This document shows positions 1 through 64,000 of a stretch of 64,000 bases of DNA, piece by piece. How positions within the stretch are numbered: position 1 is the stretch's first letter; every line of letters starts with the position of its first letter. The DNA is from Devriesea agamarum (GTDB lineage: Bacteria > Actinomycetota > Actinomycetes > Actinomycetales > Dermabacteraceae), in NCBI RefSeq assembly GCF_900070355.1, contig NZ_LN849456.1:434001-498000 (forward strand). The letters are read 5' to 3'. The position numbers were made by a program, and so were the translations under genes. The notes below the pieces were generated by a model. The model was not told where the DNA came from, did not search any database, and saw only the letters and a program-made list of their open reading frames with translations.

Positions 1-736
1 TTAAAACCTTGCCGCTGGCCCCTTCATACGTGTGCAAAGGCACTGCGCTACCCTGCGCCTGCTGAAGCCCTACGCGTTCTTCGATCACCGGTTCGAGTAC
101 CAGATCGCCGAACAACTCGCGCAGCTCATCTAGGCGGAACTGGTGTTCAACGGAACGAGGACGATACCGGTTGACCACGAGCCCCAACGGCAGCAGATTC
201 GGTGCAAGACCCTGCTCGCGCAGTTCCGCAATTACTTTCAATGCCCGGTCGGCGGCGGTGACGGAGAAGATCCCCGGTTCGCACACGACGAGGCCTCGGT
301 CTGCGGCTGTTAGTCCCATCTGGGTTAAGCCGTTGAGTGAGGGCGGGCAGTCAATCAAGATGAGGTCGTATTCGCGTTCGCGTTTAAGCAGCGCTTCGCG
401 CAAACGTCGCAGAGTGCGCGTGGCAGGGGTAGGAGAGTCAAGGCGACCCGAGGCATGTGAACCGGGAATGATATCGAGAGCGGTGCGTGCATTTTCCGCC
501 CACGGGGTCGAAATAATGGCGCGCTCCGTGGTGTCTGTACGACCGGATGCGATCACCTCAGCGATATCAATTCCGTGCGCGGGCTCACCGAGAAGCCCGA
601 GCGTGGTATCTCCCTGGGGGTCAAGGTCGATCACCAGGGCGCTTAGGCCGCGATGCAGCGCCGCAGATGCGAGACCGAGCGTCACTGACGTCTTTCCGAC
701 CCCGCCTTTTAATGAGCAAATACTCAGCGTGAACAC
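1..736 (-). CDS. ParA/MinD-family ATPase (3' end outside window)
   Basis: A deviant Walker A motif (KGGVGKT) lies about ten residues after a GTG start at 734-736. It is followed by IDLDPQGD and by a Walker B-like stretch DLILIDCPPSL, the pattern of ParA/Soj ATPases that drive chromosome or plasmid partition. The reading frame is still open (…GKVL) at base 1, so the stop lies just left of the window. About 245 codons are visible, close to the usual 250-300. The GTG is chosen because the Walker A normally sits within 15 residues of the N-terminus; no strong Shine-Dalgarno sequence precedes it. No ParB partner is visible, so this could be an orphan ParA rather than the oriC-linked one. Confidence 0.9.
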   Translation of the reverse strand, partial: MFTLSICSLKGGVGKTSVTLGLASAALHRGLSALVIDLDPQGDTTLGLLGEPAHGIDIAEVIASGRTDTTERAIISTPWAENARTALDIIPGSHASGRLDSPTPATRTLRRLREALLKREREYDLILIDCPPSLNGLTQMGLTAADRGLVVCEPGIFSVTAADRALKVIAELREQGLAPNLLPLGLVVNRYRPRSVEHQFRLDELRELFGDLVLEPVIEERVGLQQAQGSAVPLHTYEGASGKVL

Positions 737-898
737 GTTAGGAACTCTACCGTGTCAGGTAGGGCACTTCGTCTGAACGGCACGAAGATCTTCATCCCAT
801 GTCACTCTCAATTCACGTGATTCTGACCGCTATAGCAGAAAGCTTGGCTTTCTGGTCAAGGACGCAACGGGGTGAACGAGTATCCACGAGCGCGGCGC

Positions 899-955
899 TC
901 ACGGGGCGGTCGCCCACCCGAAACCGAGCCCGAGCATCGTTGAGGCGGTTCCCGC
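899..955 (-). pseudogene. Remnant of a Bcr/CflA-type MFS transporter gene
   Basis: Bases 921-955 match bases 5196-5230 at 34 of 35 positions in the same orientation. In the intact MFS gene at 5030-6379 this stretch encodes GTASAMLGLGF near the last membrane helices. Here the minus strand reads AGTASTMLGLGFGWATAP and then hits TGA at 899-901. Nothing recognisable of the rest of the gene lies on either side. It looks like a decayed fragment of a related transporter or of a partial duplication. Confidence 0.5.
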
Positions 956-982
956 TATACCAGGCGGGCGTGTTTGGGTCCG

Positions 983-1621
983 CTAAAAACCTTGGCGGCC
1001 TTGTTTCAGCGCTTCGATAGCTCTCGGGTCGCCTTCCACCCAGACATCGGCAACATCTTGACGCCCAAAAGCCCACAGCACCAATTCGCAGGGTAAACCG
1101 TATACCCTCACGCTGCCCTGCTGGCCGCGGGAGGCGCGAATGCCGCCGTACGCAGAGACGAGAATGACGTCCACATCCGCGGACACCAGCAGGCGTCCTG
1201 CCCCGCCTAGAGCGTTCCACAGTTCCTTCTGTGACTGTTCGCTAAGCGGACGCGCATGCCATGTTGGCTGTGCCCGGAGGAGGTCTTCATGGTGAATGTA
1301 GTACTCGAGGGTGTTCATCAACGGATCCATGAGCCGGACCGGAGAGAAACGCTGAGGCCCACCGCGGAACACTTCGACCCGTTCAACCCACGGCCGCTCC
1401 TCCCATCGACGATGGTGCTCGCGGGCGATCTTTTGAGCAGGAGACAGCGGAAGAACAGATGCTAAGAGCAGATCGGGTCTGCGTTCACGCAACACAAGAT
1501 GTTCGAGGAGATCATCTGCGCACCAACCGGCGCATAGGGTAGGCGCCTTTGGGCCGAGAACCAGCAAGGCGTCGGCCAGGCGTGTGCGTTCGAGCCGGGA
1601 CAGGGAGCACCGCGTGGTCAT
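983..1621 (-). CDS. TIGR03085 family protein (DinB/maleylpyruvate isomerase-like fold)
   Basis: The 212-residue protein has the actinobacterial TIGR03085 pattern: an N-terminal helix LCAGWCADDLLEHL followed by RERRP, and a second signature EYYIHHEDLLRAQ around residues 106-120. Histidines in these two motifs are the expected metal ligands of the DinB-like four-helix bundle. Family members are cytosolic and of unknown reaction; some relatives are mycothiol-dependent isomerases. No Shine-Dalgarno sequence is seen. A TAGTAT hexamer (minus strand, 1628-1633) ends six bases before the ATG, which suggests a leaderless mRNA. Farther upstream a 13-bp palindrome built on ATAACA/TGTTAT (1701-1713) may bind a regulator. 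Confidence 0.85.
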   Translation of the reverse strand: MTTRCSLSRLERTRLADALLVLGPKAPTLCAGWCADDLLEHLVLRERRPDLLLASVLPLSPAQKIAREHHRRWEERPWVERVEVFRGGPQRFSPVRLMDPLMNTLEYYIHHEDLLRAQPTWHARPLSEQSQKELWNALGGAGRLLVSADVDVILVSAYGGIRASRGQQGSVRVYGLPCELVLWAFGRQDVADVWVEGDPRAIEALKQGRQGF

Positions 1622-1734
1622 GTTGACATACTACGTTGCGTGGAAACATCTCGATGGGAAAACGCATGAGATTGGATAGTTTGCGCGAGATTCCGCGCGC
1701 ATAACAATGTTATCCACCTACTCAGCTGCGATGA

Positions 1735-3429
1735 TCAGGACTCAGAGGCAAGGTCAGATGAGTTTTGTTTTGTTGTCAGCGATATTGCTTTGCGGTAACC
1801 GGTATCAAAGTCAATTATTTCGACATCGATTACTCCGTGTCCGTCCAAGCGGTAACGTTCTTCGATCAGATCACCTGCGGATTCGTCCTCCGGTGAGAGT
1901 CGATGTACCTCGTATTGCTGGAGATCTGTGCCATCCGCTTCAGCATTTTGCAATTCGGGGGTAAGCGGAAAAAGTACATGCCCAAAGGGAAAAACGCACC
2001 CGGCAGGGTAACCATCTTCGGTAATTTGGGTACATTCCACATAGCGGAAAACGGCGATGTTGTGGGCGGATCGGTACCGTCGAGTAATAGTCGTATCGGT
2101 ACCCGGAATCAGGTGCGTGTCACGGCTCAATATGGTGTCGAACGAAAGAACTGAACCATCATCGGCTTCCCGGAAGACCCCGAAACTGCGGGAAAGTCGA
2201 TCGGTCAGGTGGTAGGGCGCAGTCGGGTCTGCCGCGATGGCGAGGCCGATTGCGGTCGATGCTGCGGGATGCGGGGAGCGCCGAACCCTACGACCAAAAC
2301 GTTCACGAAGTCGTCGGGGGATCAACGGGAAAGAGCTGGCACCTCCTACGACGCTGATACCCGCCACGGAGTCATCGCTCGTGCCAAGATCATCGACAAG
2401 TGGGGCCATGACGTCGAGAGTTTTATCGATGAGTGGGGAGATAGCCCGCTCTACATCGCGAATAGGCAGCGTCACCTGGGTTGGGGCATTTGTGGGGGCC
2501 AGACCATTTTTAGGGGCCGGAACAACTTTGCTCGCTAGATCGGTCTGTGAGGTGGGAACCGTATCAGTGTTCGAGCCGACATCGACTCCGGTAGCAATGT
2601 CGAGCACCAACCGTCTGGTCTGAGGCTGAACCCGTTCTTTTTCGGCACGGGCATCATTGAGAAGTTGTTCTGCGGCTGCGGGGGAGAGATCCGTGAGCGA
2701 TAGGTTTGCACGGTGAAGCGCGAGGTCCCGAATTGCTCCGTCGAAATCATCGCCACCCAGTCGGTTATCCCCGAGGGAACCGAGAACTTCATGCTCAGCA
2801 CCGCGAGCTGCCACCAACGAGGCGTCAAAAGTGCCGCCGCCGAGGTCATAAACCAGTACTTTGGTGCGGCGGGAGGTGACGGTGCCGCCGTGGCGATGGG
2901 TGTACTCAAAGCCTGCCGCCGACGGTTCATGAAGCATCGCGGACACGTTAAAACCGGCGCGGCGAAACGCGTCCAAGGTGATAAAGCGCTGAGCGCTGTG
3001 CGCATGGGCTGGGACCGCGATAGTGATCGGTCCAATGAGGCCATCCACGTTCTCATCTGAAGCGATGTGATGCGCTAAGTCCTCGCTCACGGATGAGGAC
3101 GTGAGCAGCAAGCGATGCACCTCCCGCAGATAGACGGTAAGTGCCTCCACGATTGGAACTTGCCGATCTCCAATGGCGACTGGCGTCAGGGGAGTGACAT
3201 CGGGACTCGCGAGCTCCCGTTTTATTGATCGTTTCACCACTGAGCCAGATTCTGCGGCATGCATCGCGTGGAATCCGGCCACTAGGTGGGAACCGTCGTA
3301 GGCGAGCACGCTCGGTACATAATCGAAAACATCCCCTGAGACATCCTCGAAGGTCACCACCGGGTAATTGCCGCGATCAACGGCAGCAACGACGGTGCGG
3401 GTAGTGCCGAGATCGATACCGAGACGCAT
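1735..3429 (-). CDS. Hsp70/DnaK-like family ATPase
   Basis: The actin-fold ATPase domain is clear: phosphate-1 loop GIDLGTTRTVVA at the very N-terminus, phosphate-2 loop YDLGGGTFDASLV, and adenosine motif VVGGASSFPLIP. The protein is 564 residues from the ATG at 3427-3429. A longer start at 3486 adds 19 residues (MAGSSSTPTG…) but places the phosphate loop unusually far in, so the shorter form is preferred. The peptide-binding half of DnaK is not recognisable; a Thr/Pro-rich insert (around residues 280-320) and a beta-rich tail replace it. No grpE or dnaJ lies nearby, so this is probably a specialised Hsp70-like protein rather than the housekeeping chaperone. The 150 bases upstream hold the terminator of the PAC2 gene. 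Confidence 0.88.
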   Translation of the reverse strand: MRLGIDLGTTRTVVAAVDRGNYPVVTFEDVSGDVFDYVPSVLAYDGSHLVAGFHAMHAAESGSVVKRSIKRELASPDVTPLTPVAIGDRQVPIVEALTVYLREVHRLLLTSSSVSEDLAHHIASDENVDGLIGPITIAVPAHAHSAQRFITLDAFRRAGFNVSAMLHEPSAAGFEYTHRHGGTVTSRRTKVLVYDLGGGTFDASLVAARGAEHEVLGSLGDNRLGGDDFDGAIRDLALHRANLSLTDLSPAAAEQLLNDARAEKERVQPQTRRLVLDIATGVDVGSNTDTVPTSQTDLASKVVPAPKNGLAPTNAPTQVTLPIRDVERAISPLIDKTLDVMAPLVDDLGTSDDSVAGISVVGGASSFPLIPRRLRERFGRRVRRSPHPAASTAIGLAIAADPTAPYHLTDRLSRSFGVFREADDGSVLSFDTILSRDTHLIPGTDTTITRRYRSAHNIAVFRYVECTQITEDGYPAGCVFPFGHVLFPLTPELQNAEADGTDLQQYEVHRLSPEDESAGDLIEERYRLDGHGVIDVEIIDFDTGYRKAISLTTKQNSSDLASES

Positions 3430-3539
3430 AGATCCAGGATACGGGGCTGAGCTGTGACCCGTGGGCGTGGAAGAGCTCCCAGCCACATCGAGAGGGTCAA
3501 GATATAGGTGTAAGAGTATGGCGAGTCGAAAGCGTCAAA

Positions 3540-3575
3540 GGCGGTGTCGTACTTGAGTGCAAGTACGACACCGCC
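3540..3575 (-). terminator. Perfect 15-bp hairpin after the PAC2 gene
   Basis: Bases 3540-3554 and 3561-3575 are exact inverted complements (GGCGGTGTCGTACTT arm) around a 6-base loop. The hairpin begins five bases beyond the stop codon of the PAC2 gene, and a short TTTG follows on the minus strand. It most likely ends PAC2 transcription before the Hsp70-like gene. The T tract is weak, as is common in high-GC actinomycetes. Confidence 0.75.
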
Positions 3576-3580
3576 GGGTC

Positions 3581-4516
3581 CTATTCCGGTGAGGGTGGGT
3601 GGTGATCGTCAGATTCGGGATGAGAACCCATCTCACGCAGAAACTCTTCTATCTCAGCCCCAATTTCGTCGGCGCCGGGTATGCGACCGCCTGGCAGTGC
3701 GAAGTCATTCCGGGTTTGCTGCGCCTGGTCAGCCTGCTGTTCCATCTGAGTAATCATCTGAGCCAGCTGCGGAGACAATTCCACTTGCGCATTGATTTGT
3801 TCGGCAAGAGCATCGGCGGTTGCTGCCAAAGGACCAGATGGTAAGTCCAAACCAGTTAGTTCCTCGGTTGCGGACAAAATTGCCATCACAGCCTTGGGGT
3901 ATGGCGTGCGCGATAAATAGTGTGGAACGTGGGCTGCTAGTCCAATCACGTCGTGGCCATTGTCTGCAAGGCGCAGTGTAAGCACGCTTCCAAAGACCGC
4001 GCCGAAGCGAATCGAGGTGGAAAAGGGTGAGGTGACTGCCTGGTGGGAGGGAGTGCCGGCAAAGCGCGTGAGTTCCAAAGGCCGGGTGTGGGGAATAGCC
4101 GACGGGATGCCTTGGGCGAGGATGATGCGGTTAATGCCGAGCTGCTCAATGACGATTCGGATTGATGCGGCTGCGCGTTCCCATTGGAATGAGGGTTCTG
4201 GGCCGGTGAGCAAGAGAAATGGGGTGCCGTGTGCGTCTAGCACTTCATGCAGCAGGATTTCAGGTTGCGCATAATCGGCGAAATGATCCTGGTCCAACGT
4301 GATTTCGGGGCGGCGTCCGGCGTAGTCGTATAACTGATCACTGTCGAGCTTGCCGATGACACGGTTTTCTAGCGAGTTCAACAAGTGATCGTTGATGAGG
4401 TGCTGTACCTGGCCCGCGTCGGCAACAGCGCCGAGCGTCACCACAAGCGACTGGGCTCGGATTGTCCGCGAATCGATGTGCTGTTCATAGGAGAACAGGG
4501 TGGTCGGGTCGAGCAC
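3581..4516 (-). CDS. PAC2 family protein (proteasome assembly chaperone-like)
   Basis: The 311-residue protein shows the actinobacterial PAC2 pattern: LLLTGPEPSFQWERAAASI, then GIPSAIPHTRP and GLAAHVPHYLSRTPYP. These are conserved around the putative ligand pocket of this family, whose archaeal and eukaryotic relatives assist 20S proteasome assembly. The bacterial function is not established. The C-terminus is a Gln-rich helical segment (QMEQQADQAQQ) and an acidic tail. The GTG start at 4514-4516 is supported by a strong GAGGAGGAAT Shine-Dalgarno sequence. It appears monocistronic, with a hairpin right behind its stop. Confidence 0.88.
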   Translation of the reverse strand: MLDPTTLFSYEQHIDSRTIRAQSLVVTLGAVADAGQVQHLINDHLLNSLENRVIGKLDSDQLYDYAGRRPEITLDQDHFADYAQPEILLHEVLDAHGTPFLLLTGPEPSFQWERAAASIRIVIEQLGINRIILAQGIPSAIPHTRPLELTRFAGTPSHQAVTSPFSTSIRFGAVFGSVLTLRLADNGHDVIGLAAHVPHYLSRTPYPKAVMAILSATEELTGLDLPSGPLAATADALAEQINAQVELSPQLAQMITQMEQQADQAQQTRNDFALPGGRIPGADEIGAEIEEFLREMGSHPESDDHHPPSPE

Positions 4517-5029
4517 GATTCCTCCTCGGTGAATTGTGTACGGCGCGAGATGCCCGTGAGGCGTGATGCCACGGTTGGTACGCCGCGGTGGTCATGCTGT
4601 GTTGACGCAGGTCTGATGTTTAGATCAACGTTTGCACGGTCACGAGTATTCCCGCGATGTTCCCGCTGTGACGTGGGTCAGGTATTGAGTTATTCCGTGC
4701 ACGTGCGCGCTGGCTTCTGTGTGTGGCGCGGACAGGATGAGCGACAGTGCTGTGCCGCCGGTCGGCCAAAGCAAAGTTGCGGAAGGTTGGTCTGCTGGCG
4801 ACGTCCTGCTGGTGACGTCGGGATCTAGGGGAGGTCGTGCGGAGAAGGAGGTGCTACCCAATTACTTCACTTTACATAACGTGCATTATCGGCGTTACTC
4901 TCGGGTGGAAAGGCTCCGCTGTGAGACACCAGCCAGGATGGCGGTTTGCCGGTATGGCGGTCTGATTGACGCTGACGCCCCGATGCGGTGACAACGTGCT
5001 AGCAAGCCGTCACAGCTGACGTACGGACA
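4517..5029. other. 513-bp gap without a supported gene
   Basis: This stretch separates the PAC2 start from the end of the MFS gene. It has short open frames on both strands (for example 4719-4991 on plus) but none shows a recognisable motif or a well-spaced start. A GAAGGAGGTG sequence at about 4843-4852 on the plus strand resembles a Shine-Dalgarno site but is not followed by a start codon at a useful distance. It probably holds the PAC2 promoter and decayed sequence. Confidence 0.4.
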
Positions 5030-6379
5030 CTAAACCGCCGAAGCCGCTGAGTTTTCCGACGGCGCGGGCCGGGCGATGACGTACAGGCACACCATCGACA
5101 TCAACGCACCGCCGACCATAACAATCGCCATCGGAACAGCCGATGAGGTTCCCGCCAATCCGACTAACGGCGCCGCCGCTGAGGCCGCGCACGAAAAACC
5201 GAGCCCGAGCATCGCTGAGGCGGTTCCCGCGAATTCCCTGGCTTCGGCTGATGCCAGCGCAGCACCATTACCAAAAATGAAACCCTGGGCCAACACCACC
5301 ACAAAGAATCCCGGAAGAACGATCCACACCGGGGTTCCTAGCCATAGCGCGCCAACCAAAAGTGCCACCGCACCCACCGCAGATACGCTCTGGCCCACTC
5401 GGATCAGGGAACGGGCCGCGTAGCGCCGGGTGAGGCGTGCCGACATAAACGCCATGGTCATCATGCCGAAAGCGTTGATGGCAAAGACGACGGAATACTG
5501 CTCTGATCGGAACCCGAGGATTTCCTGAACCACATAGGACGATGCCGATACGTACGCCATCAATGTCATTCCAGACGACGCATTGACGAGCAGATATCCG
5601 ATAAATCGGCGCCGTCGACACAGGGTGAGGCAATTCTTGGCGAATGTTCGTAGCCCTCCGGGGTGACGGTGTTCGCGCGGCAAGGATTCTGGGATCAGGA
5701 GCAGTGTGCCGATAAGACTCAGCACCGACATACCCGCGATCACGATGAAGATCTCACGCCACTGGCCCACCAGCAAAATCATGCCTCCGATGAGGGGCGC
5801 GATAATTGGGGCAATGCCGCCGATACCCTGCAGGATGTTCATGAGCCGCACCATCTCGGGGCCATCGGTGAGATCGATGAGAACTGCCCGTCCCAGCACC
5901 ATTCCGAATCCCCCGCCTATCCCCTGGATCAAACGGGTAATCAGGAGCATGTCGATGTTGCCGGCTAAAGCACATCCGATGGAACCAGCCATGCACAGTA
6001 CGATGCCGACGAGCAGCGGTATCCGACGTCCGAGCCGGTCTGAGAGAGGGCCGGCAACAATCTGGCCCATTGCTGCACCCAGGAAAAACGCGGTGAGGGT
6101 GAGCTGAACATTCGCCGCAGAAGTGCCAAGATCGCTGGTCACCCTCGGGAACGCAGGAATGTACATGTCGGTGGCGAACGGGCCGATGGCGCTTAATGTC
6201 GTAAGGACGGCGATCACCATGCCGGTAACGCGGTGCCTAGTTCGCGCTCGGTCATGGTCATCGGCGCGGCAGGCAATGTCGCGGTCGGCGGCGTCTTCTA
6301 GGACGGGAACTGACGAATTTAGGGTCGGGATGGGGCCGGTGAGGGGGCGACGATCGTCATCATGATCATGGTGGGGCAC
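5030..6379 (-). CDS. Bcr/CflA-type MFS drug efflux transporter
   Basis: The protein has 449 residues and about twelve hydrophobic segments. The first helix region carries ATDMYIPAFP, typical of Bcr/CflA (DHA1) exporters, and the loop after helix 2 has the MFS motif A GPLSDRLGRRIPLL. It should export small drugs or amino-acid derivatives by proton antiport across the cytoplasmic membrane. The first 50 residues are His/Asp-rich and cytoplasmic (HHDHDDD), so a shorter start nearer the first helix is possible. It lies 53 bases behind the tetR gene on the same strand, which suggests co-transcription and control by that repressor. A 35-bp piece of its 3' region reappears at 921-955. Confidence 0.9.
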   Translation of the reverse strand: MPHHDHDDDRRPLTGPIPTLNSSVPVLEDAADRDIACRADDHDRARTRHRVTGMVIAVLTTLSAIGPFATDMYIPAFPRVTSDLGTSAANVQLTLTAFFLGAAMGQIVAGPLSDRLGRRIPLLVGIVLCMAGSIGCALAGNIDMLLITRLIQGIGGGFGMVLGRAVLIDLTDGPEMVRLMNILQGIGGIAPIIAPLIGGMILLVGQWREIFIVIAGMSVLSLIGTLLLIPESLPREHRHPGGLRTFAKNCLTLCRRRRFIGYLLVNASSGMTLMAYVSASSYVVQEILGFRSEQYSVVFAINAFGMMTMAFMSARLTRRYAARSLIRVGQSVSAVGAVALLVGALWLGTPVWIVLPGFFVVVLAQGFIFGNGAALASAEAREFAGTASAMLGLGFSCAASAAAPLVGLAGTSSAVPMAIVMVGGALMSMVCLYVIARPAPSENSAASAV

Positions 6380-6432
6380 GTCAATCTAGCGTATCGGTTT
6401 AATGTCCCGGAAGGTGGAGTGGGGAATGTAAT

Positions 6433-7089
6433 CTAGTGCCGAGGGGCGCCGGGCAGCGAGAACGTCTCAACCACATGTCGGATCATCATGCCGGCTGTAT
6501 GTGATTGATCGATATCGGCCATCAGTTCGTTAGCCACCAGGTTGAGATGAATGGCCAGCATCATGTCTGCGAAGTGCTCCATTGGAACCAGACAGTGGGC
6601 ATTCATGGATTTAAGGCCGGCGGCATATGTGCGCACAATAGCGTCGCGGATACGCCCGCGCTGCTCCATGAGCTGAGGTCTAGCGTCATGATGACGCAGC
6701 GCATGGGTGAGCGCCTCGTTGTAGAGCAGGTACCACTGGCGACCATAGGGGCGGATAGCCTGAAACACCTGAACCATCGCGTCTTCGCTCACGGGTGATG
6801 AGGGCGGTGCTTCCGGGGCTGCATCCGCGGGCGTTTGAGCCTCAATGATATGGATGACTTCGTCGGTGACCTCGGCAAAGAGTGCGTAGAACACTTCTTC
6901 TTTGCGGGAGAAGTTTGAGTAAAACGCTCCCCTGGTGAATCCGGCTGCCTGAACGATGTCATCAATGGTTGCCGCATCAATGCCCTTGTCAACAAAGACG
7001 TTAGCTGAAGCTCTGATCAAGCGGGCACGGGTGTTTTCCTTGCGGCGGACATGTGCATCGGAAGGTAAATCGTTGTGAAAATGAGACAT
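6433..7089 (-). CDS. TetR family transcriptional regulator
   Basis: The 218-residue protein has an N-terminal TetR HTH at about residues 18-64: TRARLIRASANVFVDKG, then a recognition helix region FTRGAFYSNFSRKEEVF. The C-terminal ligand domain is helical and unassigned. An AAGGAAGG Shine-Dalgarno sequence precedes the ATG. It is followed by the MFS pump gene and divergent from the mmpL-yhgE pair. The repeated ACGTATT palindromes between them are the probable operator, so the protein likely represses both arms and itself until an exported ligand binds. The ligand cannot be read from the sequence. Confidence 0.9.
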   Translation of the reverse strand: MSHFHNDLPSDAHVRRKENTRARLIRASANVFVDKGIDAATIDDIVQAAGFTRGAFYSNFSRKEEVFYALFAEVTDEVIHIIEAQTPADAAPEAPPSSPVSEDAMVQVFQAIRPYGRQWYLLYNEALTHALRHHDARPQLMEQRGRIRDAIVRTYAAGLKSMNAHCLVPMEHFADMMLAIHLNLVANELMADIDQSHTAGMMIRHVVETFSLPGAPRH

Positions 7090-7238
7090 TCCCGGCCTTC
7101 CTTTTGTGCTGCTTAAGTGATTGCAGCTGGCGCTCGAGACAACCGTGAGCAGTATATGACCAACGGTGAGGGCCTTGGGTTGCCTCGAAGCCCTAGCCCT
7201 ATGCCTGAGAGCCTTTTCAACGAGCTCTCAATATAGTA

Positions 7239-7262
7239 ACGTATTAAATACGTCAACGTATT
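7239..7262. promoter_or_regulatory. Probable TetR operator: three ACGTATT half-sites
   Basis: ACGTATT at 7239-7245, AATACGT at 7247-7253 and ACGTATT at 7256-7262 form two overlapping palindromes with central spacers of 1 and 2 bases. They lie in the AT-rich intergenic region between tetR and mmpL, in an otherwise GC-rich genome. On the minus strand TTGACG (7251-7256) and TATATT (7230-7235) could be the -35 and -10 of tetR, although the 15-base spacing is short. Binding here would therefore cover the tetR promoter. The assignment to this TetR is inferred from position. Confidence 0.65.
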
Positions 7263-7397
7263 GAGCTGGCGTCGAGGCAAAGCGGCTCGCCAGGAGCCCT
7301 CAGCGGCACCGGGTGCGTCGCCCATGGAATCTGACGCGCCATCCACAAGCTGATGGCTTGGCGATGCGCGCTGAGGACTGGGAAAAGGGGTCTTACC

Positions 7398-10300
7398 GTG
7401 TCGTCCGTCCTCTACCGCCTCGGCCATACCCTTGCCACCGCACGGCTGCGAGTGATCGCGGCCTGGCTCATGGTCCTTGTCACCTGCGCGCTGCTCGCCG
7501 TCGGACTCGGAGGCCGTCTCAATAACGAATTCTCAATCCCTGGCACCCAATCGCAACAGGGAATAGACCTGCTCAGTCAGCGATTCCCCGTCCTTGCCGG
7601 ATCCAGCGGTCAATTCGTCTTCACCACCACCGACGGCTCCCCCATCGCCGACCATGCCGCATCAATCACGCAGACCATGCAGCGAGTGAGCCAGGTCAAC
7701 GGGGTGGCGGCGGCCCCCAACCCCTTTGATGCAGATAACCCAGCCAGCATCAGTCAAGACGGCACGACCGTGATCGGTACGGTTCAGCTGCACGAGGATC
7801 TAGCCACCGTCTCCCCCGCAACCGTGGACGCAGTCCGCGACGTCGCAACGACCGCACACATCTCTCACGTCAACATCATGGTTGGGGGCGAGATCTTCAC
7901 GACCATTTCAATCGGTGCGTCCCTCAGCGAAGTAGTCGGCCTTCTCCTAGCGTTAATTGTTCTAGCGCTGACCTTCCGCTCCCTGATCGCCGCGGGAATG
8001 CCGATTGTGACCGCTGTGCTTGGAGCGGGACTATCCATCGCGGGAATCTACATCTCCGCAGCCTTTATCGACATCTCCTCCACCACGCCCACCCTGGCCA
8101 TCATGCTGGGGCTGGCTGTTGGAATTGACTACGCCTTATTCCTGCTGTCGCGACATCGCCACCAACTGGCTGAAGGGATGGAGGTCAAGGAATCCATTGC
8201 CCGCGCAGTAGGTACCGCAGGCAGCGCCGTCATCTTCGCAGGGCTTACAGTCGTCATCGCTCTGGTTGGACTATTCGTGTGCGGCATTCCCTTTCTTACC
8301 GTCATGGGTCTGGCCTCAGCGGGGGCGGTAGCCCTAGCGGTGCTCGTAGCTATTACGCTGCTCCCAGCAATCTTGAGCCTGTTTGGTGAGCGCTTACGTC
8401 CGCGTCGGCGTGTACGGAAAACCGACCAGACTGTTCGTCCCGATCAACTGCCGAGTCACCAGGACAGTGCTACCTCCTCAGCGGCCCAGCAATTAGAAGA
8501 CGCCTCGACCCCATCGTGTAAGACCAAACATCAGGCAGCGGAGGCGTCCGCCGACGATCCAACGCGCAGCGCGAAAACGTCGTTACCTATCCCGAAAACT
8601 TCGGTGCACAACATAAAGACTCCACTGCGCACGCGCTGGGCACGGCTGATCACTAAACATCCCATCATCACCATCGTCGGTGTGCTGCTCGTCGTGGGAG
8701 CGGTGGCGGTGCCCGCAAAAGACCTGGCCTTGGGACTCCCGGATAACGGCACGAAACCGTCATCCACGCAAGCCCGCCAAACCTACGACCTCATCGCAGA
8801 CAAATTTGGACCCGGGTACAACGCCCCACTCATCGTCACCGCAGACATCATTAACACCAAAGATCCCCTGGGTGTCATGGCGGGTCTCAAACGAGATATT
8901 GAGACCGTGCCCGGGGTCTCAAGCGTAGGCCTATCCACCCCAAATCAAGGCGCTGACCTCGGCATCGTCCAAATCGTTCCCGATTACGGGCAAAACGATC
9001 CCCGCACCAGTGAGCTAGTGAAAAATCTCCGGCAGCGCGTGCCAGCACTCGAAGCTCGTTACGACATCAGCGATATGAAAGTCACCGGGCAGACCGCAGT
9101 CGCCGTCGACATCACACACAAACTCGAAAACGCCCTGCTCCCCTTCGGTATTTTCGTGGTCGGACTCTCACTCATTCTGCTCACCATGGTTTTCCGGTCG
9201 CTGTGGGTGCCGATGAAAGCGGCCATCGGATACCTGTTCTCCGTCGGTGCCGCTTTCGGCGCGGTAGCCATGGTGTTCCAATACGGATGGGGAAATGCAG
9301 CCCTCAATATCCACATGGTGGCACCCGTTATTTCCTTCATGCCGATTGTTTTAATGGGTGTCCTATTCGGTCTGGCCATGGACTATGAGGTGTTCCTGGT
9401 CTCCCGAATCCGAGAAGACTATGTCCACACCGGAAAAGCTAAAGAATCCATCGTCAGCGGCTTTACCGCGAGCGGATCAGTGGTCGTGGCCGCTGCGCTC
9501 ATCATGTTCGCAGTATTTATCACCTTCGTTCCCGAATCCAGTTTTGAAATCCAGCCTATTGCGTTCGGACTCGCTGTCGGTGTGGCCGTGGATGCGTTCC
9601 TCGTCAGAATGACTCTGGTCCCAGCAGTGCTCGCTCTTCTCGGCGACCGGGCCTGGAGGCTCCCATCCTGGATCGATCGGCGCCTGCCCCACCTCGACGT
9701 CGAAGGTGAAGGTCTCGTCCGCGTGCTCGAACATCGCGACTGGGTTGCTGAACACGGCGATGTATCCATTCGACTCGAAAATGTCGACACCCCAGACCTC
9801 GGCGTGAGGGGCGCTCCCCTGCGCGGTCTCAATGCCCTCGTCTCCCCCGGCCAGATTCTCGTGGTGTGCAGTCAAGATCCCACAGCCCCCCAGATCGTGA
9901 TGAGTTTGCTGTCCGGACGCATTGCCCCCACCGCAGGGATCTGCGTGGTCCATCACCGGTTCGTACCCGATGAAAGCTCCGCGGTTCAAGCTCGCACTCA
10001 CGTCATCGCGGCAGCACACGACCTAGACGCCGATAACATTCAGAGCAGGCTTCACGCCCTAGACCGGTCAACGGCCTCCGGGCGCACCATCGTGATTGAA
10101 CAGATCAGCGACCTCTTCCCGCCATCAGCCAAGGATAAGAATGAGCCGCCGGTCGCCAGCCTTGAACGGTTGCTCCGCCGCGGAGCCACCGCCGTGATCG
10201 GATGCTCCGGACCTTACACAGCTGTAGGCCCCCAGGCGGACGCCACGGCACATGACGGGGCAATCGACGCCACGCAGACCAGGGTGATCGACGGAGTGCA

Positions 10301-10544
10301 GGCCGGGCCGCAGGAAAACAGCAGTCAGCTGATTACCCAACTGCGCGCGCAGCTGGAGGACCCAAACCGGATCGTACAGCTGATCGTTGATCAGGCAGCA
10401 CCGAGCGAATCAAAGCACACAACCGGGTACGCAGCAGCATCTAATTCACCGGAAATCCCCCGTTCTTCAGGCGCAGCTGCGGTATCCGGGGCATCCTCCA
10501 GCCAGGATCGATCCGGCCATCGTTTGGAAGGGGCAGAATCGTGA
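7398..10544 (+). CDS. MMPL/RND-like transporter with degenerate ABC ATPase-like C-terminal domain
   Basis: Two MMPL halves are visible. Each has an N-terminal helix, a periplasmic loop and a block of membrane helices. The second-half helices carry PIVLMGVLFGLAMDYEVFLV, the Asp/Tyr proton-relay motif of MMPL proteins. The first half has the matching GLAVGIDYALFLLSRHR. After the last helix, residues about 788-960 read like an ABC nucleotide-binding domain (ENVDTPDLGVRG…LRGLNALVSPGQILVV…LLSGRIAPTAGICVV), but the Walker A position holds SQDPTAPQ instead of GxxGxGKS/T. Start: GTG at 7398 with GGAAAAGGGG upstream; an in-frame ATG at 7353 would add 15 unlikely residues. The 3' end overlaps yhgE by GTGA, so the two are translationally coupled. 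It probably exports lipids or drugs. Confidence 0.88.
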   Translation: MSSVLYRLGHTLATARLRVIAAWLMVLVTCALLAVGLGGRLNNEFSIPGTQSQQGIDLLSQRFPVLAGSSGQFVFTTTDGSPIADHAASITQTMQRVSQVNGVAAAPNPFDADNPASISQDGTTVIGTVQLHEDLATVSPATVDAVRDVATTAHISHVNIMVGGEIFTTISIGASLSEVVGLLLALIVLALTFRSLIAAGMPIVTAVLGAGLSIAGIYISAAFIDISSTTPTLAIMLGLAVGIDYALFLLSRHRHQLAEGMEVKESIARAVGTAGSAVIFAGLTVVIALVGLFVCGIPFLTVMGLASAGAVALAVLVAITLLPAILSLFGERLRPRRRVRKTDQTVRPDQLPSHQDSATSSAAQQLEDASTPSCKTKHQAAEASADDPTRSAKTSLPIPKTSVHNIKTPLRTRWARLITKHPIITIVGVLLVVGAVAVPAKDLALGLPDNGTKPSSTQARQTYDLIADKFGPGYNAPLIVTADIINTKDPLGVMAGLKRDIETVPGVSSVGLSTPNQGADLGIVQIVPDYGQNDPRTSELVKNLRQRVPALEARYDISDMKVTGQTAVAVDITHKLENALLPFGIFVVGLSLILLTMVFRSLWVPMKAAIGYLFSVGAAFGAVAMVFQYGWGNAALNIHMVAPVISFMPIVLMGVLFGLAMDYEVFLVSRIREDYVHTGKAKESIVSGFTASGSVVVAAALIMFAVFITFVPESSFEIQPIAFGLAVGVAVDAFLVRMTLVPAVLALLGDRAWRLPSWIDRRLPHLDVEGEGLVRVLEHRDWVAEHGDVSIRLENVDTPDLGVRGAPLRGLNALVSPGQILVVCSQDPTAPQIVMSLLSGRIAPTAGICVVHHRFVPDESSAVQARTHVIAAAHDLDADNIQSRLHALDRSTASGRTIVIEQISDLFPPSAKDKNEPPVASLERLLRRGATAVIGCSGPYTAVGPQADATAHDGAIDATQTRVIDGVQAGPQENSSQLITQLRAQLEDPNRIVQLIVDQAAPSESKHTTGYAAASNSPEIPRSSGAAAVSGASSSQDRSGHRLEGAES

Positions 10545-13150
10545 ACCACAACCGTATGCCCGGCACTCGCAGCCTATGGAAAAATCCCAAAGCGCTGATT
10601 GCCCTGATCGTTCTTCCACTCGTCGCAGCGGGCATCGGCCTCTGGGCATTGCAAGGACGCGTGTCCGCAGTCGACAAAGTACCCGCCGCCGTGGTGAACC
10701 TCGACACCGGCACCCACATGACCATTGACGGAAAGGACACCTTCGTTCCCTTTGGGCGCCAGCTGACCGGGGCGCTCACCCAGCCTGCCACCGTGAAAGA
10801 CGATCAGATCGCACAGTCGGTAAAGCTCGACTGGATCCTTACCGACGCTAATAAAGCAAAAGAAGGCCTCGACAACGGAACCTATTCCGCGGTCATCACG
10901 ATCCCCAAAGATTTCTCGGCCAAACTGGCCACCCTGGGCACTCCTCAAGCGAAAAAAGCCAGCATTAGCGTCGTCACGAATGACGCAAACAGTCCCCTCG
11001 CGGGCCTCATCGGCCGGCAAATTGCACAGGCCGCTGCTGACGGTACCGGTTCCCAACTTACGCAGCAGTACATGAAGGGAATCTACATCGGTTTTAGTTC
11101 CATCAAGAACAACCTGACGGACGCCGCAGCCGGTGCTCATCAACTGCAACGCGGCGCTCAATCACTCGACCAGGGGATGCAAAAAACCTCTCACGGGGCC
11201 CAGAAACTCGCCTCCGGTGCGGATCAGCTTGCCGGAGGCACCGTCCAGCTCAATCACGGACTCGCGCAAAGCGCCGACGGTAGTTCCCGGCTCTCAGTCG
11301 GACTTACCGATCTCGTGGCAGGCCTCAACACTCTGGACTCCGGTATTCACAGCACCGCCGGAGGAGCAGAGAACCTAGCTCACGGGGCAGACCAACTCGC
11401 TGCCGGAACCTCAGCCCTGCACGCCGGCCTCGCCGGGACAGAAAACTCCCCCGGCCTCGCATCAGCAGCCGAGCTTTTAGACCAACAGCTCGCTGGTGAT
11501 GGCACCGCAAAGAATCCCGGCCTCGTTCACGCAACGCAGAACCTTGCCGACGGTACAGCGAAACTTCGTGACGGCGTGGACCACATCAACACCGCGATTA
11601 ATGGCGATCAGGACTCGGGGAAGCCAGGATTAGCCAGTGGCGCACAGAACGTAGCACAGGGAACCCGCGGCATAACCAAACAGGCTGAAGGTCTTCGGAC
11701 TGTGCTGGACGGCACCCCAGGTTCCCCCCGTAACCCGGGGCTAACGAATCTCACCAAGCAGCTGATCGCCCGCTGCCAGGCGCCCGGGGCCGATCCGGTA
11801 CTCTGCGACGGCATTAAAAATGGTGTGGCGAAATACGTCGGCACGCTCGACAAAATGGTGGGCACGGAGAACAGTCAAGGGCTGTTGTCGCTTGCAACCA
11901 CGGTCGATACCGGTGCGCAGAAGGTAGCAACCGGCGTGACAACAGTAGGTGGCGCTCTCAGCGCTGAGCCTTCCTCGCCTGGATCCCAGGGGCAGCCAGG
12001 GCTGCTCCAAGGTGCCCAACAGGTCGCCGATGGCGCCAAGCAGCTCGCCGGCACTGCCCCAGCACTCACAACCGGGGTACACGGTATAGCTGAGGGAACG
12101 CGAGCCATTGAAAAGGCCAGCTCAGCGTTGTCACACGGCGCATCGAAGCTCGCCGACGGGACGAAGGCTCTATCCGCGGGAACGGCGCAGCTTGGTGACG
12201 GCTCCCAACGCCTGGCTCAGGGAGCTCGTGAGGTGCCCGGTGGTGTACGCGCTCTGCACGACGGGACGGTGAAGCTTCAGGCTGGCTCCCAGCACCTGGT
12301 ATCCGGTTCACATGAGCTTGCTGACGGCACCCGCACTTTAGCCGACGGCACTGAACAGCTGACGCAGGGCTCACATAAGCTCGCCAACGGAAGCGGTGAG
12401 CTTGCTGGAGGGCTCACCGACGGCGCCAATAAAGTCCCCGAGTACACACCTGAACAGCAGCAACGCATGAGCTCGGTGGTGGCAGAACCTGTTTCTACCG
12501 TCGCGACAACTCATAACGCAGCCTCGAGTGACGCAACTGCAACGGCTCCGTTTGTGATTGCCCTTGCGCTGTGGCTCGGCCTTTTTGGGGTTTTCCTCTT
12601 CGTGCCTGCTGTTTCGCGTCGTCTTCTGGATCGTGCGCTGCCGATGTGGTTGGTTGTTCTTCGGTCCTTGGTACCGGCTGTTCTGATCGGTCTCGGTCAG
12701 GGGATTCTAGTGGGTGGATCTGTTGCACTACTCGGTGCTCGCCCAGCTTTTCCACTGGTTACCGGCGTGATGATGGCCGCTGGGGTTATCGCCTTTGCGT
12801 GCGTTATTCAAGCTCTGCTTGCCGTTTTCGGCAGCCGGACCGGACGGGTAGTCGCATTAATTTTGTTGGTCGTCCAGGCCGTCATGCTTACAGGTATTTT
12901 GCCGATACAAACCGCTCCGGATGCGCTGCAAGCGATCGCGAATCGTCTGCCTTTAACGATTCTGTCCTCCGGCCTGGTCCATGCTGGGCTCGGCGGGCAG
13001 GTGGGTTCGTCTCCACGAGTTGTTATCGAGCTGCTGGTCTGGGCGATCGGAGCGCTTGTGGTCACGTTGATAGCCAGTCGTCGGATCCGCATGCACAAAA
13101 TTCCCATCCAGCCAAAAGCCGATGCGGTCACTGCCGTAGGTTCTCAGTAG
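10541..13150 (+). CDS. YhgE/Pip family membrane protein
   Basis: The 869-residue protein has one N-terminal membrane helix (about residues 18-37), a long extracellular region and about five C-terminal helices (from about residue 665). This is the YhgE/Pip architecture related to ABC-2 permeases and phage infection protein. The middle (about 190-640) is a long series of imperfect heptad-like repeats of the type LADGTxxLxxG, predicted to form an extended stalk. It starts with GTG inside the mmpL stop (GTGA) and has GGAAGGGG upstream. Pairing with MMPL and a TetR suggests one export machine for an envelope lipid or toxic compound. The stop lies 8 bases from the convergent dnaE2 stop. Confidence 0.87.
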   Translation: MNHNRMPGTRSLWKNPKALIALIVLPLVAAGIGLWALQGRVSAVDKVPAAVVNLDTGTHMTIDGKDTFVPFGRQLTGALTQPATVKDDQIAQSVKLDWILTDANKAKEGLDNGTYSAVITIPKDFSAKLATLGTPQAKKASISVVTNDANSPLAGLIGRQIAQAAADGTGSQLTQQYMKGIYIGFSSIKNNLTDAAAGAHQLQRGAQSLDQGMQKTSHGAQKLASGADQLAGGTVQLNHGLAQSADGSSRLSVGLTDLVAGLNTLDSGIHSTAGGAENLAHGADQLAAGTSALHAGLAGTENSPGLASAAELLDQQLAGDGTAKNPGLVHATQNLADGTAKLRDGVDHINTAINGDQDSGKPGLASGAQNVAQGTRGITKQAEGLRTVLDGTPGSPRNPGLTNLTKQLIARCQAPGADPVLCDGIKNGVAKYVGTLDKMVGTENSQGLLSLATTVDTGAQKVATGVTTVGGALSAEPSSPGSQGQPGLLQGAQQVADGAKQLAGTAPALTTGVHGIAEGTRAIEKASSALSHGASKLADGTKALSAGTAQLGDGSQRLAQGAREVPGGVRALHDGTVKLQAGSQHLVSGSHELADGTRTLADGTEQLTQGSHKLANGSGELAGGLTDGANKVPEYTPEQQQRMSSVVAEPVSTVATTHNAASSDATATAPFVIALALWLGLFGVFLFVPAVSRRLLDRALPMWLVVLRSLVPAVLIGLGQGILVGGSVALLGARPAFPLVTGVMMAAGVIAFACVIQALLAVFGSRTGRVVALILLVVQAVMLTGILPIQTAPDALQAIANRLPLTILSSGLVHAGLGGQVGSSPRVVIELLVWAIGALVVTLIASRRIRMHKIPIQPKADAVTAVGSQ

Positions 13151-13158
13151 CGCGTTAG

Positions 13159-16100
13159 TTACTGAAAGTCTCGGGATCGGACCGGAACTGGACTGGTGAT
13201 TGCCCGCGCCCCGTCGCTCATAAGGCTCACCACCCCATCGACGTTTTCGACTATGCCGCGCATGATCACCGCCGGAGCAGTGCGCAATAAGATTCGGTGC
13301 CGACGCCACATGCCCTGACTGCAGACCACATTGAGGATTCCGCTTTCATCTTCGAGTCCGAGGAATGTGATCCCCGAAGCGGTTTGGGGCCGTTGACGAT
13401 GGGTAATGAGCCCGGCGACCAAAACGCGGGTCCCTGGTTCGATTTTCCGCACGTTAGCGATAGGCACCACGTGGTGGTCCGTTAATTCATCGCGCAGCAA
13501 GCTCATGGGATGCTCCCGTGCCGTAATGCCTGTGGCCCAGGCATCGGCCGCGCTTAATTCCCAATCGCTCATACCGGGCAAGGTCGGGGCGTCGGTGCCT
13601 ACGGTGAGGCCGGGTAACCATTCGGGTCGTTCTTGCGCTGCTGGTCCAGCCGCCCACAGCGCGCGGCGTCTGGATCCACCTGCCAGCTCGTCGAGGGCAC
13701 CAGCTGTTGCTAAAGCTTCAAGCTGCCCTTTGGATAGACCAACCCGGCGGGCGAGATCAGGTATTGAGCTAAAGTGACCGCCGACGGATCGTTCGTCCAC
13801 AATGCGTTCAGCGCATTCGCTATCGATTCCCCGGACCGATGACAGACCTAATCGCACCGCTGGTCCTCGGCGAGCCGTCTCCCCGGTCACCTGTAACCCG
13901 TCACCGTCCATCGCACGGTAAGGGGTATGACCGGGTGGGCACTCTAAGGTGGCGACCGTTTCCGAGGCAGAAATATCCACCCCGAGGGTGAGTACCCCGT
14001 GCCGACGGGCATCGGCTACGAGCGAAGCAGGGGAATAGAACCCCATGGGTTGGGAGCGCAGCAAGGCTGCCAGGAACGCCGCCGGGTAATGACATTTGAG
14101 GAAAGAACTCGCATACACCAGATAGGCGAAGGAAAAGGCGTGCGACTCAGGGAAACCGTAGTTGGCGAACGCTAAGAGTTTCCGGTGAACCTGTTGGGCG
14201 ACCTCGCCGATGATCCCATGCCGAGCCATACCAGCAAACAGCTCATCGGATAGTTCAAGCATTCGCTCTGTCGATCGTTTGGACCCGATCGCACGGCGCA
14301 GCTGGTCGGCCTGGGCAGGGGTGAAGTCCGCGATATCCACCACCATCTGCATCAGCTGCTCTTGGAAAAGAGGAACACCTAGGGTTTTCGCGAGCGACTT
14401 TTCTAAAAGCGGATGTAGATAAGTGACGTCCTCCTCCCCGTTGCGGCGACGAATATAGGGGTGGACGGATCCCCCTTGGATGGGGCCTGGCCGGATTAAC
14501 GCAACCTGCACCACCAGGTCGTAGAAAGTTCGTGGTCGCATTCGTGGCAGGACTGATATCTGTGCTCGGGATTCCACCTGAAAAACCCCGACGCTATCGC
14601 CTGCACACAGCATGTCGTACACCGCTGGATCATCTTGCGGAAGAGAGTGAAGGCTCCAGTCTTCACCATGGTGTTCAGAAACTAGGCGTAGACAGTGATC
14701 TAGTGCGGTCAGCATGCCGAGGCCTAGCAGGTCAAATTTTACGAGTCCCGCATCAGCGCAATCATCTTTATCCCACTGCAAAACGGTGCGCCCCTCAGTG
14801 CGCGCCCATTCCACCGGACAAACCTCAATAACAGGACGATCGCACATCACCATCCCTCCCGAATGAATCCCGAGGTGCCGAGGCGTATGGAGCAGTTCTT
14901 GGGCTATGGCGATGACCTCATCTGGAATGCCTTCGGCGGTATTCAGCGATGAGAAACGGCGTTCGAGCTGGCGGGACCAGGCGTCTTGGAGGCCAACGTC
15001 ATACCCCAGCACTCGTGCAGCATCCCGCACTGCAAGCCGCGACCGGTACGTAATCACATTGGCGACTTGCGCCGCATAGGTGCGTCCGTGGCGCGCGTAA
15101 ACATATTGGATCACCTCCTCACGTCGATTAGAGGCGATGTCGATATCGATATCTGGAGGCCCGTCGCGCTCTGGCGCGAGGAATCGTTCAAAGAGCAAGC
15201 CATGCTTGACCGGGTCCACGGAAGTGACTCCCAGCGCGTAGCACACAGCAGAATTTGCTGCGGAGCCGCGTCCCTGGCACAGAATGTCGTTGTCCCGACA
15301 GAATTTCACCAGCTCATGCACGATCAGGAAATAACCGGGGAAATTTAGGTTCTCGATCACGTCGAGCTCGTGATTAATCTGTGTCCACGCTTTGTCATTA
15401 TGCGCAGGCTCGGGGAGAAGGCCGTGCATCTGCGGGGCAGGCCCGTAGCGTTCGCTCGCCCCCTGGTACACGAGTTCGCGTAAATAGGATGCTTCGTCAT
15501 GTCCGTCAGGCACTGGAAATGGCGGTAGATCGGGCGCAATGAGCCGTAGATCCATGGCGCACTTCTCAGCGATCCGCACGCTCTCTGCGAGTGCGTGCGG
15601 ATACCTGGGTACTAGCTCGGCCATTTCTTTTCCGCTGCGTAAGTGGGATGAACCGGAAGCGAGATAGCCATCGGCTTGATCTAGCGGGACTCCTGCTCGT
15701 AAAGCAGAATGCACATCGGCTCGGCGTCGGTCTTGTGGATGCGCGTAGTGCGCATTACCGGTGATGACCTCGGGTAAAAGAGAAATACCTAGATTGCGTT
15801 GCTCTCGAACAATCCGTGCTCCTTGAACCAAAGCATCATGCAGTTCGTCCCGGAGGGTATCGCCCTGTGCTACTAGTTCGACCACAACCTGACCTACTCC
15901 GAAAATGTCGAGCAGCCGGTTTATGTGATCGGCGGCGGCCAGTGCGGCTGCCTCTAGGTTGCCGTGTATAAGATGCGCCTGGGCTGCTGCGCTCACGGCT
16001 CCGTGTCGGCACCCGGTGAGGATCAGCCAGTTTCCTCCCTGAGCTTCCCGTGCTAAATCTTTGAGCCGATATACCGGCGAGCCTTTTTGACCTCCGGCGA

Positions 16101-16689
16101 GATGGGCTCGGGCAATGGTTGCGGCAAGTGATCGATACCCCTCGGGTGAGCGCGCCAGAATAAGCAGGTGCTCCCCTTGAGGGTCTGCGCATCCAGTCCG
16201 CGGAGATGATGGTACGGGCAGATCACCGGCCACGGTTGCCCCGGGTTCGGTGCCGACGGTGAGTTCAGCGCCGAATACTGTTTTGAGGCCACATCGGCGT
16301 GCTGCCGTCGCAAAGCGTACGAGCCCGTAGAATCCGTCGTGATCGGTGAGGGCTAAAGCGTGCAATTTAAGTCGCATCGCTTGGCTGACCATATCTTCTG
16401 GGCTAGATGCTCCGTCCAAAAAACTGTAATGAGAATGGGCATGTAGCTCTGCGTAGGCAATGGTGTCCTCATAAAGACCTTGATCAGGTTCTTTACGTGC
16501 CTTTCCCTGCGCGCTAGTTGGGTGAGGAGGATCCGTGGCATCCGCTGTGGGGTCCGCGGGGCATGCGCCATCGGATGAGGCGGGATATACGCTGGCAGAC
16601 GAGGAATCTCCGCTGTTGGATGACATGCGATCGGACAGGATGTCATCGACTTCGCGCCAGGAACGAGGGCCAGAGTGCCAGCGACTCAT
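13159..16689 (-). CDS. dnaE2: Error-prone DNA polymerase III alpha subunit DnaE2 (ImuC)
   Basis: The 1176-residue protein starts MSRWHSGPRSWREVDD, the usual DnaE2 opening. The PHP domain begins with AELHAHSHYSFLDGASSPED and ALTDHDGFYG. The polymerase active site shows GRGSAANSAVCYALG and the catalytic acidic run PDIDIDIA. A C-terminal OB fold is present (RVLVAGLITHRQRPQTASG). DnaE2 is the catalytic translesion polymerase of the ImuA'-ImuB-DnaE2 mutasome, responsible for damage-induced mutagenesis in actinomycetes. A Ser/Ala/Pro-rich linker at about residues 22-65 is longer than usual. It is the last gene of the operon, 48 bases behind imuB, and convergent with yhgE. Confidence 0.95.
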   Translation of the reverse strand: MSRWHSGPRSWREVDDILSDRMSSNSGDSSSASVYPASSDGACPADPTADATDPPHPTSAQGKARKEPDQGLYEDTIAYAELHAHSHYSFLDGASSPEDMVSQAMRLKLHALALTDHDGFYGLVRFATAARRCGLKTVFGAELTVGTEPGATVAGDLPVPSSPRTGCADPQGEHLLILARSPEGYRSLAATIARAHLAGGQKGSPVYRLKDLAREAQGGNWLILTGCRHGAVSAAAQAHLIHGNLEAAALAAADHINRLLDIFGVGQVVVELVAQGDTLRDELHDALVQGARIVREQRNLGISLLPEVITGNAHYAHPQDRRRADVHSALRAGVPLDQADGYLASGSSHLRSGKEMAELVPRYPHALAESVRIAEKCAMDLRLIAPDLPPFPVPDGHDEASYLRELVYQGASERYGPAPQMHGLLPEPAHNDKAWTQINHELDVIENLNFPGYFLIVHELVKFCRDNDILCQGRGSAANSAVCYALGVTSVDPVKHGLLFERFLAPERDGPPDIDIDIASNRREEVIQYVYARHGRTYAAQVANVITYRSRLAVRDAARVLGYDVGLQDAWSRQLERRFSSLNTAEGIPDEVIAIAQELLHTPRHLGIHSGGMVMCDRPVIEVCPVEWARTEGRTVLQWDKDDCADAGLVKFDLLGLGMLTALDHCLRLVSEHHGEDWSLHSLPQDDPAVYDMLCAGDSVGVFQVESRAQISVLPRMRPRTFYDLVVQVALIRPGPIQGGSVHPYIRRRNGEEDVTYLHPLLEKSLAKTLGVPLFQEQLMQMVVDIADFTPAQADQLRRAIGSKRSTERMLELSDELFAGMARHGIIGEVAQQVHRKLLAFANYGFPESHAFSFAYLVYASSFLKCHYPAAFLAALLRSQPMGFYSPASLVADARRHGVLTLGVDISASETVATLECPPGHTPYRAMDGDGLQVTGETARRGPAVRLGLSSVRGIDSECAERIVDERSVGGHFSSIPDLARRVGLSKGQLEALATAGALDELAGGSRRRALWAAGPAAQERPEWLPGLTVGTDAPTLPGMSDWELSAADAWATGITAREHPMSLLRDELTDHHVVPIANVRKIEPGTRVLVAGLITHRQRPQTASGITFLGLEDESGILNVVCSQGMWRRHRILLRTAPAVIMRGIVENVDGVVSLMSDGARAITSPVPVRSRDFQ

Positions 16690-16737
16690 CGGTGTTTCCT
16701 CATCAAGAACTCTGGGGAAGCTTTATGCATTGATGTT

Positions 16738-18471
16738 TCAGTCATATATTCCTTCCACCCTCCACTGCTCGTTATGCCCAAGAAGGAGCAGGCCACAAGC
16801 GTCATCCACACAGATCTGCCACCGCGCAGTGGATTGTCCATCCTTATCCCACCACCGCTCATCAAGCACCTGCGGAATCCCGTACTCCCGCACAGGGATC
16901 CAGATGCGAGAGGAGCTGGACTCGCAGCTGGGTGACGGCGCAGGAGGCGAAGTCTGAATCCGGGGCCGTGCACTGCGAAAAACAGCGGTCAATGGTGCCG
17001 GAGCCTGAGGTGGGATTGAGACCCAGACAGGCGGGGAACTCAGCAGGCCGCGTGAGGTTAAGAGGACGGGTTGCCCCTTTTCATCGGTGACTTCTATCGC
17101 AGGAGGATCGCGAAAGACGATGCTCGGGGTTGGCGCGGGTAACGAACCGGGCCATGGGCCTGGTTTAGGCGCCGGTGGCTCAACACGCCACGGCACCGCA
17201 GCCATCTCTTCTGCCAGAAACCGGCTGCCGCGGCGGTACGGCACGACCACCCCGGCCTCCCCCACGGTGGCCTGGATCCGTGCGAATGCCCTAGCCGCTT
17301 GCTCTCCCGCCTGACCGGCACGCCCCCACAATCCGAGTGAGCTAGCGCCGGACGGAGAGATTTGAAGAGGGTGCAGTCCAATTCTGACGATGGCAGACGG
17401 GGTATCCCCGCGACGTTGCATGGTTGTGATCCAGCCGTCGCATTGCCAGCGAATCCGGTCGACAATATCGGGCACATCGAGTGCTCCGTCGTGCCGCCAC
17501 ATGCGTTCAATCTCTTGCCCATCTTCGGTGAGCAGACTGATCCGTAACCGTGTGCAAACGCATCCTTCCCGGCGCAGCGCCCGTTGCAGTTCTTCCGCGA
17601 GCGGTCGGGCGAGGAATGCTGCTTGGTCGAGACGCACAACCGGCGGGTCGAGGACGCGCAACACATCGATGGGTTGACGCGGGTGGGACACCGTAGGTGG
17701 GTACGCTTCGCCACCTAGAGCAAGCAGATGAAGTAAGGCCACATCAGGGCCGAAACGATCAGCCACTGCACTGGGCGGTAGAGCGGCGAAATCACCGAGC
17801 GTTTTTATTCCCAGTCGAGTTAAAACTCCGATGACATCTTGAATATCCAGCGATGAGCCTTTGGCGCTGGTGCTACGGCCCTGTTGTATTTCTGGGGCCA
17901 GATGTTCCCGGTGGCCCCATCCCGGCCCAACCGGTGCATCGGATAGTGCCTGAATAGGGTGGGGCGAAAGATACTCGGCTGACCGCCCCGGATGAATGAT
18001 TCTGCCGCTGCGAGCTGCCAGCAATGCGGCGAAGGGACCATCGGCGATTCCAACCGTGCACTCCCATCCTGCGCGTTCTGCCAGGGCATCGGTCACCTCG
18101 ATGGCAAAAGCTTCTTCACTACCGTGATGGCGTGCCGGGCCTTTAGCACTGACCAGCAAGACCCCGGGGCGCAAGATATCTACGCCTGCTGCAACCGTAT
18201 CCACCGCCGCCGCTGCAGTATCAAACAGGGCGGCATCCGCTGCTTCATCGACATCTGCCAGGTGGGCATTGGGGGCGAGCGCTTGGGCTGTGCGCCTGCG
18301 CATACCCGGTGTGACGCCGGCAGCTGTGGCCTCTGAACTCGCTATGTGCACCCGGTGCCGGTGCATGAGGATGACAGGCCCTTCAATGCCAAGGCGTTCG
18401 CCTGCGCAAAGCAAAGGCCAGTCGGGGATGACGACAGCAGCAGTACGTGTTGCCCTGTGTGTCGCGCCCAT
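16738..18471 (-). CDS. imuB: ImuB, catalytically inactive Y-family polymerase of the mutasome
   Basis: The 577-residue protein aligns with Y-family DNA polymerases, but motif I reads PDWPLLCAGE instead of DxDxF and the second acidic motif (SxDE) is replaced by LRPGVLLVSAKG. Loss of these metal ligands is the known state of ImuB, which is a scaffold that tethers DnaE2 to the beta clamp and binds ImuA'. The helix-hairpin-helix part (IGVLTRLGIKTLGDFAAL) and little-finger domain follow. The last 150 residues contain a Pro-rich linker and a conserved tail with VREYGIPQVLDERWWD. The ATG overlaps the imuA' stop by one base (TAATG), indicating translational coupling. Confidence 0.93.
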   Translation of the reverse strand: MGATHRATRTAAVVIPDWPLLCAGERLGIEGPVILMHRHRVHIASSEATAAGVTPGMRRRTAQALAPNAHLADVDEAADAALFDTAAAAVDTVAAGVDILRPGVLLVSAKGPARHHGSEEAFAIEVTDALAERAGWECTVGIADGPFAALLAARSGRIIHPGRSAEYLSPHPIQALSDAPVGPGWGHREHLAPEIQQGRSTSAKGSSLDIQDVIGVLTRLGIKTLGDFAALPPSAVADRFGPDVALLHLLALGGEAYPPTVSHPRQPIDVLRVLDPPVVRLDQAAFLARPLAEELQRALRREGCVCTRLRISLLTEDGQEIERMWRHDGALDVPDIVDRIRWQCDGWITTMQRRGDTPSAIVRIGLHPLQISPSGASSLGLWGRAGQAGEQAARAFARIQATVGEAGVVVPYRRGSRFLAEEMAAVPWRVEPPAPKPGPWPGSLPAPTPSIVFRDPPAIEVTDEKGQPVLLTSRGLLSSPPVWVSIPPQAPAPLTAVFRSARPRIQTSPPAPSPSCESSSSRIWIPVREYGIPQVLDERWWDKDGQSTARWQICVDDACGLLLLGHNEQWRVEGIYD

Positions 18472-19475
18472 TAGCCCACTCTTTTCAGAGGGACCACGGT
18501 GGCCTCAGCCGACATGGCGTGAGTTGATATTGCCGCAGGCTGAGTATGCCAAGTGCCTGCCAGTTCATCCTTGACACGGTGGGATGCTGCGAGAGGATCA
18601 CTCGCTACCTTGCCGCCGACCGCGGGTAGCAAAACAGTGACTTCAGCCCCTGCTGGTAAACCTCTCCCGTTGGCCGACAGCAGAACCCGCCGACCGCGCA
18701 AACGCCCGCTCCCCCTGGCTAAACCTGTCCAGGTCAATGGTGTGGCGTTGAGAGTCAAGTCGCTGTGACCAGGAGGTTCTTCCGCAATAAGGAGCGTGCC
18801 TCGGGTGCGTGCACGGGCAAGTAATTGCCGCCATAACGCTGGGGTCACCGCTGCATCCCGTCCGATCAAAAGGACAGCGACACCGTCGGTAAGAGCGGAC
18901 AGCGTGGATGCAAGGTGCTCAGCTGGAGCAGCCGCGACCGCAAAGCGAGCCAGGTCGATACCGGCTTCCTCAGCAGCTCGAAAACCAAAATCGTTGAATC
19001 CGATAACCGCGCACCAGCCGTCGTATCCTGCGGCGCTAGCGGCCAGTGACAGCATGAGTAGACGCGATCCTCGAACACCGACGCTACTTCCCGGACGCAA
19101 CCCTCCGTACGGCACAACCGATGCAAGCGGTGTGGGAACCGGTAAAAGATCTGCGCCAGAACGACAATCTTTGCCCAGTTCTTGGTGAGAAACAGCTTCT
19201 AGACGCGCAGGTGAGGTGCTCTGCTTTCGTCCTACCCGCCGCGGGAGAGGTCTTGCCCCCTCACCCCGATGGATAGGTTCCCGATCTGTGCCAACCGCAC
19301 TGAGCCCGCCCCCGGGGTGAACATTCCAGCTCCGCGTGGCGATAACTGTCTTGTTCTCAGCTGCGTTCAGGGCCTCACGAGCCTTGCTCAAACGGTCCGT
19401 GTAAGCCAGCGAATGCAGATGCGGCAGATGCGACTGGTACGACTGCTCGGCACCTGAGATTGTGCGCGTACGCAT
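18471..19475 (-). CDS. imuA: ImuA' (RecA-like mutasome subunit)
   Basis: The protein has 334 residues, directly upstream of imuB and behind a perfect SOS box. Its central region (PYGGLRPGSSVGVRGSRLL… then GWCAVIGFNDFGFRAAEEAG and VAVLLIGRDAAVTPALWRQL) follows the degenerate RecA core of actinobacterial ImuA'. No intact Walker A is present (GVRGSRLL), as in other ImuA' proteins. The N-terminal 100 residues are poorly conserved and basic. ImuA' acts with ImuB and DnaE2 in translesion synthesis and needs RecA contact. The start is the first ATG after the SOS box. Confidence 0.88.
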   Translation of the reverse strand: MRTRTISGAEQSYQSHLPHLHSLAYTDRLSKAREALNAAENKTVIATRSWNVHPGGGLSAVGTDREPIHRGEGARPLPRRVGRKQSTSPARLEAVSHQELGKDCRSGADLLPVPTPLASVVPYGGLRPGSSVGVRGSRLLMLSLAASAAGYDGWCAVIGFNDFGFRAAEEAGIDLARFAVAAAPAEHLASTLSALTDGVAVLLIGRDAAVTPALWRQLLARARTRGTLLIAEEPPGHSDLTLNATPLTWTGLARGSGRLRGRRVLLSANGRGLPAGAEVTVLLPAVGGKVASDPLAASHRVKDELAGTWHTQPAAISTHAMSAEATVVPLKRVG

Positions 19476-19495
19476 CGCTCCTCACACCCCCATTC

Positions 19496-19511
19496 TCGAA
19501 CACCTGTTCGA
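19496..19511 (-). promoter_or_regulatory. LexA (SOS) box upstream of imuA'-imuB-dnaE2
   Basis: TCGAACacctGTTCGA is a perfect match to the actinobacterial LexA consensus TCGAAC-N4-GTTCGA. It ends 20 bases before the imuA' ATG, so it overlaps the promoter or the transcript start. LexA bound here would silence the mutasome operon until DNA damage triggers its RecA-stimulated cleavage. Confidence 0.95.
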
Positions 19512-19678
19512 TTAGTACAGCGCCGGAGGCCCCTGGTGTCAAACTCCTGGCGCCCGCCGCCCCGCTCGTCGGTTACCTGATCATCATGAATTGGGGGTGT
19601 GACATACGAGTGGTGAGGGCTGCTGAGGTGCGGGTTGAAACCTGGTTTCCTGCTTCCGTCGTTCAGCCTTGGGCAAGG

Positions 19679-20815
19679 TTACGGCTGCTGAAGGTAGCGT
19701 TCCCGAACCTCCAGACCGGTTTTCACCTCATCCAAGATAGGGAAGAAAAAGACTTTTCGATGCTTCTTGTCGATGCCCGTTGAGGCGGTGAAGTTAAGAC
19801 CCGCAAACACCCCGAGCACAGCGGAGACTTTGATCAGCGCATGGGTGATCGGGATGCTTTGATGTGCAAACGGGAGCACGTAGCTGGGAGGATGCCCCGA
19901 CCATTGGGTGATGGTTGCGATAGGGACCGATAATGCGCCAAAGACTATGAAGAACAGGAAAACTAAGAGGGAAAAAATTGCGACCTGGATGCCGGTGACA
20001 GTGGCGGCCACCAACAGCACGTTGAGTCGTTCAATACGGCGTGCGGCAGGAACCATCTCCCGCAGCTGCTGGAGAACTCCCGCTTCGGAAAGTTCGTCGC
20101 GCACCTGGACCACGATTAACGCGGCAGTTAAAGCGATCAAAACAATCGCGGTCAGAGCTGCTCTTTGCGGCGACAGAGCATCCGCGATCTGCCAAATTTC
20201 GGCGTTGTAGAAGAAAAATAGGATTGCCAGCATAAGAACTGGAAGCACTCGGACGGTCATCGGTCCCAATGTCCACAGCTCACGGACTGTGCGACGCAGA
20301 CTCCACATCAGAATTGTTCCAAGACCAGCGTAGGCGCCTCCCACAATCACGGCAGCAGCCACTACCCCTTCGATGGGGGCGTAGGTTCGCTGCGGATCAA
20401 TGACGACCGGCACAATAATCATCATGACAAGGCCGAGAAAGCCTACAGCTCGCTGGGTCGAAGGCTTTGCTGTGCGCACCAAAAGAACGGAAAGCCACAA
20501 AATAACTGGAATAAGAATAGTTGCGATGGCTATCGCGATAAGAATGGCTGCGTAGTGAAAGATGTCGTCGGACGGTACGGCGTTGAGGTCGAGATTTTGA
20601 GCTTCTAGTTTCTCCAAGATGGGCAGTGCCACTCTGTCGCCCACAGCCCCGATGAGAAAGAGGTAACCGACGGTCAGCAATACCGGCCCGCAGCGTCGGA
20701 TCAAGGCTCGGCGTCTCACCGAGGATTCCACCACTAAGGGCAATCCTCGGTCTCGCAGTTCGTTCTGGAGCGTGCGCCGGGGTGAGCTGGGCTTGATGCG
20801 AGGAAGACGAGGCAT
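19679..20815 (-). CDS. Multi-pass membrane protein of unknown function
   Basis: The 378-residue protein begins with a basic cytosolic segment (MPRLPRIKPSSPRRTLQ) and then has about eight hydrophobic segments, for example HYAAILIAIAIATILIPVIL and VAIFSLLVFLFFIVFGALSV. A short charged segment in the middle (QVRDELSEAGVLQQLREM) could be a cytosolic coupling helix. The tail contains STGIDKKHRKVFFFPILDEV. I do not recognise a family. It stands alone between the mutasome operon and the island edge, with no partner gene to suggest a role. Confidence 0.75.
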   Translation of the reverse strand: MPRLPRIKPSSPRRTLQNELRDRGLPLVVESSVRRRALIRRCGPVLLTVGYLFLIGAVGDRVALPILEKLEAQNLDLNAVPSDDIFHYAAILIAIAIATILIPVILWLSVLLVRTAKPSTQRAVGFLGLVMMIIVPVVIDPQRTYAPIEGVVAAAVIVGGAYAGLGTILMWSLRRTVRELWTLGPMTVRVLPVLMLAILFFFYNAEIWQIADALSPQRAALTAIVLIALTAALIVVQVRDELSEAGVLQQLREMVPAARRIERLNVLLVAATVTGIQVAIFSLLVFLFFIVFGALSVPIATITQWSGHPPSYVLPFAHQSIPITHALIKVSAVLGVFAGLNFTASTGIDKKHRKVFFFPILDEVKTGLEVRERYLQQP

Positions 20816-20889
20816 AGCACTATGGTCTCAGAGCTGAGCCGTCGCATTTAGCCAGAACCACGGCCTTTGTGGACATGGGATGTGCTGCT

Positions 20890-21135
20890 TTAGCGGCCTT
20901 TTTGTGTTACACGGGTCGCATAAAACGCCACCGCCGAGGAGGCGGCCACATTTAAGGAATCAACCCCGCCCATCATCGGAATCGTTACTCTGTGGTCGAG
21001 GAGATGGTCGGTGCTCACCTCTAAACCGTGTCCTTCGGTGCCAAAGACCAGGGCAAGGCGCGCGTGATCCTCGGCGACCAGTTCATCGAGGGTGCTCGCG
21101 CCCTCCCCTAGAGTCATTCCCGCCACCGTGTATCC
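20890..21135 (-). pseudogene. 3' fragment of an SPOUT (TrmH/SpoU) rRNA methyltransferase gene
   Basis: Translation from GYTVAGMTLGE to the stop matches the last 80 residues or so of the complete methyltransferase at 34098-34904. It keeps SPOUT motif 2 (LALVFGTEGHGL) and motif 3 (IPMMGGVDSLNVAASSAVAFYATR). About 190 N-terminal residues are absent, and upstream of the GY codons the similarity stops abruptly near 21135. The two copies agree at roughly 70% of residues and share stretches such as the 15 bases catcatcggaatcgt at 20971 and 34161. The C-terminus differs, ending VTQKGR. It marks the left edge of the accessory island. Confidence 0.85.
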
Positions 21136-21519
21136 GGCAGAGGCGCACCGATGACAGCGAATGGAAGTAGTTTATCGCTGGTCAGACGACATATTGGACC
21201 CTCGGATATGCCAAGTCTTCGCAGCTTCATGTTCAATAAACCTATGAGAATTGCGAGTATCTAGATTTCATCTACCCCGCCGGCGATATATTCGGAGGGG
21301 CCGGCTCCGAGCATGCACGATGACGTTCATCGACCTCGTGAGAGTCACCTGGGACTCCCGCACCGTACAAGAACAACACACTCTCGGACATTCGCGAACT
21401 GGTTCGTGAGATCACTGAGATTCGATGCTCGGCTCTGAGTGGCAGGATCAGGTGTAGCGACTGCAAGCAGCTCGCGAAGACGGAGCTGTCGGGGCCATCT
21501 GCGAGTCGTCGGTAACGCC
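21136..21519. other. 384-bp stretch without a supported gene at the island's left edge
   Basis: Short open frames occur on both strands. One plus-strand frame (about 21340-21512) encodes a Cys-containing segment ending RIRCSDCKQLAKTELSGPSA but has no start codon. It may be a decayed gene or the leader of the small HTH ORF that follows. No repeat or integrase-like motif is visible. Confidence 0.35.
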
Positions 21520-21645
21520 ATGCAAGCCACAATTATCGATCGGCGCTATCAGGGAGAGACACTACTCGCCATCGCAGAATCCGTTGGAGTGTCAGTCGGG
21601 GAGGTGCACACTATGATATATAGACAGAAGATCGAGGCCGCATAG
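21520..21645 (+). CDS. Small HTH-like ORF (41 residues)
   Basis: Starting at the ATG at 21520 the frame encodes 41 residues with an HTH-like pattern, TLLAIAESVGVSVGEVHTMIYR, similar to the small sigma-like or resolvase-type HTH. An in-frame ATG at 21439 would add 27 unlikely residues. No good Shine-Dalgarno sequence is seen. It stands 19 bases before the open frame of the ImmA/IrrE-like protein, so it could be its regulator or the separated N-terminal HTH of that protein after a frameshift. Confidence 0.4.
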   Translation: MQATIIDRRYQGETLLAIAESVGVSVGEVHTMIYRQKIEAA

Positions 21646-21723
21646 ATGCGACCACTGTGGAGGTGAGCTGAAATCGCTATCAATGTTCTCCTCGGCCGGG
21701 CCAAGGTCCCCATAGAAGACATC

Positions 21724-22851
21724 GTGTTCACCACCCTCTTCAACAACTCGGTAGCCGGCACGTATGCGGACTACAAAAATGCCCTCCAATCCGGCAGCAT
21801 TGAGTTCTCCAAATTGGTCGATCTCGCCCGAACGGGTGATATCCCGTACGCGCTGTTTTTCGCCCCGGAAAAGGTGGTGAGAGAGCAGGTCGATCAGAAG
21901 ACAGCTAAGCTACTCGCGGGTGTCAGCAGAGACACCTTCTCCATTGGCTCCCGTGCCAAGGTAGAGCTGCGTGACGTCGAACTGATAGTTAAAGACCTCA
22001 TACGGAAGCAGCAACTCGTCCGCAAGCACGACGCATCACTGCAGCAAAACAAAATCATTGGCCTGCTCCATGGTGAAATAACCTCCGTCGACTCCGCTGC
22101 GGTTGACCTTATGAAAGCGCTCGGTCTCACCTATGATCGCCTGCGTGCGTGCAGAAACAAGGAGACCACTCTCGAACTATTGATCGATCATCTTGAAGCC
22201 AACCAGGTGTTGGTGTCGCGCAGCGTGCAGCACTACATGCCGCAGCGCCTGACCCATGTGAAGTTCAGTGGGATGACGGTCCGGGACAACAAGGTCCCAT
22301 ACATCTTCCTGGCGGGTGGAGACCATGGGGACGATCAGGAGCCCGTGGGGCGCACGATCTTCACCCTGGCGCTCATGACAGTGCTGATCGCGCGACGCAT
22401 CTTCGCTCCGATGACGTGGGATGGAGGCAGTACCGAGACGGGTCCCGGCCAAGAGTACGACATCGCTGGTGCGATGCTCATGCCTGCCGAATCGCTGAGT
22501 ACCTTGAGGCTCACTTCGCTGGAAAATGTGAAAGCGGCTTCGGACGAGTTCAAGGTAACTGCAAGTGCCGTCACGGTCCGCGCGATGCGGTTGGGGCTGA
22601 TAGACCAGAGAACCGCCATCGTGCACCTCGAACAGCTGCGCAGGGAGTTTAGGAGCCGTCCGCAAGGTGGCCCGCGCAGACCGATTCATCCCGAAAATGC
22701 CGTGCGCAAATACAACGGCCGAGAGCTTACCGTTCGGATGCTGCATGTGCTCGATAGCGGCGGAATCTCTGCAGGTGAGTTTTGTCGATCGATCTGTCTG
22801 AACCACCTCAGGCCGTCGCAGATCGAAGACCTTCGGAGAGCCGTCGAATGA
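21724..22851 (+). CDS. ImmA/IrrE-like protein with lost HExxH motif (putative antitoxin)
   Basis: Residues about 195-255 follow the ImmA/IrrE (COG2856) core: KVPYIFLAGGDHGDDQEPVG, then RTIFTLALMTVLIARRI, then EYDIAGAMLMPAESL. In active relatives the stretch after IFTLA reads HELGH and the later Glu-containing segment is followed by AAE.LMP. Here HELGH is replaced by ALMTV, so zinc-protease activity is unlikely. The GTG at 21724 is the first standard start. However, the open frame runs back to 21667 with plausible sequence (IAINVLLGRAKVPIEDI) behind an AGGTGAG, so the real start may be a non-standard codon or lost. The stop overlaps the PIN gene ATG by ATGA. In known pairs this type of protein is the antitoxin of a PIN-like toxin. 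Confidence 0.7.
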   Translation: MFTTLFNNSVAGTYADYKNALQSGSIEFSKLVDLARTGDIPYALFFAPEKVVREQVDQKTAKLLAGVSRDTFSIGSRAKVELRDVELIVKDLIRKQQLVRKHDASLQQNKIIGLLHGEITSVDSAAVDLMKALGLTYDRLRACRNKETTLELLIDHLEANQVLVSRSVQHYMPQRLTHVKFSGMTVRDNKVPYIFLAGGDHGDDQEPVGRTIFTLALMTVLIARRIFAPMTWDGGSTETGPGQEYDIAGAMLMPAESLSTLRLTSLENVKAASDEFKVTASAVTVRAMRLGLIDQRTAIVHLEQLRREFRSRPQGGPRRPIHPENAVRKYNGRELTVRMLHVLDSGGISAGEFCRSICLNHLRPSQIEDLRRAVE

Positions 22852-23303
22852 ACGACTTCGGACAGCGGTTTGTGATCGATACCAACACCCTTAGCCAGCT
22901 CGGCAGAAAGCGTCGCGCGAGCGAGTTCTTCCTGGAGAACGCGGTCATACCTGAAGAGGTCATGCACGAGGCTGCCGGGTTCCCGGACATCGCGGCGCTG
23001 CAGGATAAAAAATATCCGACCACACCGCGGGTGCTCCATTGGCTTTCAAAGATCATGGAATCAATCTCTCCCGGAGACACCAGGCTCGTCGACCTTTATG
23101 CCAACAGAGGCAACGCCGATCCGTTGGTTGTGGCGTGCGCGCTCGAAGGGAAAGAGCACAACGATCCGATACTATTCGGTCCCAAGTGGGTCGTCGTCAC
23201 CGGTGACGAGGCAGTTCGGAACAAGGCACAAGAGTTCGAACTGGAGGTGATCAGCAATCCTGAGTTTGCTGCGCTCATCGATGCCGCCGACGCGCGCAGC
23301 TGA
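22848..23303 (+). CDS. PIN-domain protein (DUF4411-like putative toxin nuclease)
   Basis: The 151-residue protein carries the PIN acidic residues: Asp in FVIDTNTLSQL (residue 11), Glu in IPEEVMHEAAG, Asp in NADPLVVACAL and Asp in VTGDEAVRNKA. These should coordinate the metal ions of an RNase. The order, ImmA/IrrE-like gene followed by a DUF4411-type PIN gene with ATGA overlap, is that of a type II toxin-antitoxin or defence module. All four acidic positions look intact, so the nuclease may be active although its partner has lost the protease motif. It is convergent with the decayed hsdS. Confidence 0.75.
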   Translation: MNDFGQRFVIDTNTLSQLGRKRRASEFFLENAVIPEEVMHEAAGFPDIAALQDKKYPTTPRVLHWLSKIMESISPGDTRLVDLYANRGNADPLVVACALEGKEHNDPILFGPKWVVVTGDEAVRNKAQEFELEVISNPEFAALIDAADARS

Positions 23304-23512
23304 GCACCGCGCCCTGGATCTCGATGATCACTACAAACAAGTCCGACTAGCTATTATGGGTCTGGCGCAAAAGGCGGAACAGATACGAACGTCGACAGTG
23401 TGAACCACGACGATTCTTAGCTAACAGTGATCACGGAAACAATATGAACGGCACGGTTGATCAGCATCTCGAATAGATCGTGCATCTCTCAGTTCATATC
23501 ACCGCGCTGGTT

Positions 23513-24511
23513 TTAGTTCCCAGACTCTTCACTTCCCGCGGCAAGCCCTCGGAATCGCTCGAAGAACTCAGACAGCACGTCGATGACCTGTCGAGTGAGG
23601 CTACCGATCCTACTCTGCGACGAACACGACGTAGTATCTCCGCGCGCCGCCGGGCGGTTAAGAAACGCAACGGGAAGTGTGTGATCGAGAATGCTGGATC
23701 GTGTCATGATCGCAACGGCATGCTCTGGCACAATTTTTGTCGCAGATCCTGCCACTGCGGCCTCGGTAATGTAGTCTCCGGTATCCGTTATCGCCGAAAC
23801 TCCCATGTCCTTTGGCAAAATCCACGGGATCGTGCCGTCAACCCAGTAATCCGATTTACGCCTTCGCAGGCGTACCGCCTCCGAACCAGCGTCCAAGATC
23901 ACGCATCGGAACCATCTGCGCCCCCGGAGACCAACTCTTCAAACAGTGACGTCGAGTAAGTAGGAGTACTGGGCGCGCCGAGCCTCCAGCTCCGCTTCCA
24001 GTTGAGTGAACTGACCCAATACTCGCACGATCTCGCGCTGAATCTCAGGAGGCGGAACAGGGATTCGATAATTCAGAATCGCGGCTTTATTTCCGCGTGG
24101 CATTTTAGCCCCCCCTGCATGTTGTACGCAAAGAAGACGTCGGAGGAAAGCAAGTAGTAGAGGAACTTAGAATAGATCTCGTCGCGGTTCTCACACTTGA
24201 TCCGGATCGCTAGGACATCGCCGCTACAGCCGCCTTCATTCGTCGCTCGCCACACCTTCTTTAGATACGGACGAATGTTCCCGAGTAGGATGTCCCCCGG
24301 CTCGTAGGAGGTCAGACGGGCGGTGTTCGGCGGGTAGCTTGCATCGACACGACCCCCTCTCGGCGACAAGGTTATCGACGCCCGCGAAGATAGTTTCGTC
24401 GAGATCGGCGGCGTCCACGCGCGTCGAAGAGTAATCAGCAATCTCGGATAGCGCAACATGTCGAACATAATCTGGGCATAGCTCCTGAATCAGTTCATCG
24501 ATGCGGTTCAC
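23513..24511 (-). pseudogene. Decayed type I restriction specificity gene (hsdS')
   Basis: Pieces of one HsdS lie in order on the minus strand but in different frames. The N-terminus starts with a GTG at 24509-24511 (NRIDELIQELCPDYVRHV). Frame-shifted target-recognition sequence follows (SYEPGDILLGNIRPYLKKVW…FLYYLLSSDVFFAYNMQG). Then comes the central conserved helix region (NYRIPVPPPEIQREIVRVLG), and after stops and further shifts the second domain (DYWVDGTIPWILPKDMG…ILDHTLPVAFLN). At least three frame changes and an in-frame TGA after LDVTV make a functional product impossible. The GTGA overlap with the hsdM' stop shows that the two once formed an operon. Confidence 0.85.
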
Positions 24512-25446
24512 TTCGCACCCTCTAGGTCCGCCACGATCTCGTCGATCGCCATGCGAAGCTCTGCCTGGCACGCTACGATGCGCGCGATCTCGGCATTCAG
24601 CTCCGTGATGTCGATCTCTTCGCGAGTGTCTTTCGCTTCCACGTACGACGAGACCGCGATGTTGTAGTCGTTTGCGGTGATGTGCTCATTACGGACGAGC
24701 GCTGTGAAGTAGTCCTCGGGCTCACGCGTCGTGAACGCCCGAAGGATCCGATCCTGGTGCTCCTCGAGCAGCTTGTTCTTGTTGCCGACGGGCTTGAACT
24801 CAGCCGACTCGTCGATGAACAGCACATCGCTGGTTTTCTTCGACTTCTTCAACACAAGGATGCACGTCCCGATCGTCGTCCCGAAGAACAGGTCTGCCAG
24901 AAGCTAGATAACGGCGTCGACGTAGTTGTTATCGATCAAATACTGGCGGATCTTCTTCTCCGCTCCCCCGCGATACAGCACGCCGGGGAACTCGACGATC
25001 GCCGCCGTGCTATTGATGGCCAGCCAGCTGAGTATGTGCATCGTGAAGGCCAAGTCGGCCTTCGACTTTGGCGCGAGGACACCGGCCGGTGCAAACCACT
25101 CGTCGTTAATCAGCAGCGGGTTGGCATCGCCGTCCCACTTGATCGAATAGGGCGGGTTGTAAACGATCACCTCGAACGGCTCGTCGTCCCAGTGCTGGGG
25201 GTCGATCAAAGTGTCGCCATGGGCGAGGTTGAAGTCGGCGTAGTTCACATCGTGCAGGAACATGTTGATCCGCGCGAGGTTGTAAGTGGTCAGGTTGATC
25301 TCCTGACCGTAGAACCCCTGACGGATATTGTTCTTGCCGAGCACCTTGCCGAACTTCAACAGCAGCGACCCCGAGCCGACCGCCGGATCGCACAAGTGGT
25401 CAGGAGATACAAGACCCCGCTCTGCGGCAGGTGCGCTGAGGGGCAC
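24508..25446 (-). pseudogene. Decayed type I restriction methyltransferase gene (hsdM'), truncated and amber-interrupted
   Basis: Two open frames are in the same phase and are separated by a single TAG at 24904-24906. The first carries SAM motif I ([14 protein letters not shown]) and the catalytic NPPYS motif. The second continues LLADLFFGTTIGTCILVLKK through SSYVEAKDTREEIDITELNA to the stop. In relatives the codon at the TAG position is Gln (DAVIQLP…), so one C-to-T change explains it. The usual N-terminal helical domain (about 190 residues) is missing before [13 protein letters not shown]. Both defects point to a non-functional second type I system. It lies 143 bases downstream of the intact hsdR on the same strand. 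Confidence 0.88.
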
Positions 25447-25589
25447 GAGTACCCCTTGGGACTAGGGATTTCACGCTAAGCAGGTGTCCATCGTTAGCGC
25501 CGTGGGCACTGCAGCGGAAGGCATGGTGCGCGGCTCCGAGTGGCCTCCACGGCGGGGTGAACCAGTCGGGATTTCGCGCGCAGTGATGG

Positions 25590-28500
25590 TTAGTCCTGAT
25601 CGGAGTCCTCCTGAGGCCCTTGGTCCAGCTGGTCCTTCTTTGCTTGGTGGCGTAGCTCCCAGTAGACGAGGTCGGAGATTTCTTTGATGATCTGGCCGCG
25701 GCGGTGTGGGCTTTCGAAGAACTTCTCCAAGATGGTGTTCTGGGTGTCTTGATGGTCGAGTACGGCGTCGGTGACCGCCTTCTCCATCGTCTGTGACTCG
25801 CGGAACTGTTCCTTGGTGTTGGCGTTGACCTGATCCTTGATGGCTTCGTTCTGCACGAGGATCGTGACCACGCCCTGTACCCAGGACTGAACCGAGTCGG
25901 GGTTGAAGTCCTCATCCTCGAACAGTGAGTTGATGTTGTTGAGGATTTCCTCCCACGCCACCATGTGCGGGTCGCGCGAGTGCCCGCCGCCGACGCCCAT
26001 CGGCTTGAGCTTCTCACCATCGCCGACGAGCGGGATTGCCCCCTCGCTCTTGCGGGTTTGCTTGATGTGGGTCAGCTCGATGCTGCTGAAGTCCAGCTCC
26101 TCCGGAGTCTTGCGCCCGGTCAGGCGTGGACGGAGAAGCCGGAGGAACAGTGCGAGTTTCTCCAGGTCGGTGTCCTGGTAGTCGACGATCTGGGACAGGA
26201 AGTCATACAGCCGGACGAAGGAGCCGACGTCCTTGCGGAACAGGTCAAGCTCATCGACCTCGGCTTTGCTCTTGTCCTGCACGGCGGCGACGTAGCGGTC
26301 GTTGAACCTGTCGGCGGCTCGCTTGAGTGGGGCGGTGTGTTTCCCGTGGGCTTTGTCGATGATGAAGGCTTGCGCGAATTCGTCCACGTCGTCGCGGGTG
26401 TAGATCCCGGCTGTCGCGAGCTTGCGTGAGAGGTCGTGCACGAGGTCGGGGTCGCTGGTCTCGATGATCTCGGCGGTCCGGTAGTACGGCAGGAACGCTT
26501 CGAGGATCGTGTCAGCATCGTTGATGAAGTCGAGAATGAACGTGGTGTCCTTACCCCTTACAGGCAGGGTGCGGTTCAGGCGTGAGAGGGTTTGGACGGC
26601 CTCGATCCCGTCGAGGCGCTTGTCGACGTACATCGCGCACAGCAGCGGCTGGTCGAACCCGGTCTGGTACTTGTTCGCCACGATCAGCACCTGGAACTGG
26701 TCCCCGGCGAAGGCCTGCGGGATGCCACGTCCGCGCAGGTCGGGGTTCATGTTCGCTTCGGTGTAGGGCTCCTGCACACCGGGCACGGTGTCTTCGATCT
26801 GCTCTGAGGTGAGGCTGCCGGAGAATGCCACGAGGGTGCCGAGCTGGTAGTCGTGCTTGTCGATGTACTTATCGATCGCCATCTTGTACTTGAGCGCGGC
26901 GGCACGGCTCGAGGTCACCACCATCGCCTTCGCGTGACCATCGAGCAGGTGGGCGACGTTTTCGCGGTAGTGCTCGACGATGATCTGCACCTTCTGGGCG
27001 ATGTTCGTCGGGTGCAGGCTCACCCACCGCATCAGCCCCTTCTTCGCGGTACCCTCATCCACCAACTCATCGGTGTCTGTGGTCTCGCCCAACTCATCGG
27101 TGTCTGTGGTCTCGCCGGTCTTCTGGGCAAGCTGGAACGCGGTCTTGTAGGTGGTGTAGTTGCGCAGCACGTCAAGGATGAATCCTTCCTCGATGGCCTG
27201 CTGCATCGTGTACACGTGGAACGGTGCCGGTTTCCCGTCGGCTCCGGGGCGGCCGAACATCTCCAATGTCTTACCCTTCGGGGTCGCGGTGAACGCATAG
27301 AACGAGATGTTCTGAGCGGTAGCGCGTGCCGCCATCTCGGCCGCGAGCACATCCTCCACGCTGACCTCGCCACCGTTTTCGAGTGCCTCCACTTCGGCCT
27401 GCGAGAGGACTTGGCGGAGCTTCTGCGCGCTCGTGCCCGTCTGTGAGGAGTGGGCCTCGTCCGCGATCACCGCGAACTTCCGATCCGCGAGCCCACCCTG
27501 CTCGGCGAGAGCCTCGAGCACGAACGGGAACGTCTGCAGCGTGACGATGATGATCAGCTTGCCGTTGGACAGTTCCTGCGCGAGGAGCCCTGACTTCGAG
27601 GACGCGGAGGCCTTGCGCACTTCATCAGTGTTGATCGTCCCCACCACGCCCTTGGTGCCCTCAATGCCCTTGATGGCTTTCTGGAGCTGGTCATCGAGCA
27701 CGGTCCGGTCGGTCACGACGATCACCGAGTCGAACACCTTCGAGTTCGTATCGTCATACAGGTTCGATAAGCCATGCGCCAACCAGGCGATCGAGTTCGT
27801 CTTACCCGAACCAGCAGAATGCTGGATCAGGTACTTCTTCCCCGGGCCCTCGGCTTGCGTGGTCTCCAACAGGCTCGTGACGGCTTCCCACTGGTGGAAG
27901 CGCGGGAAGATGATCTGCTTGCTGCGCGTGCGCTCACCGGTGATCGGGTCGACCTTCTCGGTGATCTGCAGGTTCACGAACCGCTCCAGGATCTGTAGCC
28001 AGTTGTCCCGCTGCAGCACCTTCTCCCACAAGTACGAGGTCGCGGCGCCATTCGGGTTGACCGGGTTGCCCGCCCCACCGTTGTTACCCAAGTTGAACGG
28101 CAGGAACACGGTGTTCGCACCATCGAGCTTCGTGGTCATGCGAATCTCGTCGGTGGAGACCGCGAAATGCACCAACGCGCGGGACCCGAACTTCAGCAGC
28201 GGCTCGCCCTGCGGCAGCCGGTCCCTGCGATACTGGCGAACCGCGTCATCAATCGACTGCGTGTTGTCCGTCTTCAACTCCGCTGTTGCCACCGGCAGGC
28301 CGTTGACGAAGAACACCAGATCAATCGAATCCTGCGGACGCTTCTTCGAATGATGTACCTGACGCACCACACGTAGCCGGTTCGCCGCGTAATGCTCCTG
28401 GGCTTCGGGATTCATCGACGTGGCCGGTTTGAACGCGTACATGCTGAACTTCGCGGGAGTCTTCCGGAACCCACCGCGCAGCACCGCCAACAGTCCGCCA

Positions 28501-28766
28501 CCATGCTCCAGCGGCTGATCCAGCTCCTTGACCAGCCGATCCAGCAGCAGCCGTTTCGCGAGCGCGGCCTCCACCTGTGAGGCGTCCTCTGGTACCACCC
28601 GCGCCCACTGATCCGGCTGAGTCGCCTGCAACCAAGTGAACACGTCCTCCGGGATCAGAGCCAGCTCCTGGTTGTAACCAGAGAACTCTTTGTCATACAG
28701 CCAGCCGTGCGAAACGAGGTACTCGCAGATCTCGGTCTCAAAACTCTTTTCGTGTTGAACACCCAT
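25590..28766 (-). CDS. hsdR: Type I restriction enzyme R subunit (HsdR)
   Basis: The 1058-residue protein has an N-terminal PD-(D/E)xK nuclease domain with DSIDLVFFVNG and the AELKT motif (about residues 146-166). The superfamily 2 helicase motor follows: Walker A HSAGSGKT at 316-323, DEAH box in VIADEAHSSQTG, and motif VI region ANKYQTGFDQP followed by QTLSRLNR. The C-terminal helical domain binds the methyltransferase core. With HsdM and HsdS it forms the ATP-driven translocating nuclease that cuts unmethylated DNA. It is 11 bases downstream of hsdS. A perfect 27-bp tandem duplication (GETTDTDEL twice) lies in the motor region but keeps the frame. Length is normal and no stop interrupts it. 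Confidence 0.95.
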   Translation of the reverse strand: MGVQHEKSFETEICEYLVSHGWLYDKEFSGYNQELALIPEDVFTWLQATQPDQWARVVPEDASQVEAALAKRLLLDRLVKELDQPLEHGGGLLAVLRGGFRKTPAKFSMYAFKPATSMNPEAQEHYAANRLRVVRQVHHSKKRPQDSIDLVFFVNGLPVATAELKTDNTQSIDDAVRQYRRDRLPQGEPLLKFGSRALVHFAVSTDEIRMTTKLDGANTVFLPFNLGNNGGAGNPVNPNGAATSYLWEKVLQRDNWLQILERFVNLQITEKVDPITGERTRSKQIIFPRFHQWEAVTSLLETTQAEGPGKKYLIQHSAGSGKTNSIAWLAHGLSNLYDDTNSKVFDSVIVVTDRTVLDDQLQKAIKGIEGTKGVVGTINTDEVRKASASSKSGLLAQELSNGKLIIIVTLQTFPFVLEALAEQGGLADRKFAVIADEAHSSQTGTSAQKLRQVLSQAEVEALENGGEVSVEDVLAAEMAARATAQNISFYAFTATPKGKTLEMFGRPGADGKPAPFHVYTMQQAIEEGFILDVLRNYTTYKTAFQLAQKTGETTDTDELGETTDTDELVDEGTAKKGLMRWVSLHPTNIAQKVQIIVEHYRENVAHLLDGHAKAMVVTSSRAAALKYKMAIDKYIDKHDYQLGTLVAFSGSLTSEQIEDTVPGVQEPYTEANMNPDLRGRGIPQAFAGDQFQVLIVANKYQTGFDQPLLCAMYVDKRLDGIEAVQTLSRLNRTLPVRGKDTTFILDFINDADTILEAFLPYYRTAEIIETSDPDLVHDLSRKLATAGIYTRDDVDEFAQAFIIDKAHGKHTAPLKRAADRFNDRYVAAVQDKSKAEVDELDLFRKDVGSFVRLYDFLSQIVDYQDTDLEKLALFLRLLRPRLTGRKTPEELDFSSIELTHIKQTRKSEGAIPLVGDGEKLKPMGVGGGHSRDPHMVAWEEILNNINSLFEDEDFNPDSVQSWVQGVVTILVQNEAIKDQVNANTKEQFRESQTMEKAVTDAVLDHQDTQNTILEKFFESPHRRGQIIKEISDLVYWELRHQAKKDQLDQGPQEDSDQD
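27062..27115. repeat. 27-bp perfect tandem duplication inside hsdR
   Basis: Bases 27062-27088 are repeated exactly at 27089-27115. On the coding strand this gives GETTDTDEL twice in a row, followed by VDEG. The repeat unit is a multiple of three, so HsdR stays in frame. Such short repeats can expand or contract by slippage. Confidence 0.9.
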
Positions 28767-28777
28767 AACCGTTCTTC

Positions 28778-29967
28778 CTATACCTCGATCTGTCCCGTCA
28801 CCGCAGCGGTAATCAACGCCGAACGCCGCTCCTGCAGCAGCTCGATGGCTTCGTTGCCTCGAGCGATCAGCCTTTCGGCTTCAGCTGTTCTCTCAGTGTT
28901 CTCGCTCACCAACCGATCCTGTATGTCCTTGGATGGCACCAAAGATGTGAGCCTAAGGAATACCTCCGGGTAGAGCCTCAAGCGCGACTCCCAGATACCG
29001 CGCGAGTTCGCCTTCATGAGGCTCACATACGCGGCCGTTCGGTACATGCAGTCGAAAAACATGGGGTTTACCGCATCCAGATCACGGAACCTGTACACGT
29101 CGTATGCAGGGCTCACGATCCCCTCATATTGGGAGACACCGAGGGCGCCCATCCACGCCCACATCGTGTTGATGACCAGCTCGTCCTTCGCAACAAGCCT
29201 GTAGCCGACGGTGGATTCCGCCTCGAACATGGTCACGTTCTTCATGGAACGAGGCGTCACCCCCGTGATGTGACTGACTGACAACATCTCCTCTTCACCG
29301 GTATCACTTCGCCCATCCACGTGCTCCAGGATGTGACGATTCCGCAGGACTTCCCAACCCTCAGGAGGATTCAGGAAAGGATCGCTGGTCGCTCCGCCCC
29401 AGAAAGCATGCTCGCGCCATATCTGCAGACGATACGTCGTGAGGTCCAGGAGTTCGCGTTGCTTGGCAATGAGGTGGTCGATTTTCGCTGTCTCCTCATC
29501 CAAGAACGCCACGATTCGTTGCATATCTTGGACCGACGGCGCGGGAACGAGCAGCTCCCGATATCTGGAGGACGAGAAATTCTCGATAGTCGATTGAACC
29601 GCGTTGGCGCGCACCTGATCTGAGAAGTGCTGGGACTCCGTCCAATACGAAAGGAATTCCCCGTGAATATCGGACGCCGGGCGAACTCGAACCAAGAAGC
29701 CCGCGTAGCAGGCTGGAGAGAGTTCCCGATAAAGGACGGACTTGCCAATAGAGCCGGCCGACACTAGGAGAAGGTCGCCCCAATGAACCTGAGCTTTACC
29801 AGCCGTCTCGGGAGGTTGAGAAACGCGAATGTCATCCTTCAGTGACCTTGGGTCACGAATGTCCGTCGTCCGAATGTAGCGGGGATCAGCATCGTTCGAT
29901 TGGTCACCGGGAAGACCTAGTCCGTTAGTTATTGGAACCTGACTCCAGTGGCGCAGGGGAATCAACT

Positions 29968-29971
<4 letters not shown>
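28778..29971 (-). CDS. hsdS: Type I restriction enzyme specificity subunit (HsdS)
   Basis: The 397-residue protein has the two-repeat HsdS layout. The first target-recognition domain ends with the conserved helix ENFSSSRYRELLVPAPSVQD and the coiled-coil spacer IVAFLDEETAKIDHLIAKQRE. The second domain is followed by the matching spacer LVSENTERTAEAERLIARGNEAI and the tail ITAAVTGQIEV. Each recognition domain reads one half of a bipartite DNA target; the sequence recognised cannot be predicted here. Its ATG overlaps the hsdM stop (ATGA), as usual for stoichiometric assembly. No frameshift is visible. Confidence 0.93.
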
Positions 29972-31745
<1,774 letters not shown>

Positions 31746-31749
<4 letters not shown>

Positions 31750-31982
31750 GCGTCTTCTTCTTTCATTTCACTAGCGGGTATAACTTCGACGACATCTGCC
31801 ATTTGACACCGGAGTGCTCCACAGATTCGCGCGAGAACTTGTGTTGTCACGGTCTCATCGCGGCCCATCTTTGCGATGGTGGCGCTAGAGAGACCGGTGG
31901 CTTCGCGAAGGTCTTGTTTGGTCATGTTCTTGTCGATGAGGGTTTTCCAGAGCGGCTTGTAGCTTACCGCGGGTGTCGTCAT
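31746..31982 (-). CDS. XRE family HTH regulator in the R-M operon
   Basis: The 78-residue protein consists almost entirely of a Cro/C1-type HTH: LWKTLIDKNMTKQDLREATG, LSSATIAKMGRDE and ICGALRCQMADVVEVIP. Small XRE proteins of this kind often sit next to restriction systems and delay or limit nuclease expression. It overlaps both neighbours by four bases (ATGA), so it is produced together with HsdM. The inverted repeat at 33038-33072 upstream of the operon is a candidate binding site, by inference only. Confidence 0.85.
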
Positions 31983-32629
31983 TGGGTTTCGTCCTCTTCT
32001 GCCACGTTGATAACGCCTTCCAGGTAGCCGTATCGACCGTTACCTGCCTGCTGGGTGAATTCGATGAGGTTGCCCATCAAAGCCCGATCGACTCCGATTA
32101 CTTTGTCTGTGTTCTCCATAATGATCAGTTGTTGGCACTGGGATTCCTTGGTCAAGTAGGTGAAGATCCCTTCACGCATCGAGCCAGGTGCGTCAGCTCG
32201 GCCTTGATCGAAGCCTTTGAGGGGAGAGTCGATGACGAGAACACCTGGGTAGTGCGGAGAGCGTCGTTCTCTCAGATACCTGTGGAATGCGAGCAGGAGC
32301 ACCGTGTTGAAGAATGCGGAGTAGCCCTTGCCTTGTTCGTCCTTCTTCGGGTAGCCGGCTACTTCGATGTCGACGGTGGCCTTGTCGAAGGACACACGGT
32401 CGGCCCCAACGAAATGGGCCTCGTGCAGGATTTCGGACATGATCCTCCGCATGCTGTAGAAGAAGTCCGGTTCGAAGATCTCGAGCGGCTTGAACTTCTC
32501 GGTGGTCTCTGGAGGGTCTTCCATAGCGTCTAGATCAGATTCAAAGAGTCGTTGCTGCTCCACGAGTTGCTCGTGTAGCACTTGGGCCTCTTGGGCTGTT
32601 TTCAGTCCCGAAAACTGCTGGCCTTCCAT
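31979..32629 (-). CDS. C-terminal part of an SMC/ABC-like ATPase (probably truncated)
   Basis: The 216-residue frame starts with a coiled-coil-like segment (AQEAQVLHEQLVEQQRLFES). It then shows the C-terminal half of an SMC/Rad50-like ATPase head: GKGYSAFFNTVLLLAFHRYL (signature-like), Walker B VLVIDSPLKGFD and QQLIIMENTD. No Walker A lies anywhere upstream in the same frame, so the N-terminal head and most of the coiled coil are missing. The frame opens inside the 3' end of the 97-residue gene, as if a deletion had joined the two. Such ATPases occur in defence systems (for example three-component ABC systems). Whether this remnant is still translated and useful is unknown. Confidence 0.6.
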   Translation of the reverse strand: MEGQQFSGLKTAQEAQVLHEQLVEQQRLFESDLDAMEDPPETTEKFKPLEIFEPDFFYSMRRIMSEILHEAHFVGADRVSFDKATVDIEVAGYPKKDEQGKGYSAFFNTVLLLAFHRYLRERRSPHYPGVLVIDSPLKGFDQGRADAPGSMREGIFTYLTKESQCQQLIIMENTDKVIGVDRALMGNLIEFTQQAGNGRYGYLEGVINVAEEDETQ

Positions 32630-32895
32630 GGCGGCAGCCTGCGCTTGCCGTTGTAGAACTTGCTCAGGTCAGTCTCATTGATTCCCTTCCACACGCCAGC
32701 GCTGATGGCGGAGCGGCCGACCTGACGCTTGACCTCGCTTATGGACTCGTATTCCTCCAGCTTGTACGTGTACAAGATGATGTCGAAGAAGTCCTTGATG
32801 AAGCCGGACCTGCTCTTAGCGATGCCAGGAATGTGTTGGTGCATCAACTGGAGGTAGGTGCCAAGGGCATAGGTATTGGCTGGCTTCTCGGCCAT
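32602..32895 (-). CDS. Unrecognised 97-residue protein leading the R-M operon
   Basis: The ATG at 32893-32895 has an excellent AAGGAGGTG Shine-Dalgarno sequence, so this is the likely first gene of the operon. The protein (MAEKPANTYALGTYLQLMHQ… then SRSGFIKDFFDIILYTYKLE… and TDLSKFYNGKRRLPP) is helical and soluble. I do not recognise a family. The last eight residues (WKASSFRD) are read in a frame that, shifted, encodes the opening of the ATPase fragment. The natural C-terminus may therefore be lost at a deletion point after KRRLPP. By position it could be an accessory subunit of the ATPase's original system. Confidence 0.6.
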   Translation of the reverse strand: MAEKPANTYALGTYLQLMHQHIPGIAKSRSGFIKDFFDIILYTYKLEEYESISEVKRQVGRSAISAGVWKGINETDLSKFYNGKRRLPPWKASSFRD

Positions 32896-33251
32896 CTCGC
32901 ACCTCCTTGTCACGGATCTTGTCACCGCGTCGCCTCATCTCGCCTCGGGCCAGAACTGGCTCTCTCCCTAGCGTTGAAAGTAGTGAGAGGGACCTGCTCC
33001 GGATGGGTGCAGCGATACGCCAAGTCTACCGGATCTGTTCGCGAACGTGGTCACAAAGTTCACGTTCGCGAGCACGTCGCTCTCCTGGCGGCGACAACAG
33101 TCGTTCGCCTCCCACTACCGAGTGACGAAGGAGGTGACTCAGCGCTGTCGCAGTCGCGACCCACGCGAGGGAAGTAGCCGTCGCCGGTCCGCAGCGTAGC
33201 TAACTGGGGATCTCACTTTTCAACCACATCAGGAGACTGCTCGTCGGGCCT
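32896..33251. promoter_or_regulatory. Probable promoter region of the R-M operon with an inverted repeat at 33038-33072
   Basis: No supported gene lies here. TTCGCGAACGTG (33038-33049) and CACGTTCGCGAG (33061-33072) are inverted complements at 11 of 12 positions around an 11-base spacer. The left arm also contains the perfect palindrome GTTCGCGAAC (33037-33046). The site is about 140-180 bases upstream of the first gene of the R-M operon and could be the operator of the XRE protein or a weak hairpin. A -10/-35 pair could not be assigned with confidence. Confidence 0.45.
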
Positions 33252-33305
33252 GGCGGGTACCCACCTGGTGGCCAGCACAACGCTACCGCCGGGTGGGTAC
33301 CCGCC
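33252..33305 (+). terminator. Hairpin with 14-bp perfect arms and a following T-rich run
   Basis: GGCGGGTACCCACC (33252-33265) and GGTGGGTACCCGCC (33292-33305) are exact inverted complements around 26 bases. On the plus strand TTCTTTT follows directly, as in an intrinsic terminator. Each arm also holds the palindrome GGGTACCC. No intact plus-strand gene lies upstream, so it may be left over from the phage-derived segment. Confidence 0.55.
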
Positions 33306-33508
33306 TTCTTTTCGCCCCGACGACTCCTGAGCCTGTGCCCTTCGACCACGTCTGTGACCCCACCACTGGTGGAGAAACGGAGGCAGCGGTGGCACACCGC
33401 CCTCACAACAACATCCCCGCTCCCTACTCGGCACGCACCCAACACGCTGCGGGCAAGGAGTTCACCCAGATCTCTACGTGCCCTCACGGGTCGTCGATCG
33501 GTCGCAAA

Positions 33509-33780
33509 TGGGGAATGCTCGAAACCTACGGCGGCAAGCTCGTGGAGAACATCATCCAAGCCATCGCCCGCGACCTGTGCTCACCCACGCCATGAGCCAA
33601 CTCGACGCTGCGGGCCACCAGATCGTCATGCACATCCATGACGAAGTCGTCCTCCCCCCAACGATGACCAGACCACGGTCAGCGAGGTGCGCGCACTCGT
33701 GGCCCACACCCCAGCCTGGGGCGAAGGGTCTGCCGCTGAACGCTGACGGCTACGAATACGACTTCTACATGAAGGACTAG
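33509..33780 (+). pseudogene. Remnant of a phage-type family A DNA polymerase (3' end)
   Basis: Pieces of a family A polymerase C-terminus follow each other in three changing frames: WGMLETYGGKLVENIIQAIARD, then LTHAMSQLDAAGHQIVMHIHDEVVL (motif C with HDEVV), then NDDQTTVSEVRALVAHTPAWGEG, and finally LPLNADGYEYDFYMKD before the stop. The tail wording is typical of phage-encoded polymerases rather than of chromosomal PolA. At least three frameshifts exclude function. Sequence upstream of 33509 in the same frame (from 33293) is not recognisable. Confidence 0.8.
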
Positions 33781-34097
33781 GGACGCGTGACTTGGCTGGG
33801 TGCGTGGATGTGGCGAGTTCTGTCGATAAACCTGGCTGGGGGTAGCGGGCCAAGGCTTGCAAGCTCATCAAGGTAGCTAAGGGCTGCGCCGCTGGCCCCG
33901 CTGCGAGCGGCTGGCACGAACTGGAGGGCAGGAGCGTTGATTTGGATATCCTCGCCCAGGGAAGTCATCCGTTCTGCCATCGAATAGTGTTCCGTAGTTC
34001 GGTCTCAGCCTACCGGGGATCACGGACACAATACGGGAACGCCGGGGCACGTTCTTGACTCGCATCATCCGTACCGAGCGCCAGGCGAAGTGAGCGG
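33781..34097. other. 317-bp gap at the island's right edge
   Basis: A minus-strand open frame (33777-33980, starting MAERMTSLGEDIQINAPALQ) has a sensible-looking N-terminus but ends after 67 codons, and no family is recognised. It could be a truncated phage or mobile-element gene. The rest shows no gene, repeat or tRNA that could serve as an attachment site. Confidence 0.35.
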
Positions 34098-34904
34098 TCA
34101 TCTGGTCGCATAGAAGGCCACAGCTGCCGAGGCCGCCACGTTCAGCGAGTCCACGCCGTGCATCATCGGAATCGTCACCCGACGGTCGAGCCGTCGTTCG
34201 GCTTGGCGCGTTAGCCCTTGACCTTCCGTACCGAACACCAGGGCGAGGTTCTGGTGATCCTCGGTGACCAGCTCGTCCAAACTGATCGCACGCTCCCCCA
34301 GCGTCATGCCTGCCACAATGTACCCGCACTCCTTGATGAGGTCGATGTCGTCCGGCCACGACTCGATACGAGTCCACGGCACCTGGAAAACAGTCCCCAT
34401 CGAGACTCGGATTGAACGGCGGTAAAGCGGATCCGCACAGCTCGGTGTGACCAGCACAGCATCAACGCCGATTGCCGCGGCCGATCTAAAAGCGGCTCCA
34501 AGATTCGTATGATCAACGATGTCCTCGAAAATCGCGATCCGCGAGCGCTCCCCCATTCCCGCTAGCACATCGCGAAGGCGTGGTAATTCGGGGCGATGCA
34601 TGGCTGCTAGTGCGCCTCGGTGCAGATGGAATCCAGTGATCTTTTCCAGTAAAGCCTCGGGCGCGATATACACCGGCACGTCGGGGAAAGGCTCCCACAA
34701 CGGAGCGAATTTATCCCGCCATTTTTCACTGAGCAGGAAAGAACGCGGTGTGCACCCGGCAGCAAACGCTCGTGAAATCACGTTGTAGCTTTCGGCCATG
34801 AACAGGCCGCGTTCGACGTCGAGCCGGGAGCGCAACCGGACATCTGTCAGGCGCAGATAGTCATCCAGGCGCGGGTCGTTGGCCTCGGTGGGATATTCGA
34901 TCAT
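34098..34904 (-). CDS. SPOUT-class (TrmH/SpoU family) RNA 2'-O-methyltransferase
   Basis: The 268-residue protein has an N-terminal substrate-binding domain (RLRSRLDVERGLFMAESYNV) and the knotted SPOUT domain. Motif 1 is IFEDIVDHTNLGAAFRSAAA, motif 2 is LALVFGTEGQGL and motif 3 is IPMMHGVDSLNVAASAAVAF. It should transfer a methyl group from SAM to a ribose 2'-OH in rRNA or tRNA; the exact nucleotide cannot be told. The last 80 residues match the orphan fragment at 20890-21135. If the island integrated here, the part after ECGYIVAGM may be of element origin. The ABC ATPase gene lies 66 bases upstream on the same strand. Confidence 0.9.
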   Translation of the reverse strand: MIEYPTEANDPRLDDYLRLTDVRLRSRLDVERGLFMAESYNVISRAFAAGCTPRSFLLSEKWRDKFAPLWEPFPDVPVYIAPEALLEKITGFHLHRGALAAMHRPELPRLRDVLAGMGERSRIAIFEDIVDHTNLGAAFRSAAAIGVDAVLVTPSCADPLYRRSIRVSMGTVFQVPWTRIESWPDDIDLIKECGYIVAGMTLGERAISLDELVTEDHQNLALVFGTEGQGLTRQAERRLDRRVTIPMMHGVDSLNVAASAAVAFYATR

Positions 34905-34970
34905 GCGTTATTCGTCATGTGCTGTCGGTGTATTTGAATGCAGATCGCTGAGCTCAACAGACTGGGCGCC

Positions 34971-35762
34971 TTAACCGAGCGGAACCGCGCGGGCAGAAAA
35001 ACGCCCATCGCGTCGTTCCACCAGCAAAGGCAGTCCGAACGTGCGCGTGAGATGGGTTGAAGTGATCGTCGCTTCCAGCGGACCCGCGGCCATGATCCGA
35101 CCTTCGCGCAGCAGCAGCGCATGGGTGTAGCCCGGCGGAATTTCCTCAACATGGTGGGTGACGAGCACCGTCACCGGCGTCAGGGGATCTTTGGCGAGGA
35201 TGGACAAAGATCGCAGGAGTTCTTCTCGTCCTCCCAGGTCCAAGCCCGATGCCGGTTCGTCGAGGAGCAGAAGCTCGGGGTCTGTCATCAGTGCCCGGGC
35301 CGATAACACTCGTTTGCGTTCTCCGGAGGACAACGTCGCAAACGAACGAGTGGCGAGGTGTCCGACGCCGAAGGCTTGCAACAGCTCATCGGCTCGCTGC
35401 TCATCTTCGGGGGCGTATTCCTCGCGCCAGCGTCCAGTCACCCCGTAGCCCGCGGTGATCACAACATCTCTTACGCGTTCGCGTCCGGGGATGGTGTCGG
35501 CTAATTCGGCTGACGCCAATCCGATGAGGGGGCGCAGTTCAAATACATCGCACCGTCCAAGCCGCTGATCGAGCACGTCAACGGTGCCCGCGGTTGGGTG
35601 CAGTCGCGCGGCGAGCAGCCGGATCAGCGTGGATTTCCCGGCGCCATTGGGACCCAGCACAACCCAGCGTTCTCCGTCTCGAATGGTCCAGTCGACTTGA
35701 TCCAGCAAATGCTGTTCATTGCGACGGACGATGACCTCGTGTAACGACGCGACTTCGACCAT
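34971..35762 (-). CDS. ABC transporter ATP-binding protein without adjacent permease
   Basis: The 263-residue protein has Walker A LGPNGAGKSTLIRLLAAR (about residues 37-54), the signature LSSGERKR, Walker B LLLLDEPASGLD and the switch His in LVTHHVEEIPPG. A single nucleotide-binding domain is present and there is no membrane gene beside it. It resembles stand-alone actinobacterial ABC proteins of the iron-complex or YlmA type, which lie next to a SpoU methyltransferase gene in many genomes. It may serve a transporter elsewhere or act without one. The ATG has no strong Shine-Dalgarno sequence. Confidence 0.88.
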   Translation of the reverse strand: MVEVASLHEVIVRRNEQHLLDQVDWTIRDGERWVVLGPNGAGKSTLIRLLAARLHPTAGTVDVLDQRLGRCDVFELRPLIGLASAELADTIPGRERVRDVVITAGYGVTGRWREEYAPEDEQRADELLQAFGVGHLATRSFATLSSGERKRVLSARALMTDPELLLLDEPASGLDLGGREELLRSLSILAKDPLTPVTVLVTHHVEEIPPGYTHALLLREGRIMAAGPLEATITSTHLTRTFGLPLLVERRDGRFSARAVPLG

Positions 35763-35884
35763 GTGCTTAGGTTATCGTCCCCGGCTCGTAGCGCGGTGTA
35801 CCTAGACTGGCCGGGTTGCACATCGGATCGGACAATATCGTCGGGGATCGGTGCACGCGCAGCCGCACCATCGCAGGAGGAGAT

Positions 35885-36739
35885 ATGGGCGATCTTGTCG
35901 CACTGCCACGGGTCAGCGCTTTATCACTGTGGACGGCTGCCTACCTGGCTGGGCAGATCGGTCCCGACGATGCGCTGGACCAGGCCCGTGGCCATGGTCA
36001 TCGTCATGAACATGTCACAGGTGAGGATCTTTTCGAGTGGATGGTTCACCGTCGTCAGGGACCTGCCAAGCTGCTGCGAGTGGTGCTGCCGGTCCCCGGT
36101 CGACTGGCGGGGATGCAAGGGCCGCCGGAGGCAGTTCGGGATGCGTTAAAGAATGCGGGGGCGCTCATTGTTCACGACGGGCAGCAGTCGGATCATGTGT
36201 TGATTGCGTGCACTGAGATCGTAGGTTCGGCCGACGATCAGCTGCTCCAGGTGACCTGGAAGAAATACCAGGTTGCCGAGCCCCAGCCCGTCGTCCGTAG
36301 CGGGCCAGCGTTATCTGCATCTGCGCCGGTGCCGGTGGTTGGTGATGCGCAGTCTCATCGCGTGATCACCAACGCACCGATTGCAGACTCCATGCACGTG
36401 GCGCAGAGCCGGGAGATTTTTCTGCGCTCACTGCGTCATGCTGCAGCCAGTATGAGAGCTGCCGATTTGGTGCCCGATGAACCAGTTCACCCCGGCCTGC
36501 TCCCGGATACCTGGGTTGCTTGTGAGCTTCCTAGCGGCTCTACCGACGGGCATGAGCACCTTCTGCGAATCGTCTCTCGCACACTCCTGCTGACCGCCGA
36601 AGCGGCCACTAGTCTTCCCTCGCCGGGCATGAGTGCGCAAGACTGCGAGCATCATCGACGGGTGCTTCGCGATCTCGCTGGCGATGCCCGCGATGCGTTG
36701 GCTGCTTTGACCTCATATGACGGGCACGTAGTCGAGTGA
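35885..36739 (+). CDS. Conserved actinobacterial protein of unknown function
   Basis: The ATG at 35885 follows GCAGGAGGAGAT, an excellent ribosome-binding site, so the longer frame from 35816 is rejected. The 284-residue product opens MGDLVALPRVSALSLWTAAYLAG and has a His-rich stretch (ARGHGHRHEHV). It continues with an alpha/beta N-terminal half and a helical C-terminal half (DCEHHRRVLRDLAGDARDALAALTSY). No signal peptide, membrane helix or catalytic motif is evident. It is divergent from the ABC ATPase gene. I do not assign a function. Confidence 0.75.
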   Translation: MGDLVALPRVSALSLWTAAYLAGQIGPDDALDQARGHGHRHEHVTGEDLFEWMVHRRQGPAKLLRVVLPVPGRLAGMQGPPEAVRDALKNAGALIVHDGQQSDHVLIACTEIVGSADDQLLQVTWKKYQVAEPQPVVRSGPALSASAPVPVVGDAQSHRVITNAPIADSMHVAQSREIFLRSLRHAAASMRAADLVPDEPVHPGLLPDTWVACELPSGSTDGHEHLLRIVSRTLLLTAEAATSLPSPGMSAQDCEHHRRVLRDLAGDARDALAALTSYDGHVVE

Positions 36740-36813
36740 CTCGTTCGGGTGACGGCTTCGGGTGACGGCCTTGCTCAGCTCACACCGATTCTGCGGGACT
36801 TACTGAGTGGCCC

Positions 36814-38004
36814 TTATGCGCCGTCGAGCACGGTGCGATAGACCTCAAGCGTCCGCTCAGCGATGCTCTGCCACGAAAAGTGCTCAGCCGCGCGTTGACG
36901 AGCCGCTGCTCCCAGTTCCCGGGCTCTGTGCGGCGAAGAGACCATCCGGGTCATCGCCTGCGCTAAATCCTCCACAAAGCGCTCCGGGTCCAGCGGTGTG
37001 CCGGTTCCGTCATCCGCTTGCTCAAGGGGCACCAAGTAGCCGGTTTCCTGATCCAGGACCACCTCGGGAATACCGCCCGTGGCAGTGGCGACGACTGGAA
37101 GACCGCAGGCCATGGCTTCGAGGTTCACAATGCCAAGCGGTTCATAAATGCTCGGGCAGACGAAGGTTGTGGACCGGGTCAACAACGCGGTCAGGTCAGT
37201 GCGGGGCAGCATCTCGGTGATGAGGAATACCCCAGAGCGGGTTTGCTGCAGCTCATGCGTGAGCTGATTGACCTCGGCAGCAATTTCCGGTGTATCTGGG
37301 GCTCCGGCACACAAAATGACCTGAACGCCATCGGGGATTCGGGTGAGTGCCCGCAGCAGGTAGGGAAGGCCTTTTTGGCGTGTGATGCGTCCCACGAAGA
37401 TGATGGTGGGGGCATCGGGGTCAATACCGTACCGGTGGTGAACATCCAGTGCTTGGTTGGGTGCCCATGCCTCAAGGTCAATTCCGTTGTGTACGACGTG
37501 TACTCGGGATGGATCAATGCTCGGGTAGCAGCGCAGGATGTCGGCTTTCATGCCGGCGGAGACGGCGATCACTCCGTCGGCCGCTTCGTAAGCGGTGCGC
37601 TCAGCGTAGCTGGAAAGCCGGTAGCCGCCCCCGAGCTGCTCGGCCTTCCACGGACGCAACGGTTCCAGAGAATGGGCGGAGATCACGTGAGGAATGCCGT
37701 GCAGGAGCGATGCGTGATGTCCCCCGAGGTTTGCGTACCAGGTGTGTGAATGGACCAGGTCAGCGCCCGCGCAGTCGCCCGCCATGGCGAGATCGATGCC
37801 GAAGGTTTGCAGGGCGGGGTTTGCCTCGCGCAGCGTTGCGGGCACGTCATATCCGGTGACCCCGTTCTCGTCGCGTTCACCGTCAAAGCAACGCACCCGC
37901 ACGTCGATTTTGCTTCGGAGAACTTTGGCGAGTTCCGTCACGTGAACGCCAGCCCCGCCGTACACATGTGGCGGGTACTCGCGGGTCAGGATGTCGATGC
38001 GCAT
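36814..38004 (-). CDS. glgA: Glycogen synthase, actinobacterial GT4 type
   Basis: The protein starts MRIDILTREYPPHVYGGAGVHV at the ATG 38002-38004 with GGAAGGA upstream; an earlier in-frame start (38091) adds 29 improbable residues. The GT-B fold shows the glycine-rich acceptor loop VYGGAG, DLVHSHTWYANLGG, the donor site VGRITRQKGLPYLL and the EX7E-type motif YEPLGIVNLEAMACGLPVVAT. It extends alpha-1,4-glucan from ADP-glucose (or makes maltose-1-phosphate in some actinomycetes). It is divergent from glgC across 137 bases, so both steps of glycogen synthesis may share regulatory DNA. Confidence 0.93.
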   Translation of the reverse strand: MRIDILTREYPPHVYGGAGVHVTELAKVLRSKIDVRVRCFDGERDENGVTGYDVPATLREANPALQTFGIDLAMAGDCAGADLVHSHTWYANLGGHHASLLHGIPHVISAHSLEPLRPWKAEQLGGGYRLSSYAERTAYEAADGVIAVSAGMKADILRCYPSIDPSRVHVVHNGIDLEAWAPNQALDVHHRYGIDPDAPTIIFVGRITRQKGLPYLLRALTRIPDGVQVILCAGAPDTPEIAAEVNQLTHELQQTRSGVFLITEMLPRTDLTALLTRSTTFVCPSIYEPLGIVNLEAMACGLPVVATATGGIPEVVLDQETGYLVPLEQADDGTGTPLDPERFVEDLAQAMTRMVSSPHRARELGAAARQRAAEHFSWQSIAERTLEVYRTVLDGA

Positions 38005-38141
38005 GAGAATCCTTCCGTCGATGCCGCGCGTCGGCATCGGGGCGTTGTGGCCGGCTTTAAGTGTCGGTGTGAAGACCGCGACAGCGTCCACTGGGACACC
38101 TGATGGTGTGACGGGTCTTACTCCTGGACTATCCTCTCATT

Positions 38142-39386
38142 ATGGCCGCACACAAAATCCTCGCCATTGTCCTTGCAGGCGGAGAGGGCAAGCGTCTCAT
38201 GCCCCTCACCGAAGATCGGGCTAAGCCTGCAGTGCCTTTTGGTGGCATCTACCGACTCATTGATTTTGCCCTGTCTAATATCGTGAATTCCGGCTATCTC
38301 CAGGTAGTCGTGCTCACCCAGTACAAGTCTCATTCTTTGGATACCCATATTGCTAAGACTTGGCGGATGAGCTCGTTGCTGGGCAACTACGTGGCACCGG
38401 TGCCCGCACAGCAGCGAATGGGTAAGCATTGGTATCTGGGGTCAGCCGATGCGATCTATCAGTCGATGAACCTCATTGAGGAGGCGCGTCCCGACTACGT
38501 CGTGGTGGTCGGTGCCGATCACGTCTATCGGATGGACTTCTCGCAGATGCTGGACGCACACATCGCCTCGGGCAAGGCCTGCACTGTGGCAGGTATTCGC
38601 CAGCCGATTGAAGCGTCTGACCAGTTCGGAGTGATCGAAACTCTGCCGGAGGATCCCTCCACTATCGCCCGATTCGTGGAAAAGCCGAAGGAAACCCAGG
38701 GGCTTGCCGATGACCCGACGAAGATTCTGGCGTCCATGGGCAACTACATTTTCACCGCGGAAGCGCTGGTCGAAGCTGTAATGGCCGATGCTCGCGCGGG
38801 AGAAACCGCCCACGATATGGGCGGGGATATTGTGCCGTGGTTTGTGAAGCAATCTGAAGCTGGGGTGTACGACTTCATTGCCAACGACGTGCCTGGCTCC
38901 ACGGATCGCGACCGGGATTACTGGCGCGATGTCGGCACGCTGGATGCCTTCTACGACGCACACATGGACCTGATCTCGATCCACCCGGTGTTTAACCTGT
39001 ACAACACCGACTGGCCTGTGTACACGGCGCACCGCAATGTGCCTCCGGCTAAGTTCGTACACGCGGGACCGGGACGCCTCGGGCAGGCTGTTGATTCCAT
39101 CGTCTCGCCGGGTGTGGTCGTCTCCGGTGCGCAGATCTCGAACTCTGTGGTTTCCCCCGGAACCTACCTGCATTCCTGGACCTCGGTCTCCGATTCAGTG
39201 CTGATGGATGGGGTGAAAGTTGGCCGACACTGCCATATTCACCGCGCGATCATCGATAAAAACGTGGTGATTCCACCGCGTACCCAGATCGGACTCGACC
39301 GCGAACACGACTTGGCCCGCGGTTTTACCGTGACCGAAAGCGGTATTACGGTCATCGGCAAGAACACGATTATCGCGCCCTCGTGA
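38142..39386 (+). CDS. glgC: Glucose-1-phosphate adenylyltransferase
   Basis: The 414-residue protein has the nucleotidyltransferase loop [20 protein letters not shown] near the N-terminus, [14 protein letters not shown], and the substrate motif [10 protein letters not shown]. The C-terminal left-handed beta-helix is indicated by repeats such as [20 protein letters not shown]. It makes ADP-glucose from ATP and glucose-1-phosphate, the committed step of glycogen synthesis. The ATG lies six bases behind TATCCT (38130-38135), which may be a -10 box of a leaderless or very short-leader transcript. The stop overlaps the serB start (GTGA). Confidence 0.95.
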
Positions 39387-40039
39387 GAGCTCGCGGCCTG
39401 GTCGTCTCTGACGTCGATTCCACCCTCATTACCCAAGAGGTCATCGAGCTCGTTGCCGAATACGCGGGTGTGCGCGGGCAAGTGCAGGAGGTGACTGAGC
39501 GTGCCATGCGAGGTGAAATCGACTTCACCCGGTCGTTGCACTACCGCGTGTCCATGCTCACAGGCTTAGATGCTGCAGTGCTTGACCGGGTGCAGCAAAG
39601 CCTTGAACTCACACCGGGCGCTGCCGATCTTGTTGACGGCGCTCATGCGCGAGGTTGGGTGATAGCGCTGGTATCAGGGGGTTTCCATGACGTGATCGAC
39701 CCGTTGGCAACGCAGCTGGGGGTCGATCATGTGCTGGCGAATAGATTCGAGATCATCGACGGGCGACTTAGCGGACGTGTTCTCGGACCGGTTGTCGACG
39801 GCGCGCGCAAAGAGCAGACGTTGCGCGAGCTGGCTCAGCGTTACGGCATTCCCCTGTCGCGGACGATAGCGGTGGGAGATGGGGCGAATGACCTGCCCAT
39901 GATGAAGGCAGCGGGCAGGGGTATTGCCTTTTGCGCCAAACCCGTGGTCGCGGTGAAAGCCCCGTACAGGATTAAGGAGCCTAACTTGGCGCTGGTGCTC
40001 CCCCACCTCGATGCGATCGAGACGGGGGACCAGCGCTGA
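39383..40039 (+). CDS. serB: Phosphoserine phosphatase
   Basis: The 218-residue HAD-family protein has the nucleophile motif VSDVDSTLI, motif [11 protein letters not shown] and the metal-binding motif [15 protein letters not shown]. The cap region [12 protein letters not shown] is typical of SerB, which dephosphorylates phosphoserine in serine synthesis. It lacks the N-terminal ACT domain seen in longer SerB proteins. Coupling to glgC by a 4-base overlap means both are made from one mRNA, although the two pathways are not obviously linked. The stop is followed three bases later by the convergent sixA stop. Confidence 0.92.
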
Positions 40040-40042
40040 GGT

Positions 40043-40585
40043 TTAAGGACGGATCATTCCCTGAAGGGACATTGAACCGTCCGTCAGGTCTGCCCAGTGC
40101 GCAAGGGGCCCGCTGAGGATACATAGCGTGCCAGTTGACACACCGATGCGTGCCTGCGCCAACGCTCCTGAATCGGAGTCCTCGTCGGCTAGAACGTGGG
40201 CGAGTGTGGACATCGTCGGCTCATGCCCGACCACCAACACCACGCGGTCATCGTCGTCCACCTGGCGCAAGAGTTCGGCGACATCGGCGGGTCCGCCATC
40301 GTAAATGTCTTCACACACGGTGACCTCCCCGGTAAAACCGGGGATCACCGACAGCACCGACTCCCACGTGGTGCGGGTGCGCTGTGCGGGTGAGACCAGA
40401 ACCCGGTCGATACCTGCCGACTGGGCGGCGAGATAGTCACCGATGATCTGGGCTTGGCGGATCCCCTTGTCTGTCAGATTGCGGTCGATGTCCTGCCCCT
40501 GCGGTAGCTCCGCCTTACCATGTCGAAGCAGAAGCAGGACGCGACTGTCAGGTTCTCCAGATGCTGAGGCCACTGCTGTCCTCAC
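40043..40585 (-). CDS. sixA: SixA-type histidine phosphatase
   Basis: The 180-residue protein has the phosphohistidine-forming motif LLLRHGKAELP, then RNLTDKGIRQAQIIGDYL and the second catalytic His in VLVVGHEPTMSTLAHVL. This is the short SixA-like branch of the histidine phosphatase superfamily, which removes phosphate from small proteins or metabolites. The substrate is unknown here. The ATG region overlaps the fabI stop by four bases, so it is translated with FabI. Confidence 0.88.
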   Translation of the reverse strand: MRTAVASASGEPDSRVLLLLRHGKAELPQGQDIDRNLTDKGIRQAQIIGDYLAAQSAGIDRVLVSPAQRTRTTWESVLSVIPGFTGEVTVCEDIYDGGPADVAELLRQVDDDDRVVLVVGHEPTMSTLAHVLADEDSDSGALAQARIGVSTGTLCILSGPLAHWADLTDGSMSLQGMIRP

Positions 40586-41349
40586 ACCCCCATCAGGTGA
40601 TAGCCGCCGTCCGCGTGAATGATTTCGCCGGTGGTGCCGGGGAACCAGTCAGATAGCAGAGCAGTGCATGCTTTAGCCGCCGGTGCAGCTGAGTACGCAT
40701 CCCAGCCCAGCGGAGCGCGGTCAGGCCACTGGCTCTCCATCTGCTCGAACCCGGGAATCGAACGCGCTGCCGTGGTCTTGACCGGGCCGGACGAGACGAG
40801 GTTGCAGCGAATGTTCTGAGCTCCAAGGTCGCGGGCGAGGTACCGGTTGGTGGCCTCAAACGCAGCTTTGGCGACCCCCATCCAGTCGTACACCGGCCAT
40901 GCGAACTGGGCATCGAAGGTGAGACCCACAACGGAGCCACCATTGCCCATCAGCGGCAGGCATGCGGTTGCTAGGGCCTTAAGGGAGTAGGCCGAGGTGC
41001 GGAAGGCGACGGCAACGTCTTCCCACTCACCGGCGAGGAAGTTGCCGCCCATGACCGACTGCGGCGCAAAACCGATGGAGTGCAGAACACCGTCGAGCGA
41101 ATCCGTGTGCTCGCGCACACGATCAGCCAGAGAATCAAGATGATCGTTGTCGGTCACATCCAGTTCGAGTACTGGCGCAGCCGCAGGCAGACGACGGGAA
41201 ATGGCCTGCGTAATCTTCATCTGGCGGCCGAACGAGGTGAGCACGACATCCGCGCCCTGTTCCTGTGCAAGCTTCGCCACGTGGAATGCGATCGAGGAGT
41301 CGTTGAGAACTCCCGTGACGAGGATCTTCTTACCTTCGAGGATTCCCAT
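40582..41349 (-). CDS. fabI: Enoyl-[acyl-carrier-protein] reductase (NADH)
   Basis: The 255-residue SDR protein has the FabI/InhA-type nucleotide loop GVLNDSSIAFHVAK, the segment VLHSIGFAP and the catalytic Tyr-x6-Lys in YDWMGVAKAA. It also shows SSGPVKTTAARSIPGF and a C-terminal IIHADGGYHLMGV, close to actinobacterial InhA. It carries out the last reduction of type II fatty acid elongation. The start has GAAGGGAAC upstream. It lies downstream of fabG on the same strand but a 312-bp gap with a hairpin separates them, so it probably has its own promoter. Confidence 0.95.
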   Translation of the reverse strand: MGILEGKKILVTGVLNDSSIAFHVAKLAQEQGADVVLTSFGRQMKITQAISRRLPAAAPVLELDVTDNDHLDSLADRVREHTDSLDGVLHSIGFAPQSVMGGNFLAGEWEDVAVAFRTSAYSLKALATACLPLMGNGGSVVGLTFDAQFAWPVYDWMGVAKAAFEATNRYLARDLGAQNIRCNLVSSGPVKTTAARSIPGFEQMESQWPDRAPLGWDAYSAAPAAKACTALLSDWFPGTTGEIIHADGGYHLMGV

Positions 41350-41491
41350 GGGTGCGGAACCTGTTCCCTTCGATTAGTCATCGCCCTGGTGGGGGTCTTC
41401 GGTGATGCGCAGAGGCGTCGCGAACACGATGCCCGCTGCGCGGGGTTATGGTGCCCCGTCCGCCATACGGTCTGGACGGTGCGCCATGCAG

Positions 41492-41527
41492 TGCGGGGGC
41501 AAAACACAATTGTGCCTTGCCCCCGCA
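41492..41527 (-). terminator. GC-rich hairpin in the 312-bp fabG-fabI gap
   Basis: TGCGGGGGCAA (41492-41502) and TTGCCCCCGCA (41517-41527) are exact inverted complements. The loop contains a further palindrome, CACAATTGTG. No T run follows on either strand. It probably ends fabG transcription 135 bases after its stop. The rest of the gap (41350-41661) holds no supported gene. Confidence 0.6.
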
Positions 41528-41661
41528 GTCTAACTGTCGTTGCCCAGAACACACCTACTAGATGGTCGTAGTCGACGTGTGTGCCGCACTACGTCATCCT
41601 TCGATGTGGACCGCACGCTCATAGCGTGCGCGCAGATGTGATCAGCTCGCATGCAGCCCGA

Positions 41662-42372
41662 TCAGTGCCCCATCCCGAGGCCACCATCGACGGGAATAAC
41701 AGCCCCGGAGATATAGGCGGCATCGTCGCTTCCAAGGAATGCGACAGCGCGAGCGACCTCGGCGGGCTCTGCGAATCGGCCAGCTGGAATCTGGCTCTTG
41801 TACTGAGCCTTGAGATCGTCTGGCAGGGAAGAGGTCATATCGGTTGCGATGTATCCGGGAGCGACCACATTTGTCGTGATGCCGCGGCTGCCCAGTTCCC
41901 GGGTGAGAGACCGCGCCATCCCGACAAGACCCGCTTTGGATGCGGCGTAGTTGAGCTGCCCGGGTGAACCAAGGAGCCCAACCACCGAGGAGATCAGGAT
42001 GATACGCCCCTTCTTCTTGCGGATCATGCCCTTAATGGCCCGCTTAACGCAGCGAAATGCTCCGGTGAGGTTCGTATCAACCACCGAGGCAAAGGAGTCT
42101 TCACTCATCCGTAGCAGCAGCTGGTCGTCGGTAATCCCGGCGTTGGCCACGAGCACTTCAACGGGGCCGTGTGCCGCTTCCACCTGGGCAAAGGCCGCAT
42201 CCAGTGAGGCAGTATCAGTAATGTCAGCCTTGACCGTCAACGCACCCTCGGGGCCACCCTCGCCGGACCGGCTAGTAACCGCGACCTTGTCGCCTCGGGC
42301 GATGAACTCCTCCGCGATGGCCCGGCCGATACCGCGGTTGCCGCCGGTGATGAGGACGCTGCGTGGTTCCAC
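41662..42372 (-). CDS. fabG: 3-oxoacyl-[acyl-carrier-protein] reductase (MabA-like)
   Basis: The GTG at 42370-42372 follows AGGAGAA and gives VEPRSVLITGGNRGIG, placing the Rossmann glycine motif at the N-terminus as in other FabG proteins; the longer frame from 42417 is rejected. Catalytic residues are visible in ILISSVVG (Ser) and YAASKAG (Tyr-x3-Lys). NADPH preference is suggested by the basic SR after the second strand. It reduces 3-oxoacyl-ACP in fatty acid elongation. FabG next to an InhA-like FabI is the usual actinobacterial arrangement. The product has 236 residues. Confidence 0.94.
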   Translation of the reverse strand: MEPRSVLITGGNRGIGRAIAEEFIARGDKVAVTSRSGEGGPEGALTVKADITDTASLDAAFAQVEAAHGPVEVLVANAGITDDQLLLRMSEDSFASVVDTNLTGAFRCVKRAIKGMIRKKKGRIILISSVVGLLGSPGQLNYAASKAGLVGMARSLTRELGSRGITTNVVAPGYIATDMTSSLPDDLKAQYKSQIPAGRFAEPAEVARAVAFLGSDDAAYISGAVIPVDGGLGMGH

Positions 42373-42692
42373 GTGTTCTCCTGGAATAAGCTGAAATGAG
42401 TCGATGTGCGCGGTCACATAATCAAGACCGCCTGGTCAACATTACCGTGAGCGTAAGCGTCGGGGTGAGCGTGAGGGTGAGCTAGAACAATGATGAGCTA
42501 GTACGAATCCGACCTAGCTCGTTTAGAATGACATCTCCGGGGCGCAGTCGCCTTTTCCCTAGGGAATCGGCACTATCCGCACCTCCTTCGCCCCGGCCTC
42601 GTCACTATTGTGTTCGTCTTGGCAGCTGGGTTCTTATGCCCGCTTCGTAGCTGATGCGAGATGACACTGATACCAACAGCATGGAGCATCGA
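42373..42692. other. 320-bp divergent intergenic region with a short imperfect repeat
   Basis: The region lies between fabG (minus) and the Pro/Trp-motif gene (plus) and must hold both promoters. Bases 42447-42482 are an imperfect tandem series of GTGAGCGT-like units. A GGAG at 42683-42686 serves the plus-strand gene. No further gene is supported; an overlapping minus-strand frame (42573-43115) is a shadow. Confidence 0.4.
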
Positions 42693-43778
42693 ATGGCTTA
42701 CAAATTTAACCCGCCTCCTAACTGGCCCCCGGCCCCGGAGGATTGGACGCCGCCTCCAGGGTGGCAACCAGATCCGGCGTGGGGACCCGCCCCCGACGGG
42801 TGGGAGTTCTGGGTGAACACCGACGTCGAGAGTGACACCGGCGCTCACGACACATCGAACCTCAATGCGGGAGAAGGTCATGCTGACATCCAGAACCAGG
42901 GTGTTAGTAGCGGTGACTCCCCCTCGACAGTTCAGCCTGGCGCCACCTCTCAGCCTGCTGACCTCAGCGCCGCTCCGATGCAGGGAGGTGGACAGCTGAA
43001 CCAAAACGCCGCTCCAGGGAGTGCTCAGCCTGGCCCCAGCGGAGCCGGGACCCCTGCTGCCCCACCTGCGTGGAACCAGGCTCCTAACGGCATTAACGGA
43101 CCCAACAAACCGCAAAAGGGCTTTTTTGCGCGCTTTTGGTGGATCTTCGCCTGCTGCGCGTTGCTTCTGATCGCGGCTTTAACGATCGCGGGCATTTTAG
43201 TTTTTCGACTAGCGACTAATCCCCCACCTTCTCCCAGTAGCTCGTCGTCACATTCTCAATCCACTTCGTCAACGCCACGCCCAGTTCCTCCTTCGTCGAG
43301 TCAAGCGCCAGCACCATCCTCTGAGGCAAAGCCTTCGCCGACGGCAGCCGGTATCCAAGCGCCCTCTGGTGCCTCCCAGGAGATTTCGGCGTACTCGGGT
43401 CAGGGGAAGGTGACGGTTTCTATGCGATGGGCCAAGGGTGAAGATATGAAAAATTTCCTCGACAGACCTGTGGATCCTGCGCAAAATGGAGAATACCTAG
43501 TGGTCGAAGCAACTGCTGAGGCTTCTCAAGATGGTGTAGAGGTGTCCCCCCTGATGTTCAAGGTAGTCAAGCCTAACGGTGAAAGGATTCGATACTCGAC
43601 CAATAGTCTCTCCCTAAAGCAATATAAAGAAGCGACGAATAAGAATCCTTCTAATATAGCTAAACCTGGAAATCCAGTCACTAGGGTGTATCTCTTTGAT
43701 CTGTCTAAGGCCTCCGGGCTTGAACTAGAATATGATAACTTCAAAAATAAATACTATTGGGAAGTCCCTGCATCTTAA
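42693..43778 (+). CDS. Membrane-anchored protein with Pro/Trp-rich N-terminus and DUF4352-like domain
   Basis: The 361-residue protein starts at 42693 behind GGAG. The N-terminus is a Pro/Trp motif with PPPNWPPAPEDWTPPPGW, PDPAWGPAPDGWEFW. Next come a disordered Gln/Pro/Gly-rich stretch, one membrane helix (about residues 145-170, FWWIFACCALLLIAALTIAG) and a long extracellular Ser/Pro linker (SSSSSHSQSTSSTPRP). The C-terminal beta domain (YLVVEATAEASQDGVEVSPL…) resembles DUF4352, which is often found in surface lipoproteins. The N-terminal motif is cytosolic by the inside-out order. The next gene repeats the same motif. Function unknown. Confidence 0.75.
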   Translation: MAYKFNPPPNWPPAPEDWTPPPGWQPDPAWGPAPDGWEFWVNTDVESDTGAHDTSNLNAGEGHADIQNQGVSSGDSPSTVQPGATSQPADLSAAPMQGGGQLNQNAAPGSAQPGPSGAGTPAAPPAWNQAPNGINGPNKPQKGFFARFWWIFACCALLLIAALTIAGILVFRLATNPPPSPSSSSSHSQSTSSTPRPVPPSSSQAPAPSSEAKPSPTAAGIQAPSGASQEISAYSGQGKVTVSMRWAKGEDMKNFLDRPVDPAQNGEYLVVEATAEASQDGVEVSPLMFKVVKPNGERIRYSTNSLSLKQYKEATNKNPSNIAKPGNPVTRVYLFDLSKASGLELEYDNFKNKYYWEVPAS

Positions 43779-43793
43779 AGAGGGCAACCAATA

Positions 43794-44237
43794 GTGATGA
43801 TTTTCAATCCTCCTCCTCGTTGGCCGGAGCCACCCTATCCAGGGTGGACTCCGCCCGAGGGGTGGACTCCCAATCCAGACTGGGGTCCCGTCCCTGAGGG
43901 GTGGGAGCTTTGGATTGACGATCGAAATAAAAGACGAAAAATAGGCTCCTCTGGGAGAGCGGGAACGTTTTCGCTGCTGAACTCTGAGAAGGTTCCAACA
44001 GTTGGCGCCCTCGGAAAGCCGCGCATTGCGGAATATCCGATACTGCCCATCAAGCCTGGACGATATAGATCTCGGCCTATCTCCCCCGATACCAATGGTT
44101 TTCCACCCGCTCCCGCCCCTGCGATCACCTCGTCTCGGTGGCGGAAGCTCTTCACCATCGTCGCTCCTGTGACAGGAATCGTCATCGCTGCCATTGTGAT
44201 CTCAGTGTTCCTCTTGATTGCGAATTACGCGACATGA
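43794..44237 (+). CDS. Small membrane protein sharing the Pro/Trp-rich N-terminal motif
   Basis: The protein has 147 residues (start GTG 43794 or ATG 43797, AGAGGG upstream). It repeats the neighbour's motif: FNPPPRWPEPPYPGWTPPEG and NPDWGPVPEGWELW. A basic linker follows, and a single C-terminal membrane helix (LFTIVAPVTGIVIAAIVISV) ends the protein. It lacks the extracellular domain of the upstream paralogue. The 15-bp spacing indicates an operon. Gene order and the shared motif suggest that both bind the same cytosolic partner. Confidence 0.7.
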   Translation: MMIFNPPPRWPEPPYPGWTPPEGWTPNPDWGPVPEGWELWIDDRNKRRKIGSSGRAGTFSLLNSEKVPTVGALGKPRIAEYPILPIKPGRYRSRPISPDTNGFPPAPAPAITSSRWRKLFTIVAPVTGIVIAAIVISVFLLIANYAT

Positions 44238-44340
44238 TTGCGAACCATGTGAGCTCTGAACTACCGTCGAAGCAATTAACGACCACCAGTGCGATGAACG
44301 CCGTGTTTATCGACGGAAATATGTCGGTGGAGGTCAATCC

Positions 44341-44799
44341 ATGACAGACCAGGGCCCAGACCCAGAACCTCCTACTCCCCTCAGTGCGGATATCGCACGC
44401 CGACAAAAGGTGTACATCGTGCGCATGGTGATCCGCATGGTGTGTTTCCTCCTGGTCATCGTCGCTCCAGGCTGGTGGAAAGCCGTTTTCGCGGTTGCCG
44501 CGGCAGTACTCCCCTACATAGCTGTTGTCGGCGCTAACCGGACCCGACCGGTACGAACACGACAGGCGGACTCGTTCCAACGCGAACTCACCAGCACGTG
44601 GTCTAACGTCACCGCGAATACCGGCAAGGAACCCGCCCCGATGATTCAGGGGCAAGTGATCAGCTCCGATGACGCACGATCCGCATCAGCACCCCGTGCG
44701 GCGCTCACGGCACACCCGTCGAGCTCATCCCAGCACGAGGTTCTACCGCACTTAGATCGACAGGATCCCGACCGCTCATCATCGGATCACCATGACTAG
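44341..44799 (+). CDS. DUF3099 family membrane protein
   Basis: The 152-residue protein contains the DUF3099 core: LSADIARRQKVYIVRMVIR, then MVCFLLVIVAPGWWKAVF and AVLPYIAVVGANR, giving two closely spaced membrane helices. The C-terminal 80 residues are polar and poorly conserved. The family is restricted to actinobacteria and has no known function. It overlaps the next gene by eight bases and is followed by the SURF1 gene, the usual neighbourhood of this family. Confidence 0.85.
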   Translation: MTDQGPDPEPPTPLSADIARRQKVYIVRMVIRMVCFLLVIVAPGWWKAVFAVAAAVLPYIAVVGANRTRPVRTRQADSFQRELTSTWSNVTANTGKEPAPMIQGQVISSDDARSASAPRAALTAHPSSSSQHEVLPHLDRQDPDRSSSDHHD

Positions 44800-45151
44800 G
44801 CCGTACTCCCATGCTGACGATCCGTCGGTCCGTAGTGAGGCGATCTGTAGTGCACGCGGCTGCACAAACCGCGCCGCATGGATCCTCACGTGGGCTAACC
44901 CGCGCATTCACGGATCATCGCGCACCAAAGCCTGGGCGGCTTGCTCTGATCACCGAGATGGCCTCGGCGATTTCCTAAGCCGTCGAGGATTCCTGAAAAC
45001 CGTGACGGCCTGCGAGAAGATGCATACCGCGCAGCCAGATACATCACGATCGCGTGAGGCCCAACCCGACACATCGTCCTCGCATACCCCAACGACAGAC
45101 ACGTCCCCGCTGAGAATTTCAGACCCGGGCCATGAACGGGGCATACAGTGA
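44792..45151 (+). CDS. Small actinobacterial protein with Cys/His motif, next to SURF1
   Basis: The 119-residue protein has CSARGCTNRAAWILTWANP, then AWAACSDHRDGLGDFLSRRG and FLKTV. This is the pattern of short actinobacterial proteins that are often mislabelled acetone carboxylase in databases. The Cys-x4-Cys and Cys-x2-His spacing suggests a small zinc site. The C-terminal 45 residues are Ser/Thr-rich and variable. It is coupled to the DUF3099 gene by overlap. No reaction can be assigned. Confidence 0.75.
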   Translation: MTRPYSHADDPSVRSEAICSARGCTNRAAWILTWANPRIHGSSRTKAWAACSDHRDGLGDFLSRRGFLKTVTACEKMHTAQPDTSRSREAQPDTSSSHTPTTDTSPLRISDPGHERGIQ

Positions 45152-45218
45152 GATGGCGTTGCGAGACCTGTCCTCAGGTGGGCACACATCGCACCTATCG
45201 AGCGATACGAGGTGAACA

Positions 45219-46241
45219 GTGATATCAGGGCGCCTGAGCAGAATTCGCCCTGTGCTAACCCGAGGATGGATACTCGGCCTGATCCTCGCGTTAGCTGGGG
45301 CCGGGGTATGCGTTCTTCTTGGACGCTGGCAATATCACCGGTACGAAACAAAGCATGCTGCAGAGGATCTTGTCAGCCGCAATTATGAAGCGGCCGCCGT
45401 CCCTGTTCACGACATACTGCCCGAGCGCACGACCGCCTTACCTGCCGACAAACAGTGGCGTCCGGTCACCGTACACGGTTCCTATTGCGACAAACCTCAG
45501 TGCGACCTCTACGTGCGCGGTCGCGTGCAAGATGGCAGCGTTGGATTTCTACAGCTCTCCTCGTTCATCACTCAGGAAGGCACGCTGCTGGTGATGCGCG
45601 GATGGGTTCCCGAGCAGGAACGCCATAGCGTACCCGCTGAGCGACCGCCTCGTCCCCGCGGACCGTCGGAGATTACTGTCCGGCTTCGGCCTGTTGAACC
45701 GGAAGTTGCTGGTCGACAAAATCTCCCCGGTCAGGTCCAGACGATTACCCCCTCGCAAGTAGCTAGTGTCCTTCCCTCGGATATCCCGGCTCTGTTTACA
45801 GGTGCGTACGGGGATATCGTGAGCGAAAACCCTGCGGTGAAGCCCATGCCAGTTCCTCTACCAAAGCCGCATGTGGATCTTGGCCCGCATTTGTCGTACG
45901 CCGGGCAATGGTGGATATTCGCCCTGTTCTTCCCAGCAGCTTGGGTCTGGGCGGCTCGCCGCCACCTGTTGGACCGCGCAGAGGATGAACGGACCGGTTC
46001 ACGCAGAACTGACGCACACGAACCTGTAATGGGCAAGCATCCAGCTTCAGACCGTGAGACCGAGCAGGACTCTGCTCATGGTCGCGATCTGCCACACGAT
46101 GCCGGCCCCCAAAGCGGTACGCTTCCCACAGCGGCGCGACGCGCACAAACTGCCCGCCCCACGCACTATCGGGCGGCGCCCCGCCGTCGGAGCCGAGACG
46201 AGGAGGAAGAAGATGCCTTGGTGGATGAGAGGTGGCGATGA
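45219..46241 (+). CDS. SURF1 family protein (cytochrome oxidase assembly)
   Basis: The first membrane helix (about residues 16-36) is followed by LLGRWQYHRYETK, the SURF1 signature. Between the two helices are the conserved motifs QWRPVTVHGSYCD, LYVRGRVQDGSVGFLQL and VMRGWVPEQE. The second helix is QWWIFALFFPAAWVWAARR. SURF1 proteins help insert haem a into cytochrome c oxidase. A GAGGTGAACA precedes the GTG start. A charged C-terminal extension of about 90 residues, rich in Arg/Glu/Asp, is unusual and poorly conserved. The stop lies 29 bases inside the next gene. Confidence 0.9.
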   Translation: MISGRLSRIRPVLTRGWILGLILALAGAGVCVLLGRWQYHRYETKHAAEDLVSRNYEAAAVPVHDILPERTTALPADKQWRPVTVHGSYCDKPQCDLYVRGRVQDGSVGFLQLSSFITQEGTLLVMRGWVPEQERHSVPAERPPRPRGPSEITVRLRPVEPEVAGRQNLPGQVQTITPSQVASVLPSDIPALFTGAYGDIVSENPAVKPMPVPLPKPHVDLGPHLSYAGQWWIFALFFPAAWVWAARRHLLDRAEDERTGSRRTDAHEPVMGKHPASDRETEQDSAHGRDLPHDAGPQSGTLPTAARRAQTARPTHYRAAPRRRSRDEEEEDALVDERWR

Positions 46242-47148
46242 CCATCGCCGACACAGTGAAGGTCACCCCGCTCTCCGGTCTCCTTTAGCGCAGGGGACAA
46301 ACCCCCGTGGCGACGCTGGCGGGACGGCTAGCAATGCCGCAAACACTACTCACGCGGAAAAAATCGTCGACCCGAGTCACCCTGTGCCGTTTTTCGCAGG
46401 CCCGCGCCCCCGGATTATTTCTCATCGCGGCCTCGCCTTGGAATACGCCGAAAACACTCTTGAGGCTTTTCAGGCTGCGCTCCACCACGGCGCTCACATC
46501 CTTGAAACAGATGTGCACGCCACTCGGGATGGCGTTGTTGTGGCGGTGCACGACCCGGACTTAACGCGTCTTGCGGGTCGTCGGCTTGCGATTCGTGATC
46601 TTTTCTGGCGCGAGCTTGCGCAGATTGAATTGCACGGTGGCGGCCGGGTGCCGCGGCTACAAGATGTTTTGCGAGCCTTCCCTAACACTCCGCTCAACAT
46701 CGATGTGAAAGTGGCGGATGCGATCCCAGATACCGTCCGAGTGTTGGTGGCGCATGAGGCTCAAAAACGAGTGTGCCTGACCAGCTTCGGTGATGCTATC
46801 GCCAAGCGGGTTAGCGACGAAGTTTTGCGCCTTGGAGGCGTTCCAGTAGTTCGCAGCCCCTCAATGCGCGCGATGGCAGCGTTCCGAACCATCACGGCGC
46901 TCGGCACACCGCGCCGACACGTGGAGAAGGTGCTTGCTCCGTACGGGGCACTTCAGGTTCCTATCCGCTGGAACTCGTTGCCGATCGTGACATCCCATAC
47001 GGTTGCCGCCGCGCATCGAGCGGGTTGTGAGGTTCACGTCTGGACAATTGATGACGCACTCACCATGCGCAAGCTGCTGGCATTGGGCGTAGATGGTATC
47101 ATTACTAATCGCGTCGATGTGCTGAGCAAGCTCGTGCATGGCCGATGA
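46213..47148 (+). CDS. Glycerophosphodiester phosphodiesterase
   Basis: The ATG at 46213 has AGGAGGAAGA directly upstream and is preferred over the open frame from 46054. The catalytic TIM barrel has IISHRGLALEYAENTLEAF (first His and Glu), ILETDVHATRDGVVVAVHDP (metal Glu-x-Asp and second His) and HVWTIDDALTMRKLLALGVD near the end. It hydrolyses glycerophosphodiesters to glycerol-3-phosphate and an alcohol, supplying phospholipid precursors. No signal peptide is seen, so the enzyme should be cytosolic. The first 60 residues are a polar extension. It overlaps the SURF1 gene by 29 bases. Confidence 0.9.
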   Translation: MPWWMRGGDDHRRHSEGHPALRSPLAQGTNPRGDAGGTASNAANTTHAEKIVDPSHPVPFFAGPRPRIISHRGLALEYAENTLEAFQAALHHGAHILETDVHATRDGVVVAVHDPDLTRLAGRRLAIRDLFWRELAQIELHGGGRVPRLQDVLRAFPNTPLNIDVKVADAIPDTVRVLVAHEAQKRVCLTSFGDAIAKRVSDEVLRLGGVPVVRSPSMRAMAAFRTITALGTPRRHVEKVLAPYGALQVPIRWNSLPIVTSHTVAAAHRAGCEVHVWTIDDALTMRKLLALGVDGIITNRVDVLSKLVHGR

Positions 47149-47404
47149 AGAACTCAGATGCTTTCACAGTTTGTGTGGAAGTCGATGGGGTTAAACGCGC
47201 CCGATCTCAGGCAGCGTTGTGGGCCCACGGTACTCTTCAGAAGCGATCGCTAGTTCTCTTCCGACCCTTCCCATGAGCTAATTTCGGCACCTGTGGTGCT
47301 GTTCTGAGCCGGGCAGGCTCGGATGGCAAGAGGCGAGCAATCGCAGGGCCATAGGTCAGCACTCGAAGCGTTACCCCATCCACCCGGCAGAAAGACGACC
47401 GATT

Positions 47405-47755
47405 ATGAGCAGCCGCAGCCTTCGCGGAACCCGCCTCGGCTCCCTCAGCATGGAAACAGACGAGGGTGTCCTCGCCGCCCCGCGCCAGGAAGCCCGGTAT
47501 GACTGCCCCAACGGGCACGCTATTGTGCTGCCGTTCTCCGTTGAGGCAGATGTCCCATCCACCTGGGAGTGCCGGTGCGGAGCAATTGCCGTCCTGCGCG
47601 ACCACGAAAAGCCTGCCGAGAAAGAAGGCAAGCCGCAGCGCACCCACTGGGATATGCTGTTGGAACGTCGGAGCGAGGAAGACCTCCAAGTTCTTCTCGA
47701 TCAGCGCCTCGAGCTGCTGCGCACCGGAAAGCTTCATGCCCGCCGCCATTTCTAA
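47405..47755 (+). CDS. rbpA: RNA polymerase-binding protein RbpA
   Basis: The 116-residue protein carries the RbpA zinc-binding core: Cys34-x3-His38 (DCPNGH) and Cys56-x-Cys58 (WECRCG). The basic linker and sigma-interaction helix follow (THWDMLLERRSEEDLQVLLDQR…LRTGKLHARR). RbpA binds the sigma factor and stabilises the open promoter complex in actinobacteria. The N-terminus (MSSRSLRGTRLGSLSMETDEG) is the usual tail that contacts the transcription bubble. No strong Shine-Dalgarno sequence is visible. A strong hairpin follows 150 bases downstream. Confidence 0.95.
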   Translation: MSSRSLRGTRLGSLSMETDEGVLAAPRQEARYDCPNGHAIVLPFSVEADVPSTWECRCGAIAVLRDHEKPAEKEGKPQRTHWDMLLERRSEEDLQVLLDQRLELLRTGKLHARRHF

Positions 47756-47907
47756 TCGGCCCTCACCTTTTATCGGGACAGCAGCTGAGACGGCTCGTAC
47801 CATCGCCGGAGCCCATCATCGGCGATCCGCATCAGTGATGCTCCAATCGCGTTATAAGTCGATATGGCATTCTGAATCCGTATAGTGTTCTAAGACCACT
47901 TAGTGTT

Positions 47908-47946
47908 GTGAAGGCCCTTTCAACCGGGAGGTGAAAGGGCCTTCAC
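47908..47946. terminator. Bidirectional 15-bp hairpin between rbpA and fxsA
   Basis: GTGAAGGCCCTTTCA (47908-47922) and TGAAAGGGCCTTCAC (47932-47946) are exact inverted complements around nine bases. The hairpin stands between the convergent rbpA and fxsA genes and can serve both directions. No long T run follows, as often in actinomycetes. Confidence 0.85.
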
Positions 47947-48011
47947 GCATATCTGCGTCGCGTGCGTTTACTGCGAGGGCGCGGGTGAGGAGACCTAGGC
48001 TGTCGCGCGTT

Positions 48012-48611
48012 TTAGCGCTTGTCCGGTGGCAGTATATTGCCGCTGATCACCCCACCAGGCCCGGGAGTTTGAGCACCCGGGCGGGAGGTGTTTGCCTGTC
48101 CAGCACCTGTAGATCCAGGCCGAACTACGTCCACCACAATGTCGCCATCGATGACCTGTGGCTGGCGTCCCCCACGCAATGCAGCATCGGCGCTCGGTGG
48201 CAGCGACCATCCGAATCGCCTCACTACCCAGCGTTGGACGAACGGTAAGAGCAGAACCACTGCTGCCACATCGGTGAGCAGACCAGGCACGATAAATAGG
48301 ATCGCCGCCACGGTCGTAAACAGCGGACGCGATAGATGCTCCTGCGCCCTTCCCCGGCCCCGCAGAGCCCTGGCCACCGAACGCAGTCGGCTAAACGTCT
48401 GCTGGCCAGCGGTGACCAGCAGTGTTAGTCCGACTATCCATCCGAGGACAACTAGGAGGATCACCCACCAGAAACTCGTGTTGACCCCGATCGCAATCAG
48501 CACTAAGAGCTCAACCAGCCCGATGACAGCGACCGTGAGCGGGACGAGTTTGGCTCGCGAGATAGGTGGGCGCGAATGCGGTTCATGCCCTGGTGGAAGC
48601 GAAGTAGTCAT
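48012..48611 (-). CDS. fxsA: FxsA family membrane protein
   Basis: The 199-residue protein has the FxsA core: helices KLVPLTVAVIGLVELLVLIA and FWWVILLVVLGWIVGLTLLV, then RPLFTTVAAILFIVPGLLTDV and LLLPFVQRWVVRRFGW. It is an inner-membrane protein; E. coli FxsA relieves phage T7 exclusion by F plasmids when overproduced, and its normal role is unclear. The C-terminal 60 residues are Gly/Pro-rich and variable. It appears monocistronic and ends near the bidirectional hairpin. Confidence 0.88.
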   Translation of the reverse strand: MTTSLPPGHEPHSRPPISRAKLVPLTVAVIGLVELLVLIAIGVNTSFWWVILLVVLGWIVGLTLLVTAGQQTFSRLRSVARALRGRGRAQEHLSRPLFTTVAAILFIVPGLLTDVAAVVLLLPFVQRWVVRRFGWSLPPSADAALRGGRQPQVIDGDIVVDVVRPGSTGAGQANTSRPGAQTPGPGGVISGNILPPDKR

Positions 48612-48692
48612 AGTCTCCTCCTCATACAGACCTGTGTCTGCGCAAGAGTCTTAGGACGAAGCCTACCGACGGTCACTGAGCCAGAGGTATAG

Positions 48693-49472
48693 CTAAGGTC
48701 TGCGTCCGCTATGAGCCCAACGAGATATGCCGCGAGCGAAACGCGTGCCGCCCAAAGCTAGCTGCCGCGCGCGATGTTCGATCCCCCATACGGTGACCCG
48801 CAGGAGCGCTTCCCGCACGATCGCGGCGGTCATTTTCGAGGCCCCTTCAACCCGCTCATCAAAATCGATCGGACATTCGACGAGGCGGGCTCCACACCCA
48901 AGAGCTCTGCGCGTCATATCGACTTGGAAGCAGTATCCCTGCGAGGCGACCTTTGAGGCGAGGACCGACCGCAGTGTATCGGCACGCATCGCCCGGAATC
49001 CGGCGGTTGCATCCGCGACCGGAAGGCCGAGGGCACAGCGTACATAAAAATTAGCCCCCCGAGATAGCAGCAGGCGCCGCCATGGCCAGTTGTGGACCCG
49101 GCCACCCCGCACCCAGCGAGATCCAATCGCGACGTCAGCGCCGGCTTCGATGGCATCTAGCAGCTTCGGTAGCTGCTCCGGTCGGTGGGATGCGTCGGCG
49201 TCCATCTCCACTAAGACGTCGTAATCATGCGCGAGGCCCCAGCGGAATCCCGCGATATAGGCCGGGCCAAGTCCTTCCTTTCCTCGCCGATGCAGCACAT
49301 GGACGGCGCTGTCTTGGGCTGCGAGCTGGTCGGCAATCTGCCCGGTGCCGTCGGGCGAAGCATCGTCGGCGATGAGAACATGGGCCCGGGGCACGGCAGC
49401 ACGCAACCGAGATAGTGTGCCAGGGAGGGTGCATGCCTCGTTGTAGGTCGGAATAATCACGAGAGTTTTCAT
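48693..49472 (-). CDS. Polyprenol-phosphate mannosyltransferase (GT2)
   Basis: The 259-residue protein opens LVIIPTYNEACTLPGTLSRL. It carries IADDASPDGTGQIAD, the metal-binding VEMDADASHRPEQLP and the C-terminal motif DFDERVEGASKMT of dolichol/polyprenol-phosphate mannose synthases. It transfers mannose from GDP-mannose to a polyprenyl phosphate, making the lipid donor for lipoglycans or protein mannosylation. It overlaps the lnt stop by four bases. In mycobacteria the same two activities are joined in one polypeptide (Ppm1), so this is the split form. Confidence 0.92.
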   Translation of the reverse strand: MKTLVIIPTYNEACTLPGTLSRLRAAVPRAHVLIADDASPDGTGQIADQLAAQDSAVHVLHRRGKEGLGPAYIAGFRWGLAHDYDVLVEMDADASHRPEQLPKLLDAIEAGADVAIGSRWVRGGRVHNWPWRRLLLSRGANFYVRCALGLPVADATAGFRAMRADTLRSVLASKVASQGYCFQVDMTRRALGCGARLVECPIDFDERVEGASKMTAAIVREALLRVTVWGIEHRARQLALGGTRFARGISRWAHSGRRP

Positions 49473-51190
49473 CGTGAATCCTCCCGAGAATCACTGGCAA
49501 TGATCGTCTTCATACGGCGCTGTCCATTGTGCTTATGGGAGGTACCAGTCTTACGGGAGCGATTGTCCTTACGCGGTGGCTGCGGCGACGAGGCGGTTTT
49601 GCGGGCTGCTCGGCGATAAGGGTTAGGCCGGCTCAAGGCACCGGCGAGCCCGGCTAAGCCCAGCGCGCTCGCCCCGATATAGATCCATGGTCCCGCGGCG
49701 ATGGCTGGAGTGATACCAGTGCGCAACGGCAGCGTGGATTCCAACACCTCAGGGGTCCAATGCCCGCTCGAGGAGATGATCCTGCCATCGGGGGTGATCA
49801 TTGCCGAGATGCCCACGGTCGAAATGTGCACCACGCTTCGGCCCGATATCGCAGCCATGACCTGCGACTCCGCGAGCTGTTGAACGCTTTCATCAGTCGT
49901 TCCGAATAGGGCGGTGTTCGTGGGAACGAGCAGTATCTGGGCCCCAGACTTCACCGTGTCTTGAACCAGTGATTCATAAGCAATCTCAAAACAGATCAGC
50001 AGACCGGCTTTAGTGCCTGCCACATCCATGACCCCGACTGAGGTTCCCGGGAGCATATCCACCGGCACAAGATCGACTTTGGATGAGAGTGAACGGAAGA
50101 ATGATCGAAACGGAATATATTCACCAAACGGCACAGGGTGCTGTTTAGAGTATGAGTTGACCATCCCCTTGTCGGGCTCCCACAGCTGCAAGGTATTGAA
50201 ACGGTGCTGATCATCGGCCGTGTATTTCTGAGCGCCGACAAAAACGGGGACCCCAGCTGCATCGACTGCTTCTTGAATCCTGTTTCGGGCATAGAGGTTG
50301 CGGGCTGGTTGAAGATCACTGGCATTTTCCGGCCACACCATAAAATCGACAGTTTTGCCCCGATCTTTCAGCTCCTCCGCATATTTCTCGGTCAGCGAGG
50401 CATGGTTATCCAGAATCTCGCCGGGCCGCTCCCCCATACGTAAACCACTGCTGGTGGTATTGCCCTGAATTCCGGCGACGGTCACCGTAGAGCGATTGTG
50501 CGGCGCAACATCGCGAGGCATCGGCGTCACAATACTGACAACCACGATAACGGCGCACACCGCCCAAGCCCACAGCCCGTACAGACCGTTGAAACCTTCA
50601 CCACGCCGTTTGAGCAGAGATATGGCGCCCACATAGAGAAGATGGCCCGCACCCCCCACGAGAAACGCGAAACCGCCCATTCCGATCCAGGGAGCGAATG
50701 CAAGCAGGGGTGAATCTGCTTGGGAGAACGCAGTGGTGCCCCAGGGGAATCCGCCAAAAGGGACGCTAGACCGAGCGAATTCGCAGGCCGTCCACAGGCC
50801 GCCGACGGTCATCGCACTCACCCAGCCCGGTGTTCGCCGTAGCAATACCGGGCGCATGAGAAGCGCCAAAACCATCATGAAAAGGGATTCCACCGCGGCT
50901 AAGGCCAACCACGGTTCAACCCCGACGTACACTCCGGTCCACGACAGTAGCGGGATAAAAAAGCTGAGTCCCCAGACCAGTCCGCAAATCGCGGTGAGAA
51001 AGCGGGAACGAACGTGGGATGCCGCGCTGAGAAAAGCCACAGAGATAGGCATGAGGTACCACTGGTTGTACCCGGGGAACGCCAAAAAAGCGAGGAATCC
51101 TCCGATGGCCGCACAGATTAAGGCGGCACATACTCCTAGCGGACGCGCTGAAGTCGGGGGCGCCGCCTGGGCGCGGCGGGAATCTGTCAT
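49469..51190 (-). CDS. lnt: Apolipoprotein N-acyltransferase
   Basis: The 573-residue protein has about six to eight N-terminal membrane helices followed by a nitrilase-like domain. The catalytic triad is visible: Glu in FMVWPENASD, Lys in VNSYSKQHPVPFGEYIPF and Cys in LLICFEIAYESLV. It adds the third acyl chain to the N-terminal Cys of lipoproteins on the outer face of the membrane. It overlaps the amidohydrolase-like gene upstream and the mannosyltransferase downstream by four bases each (ATGA type), so all three are co-translated. The C-terminal tail is basic (RKTASSPQPPRKDNRSRK). Confidence 0.94.
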   Translation of the reverse strand: MTDSRRAQAAPPTSARPLGVCAALICAAIGGFLAFLAFPGYNQWYLMPISVAFLSAASHVRSRFLTAICGLVWGLSFFIPLLSWTGVYVGVEPWLALAAVESLFMMVLALLMRPVLLRRTPGWVSAMTVGGLWTACEFARSSVPFGGFPWGTTAFSQADSPLLAFAPWIGMGGFAFLVGGAGHLLYVGAISLLKRRGEGFNGLYGLWAWAVCAVIVVVSIVTPMPRDVAPHNRSTVTVAGIQGNTTSSGLRMGERPGEILDNHASLTEKYAEELKDRGKTVDFMVWPENASDLQPARNLYARNRIQEAVDAAGVPVFVGAQKYTADDQHRFNTLQLWEPDKGMVNSYSKQHPVPFGEYIPFRSFFRSLSSKVDLVPVDMLPGTSVGVMDVAGTKAGLLICFEIAYESLVQDTVKSGAQILLVPTNTALFGTTDESVQQLAESQVMAAISGRSVVHISTVGISAMITPDGRIISSSGHWTPEVLESTLPLRTGITPAIAAGPWIYIGASALGLAGLAGALSRPNPYRRAARKTASSPQPPRKDNRSRKTGTSHKHNGQRRMKTIIASDSREDSR

Positions 51191-52014
51191 GCGGGAAACT
51201 CCCGGCGCGGTTCGACCGGCTGGGTTGCATCGGGAGTCCAGGACTCCAAGCTGCCGGGGACCTGCGGCGCTTGCGGGATGTCGTCTCGACCGTCAAAAAC
51301 CAGGTGCCCGGCAGCGAACGCCATGAGGGCCCGCGGACCGTTGCCTGAGGAGAGGTCGGGCAACCGTGGCGTGCGCGACCGCGGATCGGTGGACCAGGTT
51401 TGGATGCGCTCATCCGCACCGCGGACGATGAGATCCCAGGGACGCCAAATCACAAGAGTGGCAGGCACCCCCGCCAGGAGACTGCCCGGATGATCATCCC
51501 CGAGCAATCGATGCCCGCCACGGCTGGCGGCAAGAAAGGCTGCCCGGTCGCTCAGGCGCTGATCCGGGGAGGCATCCCTGGTCGCGGCGAGCATCCATTG
51601 CCACGGGTCCTGGAAACCGAGCTCACCGCCTGAGCCAAACGTGAGGACGGTGCCGCTCGCGGTGAGGTCACCGAACGGCGCATCAGTCCGCTCACAAGGC
51701 GCCATCACCTCAATCGAACCTTCACGGCGCGGCAAACCCGGGATGCGATGCAGAATCCCGCGGGCGAGATCAGTGGGGCGGGGCGTGGGGTCGGCAATGT
51801 TCCCCGCGCAGGAGTCGACGAACGGGGGTGTGACCAAGCAGCCATCGAGGCTGATAGAACGCACCGTGGGATGCAGCACGCGGGCGCTAGAGGCTGAACC
51901 AATCCAGGCCACAACCCCATTGTCAATCAACAGAGCATCTGCATGGGGGTCGCTCGCGCTATAGACAGCGACATCCAGCAGCAGAAGTGGCTCGCTCAGC
52001 CTTACCGTGTCCAT
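51187..52014 (-). CDS. Shortened amidohydrolase-like protein lacking the metal site
   Basis: The N-terminal beta-sandwich reads like an amidohydrolase (LLIDNGVVAWIGSASSARVL, CLVTPPFVDSCAGN). The C-terminal part matches the end of the family (GTVLTFGSGGELGFQDPWQW, SLLAGVPATLVIWRPWDL, LPDLSSG). However, the expected metal motif after VTPPFVD (His-x-His) is SCAGN, and the catalytic barrel is cut to about 60 residues. The whole is 275 residues instead of about 400-550. The frame is intact and coupled to lnt by ATGA, so this is a maintained but probably non-catalytic protein, or a recent in-frame deletion. Confidence 0.7.
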   Translation of the reverse strand: MDTVRLSEPLLLLDVAVYSASDPHADALLIDNGVVAWIGSASSARVLHPTVRSISLDGCLVTPPFVDSCAGNIADPTPRPTDLARGILHRIPGLPRREGSIEVMAPCERTDAPFGDLTASGTVLTFGSGGELGFQDPWQWMLAATRDASPDQRLSDRAAFLAASRGGHRLLGDDHPGSLLAGVPATLVIWRPWDLIVRGADERIQTWSTDPRSRTPRLPDLSSGNGPRALMAFAAGHLVFDGRDDIPQAPQVPGSLESWTPDATQPVEPRREFPA

Positions 52015-52052
52015 CGCACAGATCCTATCCTCTACGCCCGTTGCTCAAGAGA

Positions 52053-54860
52053 TCACAAGGTGCAGGCGACGATACCGCGCCGCACCATGTCCACGGCCCG
52101 TCGTGCCGTCTGTCCGAGCTCAGGATCATCGCGCAACTGTTCAAGCAGATCAATTACTTGACGACACTGACGCACGAAATCACCAGCCGATAGATCAGTG
52201 CCCTCCAAGCTATCTGCTATCCCCTCCCCCTGCGCCCATCGGTACACAGCAAGCGCAATCCCCGGATCAGGCATAGCGGTGGGCTCAAGACCGCACCTTT
52301 GTTCCTGGAACCGCAGCCGCTTCGCAAGCTCCTCGGTGCGCTCGAAGGCGCGTTCAAACCGCGGATCTTCAGGAATTACCGGTATTCGGCCCTCGTCTCG
52401 TCGCGCCTCAAACGTCGTGGTTGACACCATCGCCGCAAGCAGCGGCGGATCGAGATCAGCCCAAGTCCCGTGGCGAAGGCACTCGGCGATGAGCACATCT
52501 CGCTCACTGAACAAACGTTTTAATCTGTGCCCGTACTCGGTGGGTACGATGCGTCCGGTGTCCTCGCGCAGATAACCGAGAGTCATCAGAAGGCTGATGA
52601 GAGCATCGAATGCCTGCGCGATGGTGGACGTCCGCCGGTCTATCTTGCGCACGAGATCCTCATGTTCCCGTTTGGCTTTTCGATACCGTACGGCCCATCG
52701 CCGATGAGAATCGCGCTCAGGGCATAGATGGCACGGATGCTCGCGCAAGCTTGTCCGCAGTGCGTTGAGTTGTTCATCCTGCGCGGCTCGGGATGGCTCC
52801 CGATGGCGCAGACGAGCAGCTTCGTCCCGCGCGGAGCCTTTGCTTTTGATACGTTCCCGCAGCGCAGAGGCCAGATCCTTGCGCGCACGAGTTTGGCGTA
52901 GCCGGTCGGGCGCAGGGACCCGCAGAGAATCGACGACTGCTGGGCTGCTCGGTAGATCTTTAAATCCGAGGAGTTTTACCCGGCCGTCCTCGGTCACGAC
53001 TCGGACCCGGGTTCCATGCATATCATCGAGCTGCGGACCGGTTTCAATGACTACGCAGAAGCCTCCACGGCGTCCCGCGGGTATCGCCATCACATCGCCT
53101 CGGCGCAATCCGCGGAGGGTCTGCTCCCGGTGTTTTCGTTCGCGTCGATCGCGCTCTCGAGATAATTCTTTTTCTCTCGCCCCAATGGCCTCGCAGGTCG
53201 CATCGTAGGCGGGAAAATCGCCGTTATCGCAGGTTACTGCTTTTTTATAGGCATCGACAGTGCGGGAAAGTTCCCGTGCCCGTCGCGCAAGTCCCACTAC
53301 CTGCCGGTCGGCTTGAAACTGGGCGAAAGACATTTCTAAAAGATCTCGGGCTGCTTTAGCCGTCATGGTTTCGAGCAGATTGACCACCATGTTCGGGGTC
53401 GGGCGGAAGGCCGAACGCAGCGGATAAGTGCGTCGGGACGCCAATGCTGCAATGTCTTCTGCGCGAGTTCCCGGCCCTGCCAAGACCACCGCGTGTCCCT
53501 CAGTGTCCAGACCGCGACGTCCGGCGCGTCCGGTGAGTTGGGTGTACTCCCCCGGGGTGAGATCCGCATGGGTGAGACCGTTAAACTTGCTGAGCTTTTC
53601 GAGCACGACGGTGCGTGCGGGCATATTGATACCCAATGCAAGGGTTTCGGTTGCAAAAACAACTTTGACGAGACCAGCGGAAAACAGCTCTTCAATGGTC
53701 TCTTTAAGCAGGGGCAACATGCCGGCGTGATGTGCGGCTAGTCCGTGTTCGGCGCTGAGACGGAACTGCCGCAGACGCAAAACATCGTGATCTTCGGGAG
53801 CAATAGCGGCGAGCCTGCGATGAAGCACCGCGCGGATCTGACGCCGTTCATCGGGTGTCGTCAAACTCAGTCTCGCATCCGCGCACTGGCGCAATGCCTG
53901 GTCACAGCCGGTCCGGGAAAAAATAAAGACAATAGCGGGCAGCAGTCCGCTGCGATCTAGGAGCCGAATCAGGTCAGGACGGCGCAGCTGTCGGCTTAGA
54001 GCGGTTGGTCTTAACGTATTGTGCGCGCGGTCGTGTGAATGGGAGGGGCGTCCGTGGCGGTACCGCCGGTCATGATCGCGCGGATGACGCGAGCGGTCCG
54101 GTTGGCTGAGTCGTTCTAATGCCCGCACGAGACCAGGGTTGACCTCACGCTGCTCACTTGCTCCCGGACCGTGAGAAATCACAGGGTGCCCGTGGCGGTC
54201 CACGAACAGATCCATGAGGTCATGGCCGACCACGAGATGCTGCCACAGAGGGGTGGGTCGGGTTTCTGACACGATGACATCGGTATCCCCGCGCACTTCA
54301 TGCAACCAGGCCCCGAATTCTTCAGCGTTAGAGACGGTGGCTGAAAGCGCCACTAGTTGCACTGACGCTTCGAGATGAAGAATGACCTCTTCCCAGACGG
54401 GCCCGCGAAGCCGATCTGCGAGGTAATGCACCTCATCCATCACCACAAATCCGAGCCCGGCAAGAGTCGGTGAATTGGCGTAAAGCATGTTGCGCAGGAC
54501 CTCAGTGGTCATCACGACCACCTCGGCGTCGCCGTGGTGCGACATATCCCCCGTTAAAAGTCCGACTCTGCCTTCCCCAAGCCATGACACTAGCTCGGCA
54601 TACTTCTGATTCGACAGCGCCTTAATCGGGGTGGTGTAGAACACCTTTCGCCCCATCGACAGTGCGATATCGACAGCGAACTCGCCGACGACGGTTTTAC
54701 CCGCGCCCGTGGGGGCGGCCACCAGAACAGACTTTCCGTTTTCTAGCGACGCACACGCTTGATACTGGAAGCTATCCAGGGGAAATCGATAGCGGCGTGC
54801 AAAGCGTTCGATGCGCTCGCTCGGGTGTGACAGGCTGCCTGATGCAGGCGGGATACTCAT
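52053..54860 (-). CDS. helY: Ski2/Mtr4-like DEVH-box RNA helicase (HelY type)
   Basis: The 935-residue protein has superfamily 2 motif I APTGAGKTVVGEFAVD, motif II MDEVHYLADRLRG, motif III ALSATVSNAEEF and motif VI QLTGRAGRRGLDTEGH. A winged helix, a ratchet domain and a C-terminal DSHCT-like helical domain (FERTEELAKRLRFQEQRCGL… DFVRQCRQVIDLLEQL) follow. A basic linker at about residues 250-290 (DRSRHPRDHDRRYRHGR) is unusually Arg/His-rich. It probably unwinds structured RNA. It overlaps the dagK gene by four bases and lies downstream of tatC and dagK, the common order in actinomycetes. Confidence 0.92.
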   Translation of the reverse strand: MSIPPASGSLSHPSERIERFARRYRFPLDSFQYQACASLENGKSVLVAAPTGAGKTVVGEFAVDIALSMGRKVFYTTPIKALSNQKYAELVSWLGEGRVGLLTGDMSHHGDAEVVVMTTEVLRNMLYANSPTLAGLGFVVMDEVHYLADRLRGPVWEEVILHLEASVQLVALSATVSNAEEFGAWLHEVRGDTDVIVSETRPTPLWQHLVVGHDLMDLFVDRHGHPVISHGPGASEQREVNPGLVRALERLSQPDRSRHPRDHDRRYRHGRPSHSHDRAHNTLRPTALSRQLRRPDLIRLLDRSGLLPAIVFIFSRTGCDQALRQCADARLSLTTPDERRQIRAVLHRRLAAIAPEDHDVLRLRQFRLSAEHGLAAHHAGMLPLLKETIEELFSAGLVKVVFATETLALGINMPARTVVLEKLSKFNGLTHADLTPGEYTQLTGRAGRRGLDTEGHAVVLAGPGTRAEDIAALASRRTYPLRSAFRPTPNMVVNLLETMTAKAARDLLEMSFAQFQADRQVVGLARRARELSRTVDAYKKAVTCDNGDFPAYDATCEAIGAREKELSRERDRRERKHREQTLRGLRRGDVMAIPAGRRGGFCVVIETGPQLDDMHGTRVRVVTEDGRVKLLGFKDLPSSPAVVDSLRVPAPDRLRQTRARKDLASALRERIKSKGSARDEAARLRHREPSRAAQDEQLNALRTSLREHPCHLCPERDSHRRWAVRYRKAKREHEDLVRKIDRRTSTIAQAFDALISLLMTLGYLREDTGRIVPTEYGHRLKRLFSERDVLIAECLRHGTWADLDPPLLAAMVSTTTFEARRDEGRIPVIPEDPRFERAFERTEELAKRLRFQEQRCGLEPTAMPDPGIALAVYRWAQGEGIADSLEGTDLSAGDFVRQCRQVIDLLEQLRDDPELGQTARRAVDMVRRGIVACTL

Positions 54861-55804
54861 ACGCCGCTCAGACAGGGAGCTGAGGAGTCAGCGAGGATTC
54901 GCACGGCGCCGGGCAGGACTCGGGCAGATAGCGGTAACACGGTGCGGGCTTCCCCATCGGCGTAGCTGCGTAAGAGGCGTCCATCACGAACCCCGATGGT
55001 GACGCTGCGCACGGGTCGAACCGAAAACTGAGGCACGCTGAGGTGCGCTCCCCGGAATACTCGGGGAAACATGCGTAACAGTCGCGGCCTGCTGAGACCA
55101 CTGATCATGGCTAAATCGAGGTGCCCATCATTGAGCCGTGCCTGGGGAACAAGCTGCATGCCTCCACCACAAAACGCTCCATTGCACAGGGTCAGAAGTG
55201 ACGCGTCAAGTTCCTGGCGGGGTCCCCCGTCAATCTCAATCCAATATGGAATTTCATGAAAATGCCGGAGTTCTTGCATCACCGCGACGGTGTAGTTTTT
55301 GCCGAATCCACTTTTAGCGCTATTGGCGCGAGCGTTGACGAGCGCATCAAACCCCAGGTTCACACAACCCAGCGCGAGGGAACGGTGAGGTGCCGCCGAG
55401 TCATCCAATGAGGACATTTCAATGGCATCAATGTGGATGACAGGACGCGACAACGCTCTTAAGAGTGTCCGAACCGCTTCATCCGGTTTTCCGATCGGTA
55501 AACCGAGAGAGCGGGCGAGATCATTACCGGACCCAGCCGGCACAATGCCAAGGCGGACAGGGGTCTGCGCGACGATCTCGGCTCCGAGCGATACCGTGCC
55601 ATCTCCCCCGACCACGATCAGGGCTGTCAGATCATCGCGTACCACAAGTGCCCGGGCCTGGGCGGTCCGGGCACTGCGTCCGGTCACGTCGACAACGGAG
55701 ATCCCTGCGACCTTCAATAGCGTGGAGACGTGGACACCGATCCGGTGAGCCGTTCCTGAGGCCGCGGCCGGGTTAATCAGTAACCCGACACGCAGCCTGC
55801 TCAC
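54857..55804 (-). CDS. Diacylglycerol kinase family lipid kinase
   Basis: The 315-residue protein has LLINPAAASGTAHRIG, the nucleotide motif VVGGDGTVSLGAE and GIVPAGSGNDLARSLGLP, the signature of the DagK/YegS family. The C-terminal beta-sandwich includes LALGCVNLGFDALVNARAN and MISGLSRPRLLRMF. It phosphorylates diacylglycerol or a related lipid with ATP; the exact substrate is not evident. It overlaps tatC upstream and helY downstream by four bases, so the three genes form one coupled operon. Confidence 0.9.
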   Translation of the reverse strand: MSRLRVGLLINPAAASGTAHRIGVHVSTLLKVAGISVVDVTGRSARTAQARALVVRDDLTALIVVGGDGTVSLGAEIVAQTPVRLGIVPAGSGNDLARSLGLPIGKPDEAVRTLLRALSRPVIHIDAIEMSSLDDSAAPHRSLALGCVNLGFDALVNARANSAKSGFGKNYTVAVMQELRHFHEIPYWIEIDGGPRQELDASLLTLCNGAFCGGGMQLVPQARLNDGHLDLAMISGLSRPRLLRMFPRVFRGAHLSVPQFSVRPVRSVTIGVRDGRLLRSYADGEARTVLPLSARVLPGAVRILADSSAPCLSGV

Positions 55805-56658
55805 GGCGTATCCGCCTTGCTGATCGATGTCGGTGCATCGATGCTTTCTGCTTCACCAATATCGCTGGCCTCATCAACGTCAAGATCTCCCGCTTTTCGG
55901 GCCCGGCGTTTGTCATTGATGATGGCGAAAATAACCGCACCGAAGTACAAGCCGCAGATCGGGGCAGCCATAGCGATCATGAAGAACGGGTCCGGGGTGG
56001 GGACCATAATCGCTGTAAATAGGAAGATGATGAAGACCACGAACCGCCAGGGCTTGAGCATGGTTCGCCCCTTCATGACCCCGGCAAGGTTCAAGAACAC
56101 CAGGAACACGGGAAGGGTGAAGGCAGCGCCGAAGGCGAGGATGGTGCGAATAAACAGGTTCAGATATGCGCCGAAGTCGACGATGTTGGTGAAACCCTTG
56201 GGGGTGAACTCGAGCAACACCGGGACAGCCTTGGTCATCACCCAATAACCAGCAAGGCACCCGATGGTGAACAGCGGGATGGATGTGCCGAGGAAACCGA
56301 TGACGTAGCGGCGCTCGTTTCGTTTCAAGCCGGGGGTTACAAAGCTCCAGGCTTCGTAGAGAAGCACCGGAGAGGACAAAATAACGCCGATATAGGCGGA
56401 GATTCTGATCTGCGCTTCCAACGGGCTGCCGATGCCCTGGAAGTTCTGCTCAGCCTTTAGTCCGAGGGCGCGAGCTTCGTCAAACGGAGCCGATAAAAGA
56501 TGCGTCACCCAACCATACAGAAACCACCCAATAATGGTCATGATGACAATGGCTATTGCACATACAAAGAGCCGGTTGCGAAGCTCGATGAGATGCTCAC
56601 CGAGCGACATGCGCCCCTCGGGATCCTTGGGCCGCCGCGTCTTCTTCTTAAGCGCCAC
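55801..56658 (-). CDS. tatC: Sec-independent protein translocase TatC
   Basis: The GTG at 56656-56658, behind GGAGGAAGA, gives VALKKKTRRPKDPEGRMSLG; an ATG 48 bases earlier is less likely. The protein has 285 residues and six membrane helices. Conserved TatC motifs are MSLGEHLIELRNRL, LYEAWSFVTPGLKRNERR and the segment FTIGCLAGYW. TatC recognises twin-arginine signal peptides. The acidic C-terminal tail (DLDVDEASDIGEAES) is typical of actinobacteria. It is 105 bases behind tatA on the same strand and overlaps dagK. Confidence 0.94.
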   Translation of the reverse strand: MALKKKTRRPKDPEGRMSLGEHLIELRNRLFVCAIAIVIMTIIGWFLYGWVTHLLSAPFDEARALGLKAEQNFQGIGSPLEAQIRISAYIGVILSSPVLLYEAWSFVTPGLKRNERRYVIGFLGTSIPLFTIGCLAGYWVMTKAVPVLLEFTPKGFTNIVDFGAYLNLFIRTILAFGAAFTLPVFLVFLNLAGVMKGRTMLKPWRFVVFIIFLFTAIMVPTPDPFFMIAMAAPICGLYFGAVIFAIINDKRRARKAGDLDVDEASDIGEAESIDAPTSISKADTP

Positions 56659-56762
56659 GGACGTCGTCTTCCTCCATAAGAGCCAGCTCAGCTGAACTGG
56701 GCACAAATCGGCGGGCGCAGGAGAACACTACCGGCGCCCCGGACGTTATGTTGAGAAATCAG

Positions 56763-57116
56763 TCAGTCGCGACGGTACGGGTCATCCCGGTTCAGCGCAT
56801 TCACGGTTCCCTGAGACTTCGACGGGACTTCACCGGAATGGGCAACGGGCGTTGCCGGGCGAACTGGTTCGGGCGCAGGTGCCGGTGCAGGCGCCGGACG
56901 CGGATCGTATTCGCGGGCTGCGGGGGCTGCAGGTGCCTCGACCTCAGCCTCTTCGCCATTGCCGTTTTCCTTCTTTAATTCGTCGACCTCGGACTTGAAG
57001 ATCCTCATCGACTTACCGAGATTTCGGGCGAGGCTCGGAAGCTTGCCGGCGCCAAACAGCAGCAGCACCACGACAATGAGCACCACCCAGTGCAACGGTT
57101 TCATCGCTCCACCCAT
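56763..57116 (-). CDS. tatA: Sec-independent protein translocase TatA
   Basis: From the ATG at 57114-57116 (AAAGGACACC upstream) the 117-residue protein has one N-terminal helix (LHWVVLIVVVLLLFGAGKLP). The amphipathic helix starting SLARNLGKSMRIFKSEVDEL follows, the TatA/E pattern with FGxxKLP. The remainder is an Ala/Pro-rich disordered tail (APAPAPAPEPVRP). TatA multimers form the translocation pore with TatC. The longer frame from 57242 has no credible N-terminus. Confidence 0.92.
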   Translation of the reverse strand: MGGAMKPLHWVVLIVVVLLLFGAGKLPSLARNLGKSMRIFKSEVDELKKENGNGEEAEVEAPAAPAAREYDPRPAPAPAPAPEPVRPATPVAHSGEVPSKSQGTVNALNRDDPYRRD

Positions 57117-57246
57117 GATGAGGTGTCCTTTCGTTGAGAACGTCAGCCGCATGCGGCGACCTACATTGTTCCATGTTTCGCTGAGGAACGTGACGCGCGA
57201 CGCCCCGCACCCCAACGAGGAAGCATTGCCAGCGGTTATCACCAGC

Positions 57247-58419
57247 TTAGTCGCTGTGACGGGATGCCCCGTCCCGGGCTAGGGTCACGATCATGTTTCT
57301 GAAGCGGGTGGGCTCCATCACCTCGGCCTCGCCCCGTGCTTCTAAGATGGCGTCCGCTAATGCAGGCACGACGGGGCGTGATAGGAGAGCACAAACCGCC
57401 CCTTCATGGGGTCCTTCCACGACGTCGCGGATTTCCTGGGCGTTAAACGCATCCATAATCCATTGCGCTGACGGCCACAGCCGCACCCATACCTGGTCGA
57501 TACCCTCCCGTGCCAGGTCGCCGAATGCGCTGGCTACGTCGGCGCGGCACCCAGCGTCTGAATGTGCCTGCGCCTCAGCGCCAGAAGGAATATCGACGGT
57601 GCAGATATCCAAGGCCCCACTGTCACAGCAGTGAGCATGGGCCCAGGTGTCGCTGTGAGTAGCTTCGCTGTCGCCGTCAGGGGCCTTGCTTCCGCCACAA
57701 AGAGTTCTACTAGAGCCGTTGACGACGGTGACAATCCGGTCGAGCCGAAACAGCCGATGTGCATTCTCTTGCGGGCACCCGTCACCCAAATCCGATGATC
57801 CTTCAGCTCCTGACGTACCCGTTAAAGAGCTGCGTACCAGTCGCGCTTTGACATAGGTGCGCCCGGCCTCCACTAGTACCTGCAGCGGTTGCACAGTGCG
57901 CCACTGGGCGCCGGCCTCTGTGGCGTTTGAGTAGAGGATACGAACACAGAGCTGCTCAGCCATAGCCTCTCTGATCTGTTCTAAAACTCGGTCAACACGC
58001 GAGGAGTTGAGCGGTGTGGATGGTGAAACGTCCCTGCTGCTGACCGGCTCATCAGCCCCCCAAGTCGCCTGCGCCGGCCTGTCGGTCGCGGTCTTAGGTT
58101 GTGGATGAGTGAGATCTCGCAGACGCTGTGCCAGTCTGTGAGCAACCTGTCGTTCCTGAGTCGATAGACCAGCCTCAATCGAGGCGAGTCCAGCTAGCAA
58201 GGCCGCCACCTCAACGTCACTGAGCCGCAACGGACGGGTTAGAGGATCGGCGTTGCGAATCCGAACCACTCCGCTTTCCCATTCAGCCTCGATCAGATCC
58301 TCCCAGCCATGCCCGAGGTCACCACACAGGAACAGAATTTCAAGGTCGGCAATTAACTGCTCCACGCTGATTCCAAAGACCTCAGCCATATCCTCGAGCT
58401 GCACCTCCCCTGTATGCAA
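57247..58419 (-). CDS. pafC: WYL-domain regulator PafC
   Basis: The 390-residue protein has an N-terminal winged HTH (VQLEDMAEVFGISVEQLIADLEIL) and a WYL domain starting CVRILYSNATEAGAQWRTVQ with PLQVLVEAGRTYVKARLV. PafB and PafC together activate the LexA-independent mitomycin C response in mycobacteria. An insertion between the WYL strands (about residues 195-290, Ser/Gly/Asp-rich) is longer than usual. It overlaps pafB by 38 bases. No proteasome genes are visible next to the pair. Confidence 0.88.
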   Translation of the reverse strand: MHTGEVQLEDMAEVFGISVEQLIADLEILFLCGDLGHGWEDLIEAEWESGVVRIRNADPLTRPLRLSDVEVAALLAGLASIEAGLSTQERQVAHRLAQRLRDLTHPQPKTATDRPAQATWGADEPVSSRDVSPSTPLNSSRVDRVLEQIREAMAEQLCVRILYSNATEAGAQWRTVQPLQVLVEAGRTYVKARLVRSSLTGTSGAEGSSDLGDGCPQENAHRLFRLDRIVTVVNGSSRTLCGGSKAPDGDSEATHSDTWAHAHCCDSGALDICTVDIPSGAEAQAHSDAGCRADVASAFGDLAREGIDQVWVRLWPSAQWIMDAFNAQEIRDVVEGPHEGAVCALLSRPVVPALADAILEARGEAEVMEPTRFRNMIVTLARDGASRHSD

Positions 58420-59500
58420 CTTCCGAGGCCAGCCGGGAGACCTGATCGACCCCGGTGGTTGGGACCCTCAGCGTGGGTCGAGGTCGAGCTCGCGTAGTGT
58501 CCCGCCACTGGGAATCAACCAGCTGCTCATGCTGATCAGCGATCCGGGACAAAACCCCGGCAATGTCCTCTCGCCAGGTATTCGGGGTTATCAACTGAGC
58601 CCAGCGCACTGAACTTAAGACCAGCGATACGGTGTGCCACCTGCTGGCCTCGGGTATGCAGAGTTCGCCGGTGACCGGGTCTAAACCTGTGCGATCTCTG
58701 AGATCGAGCAATTTATACGGAGCGATAGCGATCACAGTACGTCCGTATTCGTCCTGGGATACGCGGCGAATTGCATCGGTCACGGTGAGACCATCAGGAC
58801 AGGTGGTACCCGATTTTCCACCAAAACGCGGGTAGCTTTCGATGCGGGAAACTCGGAAGGTCCGTTGTTCTTGCCGGTCCAGGTCGTAACCCACCACATA
58901 CCAGTGTCCGGCATACAGTCCGGCAACCCATGGTTCCACCCGCCGCTCCTTGGCCTCGGAGGCTCCTGCGGTGCGGTACCGGAAGGTGAGGCGAACTCGG
59001 TTGGTCACAGCGGTCAGGATCGGACCGAGAACCGGGGAGGTCTCCAGCCGTCCATGCGGAACATGACGGGTTGGATCCATATCTGAGTTCTGCGACAGAC
59101 CGCCCAGTGCCGCGAGTTTGGCGCGTGCCCGCAAGGCTGGTCCGGAGGTCCGCGCAAGGTCCCAGCTGCGTGACGCTAGCACGAGCAACGCGTACTCGGT
59201 GGAGTCCGGCTGAAAGTCATGAGCGGCGTATTTGGCTGGATCGAGGCGGTAGCGGGAGAGAGTGTCATCCCAAGGGTCTGTTTCAAGAACGAGCGGAAAC
59301 CCCAGCGCAAGCACATCGCGTTTATCCCGTTCAAACATGCGCAACCGAGACGCATCATTTTCAGTAAGCAAATAGTCGGGAATTAACTCAAATATTTGCG
59401 CCCGGGTGAGACCGTGTTCGCTGGATCCCAGGGTCATCACGAGGTTCATCAGTCGCTCGACAGCGCGCCGTTCGCGTGGCGGAGCAGACGTCTTCTTCAC
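58382..59500 (-). CDS. pafB: WYL-domain regulator PafB
   Basis: The 372-residue protein starts with a GTG behind AGGGAGGTCG. The N-terminal HTH is RAVERLMNLVMTLGSSEHG followed by LTRAQIFELI and RMFERDKRDVLALGFPL. The WYL domain (RLTFRYRTAGASEAKERRVE… GLYAGHWYVVGYDLDRQEQR) binds a nucleic-acid or nucleotide ligand in this family. With PafC it forms a heterodimeric activator of DNA-repair genes. It is divergent from the DUF3866 gene with 63 bases between them. Confidence 0.9.
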   Translation of the reverse strand: MKKTSAPPRERRAVERLMNLVMTLGSSEHGLTRAQIFELIPDYLLTENDASRLRMFERDKRDVLALGFPLVLETDPWDDTLSRYRLDPAKYAAHDFQPDSTEYALLVLASRSWDLARTSGPALRARAKLAALGGLSQNSDMDPTRHVPHGRLETSPVLGPILTAVTNRVRLTFRYRTAGASEAKERRVEPWVAGLYAGHWYVVGYDLDRQEQRTFRVSRIESYPRFGGKSGTTCPDGLTVTDAIRRVSQDEYGRTVIAIAPYKLLDLRDRTGLDPVTGELCIPEASRWHTVSLVLSSVRWAQLITPNTWREDIAGVLSRIADQHEQLVDSQWRDTTRARPRPTLRVPTTGVDQVSRLASEVAYRGGAARGYG

Positions 59501-59563
59501 GGCCGCGACCTCCCTAGCTCGTCAGTCACGCTCTCAGGGTATAGGCCCAGTACGCTGTGACAC

Positions 59564-60715
59564 GTGATTCTGTGGGAGAACGGCGTTGTCATCGCCGCGC
59601 TAGATGGCTGGTCCGGGGTGCAACGTTTGCGGGTTCAAACCTCGCGGGGGGAGGTACGCGCCCTCGCGTACACGGCGATGTGTGGACTCGCCCAGCCTGG
59701 GGATGCGGTAGTGCTCAATGCAAATGCTCAGTGGCGAGGGCTTGGGACCGGTGGCGATGCGATGGTCGTTCATATTCCCGGCCGAGAACCAGAGTGGAAC
59801 CCCGGTTCTGGACACATGATGAAAGCTCGGTACACCCCGCTGCAGATGATGGTCGATTCAGTTGATGACCCCGCATCGCCGCACCACTCAACTATTGCGC
59901 GTGCTCAGAGTGTCGGCGGTATGCCCGTGGTGGTGGCGGACTTGCACTCGTCGCTGGCCCCTATCGTGCTTGGAGTGCTCGATCAGCGCCCAGACGCCCG
60001 GATTGTCTATCTTCTCACTGACGGTGCGGCGCTTCCGGCGTGGTATTCACAGGCTCTCTCGTCCTTGCGGCAGGCCGGCCTGGTTGCGGGGTGTATCAGT
60101 GTGGGCCAGGCATTCGGTGGCGATATGGAAGCGGTGACTGTCCATTCTGGTTTACTTGCGGCGCGCGAGGTGTGGAATGCCGACGTGGCGGTGGTTATTC
60201 AAGGCCCCGGTAACCTCGGAACGGGTACCGGCTGGGGTTTTTCGGGTGTGGAGGCTGGGGAGGCCATCAATGCGGCCGCAGTTTTGAACGGCAGGCCCGT
60301 GGGGACGTTGCGGGTGTCCGAAGCTGATCAGCGAGCGCGCCATCGCGGGCTGTCTCACCATAGCGTGGCGGCATACGGGAAGGTGGCGCTTGCCCCGGCT
60401 GAGCTACCGGTGAGTCAGATGCCTTTGGCCGAGCACAGCATTGATGGTAACAGCGATTTTCATGCGTTAATCAAAAAACAGCTTAAAATGCTTGTCGAAA
60501 ACGCTGCGGCTCCTCACCGCATCGTCGAGGTCCGCAGCGACGGCCTCCTCGACGTGTTACGCCGCTCCCCCATCCCGCTACGCACCATGGGACGGGACCT
60601 AGACGATGACCCCATGTCGTTCCTCTATGCCGCACTCGCGGGTCGCCGCGCCGCCCAGCTCATCGACACACCGTGCGAGCCCGCCCCCGGCACCTCCCAC
60701 GACATCCCGGACTAA
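59564..60715 (+). CDS. DUF3866 family protein
   Basis: The 383-residue protein matches the actinobacterial DUF3866 pattern: GHMMKARYTPLQMMVDSVDD near residue 95, VVVADLHSSLAPIV, VVIQGPGNLGTGTGWGFSG and RHRGLSHHSVAAYGKVAL. No membrane helix is seen. The Gly-rich loop and His pairs look like a ligand or metal site, but no activity is known. The GTG at 59564 comes seven bases after TACGCT (59551-59556), so the transcript may be leaderless. The gene is divergent from pafB. Confidence 0.85.
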   Translation: MILWENGVVIAALDGWSGVQRLRVQTSRGEVRALAYTAMCGLAQPGDAVVLNANAQWRGLGTGGDAMVVHIPGREPEWNPGSGHMMKARYTPLQMMVDSVDDPASPHHSTIARAQSVGGMPVVVADLHSSLAPIVLGVLDQRPDARIVYLLTDGAALPAWYSQALSSLRQAGLVAGCISVGQAFGGDMEAVTVHSGLLAAREVWNADVAVVIQGPGNLGTGTGWGFSGVEAGEAINAAAVLNGRPVGTLRVSEADQRARHRGLSHHSVAAYGKVALAPAELPVSQMPLAEHSIDGNSDFHALIKKQLKMLVENAAAPHRIVEVRSDGLLDVLRRSPIPLRTMGRDLDDDPMSFLYAALAGRRAAQLIDTPCEPAPGTSHDIPD

Positions 60716-60729
60716 ATCAATCGCCCAAA

Positions 60730-61251
60730 CTAGTTGGACAATGGCTCGATATCCGGTGCCTCGCCGCGCTCAATCACTAACTGCTGCAAAGACCGAGCCT
60801 GCCTGATCCCATACTCACCATCAGCCCTTTGCAGAGCCATCGTCGACAGCGTGGTTCCATCCGCGAGATCTAAATGAGCCCAAGGATCACCCTCAGGGAA
60901 ACTCACGGTGACGACCGCGGGCCACTCCAAAGTCGTGGTCCTCAAGAGATTCCTGACCGTCAAACCATCAGCGCGAGCAGAAATCCGAACCGTGGCCTGC
61001 CGCCAGCAAAACCAGAAAATTGCTAATCCCAGCGCAATAAAACCCAACCGGTCTACCACGCTAAAGGCGCGCGGACCAGTCCACGGAACGATCATTGCGG
61101 CCACCGTCAAAACAGCCAGCACCCCACTGCCCAGGCTGATCGCCACCACACGAGCGAGCTTTGGCCGGAACACAACCTCCGCCGAAGCCCCGGACCCTCC
61201 ATCGGGATGCGGGGCCGAATCCATACCATCGCGCTGAGACATCACCATCAC
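60730..61251 (-). CDS. PH-domain-containing membrane protein
   Basis: The 173-residue protein has two membrane helices ([20 protein letters not shown] and [16 protein letters not shown]) followed by a bacterial PH-like domain ([26 protein letters not shown]…). This two-helix plus PH layout is common next to hisG/hisE in actinomycetes. Its start overlaps the hisG stop by four bases; a start at M4 is equally possible. Function unknown. Confidence 0.82.
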
Positions 61252-62105
61252 ATCCGGCAGGCTTGAATAGCGGTGACCAAAATCGCGCGTGCCCCCAGGT
61301 CGTAGAGCTCATCCATCACCCGATTGACACAGGTGCGGGCCACCATAGACCTCACGGCGTACCATTGCCCACCGTGCAGCGGAGAGATCGTCGGGGATTC
61401 AAACCCCGGAGTAATGGCAACGGCCTGTTCCACAAGCCCTTCAGGAATATCGAAATCAATGAGGACGTACTCCCTTGCGACCAGCACGCCTTTGAGCCGG
61501 CGGACCAGCACGTTGAGAGCATGCTGCGCCTGCTCTTCGAGCTGCAGTTCCGGCCGGGAAAAAAGGACCGCCTCGCTGTGCATAATCGGTTCGCCAAAGG
61601 TGCGCAGTCCGGCCGCACGCAATGTTGAACCCGTCTCCACCACATCCGCAATCACATCGGCCACGCCGAGCCGGATCGAACTCTCCACCGCGCCATCCAA
61701 ATGCACGACGGTAGCGTGAAGACCACGCGCCTTCAGGTGATCCTCGACCAGTCCCTCGTAGCTGGTTGCAATGCGTCGCCCAGACAGCGAGGAAAGCTGC
61801 CATTCCTCCCCAGCCGGAGCCGCGTAGCGGAAGGTCGAGCGCGCAAATCCCAGTGGCAAAATCTCGTGGGCAGGAGTGTGGGAGTCGGCCAGCATGTCCT
61901 GCCCGGTAATGCCCACGTCGACCGTGCCACTGCCAACATAGACCGCGATGTCGCGCGGTCTCAGAAAGAAAAATTCAACGCCGTTGTCCTCGTCCACCAG
62001 CACCAGCTCACGTGAGGAACTGCGATGGCGGTAGCCAGCCTCCCTCAGTAGCTCGGATGCGGGTTCTGACAGCGCCCCCTTGTTGGGGATAGCGAGGCGA
62101 AGCAC
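61248..62105 (-). CDS. hisG: ATP phosphoribosyltransferase, long form
   Basis: The 285-residue protein starts [20 protein letters not shown], with [13 protein letters not shown] and the PRPP motif region [20 protein letters not shown]. The C-terminal ACT-like domain (residues about 210-285, [20 protein letters not shown]…) identifies the long, histidine-inhibited form. It starts histidine synthesis by joining ATP and PRPP. The GTG start follows GGAGGAATC. It lies 56 bases behind hisE in one operon. Confidence 0.95.
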
Positions 62106-62161
62106 GAGAGATTCCTCCGGGAAATGTTGGGAACGTGAAGTGGGAGGGGTGGTGGGCTAGC

Positions 62162-62425
62162 TCACAGATGTCGGTAGACGTCGTGAAGAGTCATCCCTTT
62201 AGCGATCATCATCACCTGAAGGTGATAAAGCAACTGCGAGATTTCTTCAGCTGCCGCCTCATCGGATTCGTGCTCGCACGCCATCCACACCTCAGCGGCT
62301 TCCTCCACGATTTTCTTGCCGATGCCGTGGATCCCCGCATCGAGCTCACGCACGGTGCCGGAGCCTTCGGGGCGAGTCACAGCCTTCTCGGCCAGTTCAG
62401 CAAATAGTGAGTCAAAGTCTTTCAC
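62162..62425 (-). CDS. hisE: Phosphoribosyl-ATP pyrophosphatase
   Basis: The 87-residue protein has the MazG-like all-alpha fold with [20 protein letters not shown] and [19 protein letters not shown], the Glu-rich metal motifs of HisE. It hydrolyses phosphoribosyl-ATP to phosphoribosyl-AMP, the second step of histidine synthesis. It is separate from HisI, as usual in actinobacteria. The start is GTG. Confidence 0.94.
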
Positions 62426-62467
62426 CCCATCAGGGTACGCGGTGCAGCCAGATTTCAGTCAGCTCGG

Positions 62468-63280
62468 CTACGAACCGTTAATCCGCGTCCCCGATGATCC
62501 GCTCGCAGGGCGAGATCCATCACCAGCAAGAGTGCTCGAGTCAGCGACGGCACACGTAGGACCAGTGGCACGAGCGGTGACATCAGTGGCGATCGTGGGG
62601 TCAGGGAACCGGGTTTCCACCCGAACTATTCCCTGTTCACGCCGCCGAATCTTCCACCACACGAAAAAGCCAGTCAGCGTAAACCCGCCGTAGAACAGAT
62701 ACATCAAAGCGCTCGCGTAATACCCGGCATGCACCAGCATAGGCACCCCGACGATATCCACGGCCACCCAGATCAGCCAAAACTCTACCCACCCTTTAGC
62801 CATGCCGTACGTGGCTAGCACACTGCCGGTGAAGATCCATGCATCTGCCCACACCGGTGGCCAGGATCCCAACGCGGTGAAGATCGGGGTGAGGACAACG
62901 GTTCCAAGGATCATAGCCACCACCAACACGAGTCGAGATCGACCCGAAGCCCAGTCGGGAGTCACCGCGTGGCCCTCTCCCTGCCCGCGGGAGTGACGCC
63001 ATGAAACCCAGCCGTACACGCTCACGACAATAAACATCACCTGGCGTCCCGCCTGACCCAACAGATTTACTGGGTTTGGGGAGCCGAAGACGCTCCCAAG
63101 AAAAACCGTGAGAAGAAGAGCGTTGCCGACGATACCAATCGGCCAAGCCCACACCTTCCGGCGCATTCCGCCCAGAGCGCTGGCTAGACCGAACAGATTT
63201 CCGAGAACTTCTCGCCACAAAATGAATTGCCCACCTGGGAAGGTGAGTTTGGCTTCAAAGAGCCACTGCAAAATGCCCAT
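62468..63280 (-). CDS. PnuC-family transporter, probably riboflavin importer (PnuX/RibM)
   Basis: The 270-residue protein has about seven membrane helices with the PnuC motifs WREVLGNLFGLASALGGMRR, VWAWPIGIVGNALLL and WIWVAVDIVG-like segment WLIWVAVDIVGVPMLV. PnuC relatives move vitamin precursors by facilitated diffusion. An FMN riboswitch lies in the leader, so the substrate is most likely riboflavin rather than nicotinamide riboside, as known for actinobacterial RibM/PnuX. AAAGGGA precedes the ATG. The C-terminal 60 residues are polar. It is 42 bases upstream of hisE on the same strand and may be co-transcribed with the his genes. Confidence 0.88.
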   Translation of the reverse strand: MGILQWLFEAKLTFPGGQFILWREVLGNLFGLASALGGMRRKVWAWPIGIVGNALLLTVFLGSVFGSPNPVNLLGQAGRQVMFIVVSVYGWVSWRHSRGQGEGHAVTPDWASGRSRLVLVVAMILGTVVLTPIFTALGSWPPVWADAWIFTGSVLATYGMAKGWVEFWLIWVAVDIVGVPMLVHAGYYASALMYLFYGGFTLTGFFVWWKIRRREQGIVRVETRFPDPTIATDVTARATGPTCAVADSSTLAGDGSRPASGSSGTRINGS

Positions 63281-63457
63281 GTTCTGTCCCTTTCATGCGA
63301 GCGTGCAGTGGCTCCGGGACATGGGCGACGTTGAGCTACCCATCCACGGACATCGTGTATCGAGACCGATCCATCGTGCATCGAGATCAATCACGGGGCG
63401 GCGCGGACCTTCTGTCCTACGCCACCTGTGCCGTGGAATGGCACATCAACGTCGAGC

Positions 63458-63573
63458 GTGCGCCTCCCATCCAGGCTTTCACTGTCGGTACCGGAATTTC
63501 ACCGGATCCACCGCATCTGCGGGTCGCGGACTATCACCGCCGGCTCGGACTTACACCGACCCCGGAGCACGTC
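63458..63573 (-). ncRNA. FMN riboswitch (RFN element) in the pnuX leader
   Basis: On the minus strand the conserved RFN blocks appear in order: CTCCGGGGTCGG, GGCGGTGATAGTCCGCGA, GGTGAAATTCCGGTACCGAC and AGTGAAAGCCTGGATGGGAG. Bases flanking the core (CGTGCTCC with GGAGGCGCACG) can pair as helix P1. The 3' end is about 180 bases before the pnuX ATG. High FMN should switch the leader to an OFF state, either by early termination or by hiding the ribosome-binding site; which one could not be decided. The rest of 63281-63689 shows only two near-identical 15-base repeats (CATCGTGTATCGAGA type) at about 63350-63390. Confidence 0.93.
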
Positions 63574-63689
63574 AACTGATATGACGCCGGAAGCATACCT
63601 CAGATGAGCTGAACAATTCATGCACGATGCCCGAAGCTGAAAACCAGACATGATCCTTCTTAGCGGACTGGAGACAGCCCAGGGACAGA

Positions 63690-64000
63690 TCAATGCCGGT
63701 GGGAGGAAGCCAAAGCTCGAAGCGCATCAATTTCTTCGGCCGCGTTATCCGCCGAATACACAGCTGAACCGGCAACGAAGATATTTGCGCCCGCGTCAGC
63801 ACACCGTTCAATAGTCGACCGGCTCACGCCCCCATCAACCTGAATCGACACCTCTAAACCGGCTTCGCTCACCGCGGAACGCGCACGTTTGATCTTGGCC
63901 AGCATCGAATCCAGAAACGACTGGCCACCAAAACCAGGCTCAACAGTCATCACGAGCAGCAGATCAAATTCCCCGAGAATGTCGAGAAACGGCTCAACGG
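63690..64000 (-). CDS. rpe: Ribulose-phosphate 3-epimerase (N-terminus outside window)
   Basis: The visible 102 C-terminal residues read [20 protein letters not shown], then [36 protein letters not shown] and [15 protein letters not shown]. This is the Rpe signature with the catalytic Asp in VDGG and the phosphate-binding GSAV. The enzyme interconverts ribulose-5-phosphate and xylulose-5-phosphate in the pentose phosphate pathway. The frame is open at the right edge of the window. It stands upstream of the riboswitch-controlled transporter, and ribulose-5-phosphate is a riboflavin precursor, so a nearby rib operon to the right is possible. Confidence 0.93.

Follow-up and report, generated by a model that had tools for sequence, protein, structure and literature searches.

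A degenerate ABC nucleotide-binding domain at the C-terminus of an MMPL transporter encoded beside yhgE

An ABC-2 permease is as a rule mounted on two nucleotide-binding domains (NBDs), whose helical subdomain normally contributes to the docking groove. In ABC exporters such as TAP1, CFTR and ABCG5 one NBD site is degenerate while the other stays active, and MMPL pumps, as known from MmpL3, use the proton gradient. The locus considered here lies in a stretch of 64,000 nucleotides of the Devriesea agamarum genome that was analysed as a whole (the window), and encodes an MMPL protein with a C-terminal tail, followed by a YhgE/Pip protein. With the ABC transporter NBD (PF00005, ABC_tran) the tail has the fold in common, but it differs in being without Walker A, the signature, the Walker B Glu, the H-loop His and the helical subdomain, in having no ABC_tran match, and in being fused to an MMPL protein. 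The MMPL (MmpL) transporters of the RND type (PF03176) are like the window protein over the whole membrane body, but 34 of 38 MMPL ORFs from 13 genomes have no tail. As in TAP1, CFTR and ABCG5, degenerate NBDs are kept in the machine, but here a canonical site is found neither in the fused nor in the stand-alone sequences. The partner gene is of the YhgE/Pip and EsaA family, its product scoring over the cut-offs of TIGR03061 and TIGR03062.

According to the available part of one source, the YhgE/PIP domain is without known function and some YhgE/Pip proteins are required for phage infection (PMC4999554); the same part names no ATPase partner for the PIP protein of E. faecalis, whereas an NBD-like partner accompanies YhgE here. 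Putative ABC-2 transport proteins are among the homologues of the PIP family, as stated in the accessible portion of PMC3924187. In Saccharopolyspora hirsuta at 24 h with cholesterol, the YhgE/Pip gene F1721_04135 was up 3.82 fold and the MMPL gene F1721_04140 up 3.33 (PMC9782250, accessible portion). These two are taken to be neighbours, judged from their locus numbers, and the data hint at shared regulation of YhgE/Pip and an MMPL protein, tailed or not, in that organism. In the literature searched, which held few subscription journals and no preprints, there was no earlier description of an MMPL-NBD fusion or of NBD partners of YhgE.

The MMPL-family (RND superfamily) ORF occupies positions 7353 to 10544 on the forward strand, where it starts either with ATG at 7353, as chosen by the ORF tool, or with GTG at 7398, which gives the 1048 residues assumed in a previous reading of the sequence alone (the sequence-only reading). 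PF03176 matches the ORF in two stretches that cover the whole membrane body (Pfam; E 2.3e-83, 280.3 bits against a cut-off of 20.5), while the MmpL3 equivalog NF052608, with a cut-off of 1400 bits, is not reached (163.9 bits). Past the last membrane helix there are another 282 residues (782-1063 of the ORF), which constitute the tail. Its first part is a linker (9696-9764, forward) with a DVEGEGL motif and a helix, at tail residues 5-20 in the AlphaFold2 (AF2) model, that carries an invariant Trp (W16 of the tail); the linker has columns that are invariant in alignments of 30 tails (A1) and 43 tails (A4). Then follows, at 9765-10388 on the same strand, a degenerate ABC nucleotide-binding domain (pseudo-NBD), identified by AF2, Foldseek, VIA-align and profile searches of the PDB and of genomes, with its helical or signature subdomain missing and with a low-confidence insertion at tail residues 182-203. 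The sequence-only reading had put such a domain, with its Walker A gone, behind the last MMPL helix at 9770-10290; a domain is indeed there, but it is longer, about 9765-10388.

The peptides on which that reading was built are present as quoted, all on the forward strand. LRGLNALVSPGQILVV is found at 9819-9866 and is followed by SQDPTAPQ at 9870-9893, which occupies the position of the P-loop GxxGxGKS/T, so that Walker A is gone. LLSGRIAPTAGICVV, at 9906-9950, is a conserved GR..P..G segment, within which all 43 tails of A4 share G74 and R75 (tail numbering). Further on, the former Walker B strand, TIVIEQ (10086-10103, forward), is without the Asp-Glu pair, and the strand ahead of the former H-loop, TAVIGCS (10188-10208, forward), is without the His. 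The MMPL gene ends at 10527-10544 (forward) with GGAAGGGG just upstream, and its stop overlaps the GTG of yhgE by 4 bases. GGAAGGGG, which lies inside the MMPL coding sequence, reads as a putative ribosome-binding site of yhgE; a C-terminal EG, considered as a protein motif, was dropped, since it reads instead as the coded form of that site. The YhgE/Pip protein, a membrane protein that is ABC-2-like and contains a long region of heptad repeats, is encoded at 10541-13150 (forward).

When the window tail is searched alone, no ABC family is matched in Pfam, the best ABC chain in the PDB is ABCC4 with E 1.4, and a scan of the genome collection gives no matches. When the 43 tails of A4 are combined into a profile, ABC ATPases in the PDB are reached down to E 1.6e-6; the best 60 matches listed all have E <0.001 and are ABC proteins by name, except 5x7k, labelled 'Lipase B', although many of the alignments span only the first half of the domain. 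In genomes, the same profile finds stand-alone ABC-like ORFs with E down to 2.0e-15 (one genome). ABC_tran itself matches only five of the 43 tails at E up to 0.1, the best being 0.001 (Pfam). A FIST-domain identity was also tried and rejected, its Pfam match (E 0.021) being below the cut-off and confined to two of the 43 tails, so that it is not family-wide.

An AF2 model of the tail, built with 23 sequences, has a pTM of 0.74 and a mean pLDDT of 78. Among the first 17 ten-residue blocks, 11 have a pLDDT of at least 92 and the other blocks are at 75-89; values below 50 occur only at tail residues 182-203 and 252-282, and from this follows that the rest of the tail is not a disordered extension. 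The order of its elements reads like that of an NBD without the helical subdomain: two N-terminal strands, the P-loop strand and helix, a hairpin and the former Q-loop strand in the first half, and a short helix, the former Walker B strand, a helix, the H-loop strand and a last helix and strand in the second. Foldseek gives 859 PDB matches at E of 0.001 or lower, of which the best 50 listed read as ABC proteins. With VIA-align the best chain is 4yer_B (Z 15.1 over 159 residues at 3.0 A), the 50 rows listed again read as ABC proteins, and Z 8 is reached by 983 of 998 chains. Residues 782-1012 (9696-10388) hence fold as an NBD, which is the outcome that the sequence-only reading had anticipated from structure prediction. 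The result that it had named as speaking against the idea, no NBD fold or a disordered and unconserved tail, did not occur: the fold is confident and 42 of 47 family genomes keep the tail.

One could argue, with reference to the non-significant single-sequence searches, that the likeness to an NBD arises by chance in a disordered, unconserved stretch. The probability of this is close to nil in the face of the conservation in the family, the invariant columns, the PDB profile matches, the confident AF2 fold and the VIA-align result, the low-confidence ends excepted, and chance or disorder was rejected on account of conservation, PDB profile, AF2 and VIA-align. Homology, fold and the pattern of motif loss together identify the tail as a degenerate ABC nucleotide-binding domain.

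The loss of motifs can be quantified over 64 fused rows, 66 stand-alone rows beside yhgE and eight controls (other ABC proteins from the same loci) in one MAFFT alignment, in which near relatives are included, two close pairs occur among the controls, one gene is entered twice (as L061 and L128), and the broken locus L060 is left out. In the fused rows, Walker A with K[ST] occurs three times (L136, L196 and L213), and SGG, Asp-Glu and the H-loop His not at all. In the stand-alone rows, K[ST] occurs six times and R[ST] 43 times, again with neither SGG, Asp-Glu nor His, while all eight controls have K[ST], Asp-Glu and His, and only four have SGG. None of the 30 tails of A1 has Walker A, and the former P-loop is variable there; among the positions that are invariant in A1 are P51, G52, G74, R75, P78, G81, P91 and Q98 of the tail. 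The region of the helical subdomain is absent from the window tail both in the alignment and in the AF2 model. The fused tails L105, L113, L116, L119, L122 and L123, from family f19, are longer and keep a region like it, some of them with LSALG-like letters at the signature position. Fused L136 (E 3.3e-16) and L196 (E 2.5e-14), which retain Walker A, are plain ABC_tran by Pfam; L136, L196, L137, L141 and L192 are above the cut-off of that family, and L213 and L205 just below it. To exemplify the range among stand-alone proteins beside yhgE, the P-loops of four from family f42, in another class, read GRNGSGKT, those of six from family f21 read GPSGSGRT or GPSGTGRT with Arg replacing Lys, and the P-loop position of L149 reads MPGGHSQK.

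An active ATPase is unlikely for the window protein because its catalytic motifs are missing, and we infer from the sequence that its tail is without ATPase activity. An ATP-binding, non-hydrolysing switch that gates the complex, at least in the lineages with Walker A, would overlap with the other readings rather than exclude them. It would suit L136, L196 and L213, which fit the Walker A consensus, but it cannot be true of the window protein, where the P-loop is gone, and Asp-Glu, SGG and the H-loop His are absent from all 64 fused and 66 stand-alone rows (one alignment); we regard it as decidedly unlikely.

To see how the tail relates to yhgE, consider a set of MMPL proteins assembled without regard to the tail. 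It comprises 38 MMPL ORFs with a best hit above 50 bits, drawn from 13 genomes of the order; ORFs whose best MMPL hit was below that score were set aside and are presumed to be proteins such as SecDF. The tail is present in four (the window protein, L249, L277 and L278), each of them encoded directly upstream of yhgE. The other 34 extend just 4-46 residues beyond the part that matches the MMPL body of the window protein, and only one of them (L276) adjoins a yhgE-like ORF (Fisher p 6.8e-5, with two of the 36 regions, L251 and L260, ending about 1 kb behind the MMPL gene at a contig end). For the tailless L252, yhgE is about 4 kb away, and the second clear MMPL protein of the window genome, L152, stops 12 residues past the body. 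The link between tail and adjacent yhgE, presupposed by the sequence-only reading, thus holds for four of four tailed MMPL proteins and for one of 34 tailless ones. L276 (2787-7162), from a 1.8 Mb genome with another family code, is a different kind of MMPL-yhgE pairing.

A match to the tail is present in 42 of the 47 genomes of the window's family, f1, which we take to be Dermabacteraceae, the sampled class being presumably Actinomycetes. In one of them (G028) the tail is split over two frames, a few of the matches are at contig ends, and two of the five genomes without a match are assemblies less than 90% complete. Named relatives within this family are Brachybacterium and Helcobacillus. A scan of the genome collection with A1 gives 24 loci, and a set of 16 tails (A2) finds matches in 173 of the 396 genomes searched within the order, a number that is not a count of fusions because many of the matches are weak and in frames of the size of ABC ATPases. 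In 40 regions examined around MMPL-sized or otherwise notable frames, MMPL, tail and yhgE occur together in 34; one region (L100) ends at a contig end after the tail, and in five (L124, L126, L129, L130 and L131) the set was not found by the models used. Altogether there are 64 fused loci (one gene twice) with 11 family codes, so that the fusion is conserved over several genera, a finding that the sequence-only reading had named as support; most of the 64 were found via the tail, and their adjacency to yhgE is therefore no independent test. In L060 (5502-11313, Brachybacterium sp. Z12), relatives of MMPL and YhgE are broken over several frames, either by an error-rich assembly or by true decay.

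In 25 of 29 pairs of fused genes, which share sequences with one another, dN/dS is 0.13-0.57 for the tail and 0.07-0.31 for the MMPL body. It is below one for the tail in 25 of 25 pairs and exceeds that of the body in 23 of 25. By this measure of codon change the tail is under purifying selection, with a looser constraint than in the pump. These numbers bear on the idea that the tail is a vestigial domain in slow decay, retained since the gene end carries the ribosome-binding site and start of yhgE. Lost catalytic motifs, a constraint weaker than that of the body in 23 of 25 pairs and a C-terminal EG that can be read as the ribosome-binding site of yhgE in coded form would all be expected from such decay. 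We nevertheless consider it very unlikely, in view of dN/dS below one in every pair, the confident fold, and the retention of the tail by 42 of 47 family genomes, with two of the five exceptions less than 90% complete.

The YhgE protein of the window scores over the cut-off of TIGR03061 (E 4.2e-32, 111.1 bits against 96.15) and of TIGR03062 (E 1.5e-29, 103.1 bits against 102.2), has TIGR03057 repeats, and matches TIGR03929 (EsaA N-term) below the cut-off (E 8.7e-11). Its match to PF12698 is over the cut-off (Pfam; E 1.2e-19), in agreement with the ABC-2-like character ascribed to it earlier. The AF2 model of YhgE is poor (pTM 0.36); Foldseek with this model gives no match at E 0.001 or better, and the most telling one is 3cni, a putative ABC type-2 transporter domain, at E 0.025. 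A YhgE profile run against the PDB gives 30 sequences, mostly coiled coils and repeats, with no ABC-2 permease among them.

The partners of YhgE were surveyed in a census of 60 loci. These were hand-picked from the yhgE hits that 246 genomes of the class had given; most are rows over the curated cut-off from places new to the analysis, though not every such row was taken, and L213 and L214 were added from below the cut-off. A domain was counted as directly upstream when it was NBD-like, on the same strand, and separated from the YhgE domain behind it by no more than 900 bases. Such an ABC-like domain precedes 58 of 63 yhgE genes, in 55 cases as a stand-alone protein and in three as part of an MMPL fusion (L196, L213 and L214), a fused share that is underestimated since the census model scores fused loci low. 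Only four of the 58 upstream domains (L192, L196, L205 and L213) have a consensus Walker A. From the 55 of 63 yhgE genes with a separate upstream ABC-like gene, mostly without Walker A, follows that the fused tail looks like the counterpart of the usual, mostly degenerate, NBD-like partner of YhgE. For five of the 63 (L194, L209, L210 and two in L211) no NBD-like neighbour was found by the models, which implies that YhgE can do without the partner. L210 (G000:C1:1917054-1917662) is a second yhgE/pip of the window genome and scores 185 bits with TIGR03062 in the genome scan, where the yhgE of the window scores 107 bits; its relative L209 is alike.

Stand-alone relatives of the tail are also reached from the other side. 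In a search with the A4 profile across the phylum (396 genomes), the MMPL junction (profile position 1) is included, among the matches listed, at eight places from seven genomes, and the other listed matches start at profile position 9 or later and are, where checked, outside MMPL frames except in L132. Of 20 places that were fetched, five are fused and 15 are high-scoring stand-alone ABC-like ORFs, 11 of them directly upstream of yhgE, where a TetR-like gene is in several cases close by, and four (L138, the second best of those fetched, L144, L145 and L150) not beside yhgE. The stand-alone ABC-like proteins beside yhgE form a large set (L141-L143, L146-L149 and most of L155-L208). With Arg often replacing the Lys of Walker A, and without SGG, Asp-Glu and His, these are likely to be pseudo-ATPases, and would deserve a family of their own. 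The 58 of 63 sampled yhgE genes with an ABC-like partner, which mostly lacks Walker A and in one lineage is joined to an MMPL pump, give YhgE a testable identity as part of an ABC-2-like machine, maybe one past ATP hydrolysis.

Trees were calculated from rows thinned by hand, 113 for a first NBD tree, 109 for YhgE and 89 for a second NBD tree, with long branches flagged. The yhgE-linked NBDs are separated from the controls with support 99 in the first NBD tree and 100/100 in the second, which contains eight canonical ABC proteins. In both, the fused rows need two changes. In the second, a group of 38 of the 40 fused rows has support 96/87, but the fused rows appear as one group in only 40% of the bootstrap trees; in the first, L136 and L196 are outside. 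In the YhgE tree, the partners of fused MMPL proteins are all (48 of 48) on one side of a branch with support 80, and 46 of 48 at 99. Nearest to them (97) are S_L192, S_L205 and two orphan YhgEs, S_L192 and S_L205 being the two loci of the census in which a stand-alone domain has Walker A. The trees suit a single fusion with later loss of Walker A, short of proof, and a single origin is not firm. Probably there was one old fusion, perhaps from a Walker-A-bearing ancestor, after which most lineages lost the motifs for ATP binding and hydrolysis but retained the fold.

The reading that we favour, with somewhat better than even confidence, is that the tail is the fused NBD partner of YhgE, acting as a non-hydrolysing cytoplasmic adaptor by which MMPL and YhgE are kept together as a complex. 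An old fusion would have put an NBD-like partner of YhgE onto the C-terminus of an MMPL pump that adjoined yhgE. The dead NBD would then contact YhgE at the cytoplasmic face without hydrolysing ATP, the proton-driven MMPL protein would work with, or drive, the ABC-2-like YhgE, and the complex might export an envelope lipid or a similar substrate, to go by MMPL relatives. Counted for the adaptor are the ABC fold and homology, the yhgE-linkage of tails, the census (58 of 63), the stand-alone proteins (11 of 15), the plain ABC_tran matches of fused L136 and L196, the NBD and YhgE trees and the purifying selection. Counted against it are the absence of the helical subdomain in the window lineage, the dN/dS of the tail above that of the body in 23 of 25 pairs, the five of 63 yhgE genes without partner, the tailless L276 pair, the four of 15 stand-alone proteins away from yhgE, the poor YhgE model and a single origin of the fused NBDs that is not firm. 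Since the helical subdomain is missing in the window lineage, a simple canonical docking is disfavoured. Of the sequence-only reading, the structural part is borne out, and the functional part (docking or sensing by the tail, and hybrid export) is plausible.

A more far-reaching proposal is a hybrid RND-ABC exporter, in which YhgE would be the permease and the dead ATPase on MMPL a coupling rod, the fuel having changed from ATP to the proton gradient. We hold this to be conceivable, at rather less than even chances; if the coupling is true, this would be an exporter that changed fuel during evolution. The tail could alternatively be a regulatory or sensing pseudo-NBD, which binds a ligand or MMPL itself and gates the pump, with the link to yhgE reflecting operon ancestry only. 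A fold that is kept with loose sequence is what such a role would give, and Walker A in three of 64 fused and six of 66 stand-alone rows may mean that nucleotide is bound. The linkage of tail to yhgE, and the stand-alone proteins beside yhgE without MMPL, point instead to YhgE as the partner, and make the sensing role unlikely.

Upstream of the MMPL gene, a divergent TetR-like regulator is encoded at 6433-7089 on the reverse strand, and many related MMPL-yhgE pairs are likewise preceded by a similar ORF that runs on the opposite strand. The ORF beside it (5030-6379, reverse) looks by eye like an MFS drug transporter, and a large ORF past yhgE (13159-16689, reverse) is presumably, again judged by eye, a DnaE-type polymerase with a PHP domain.
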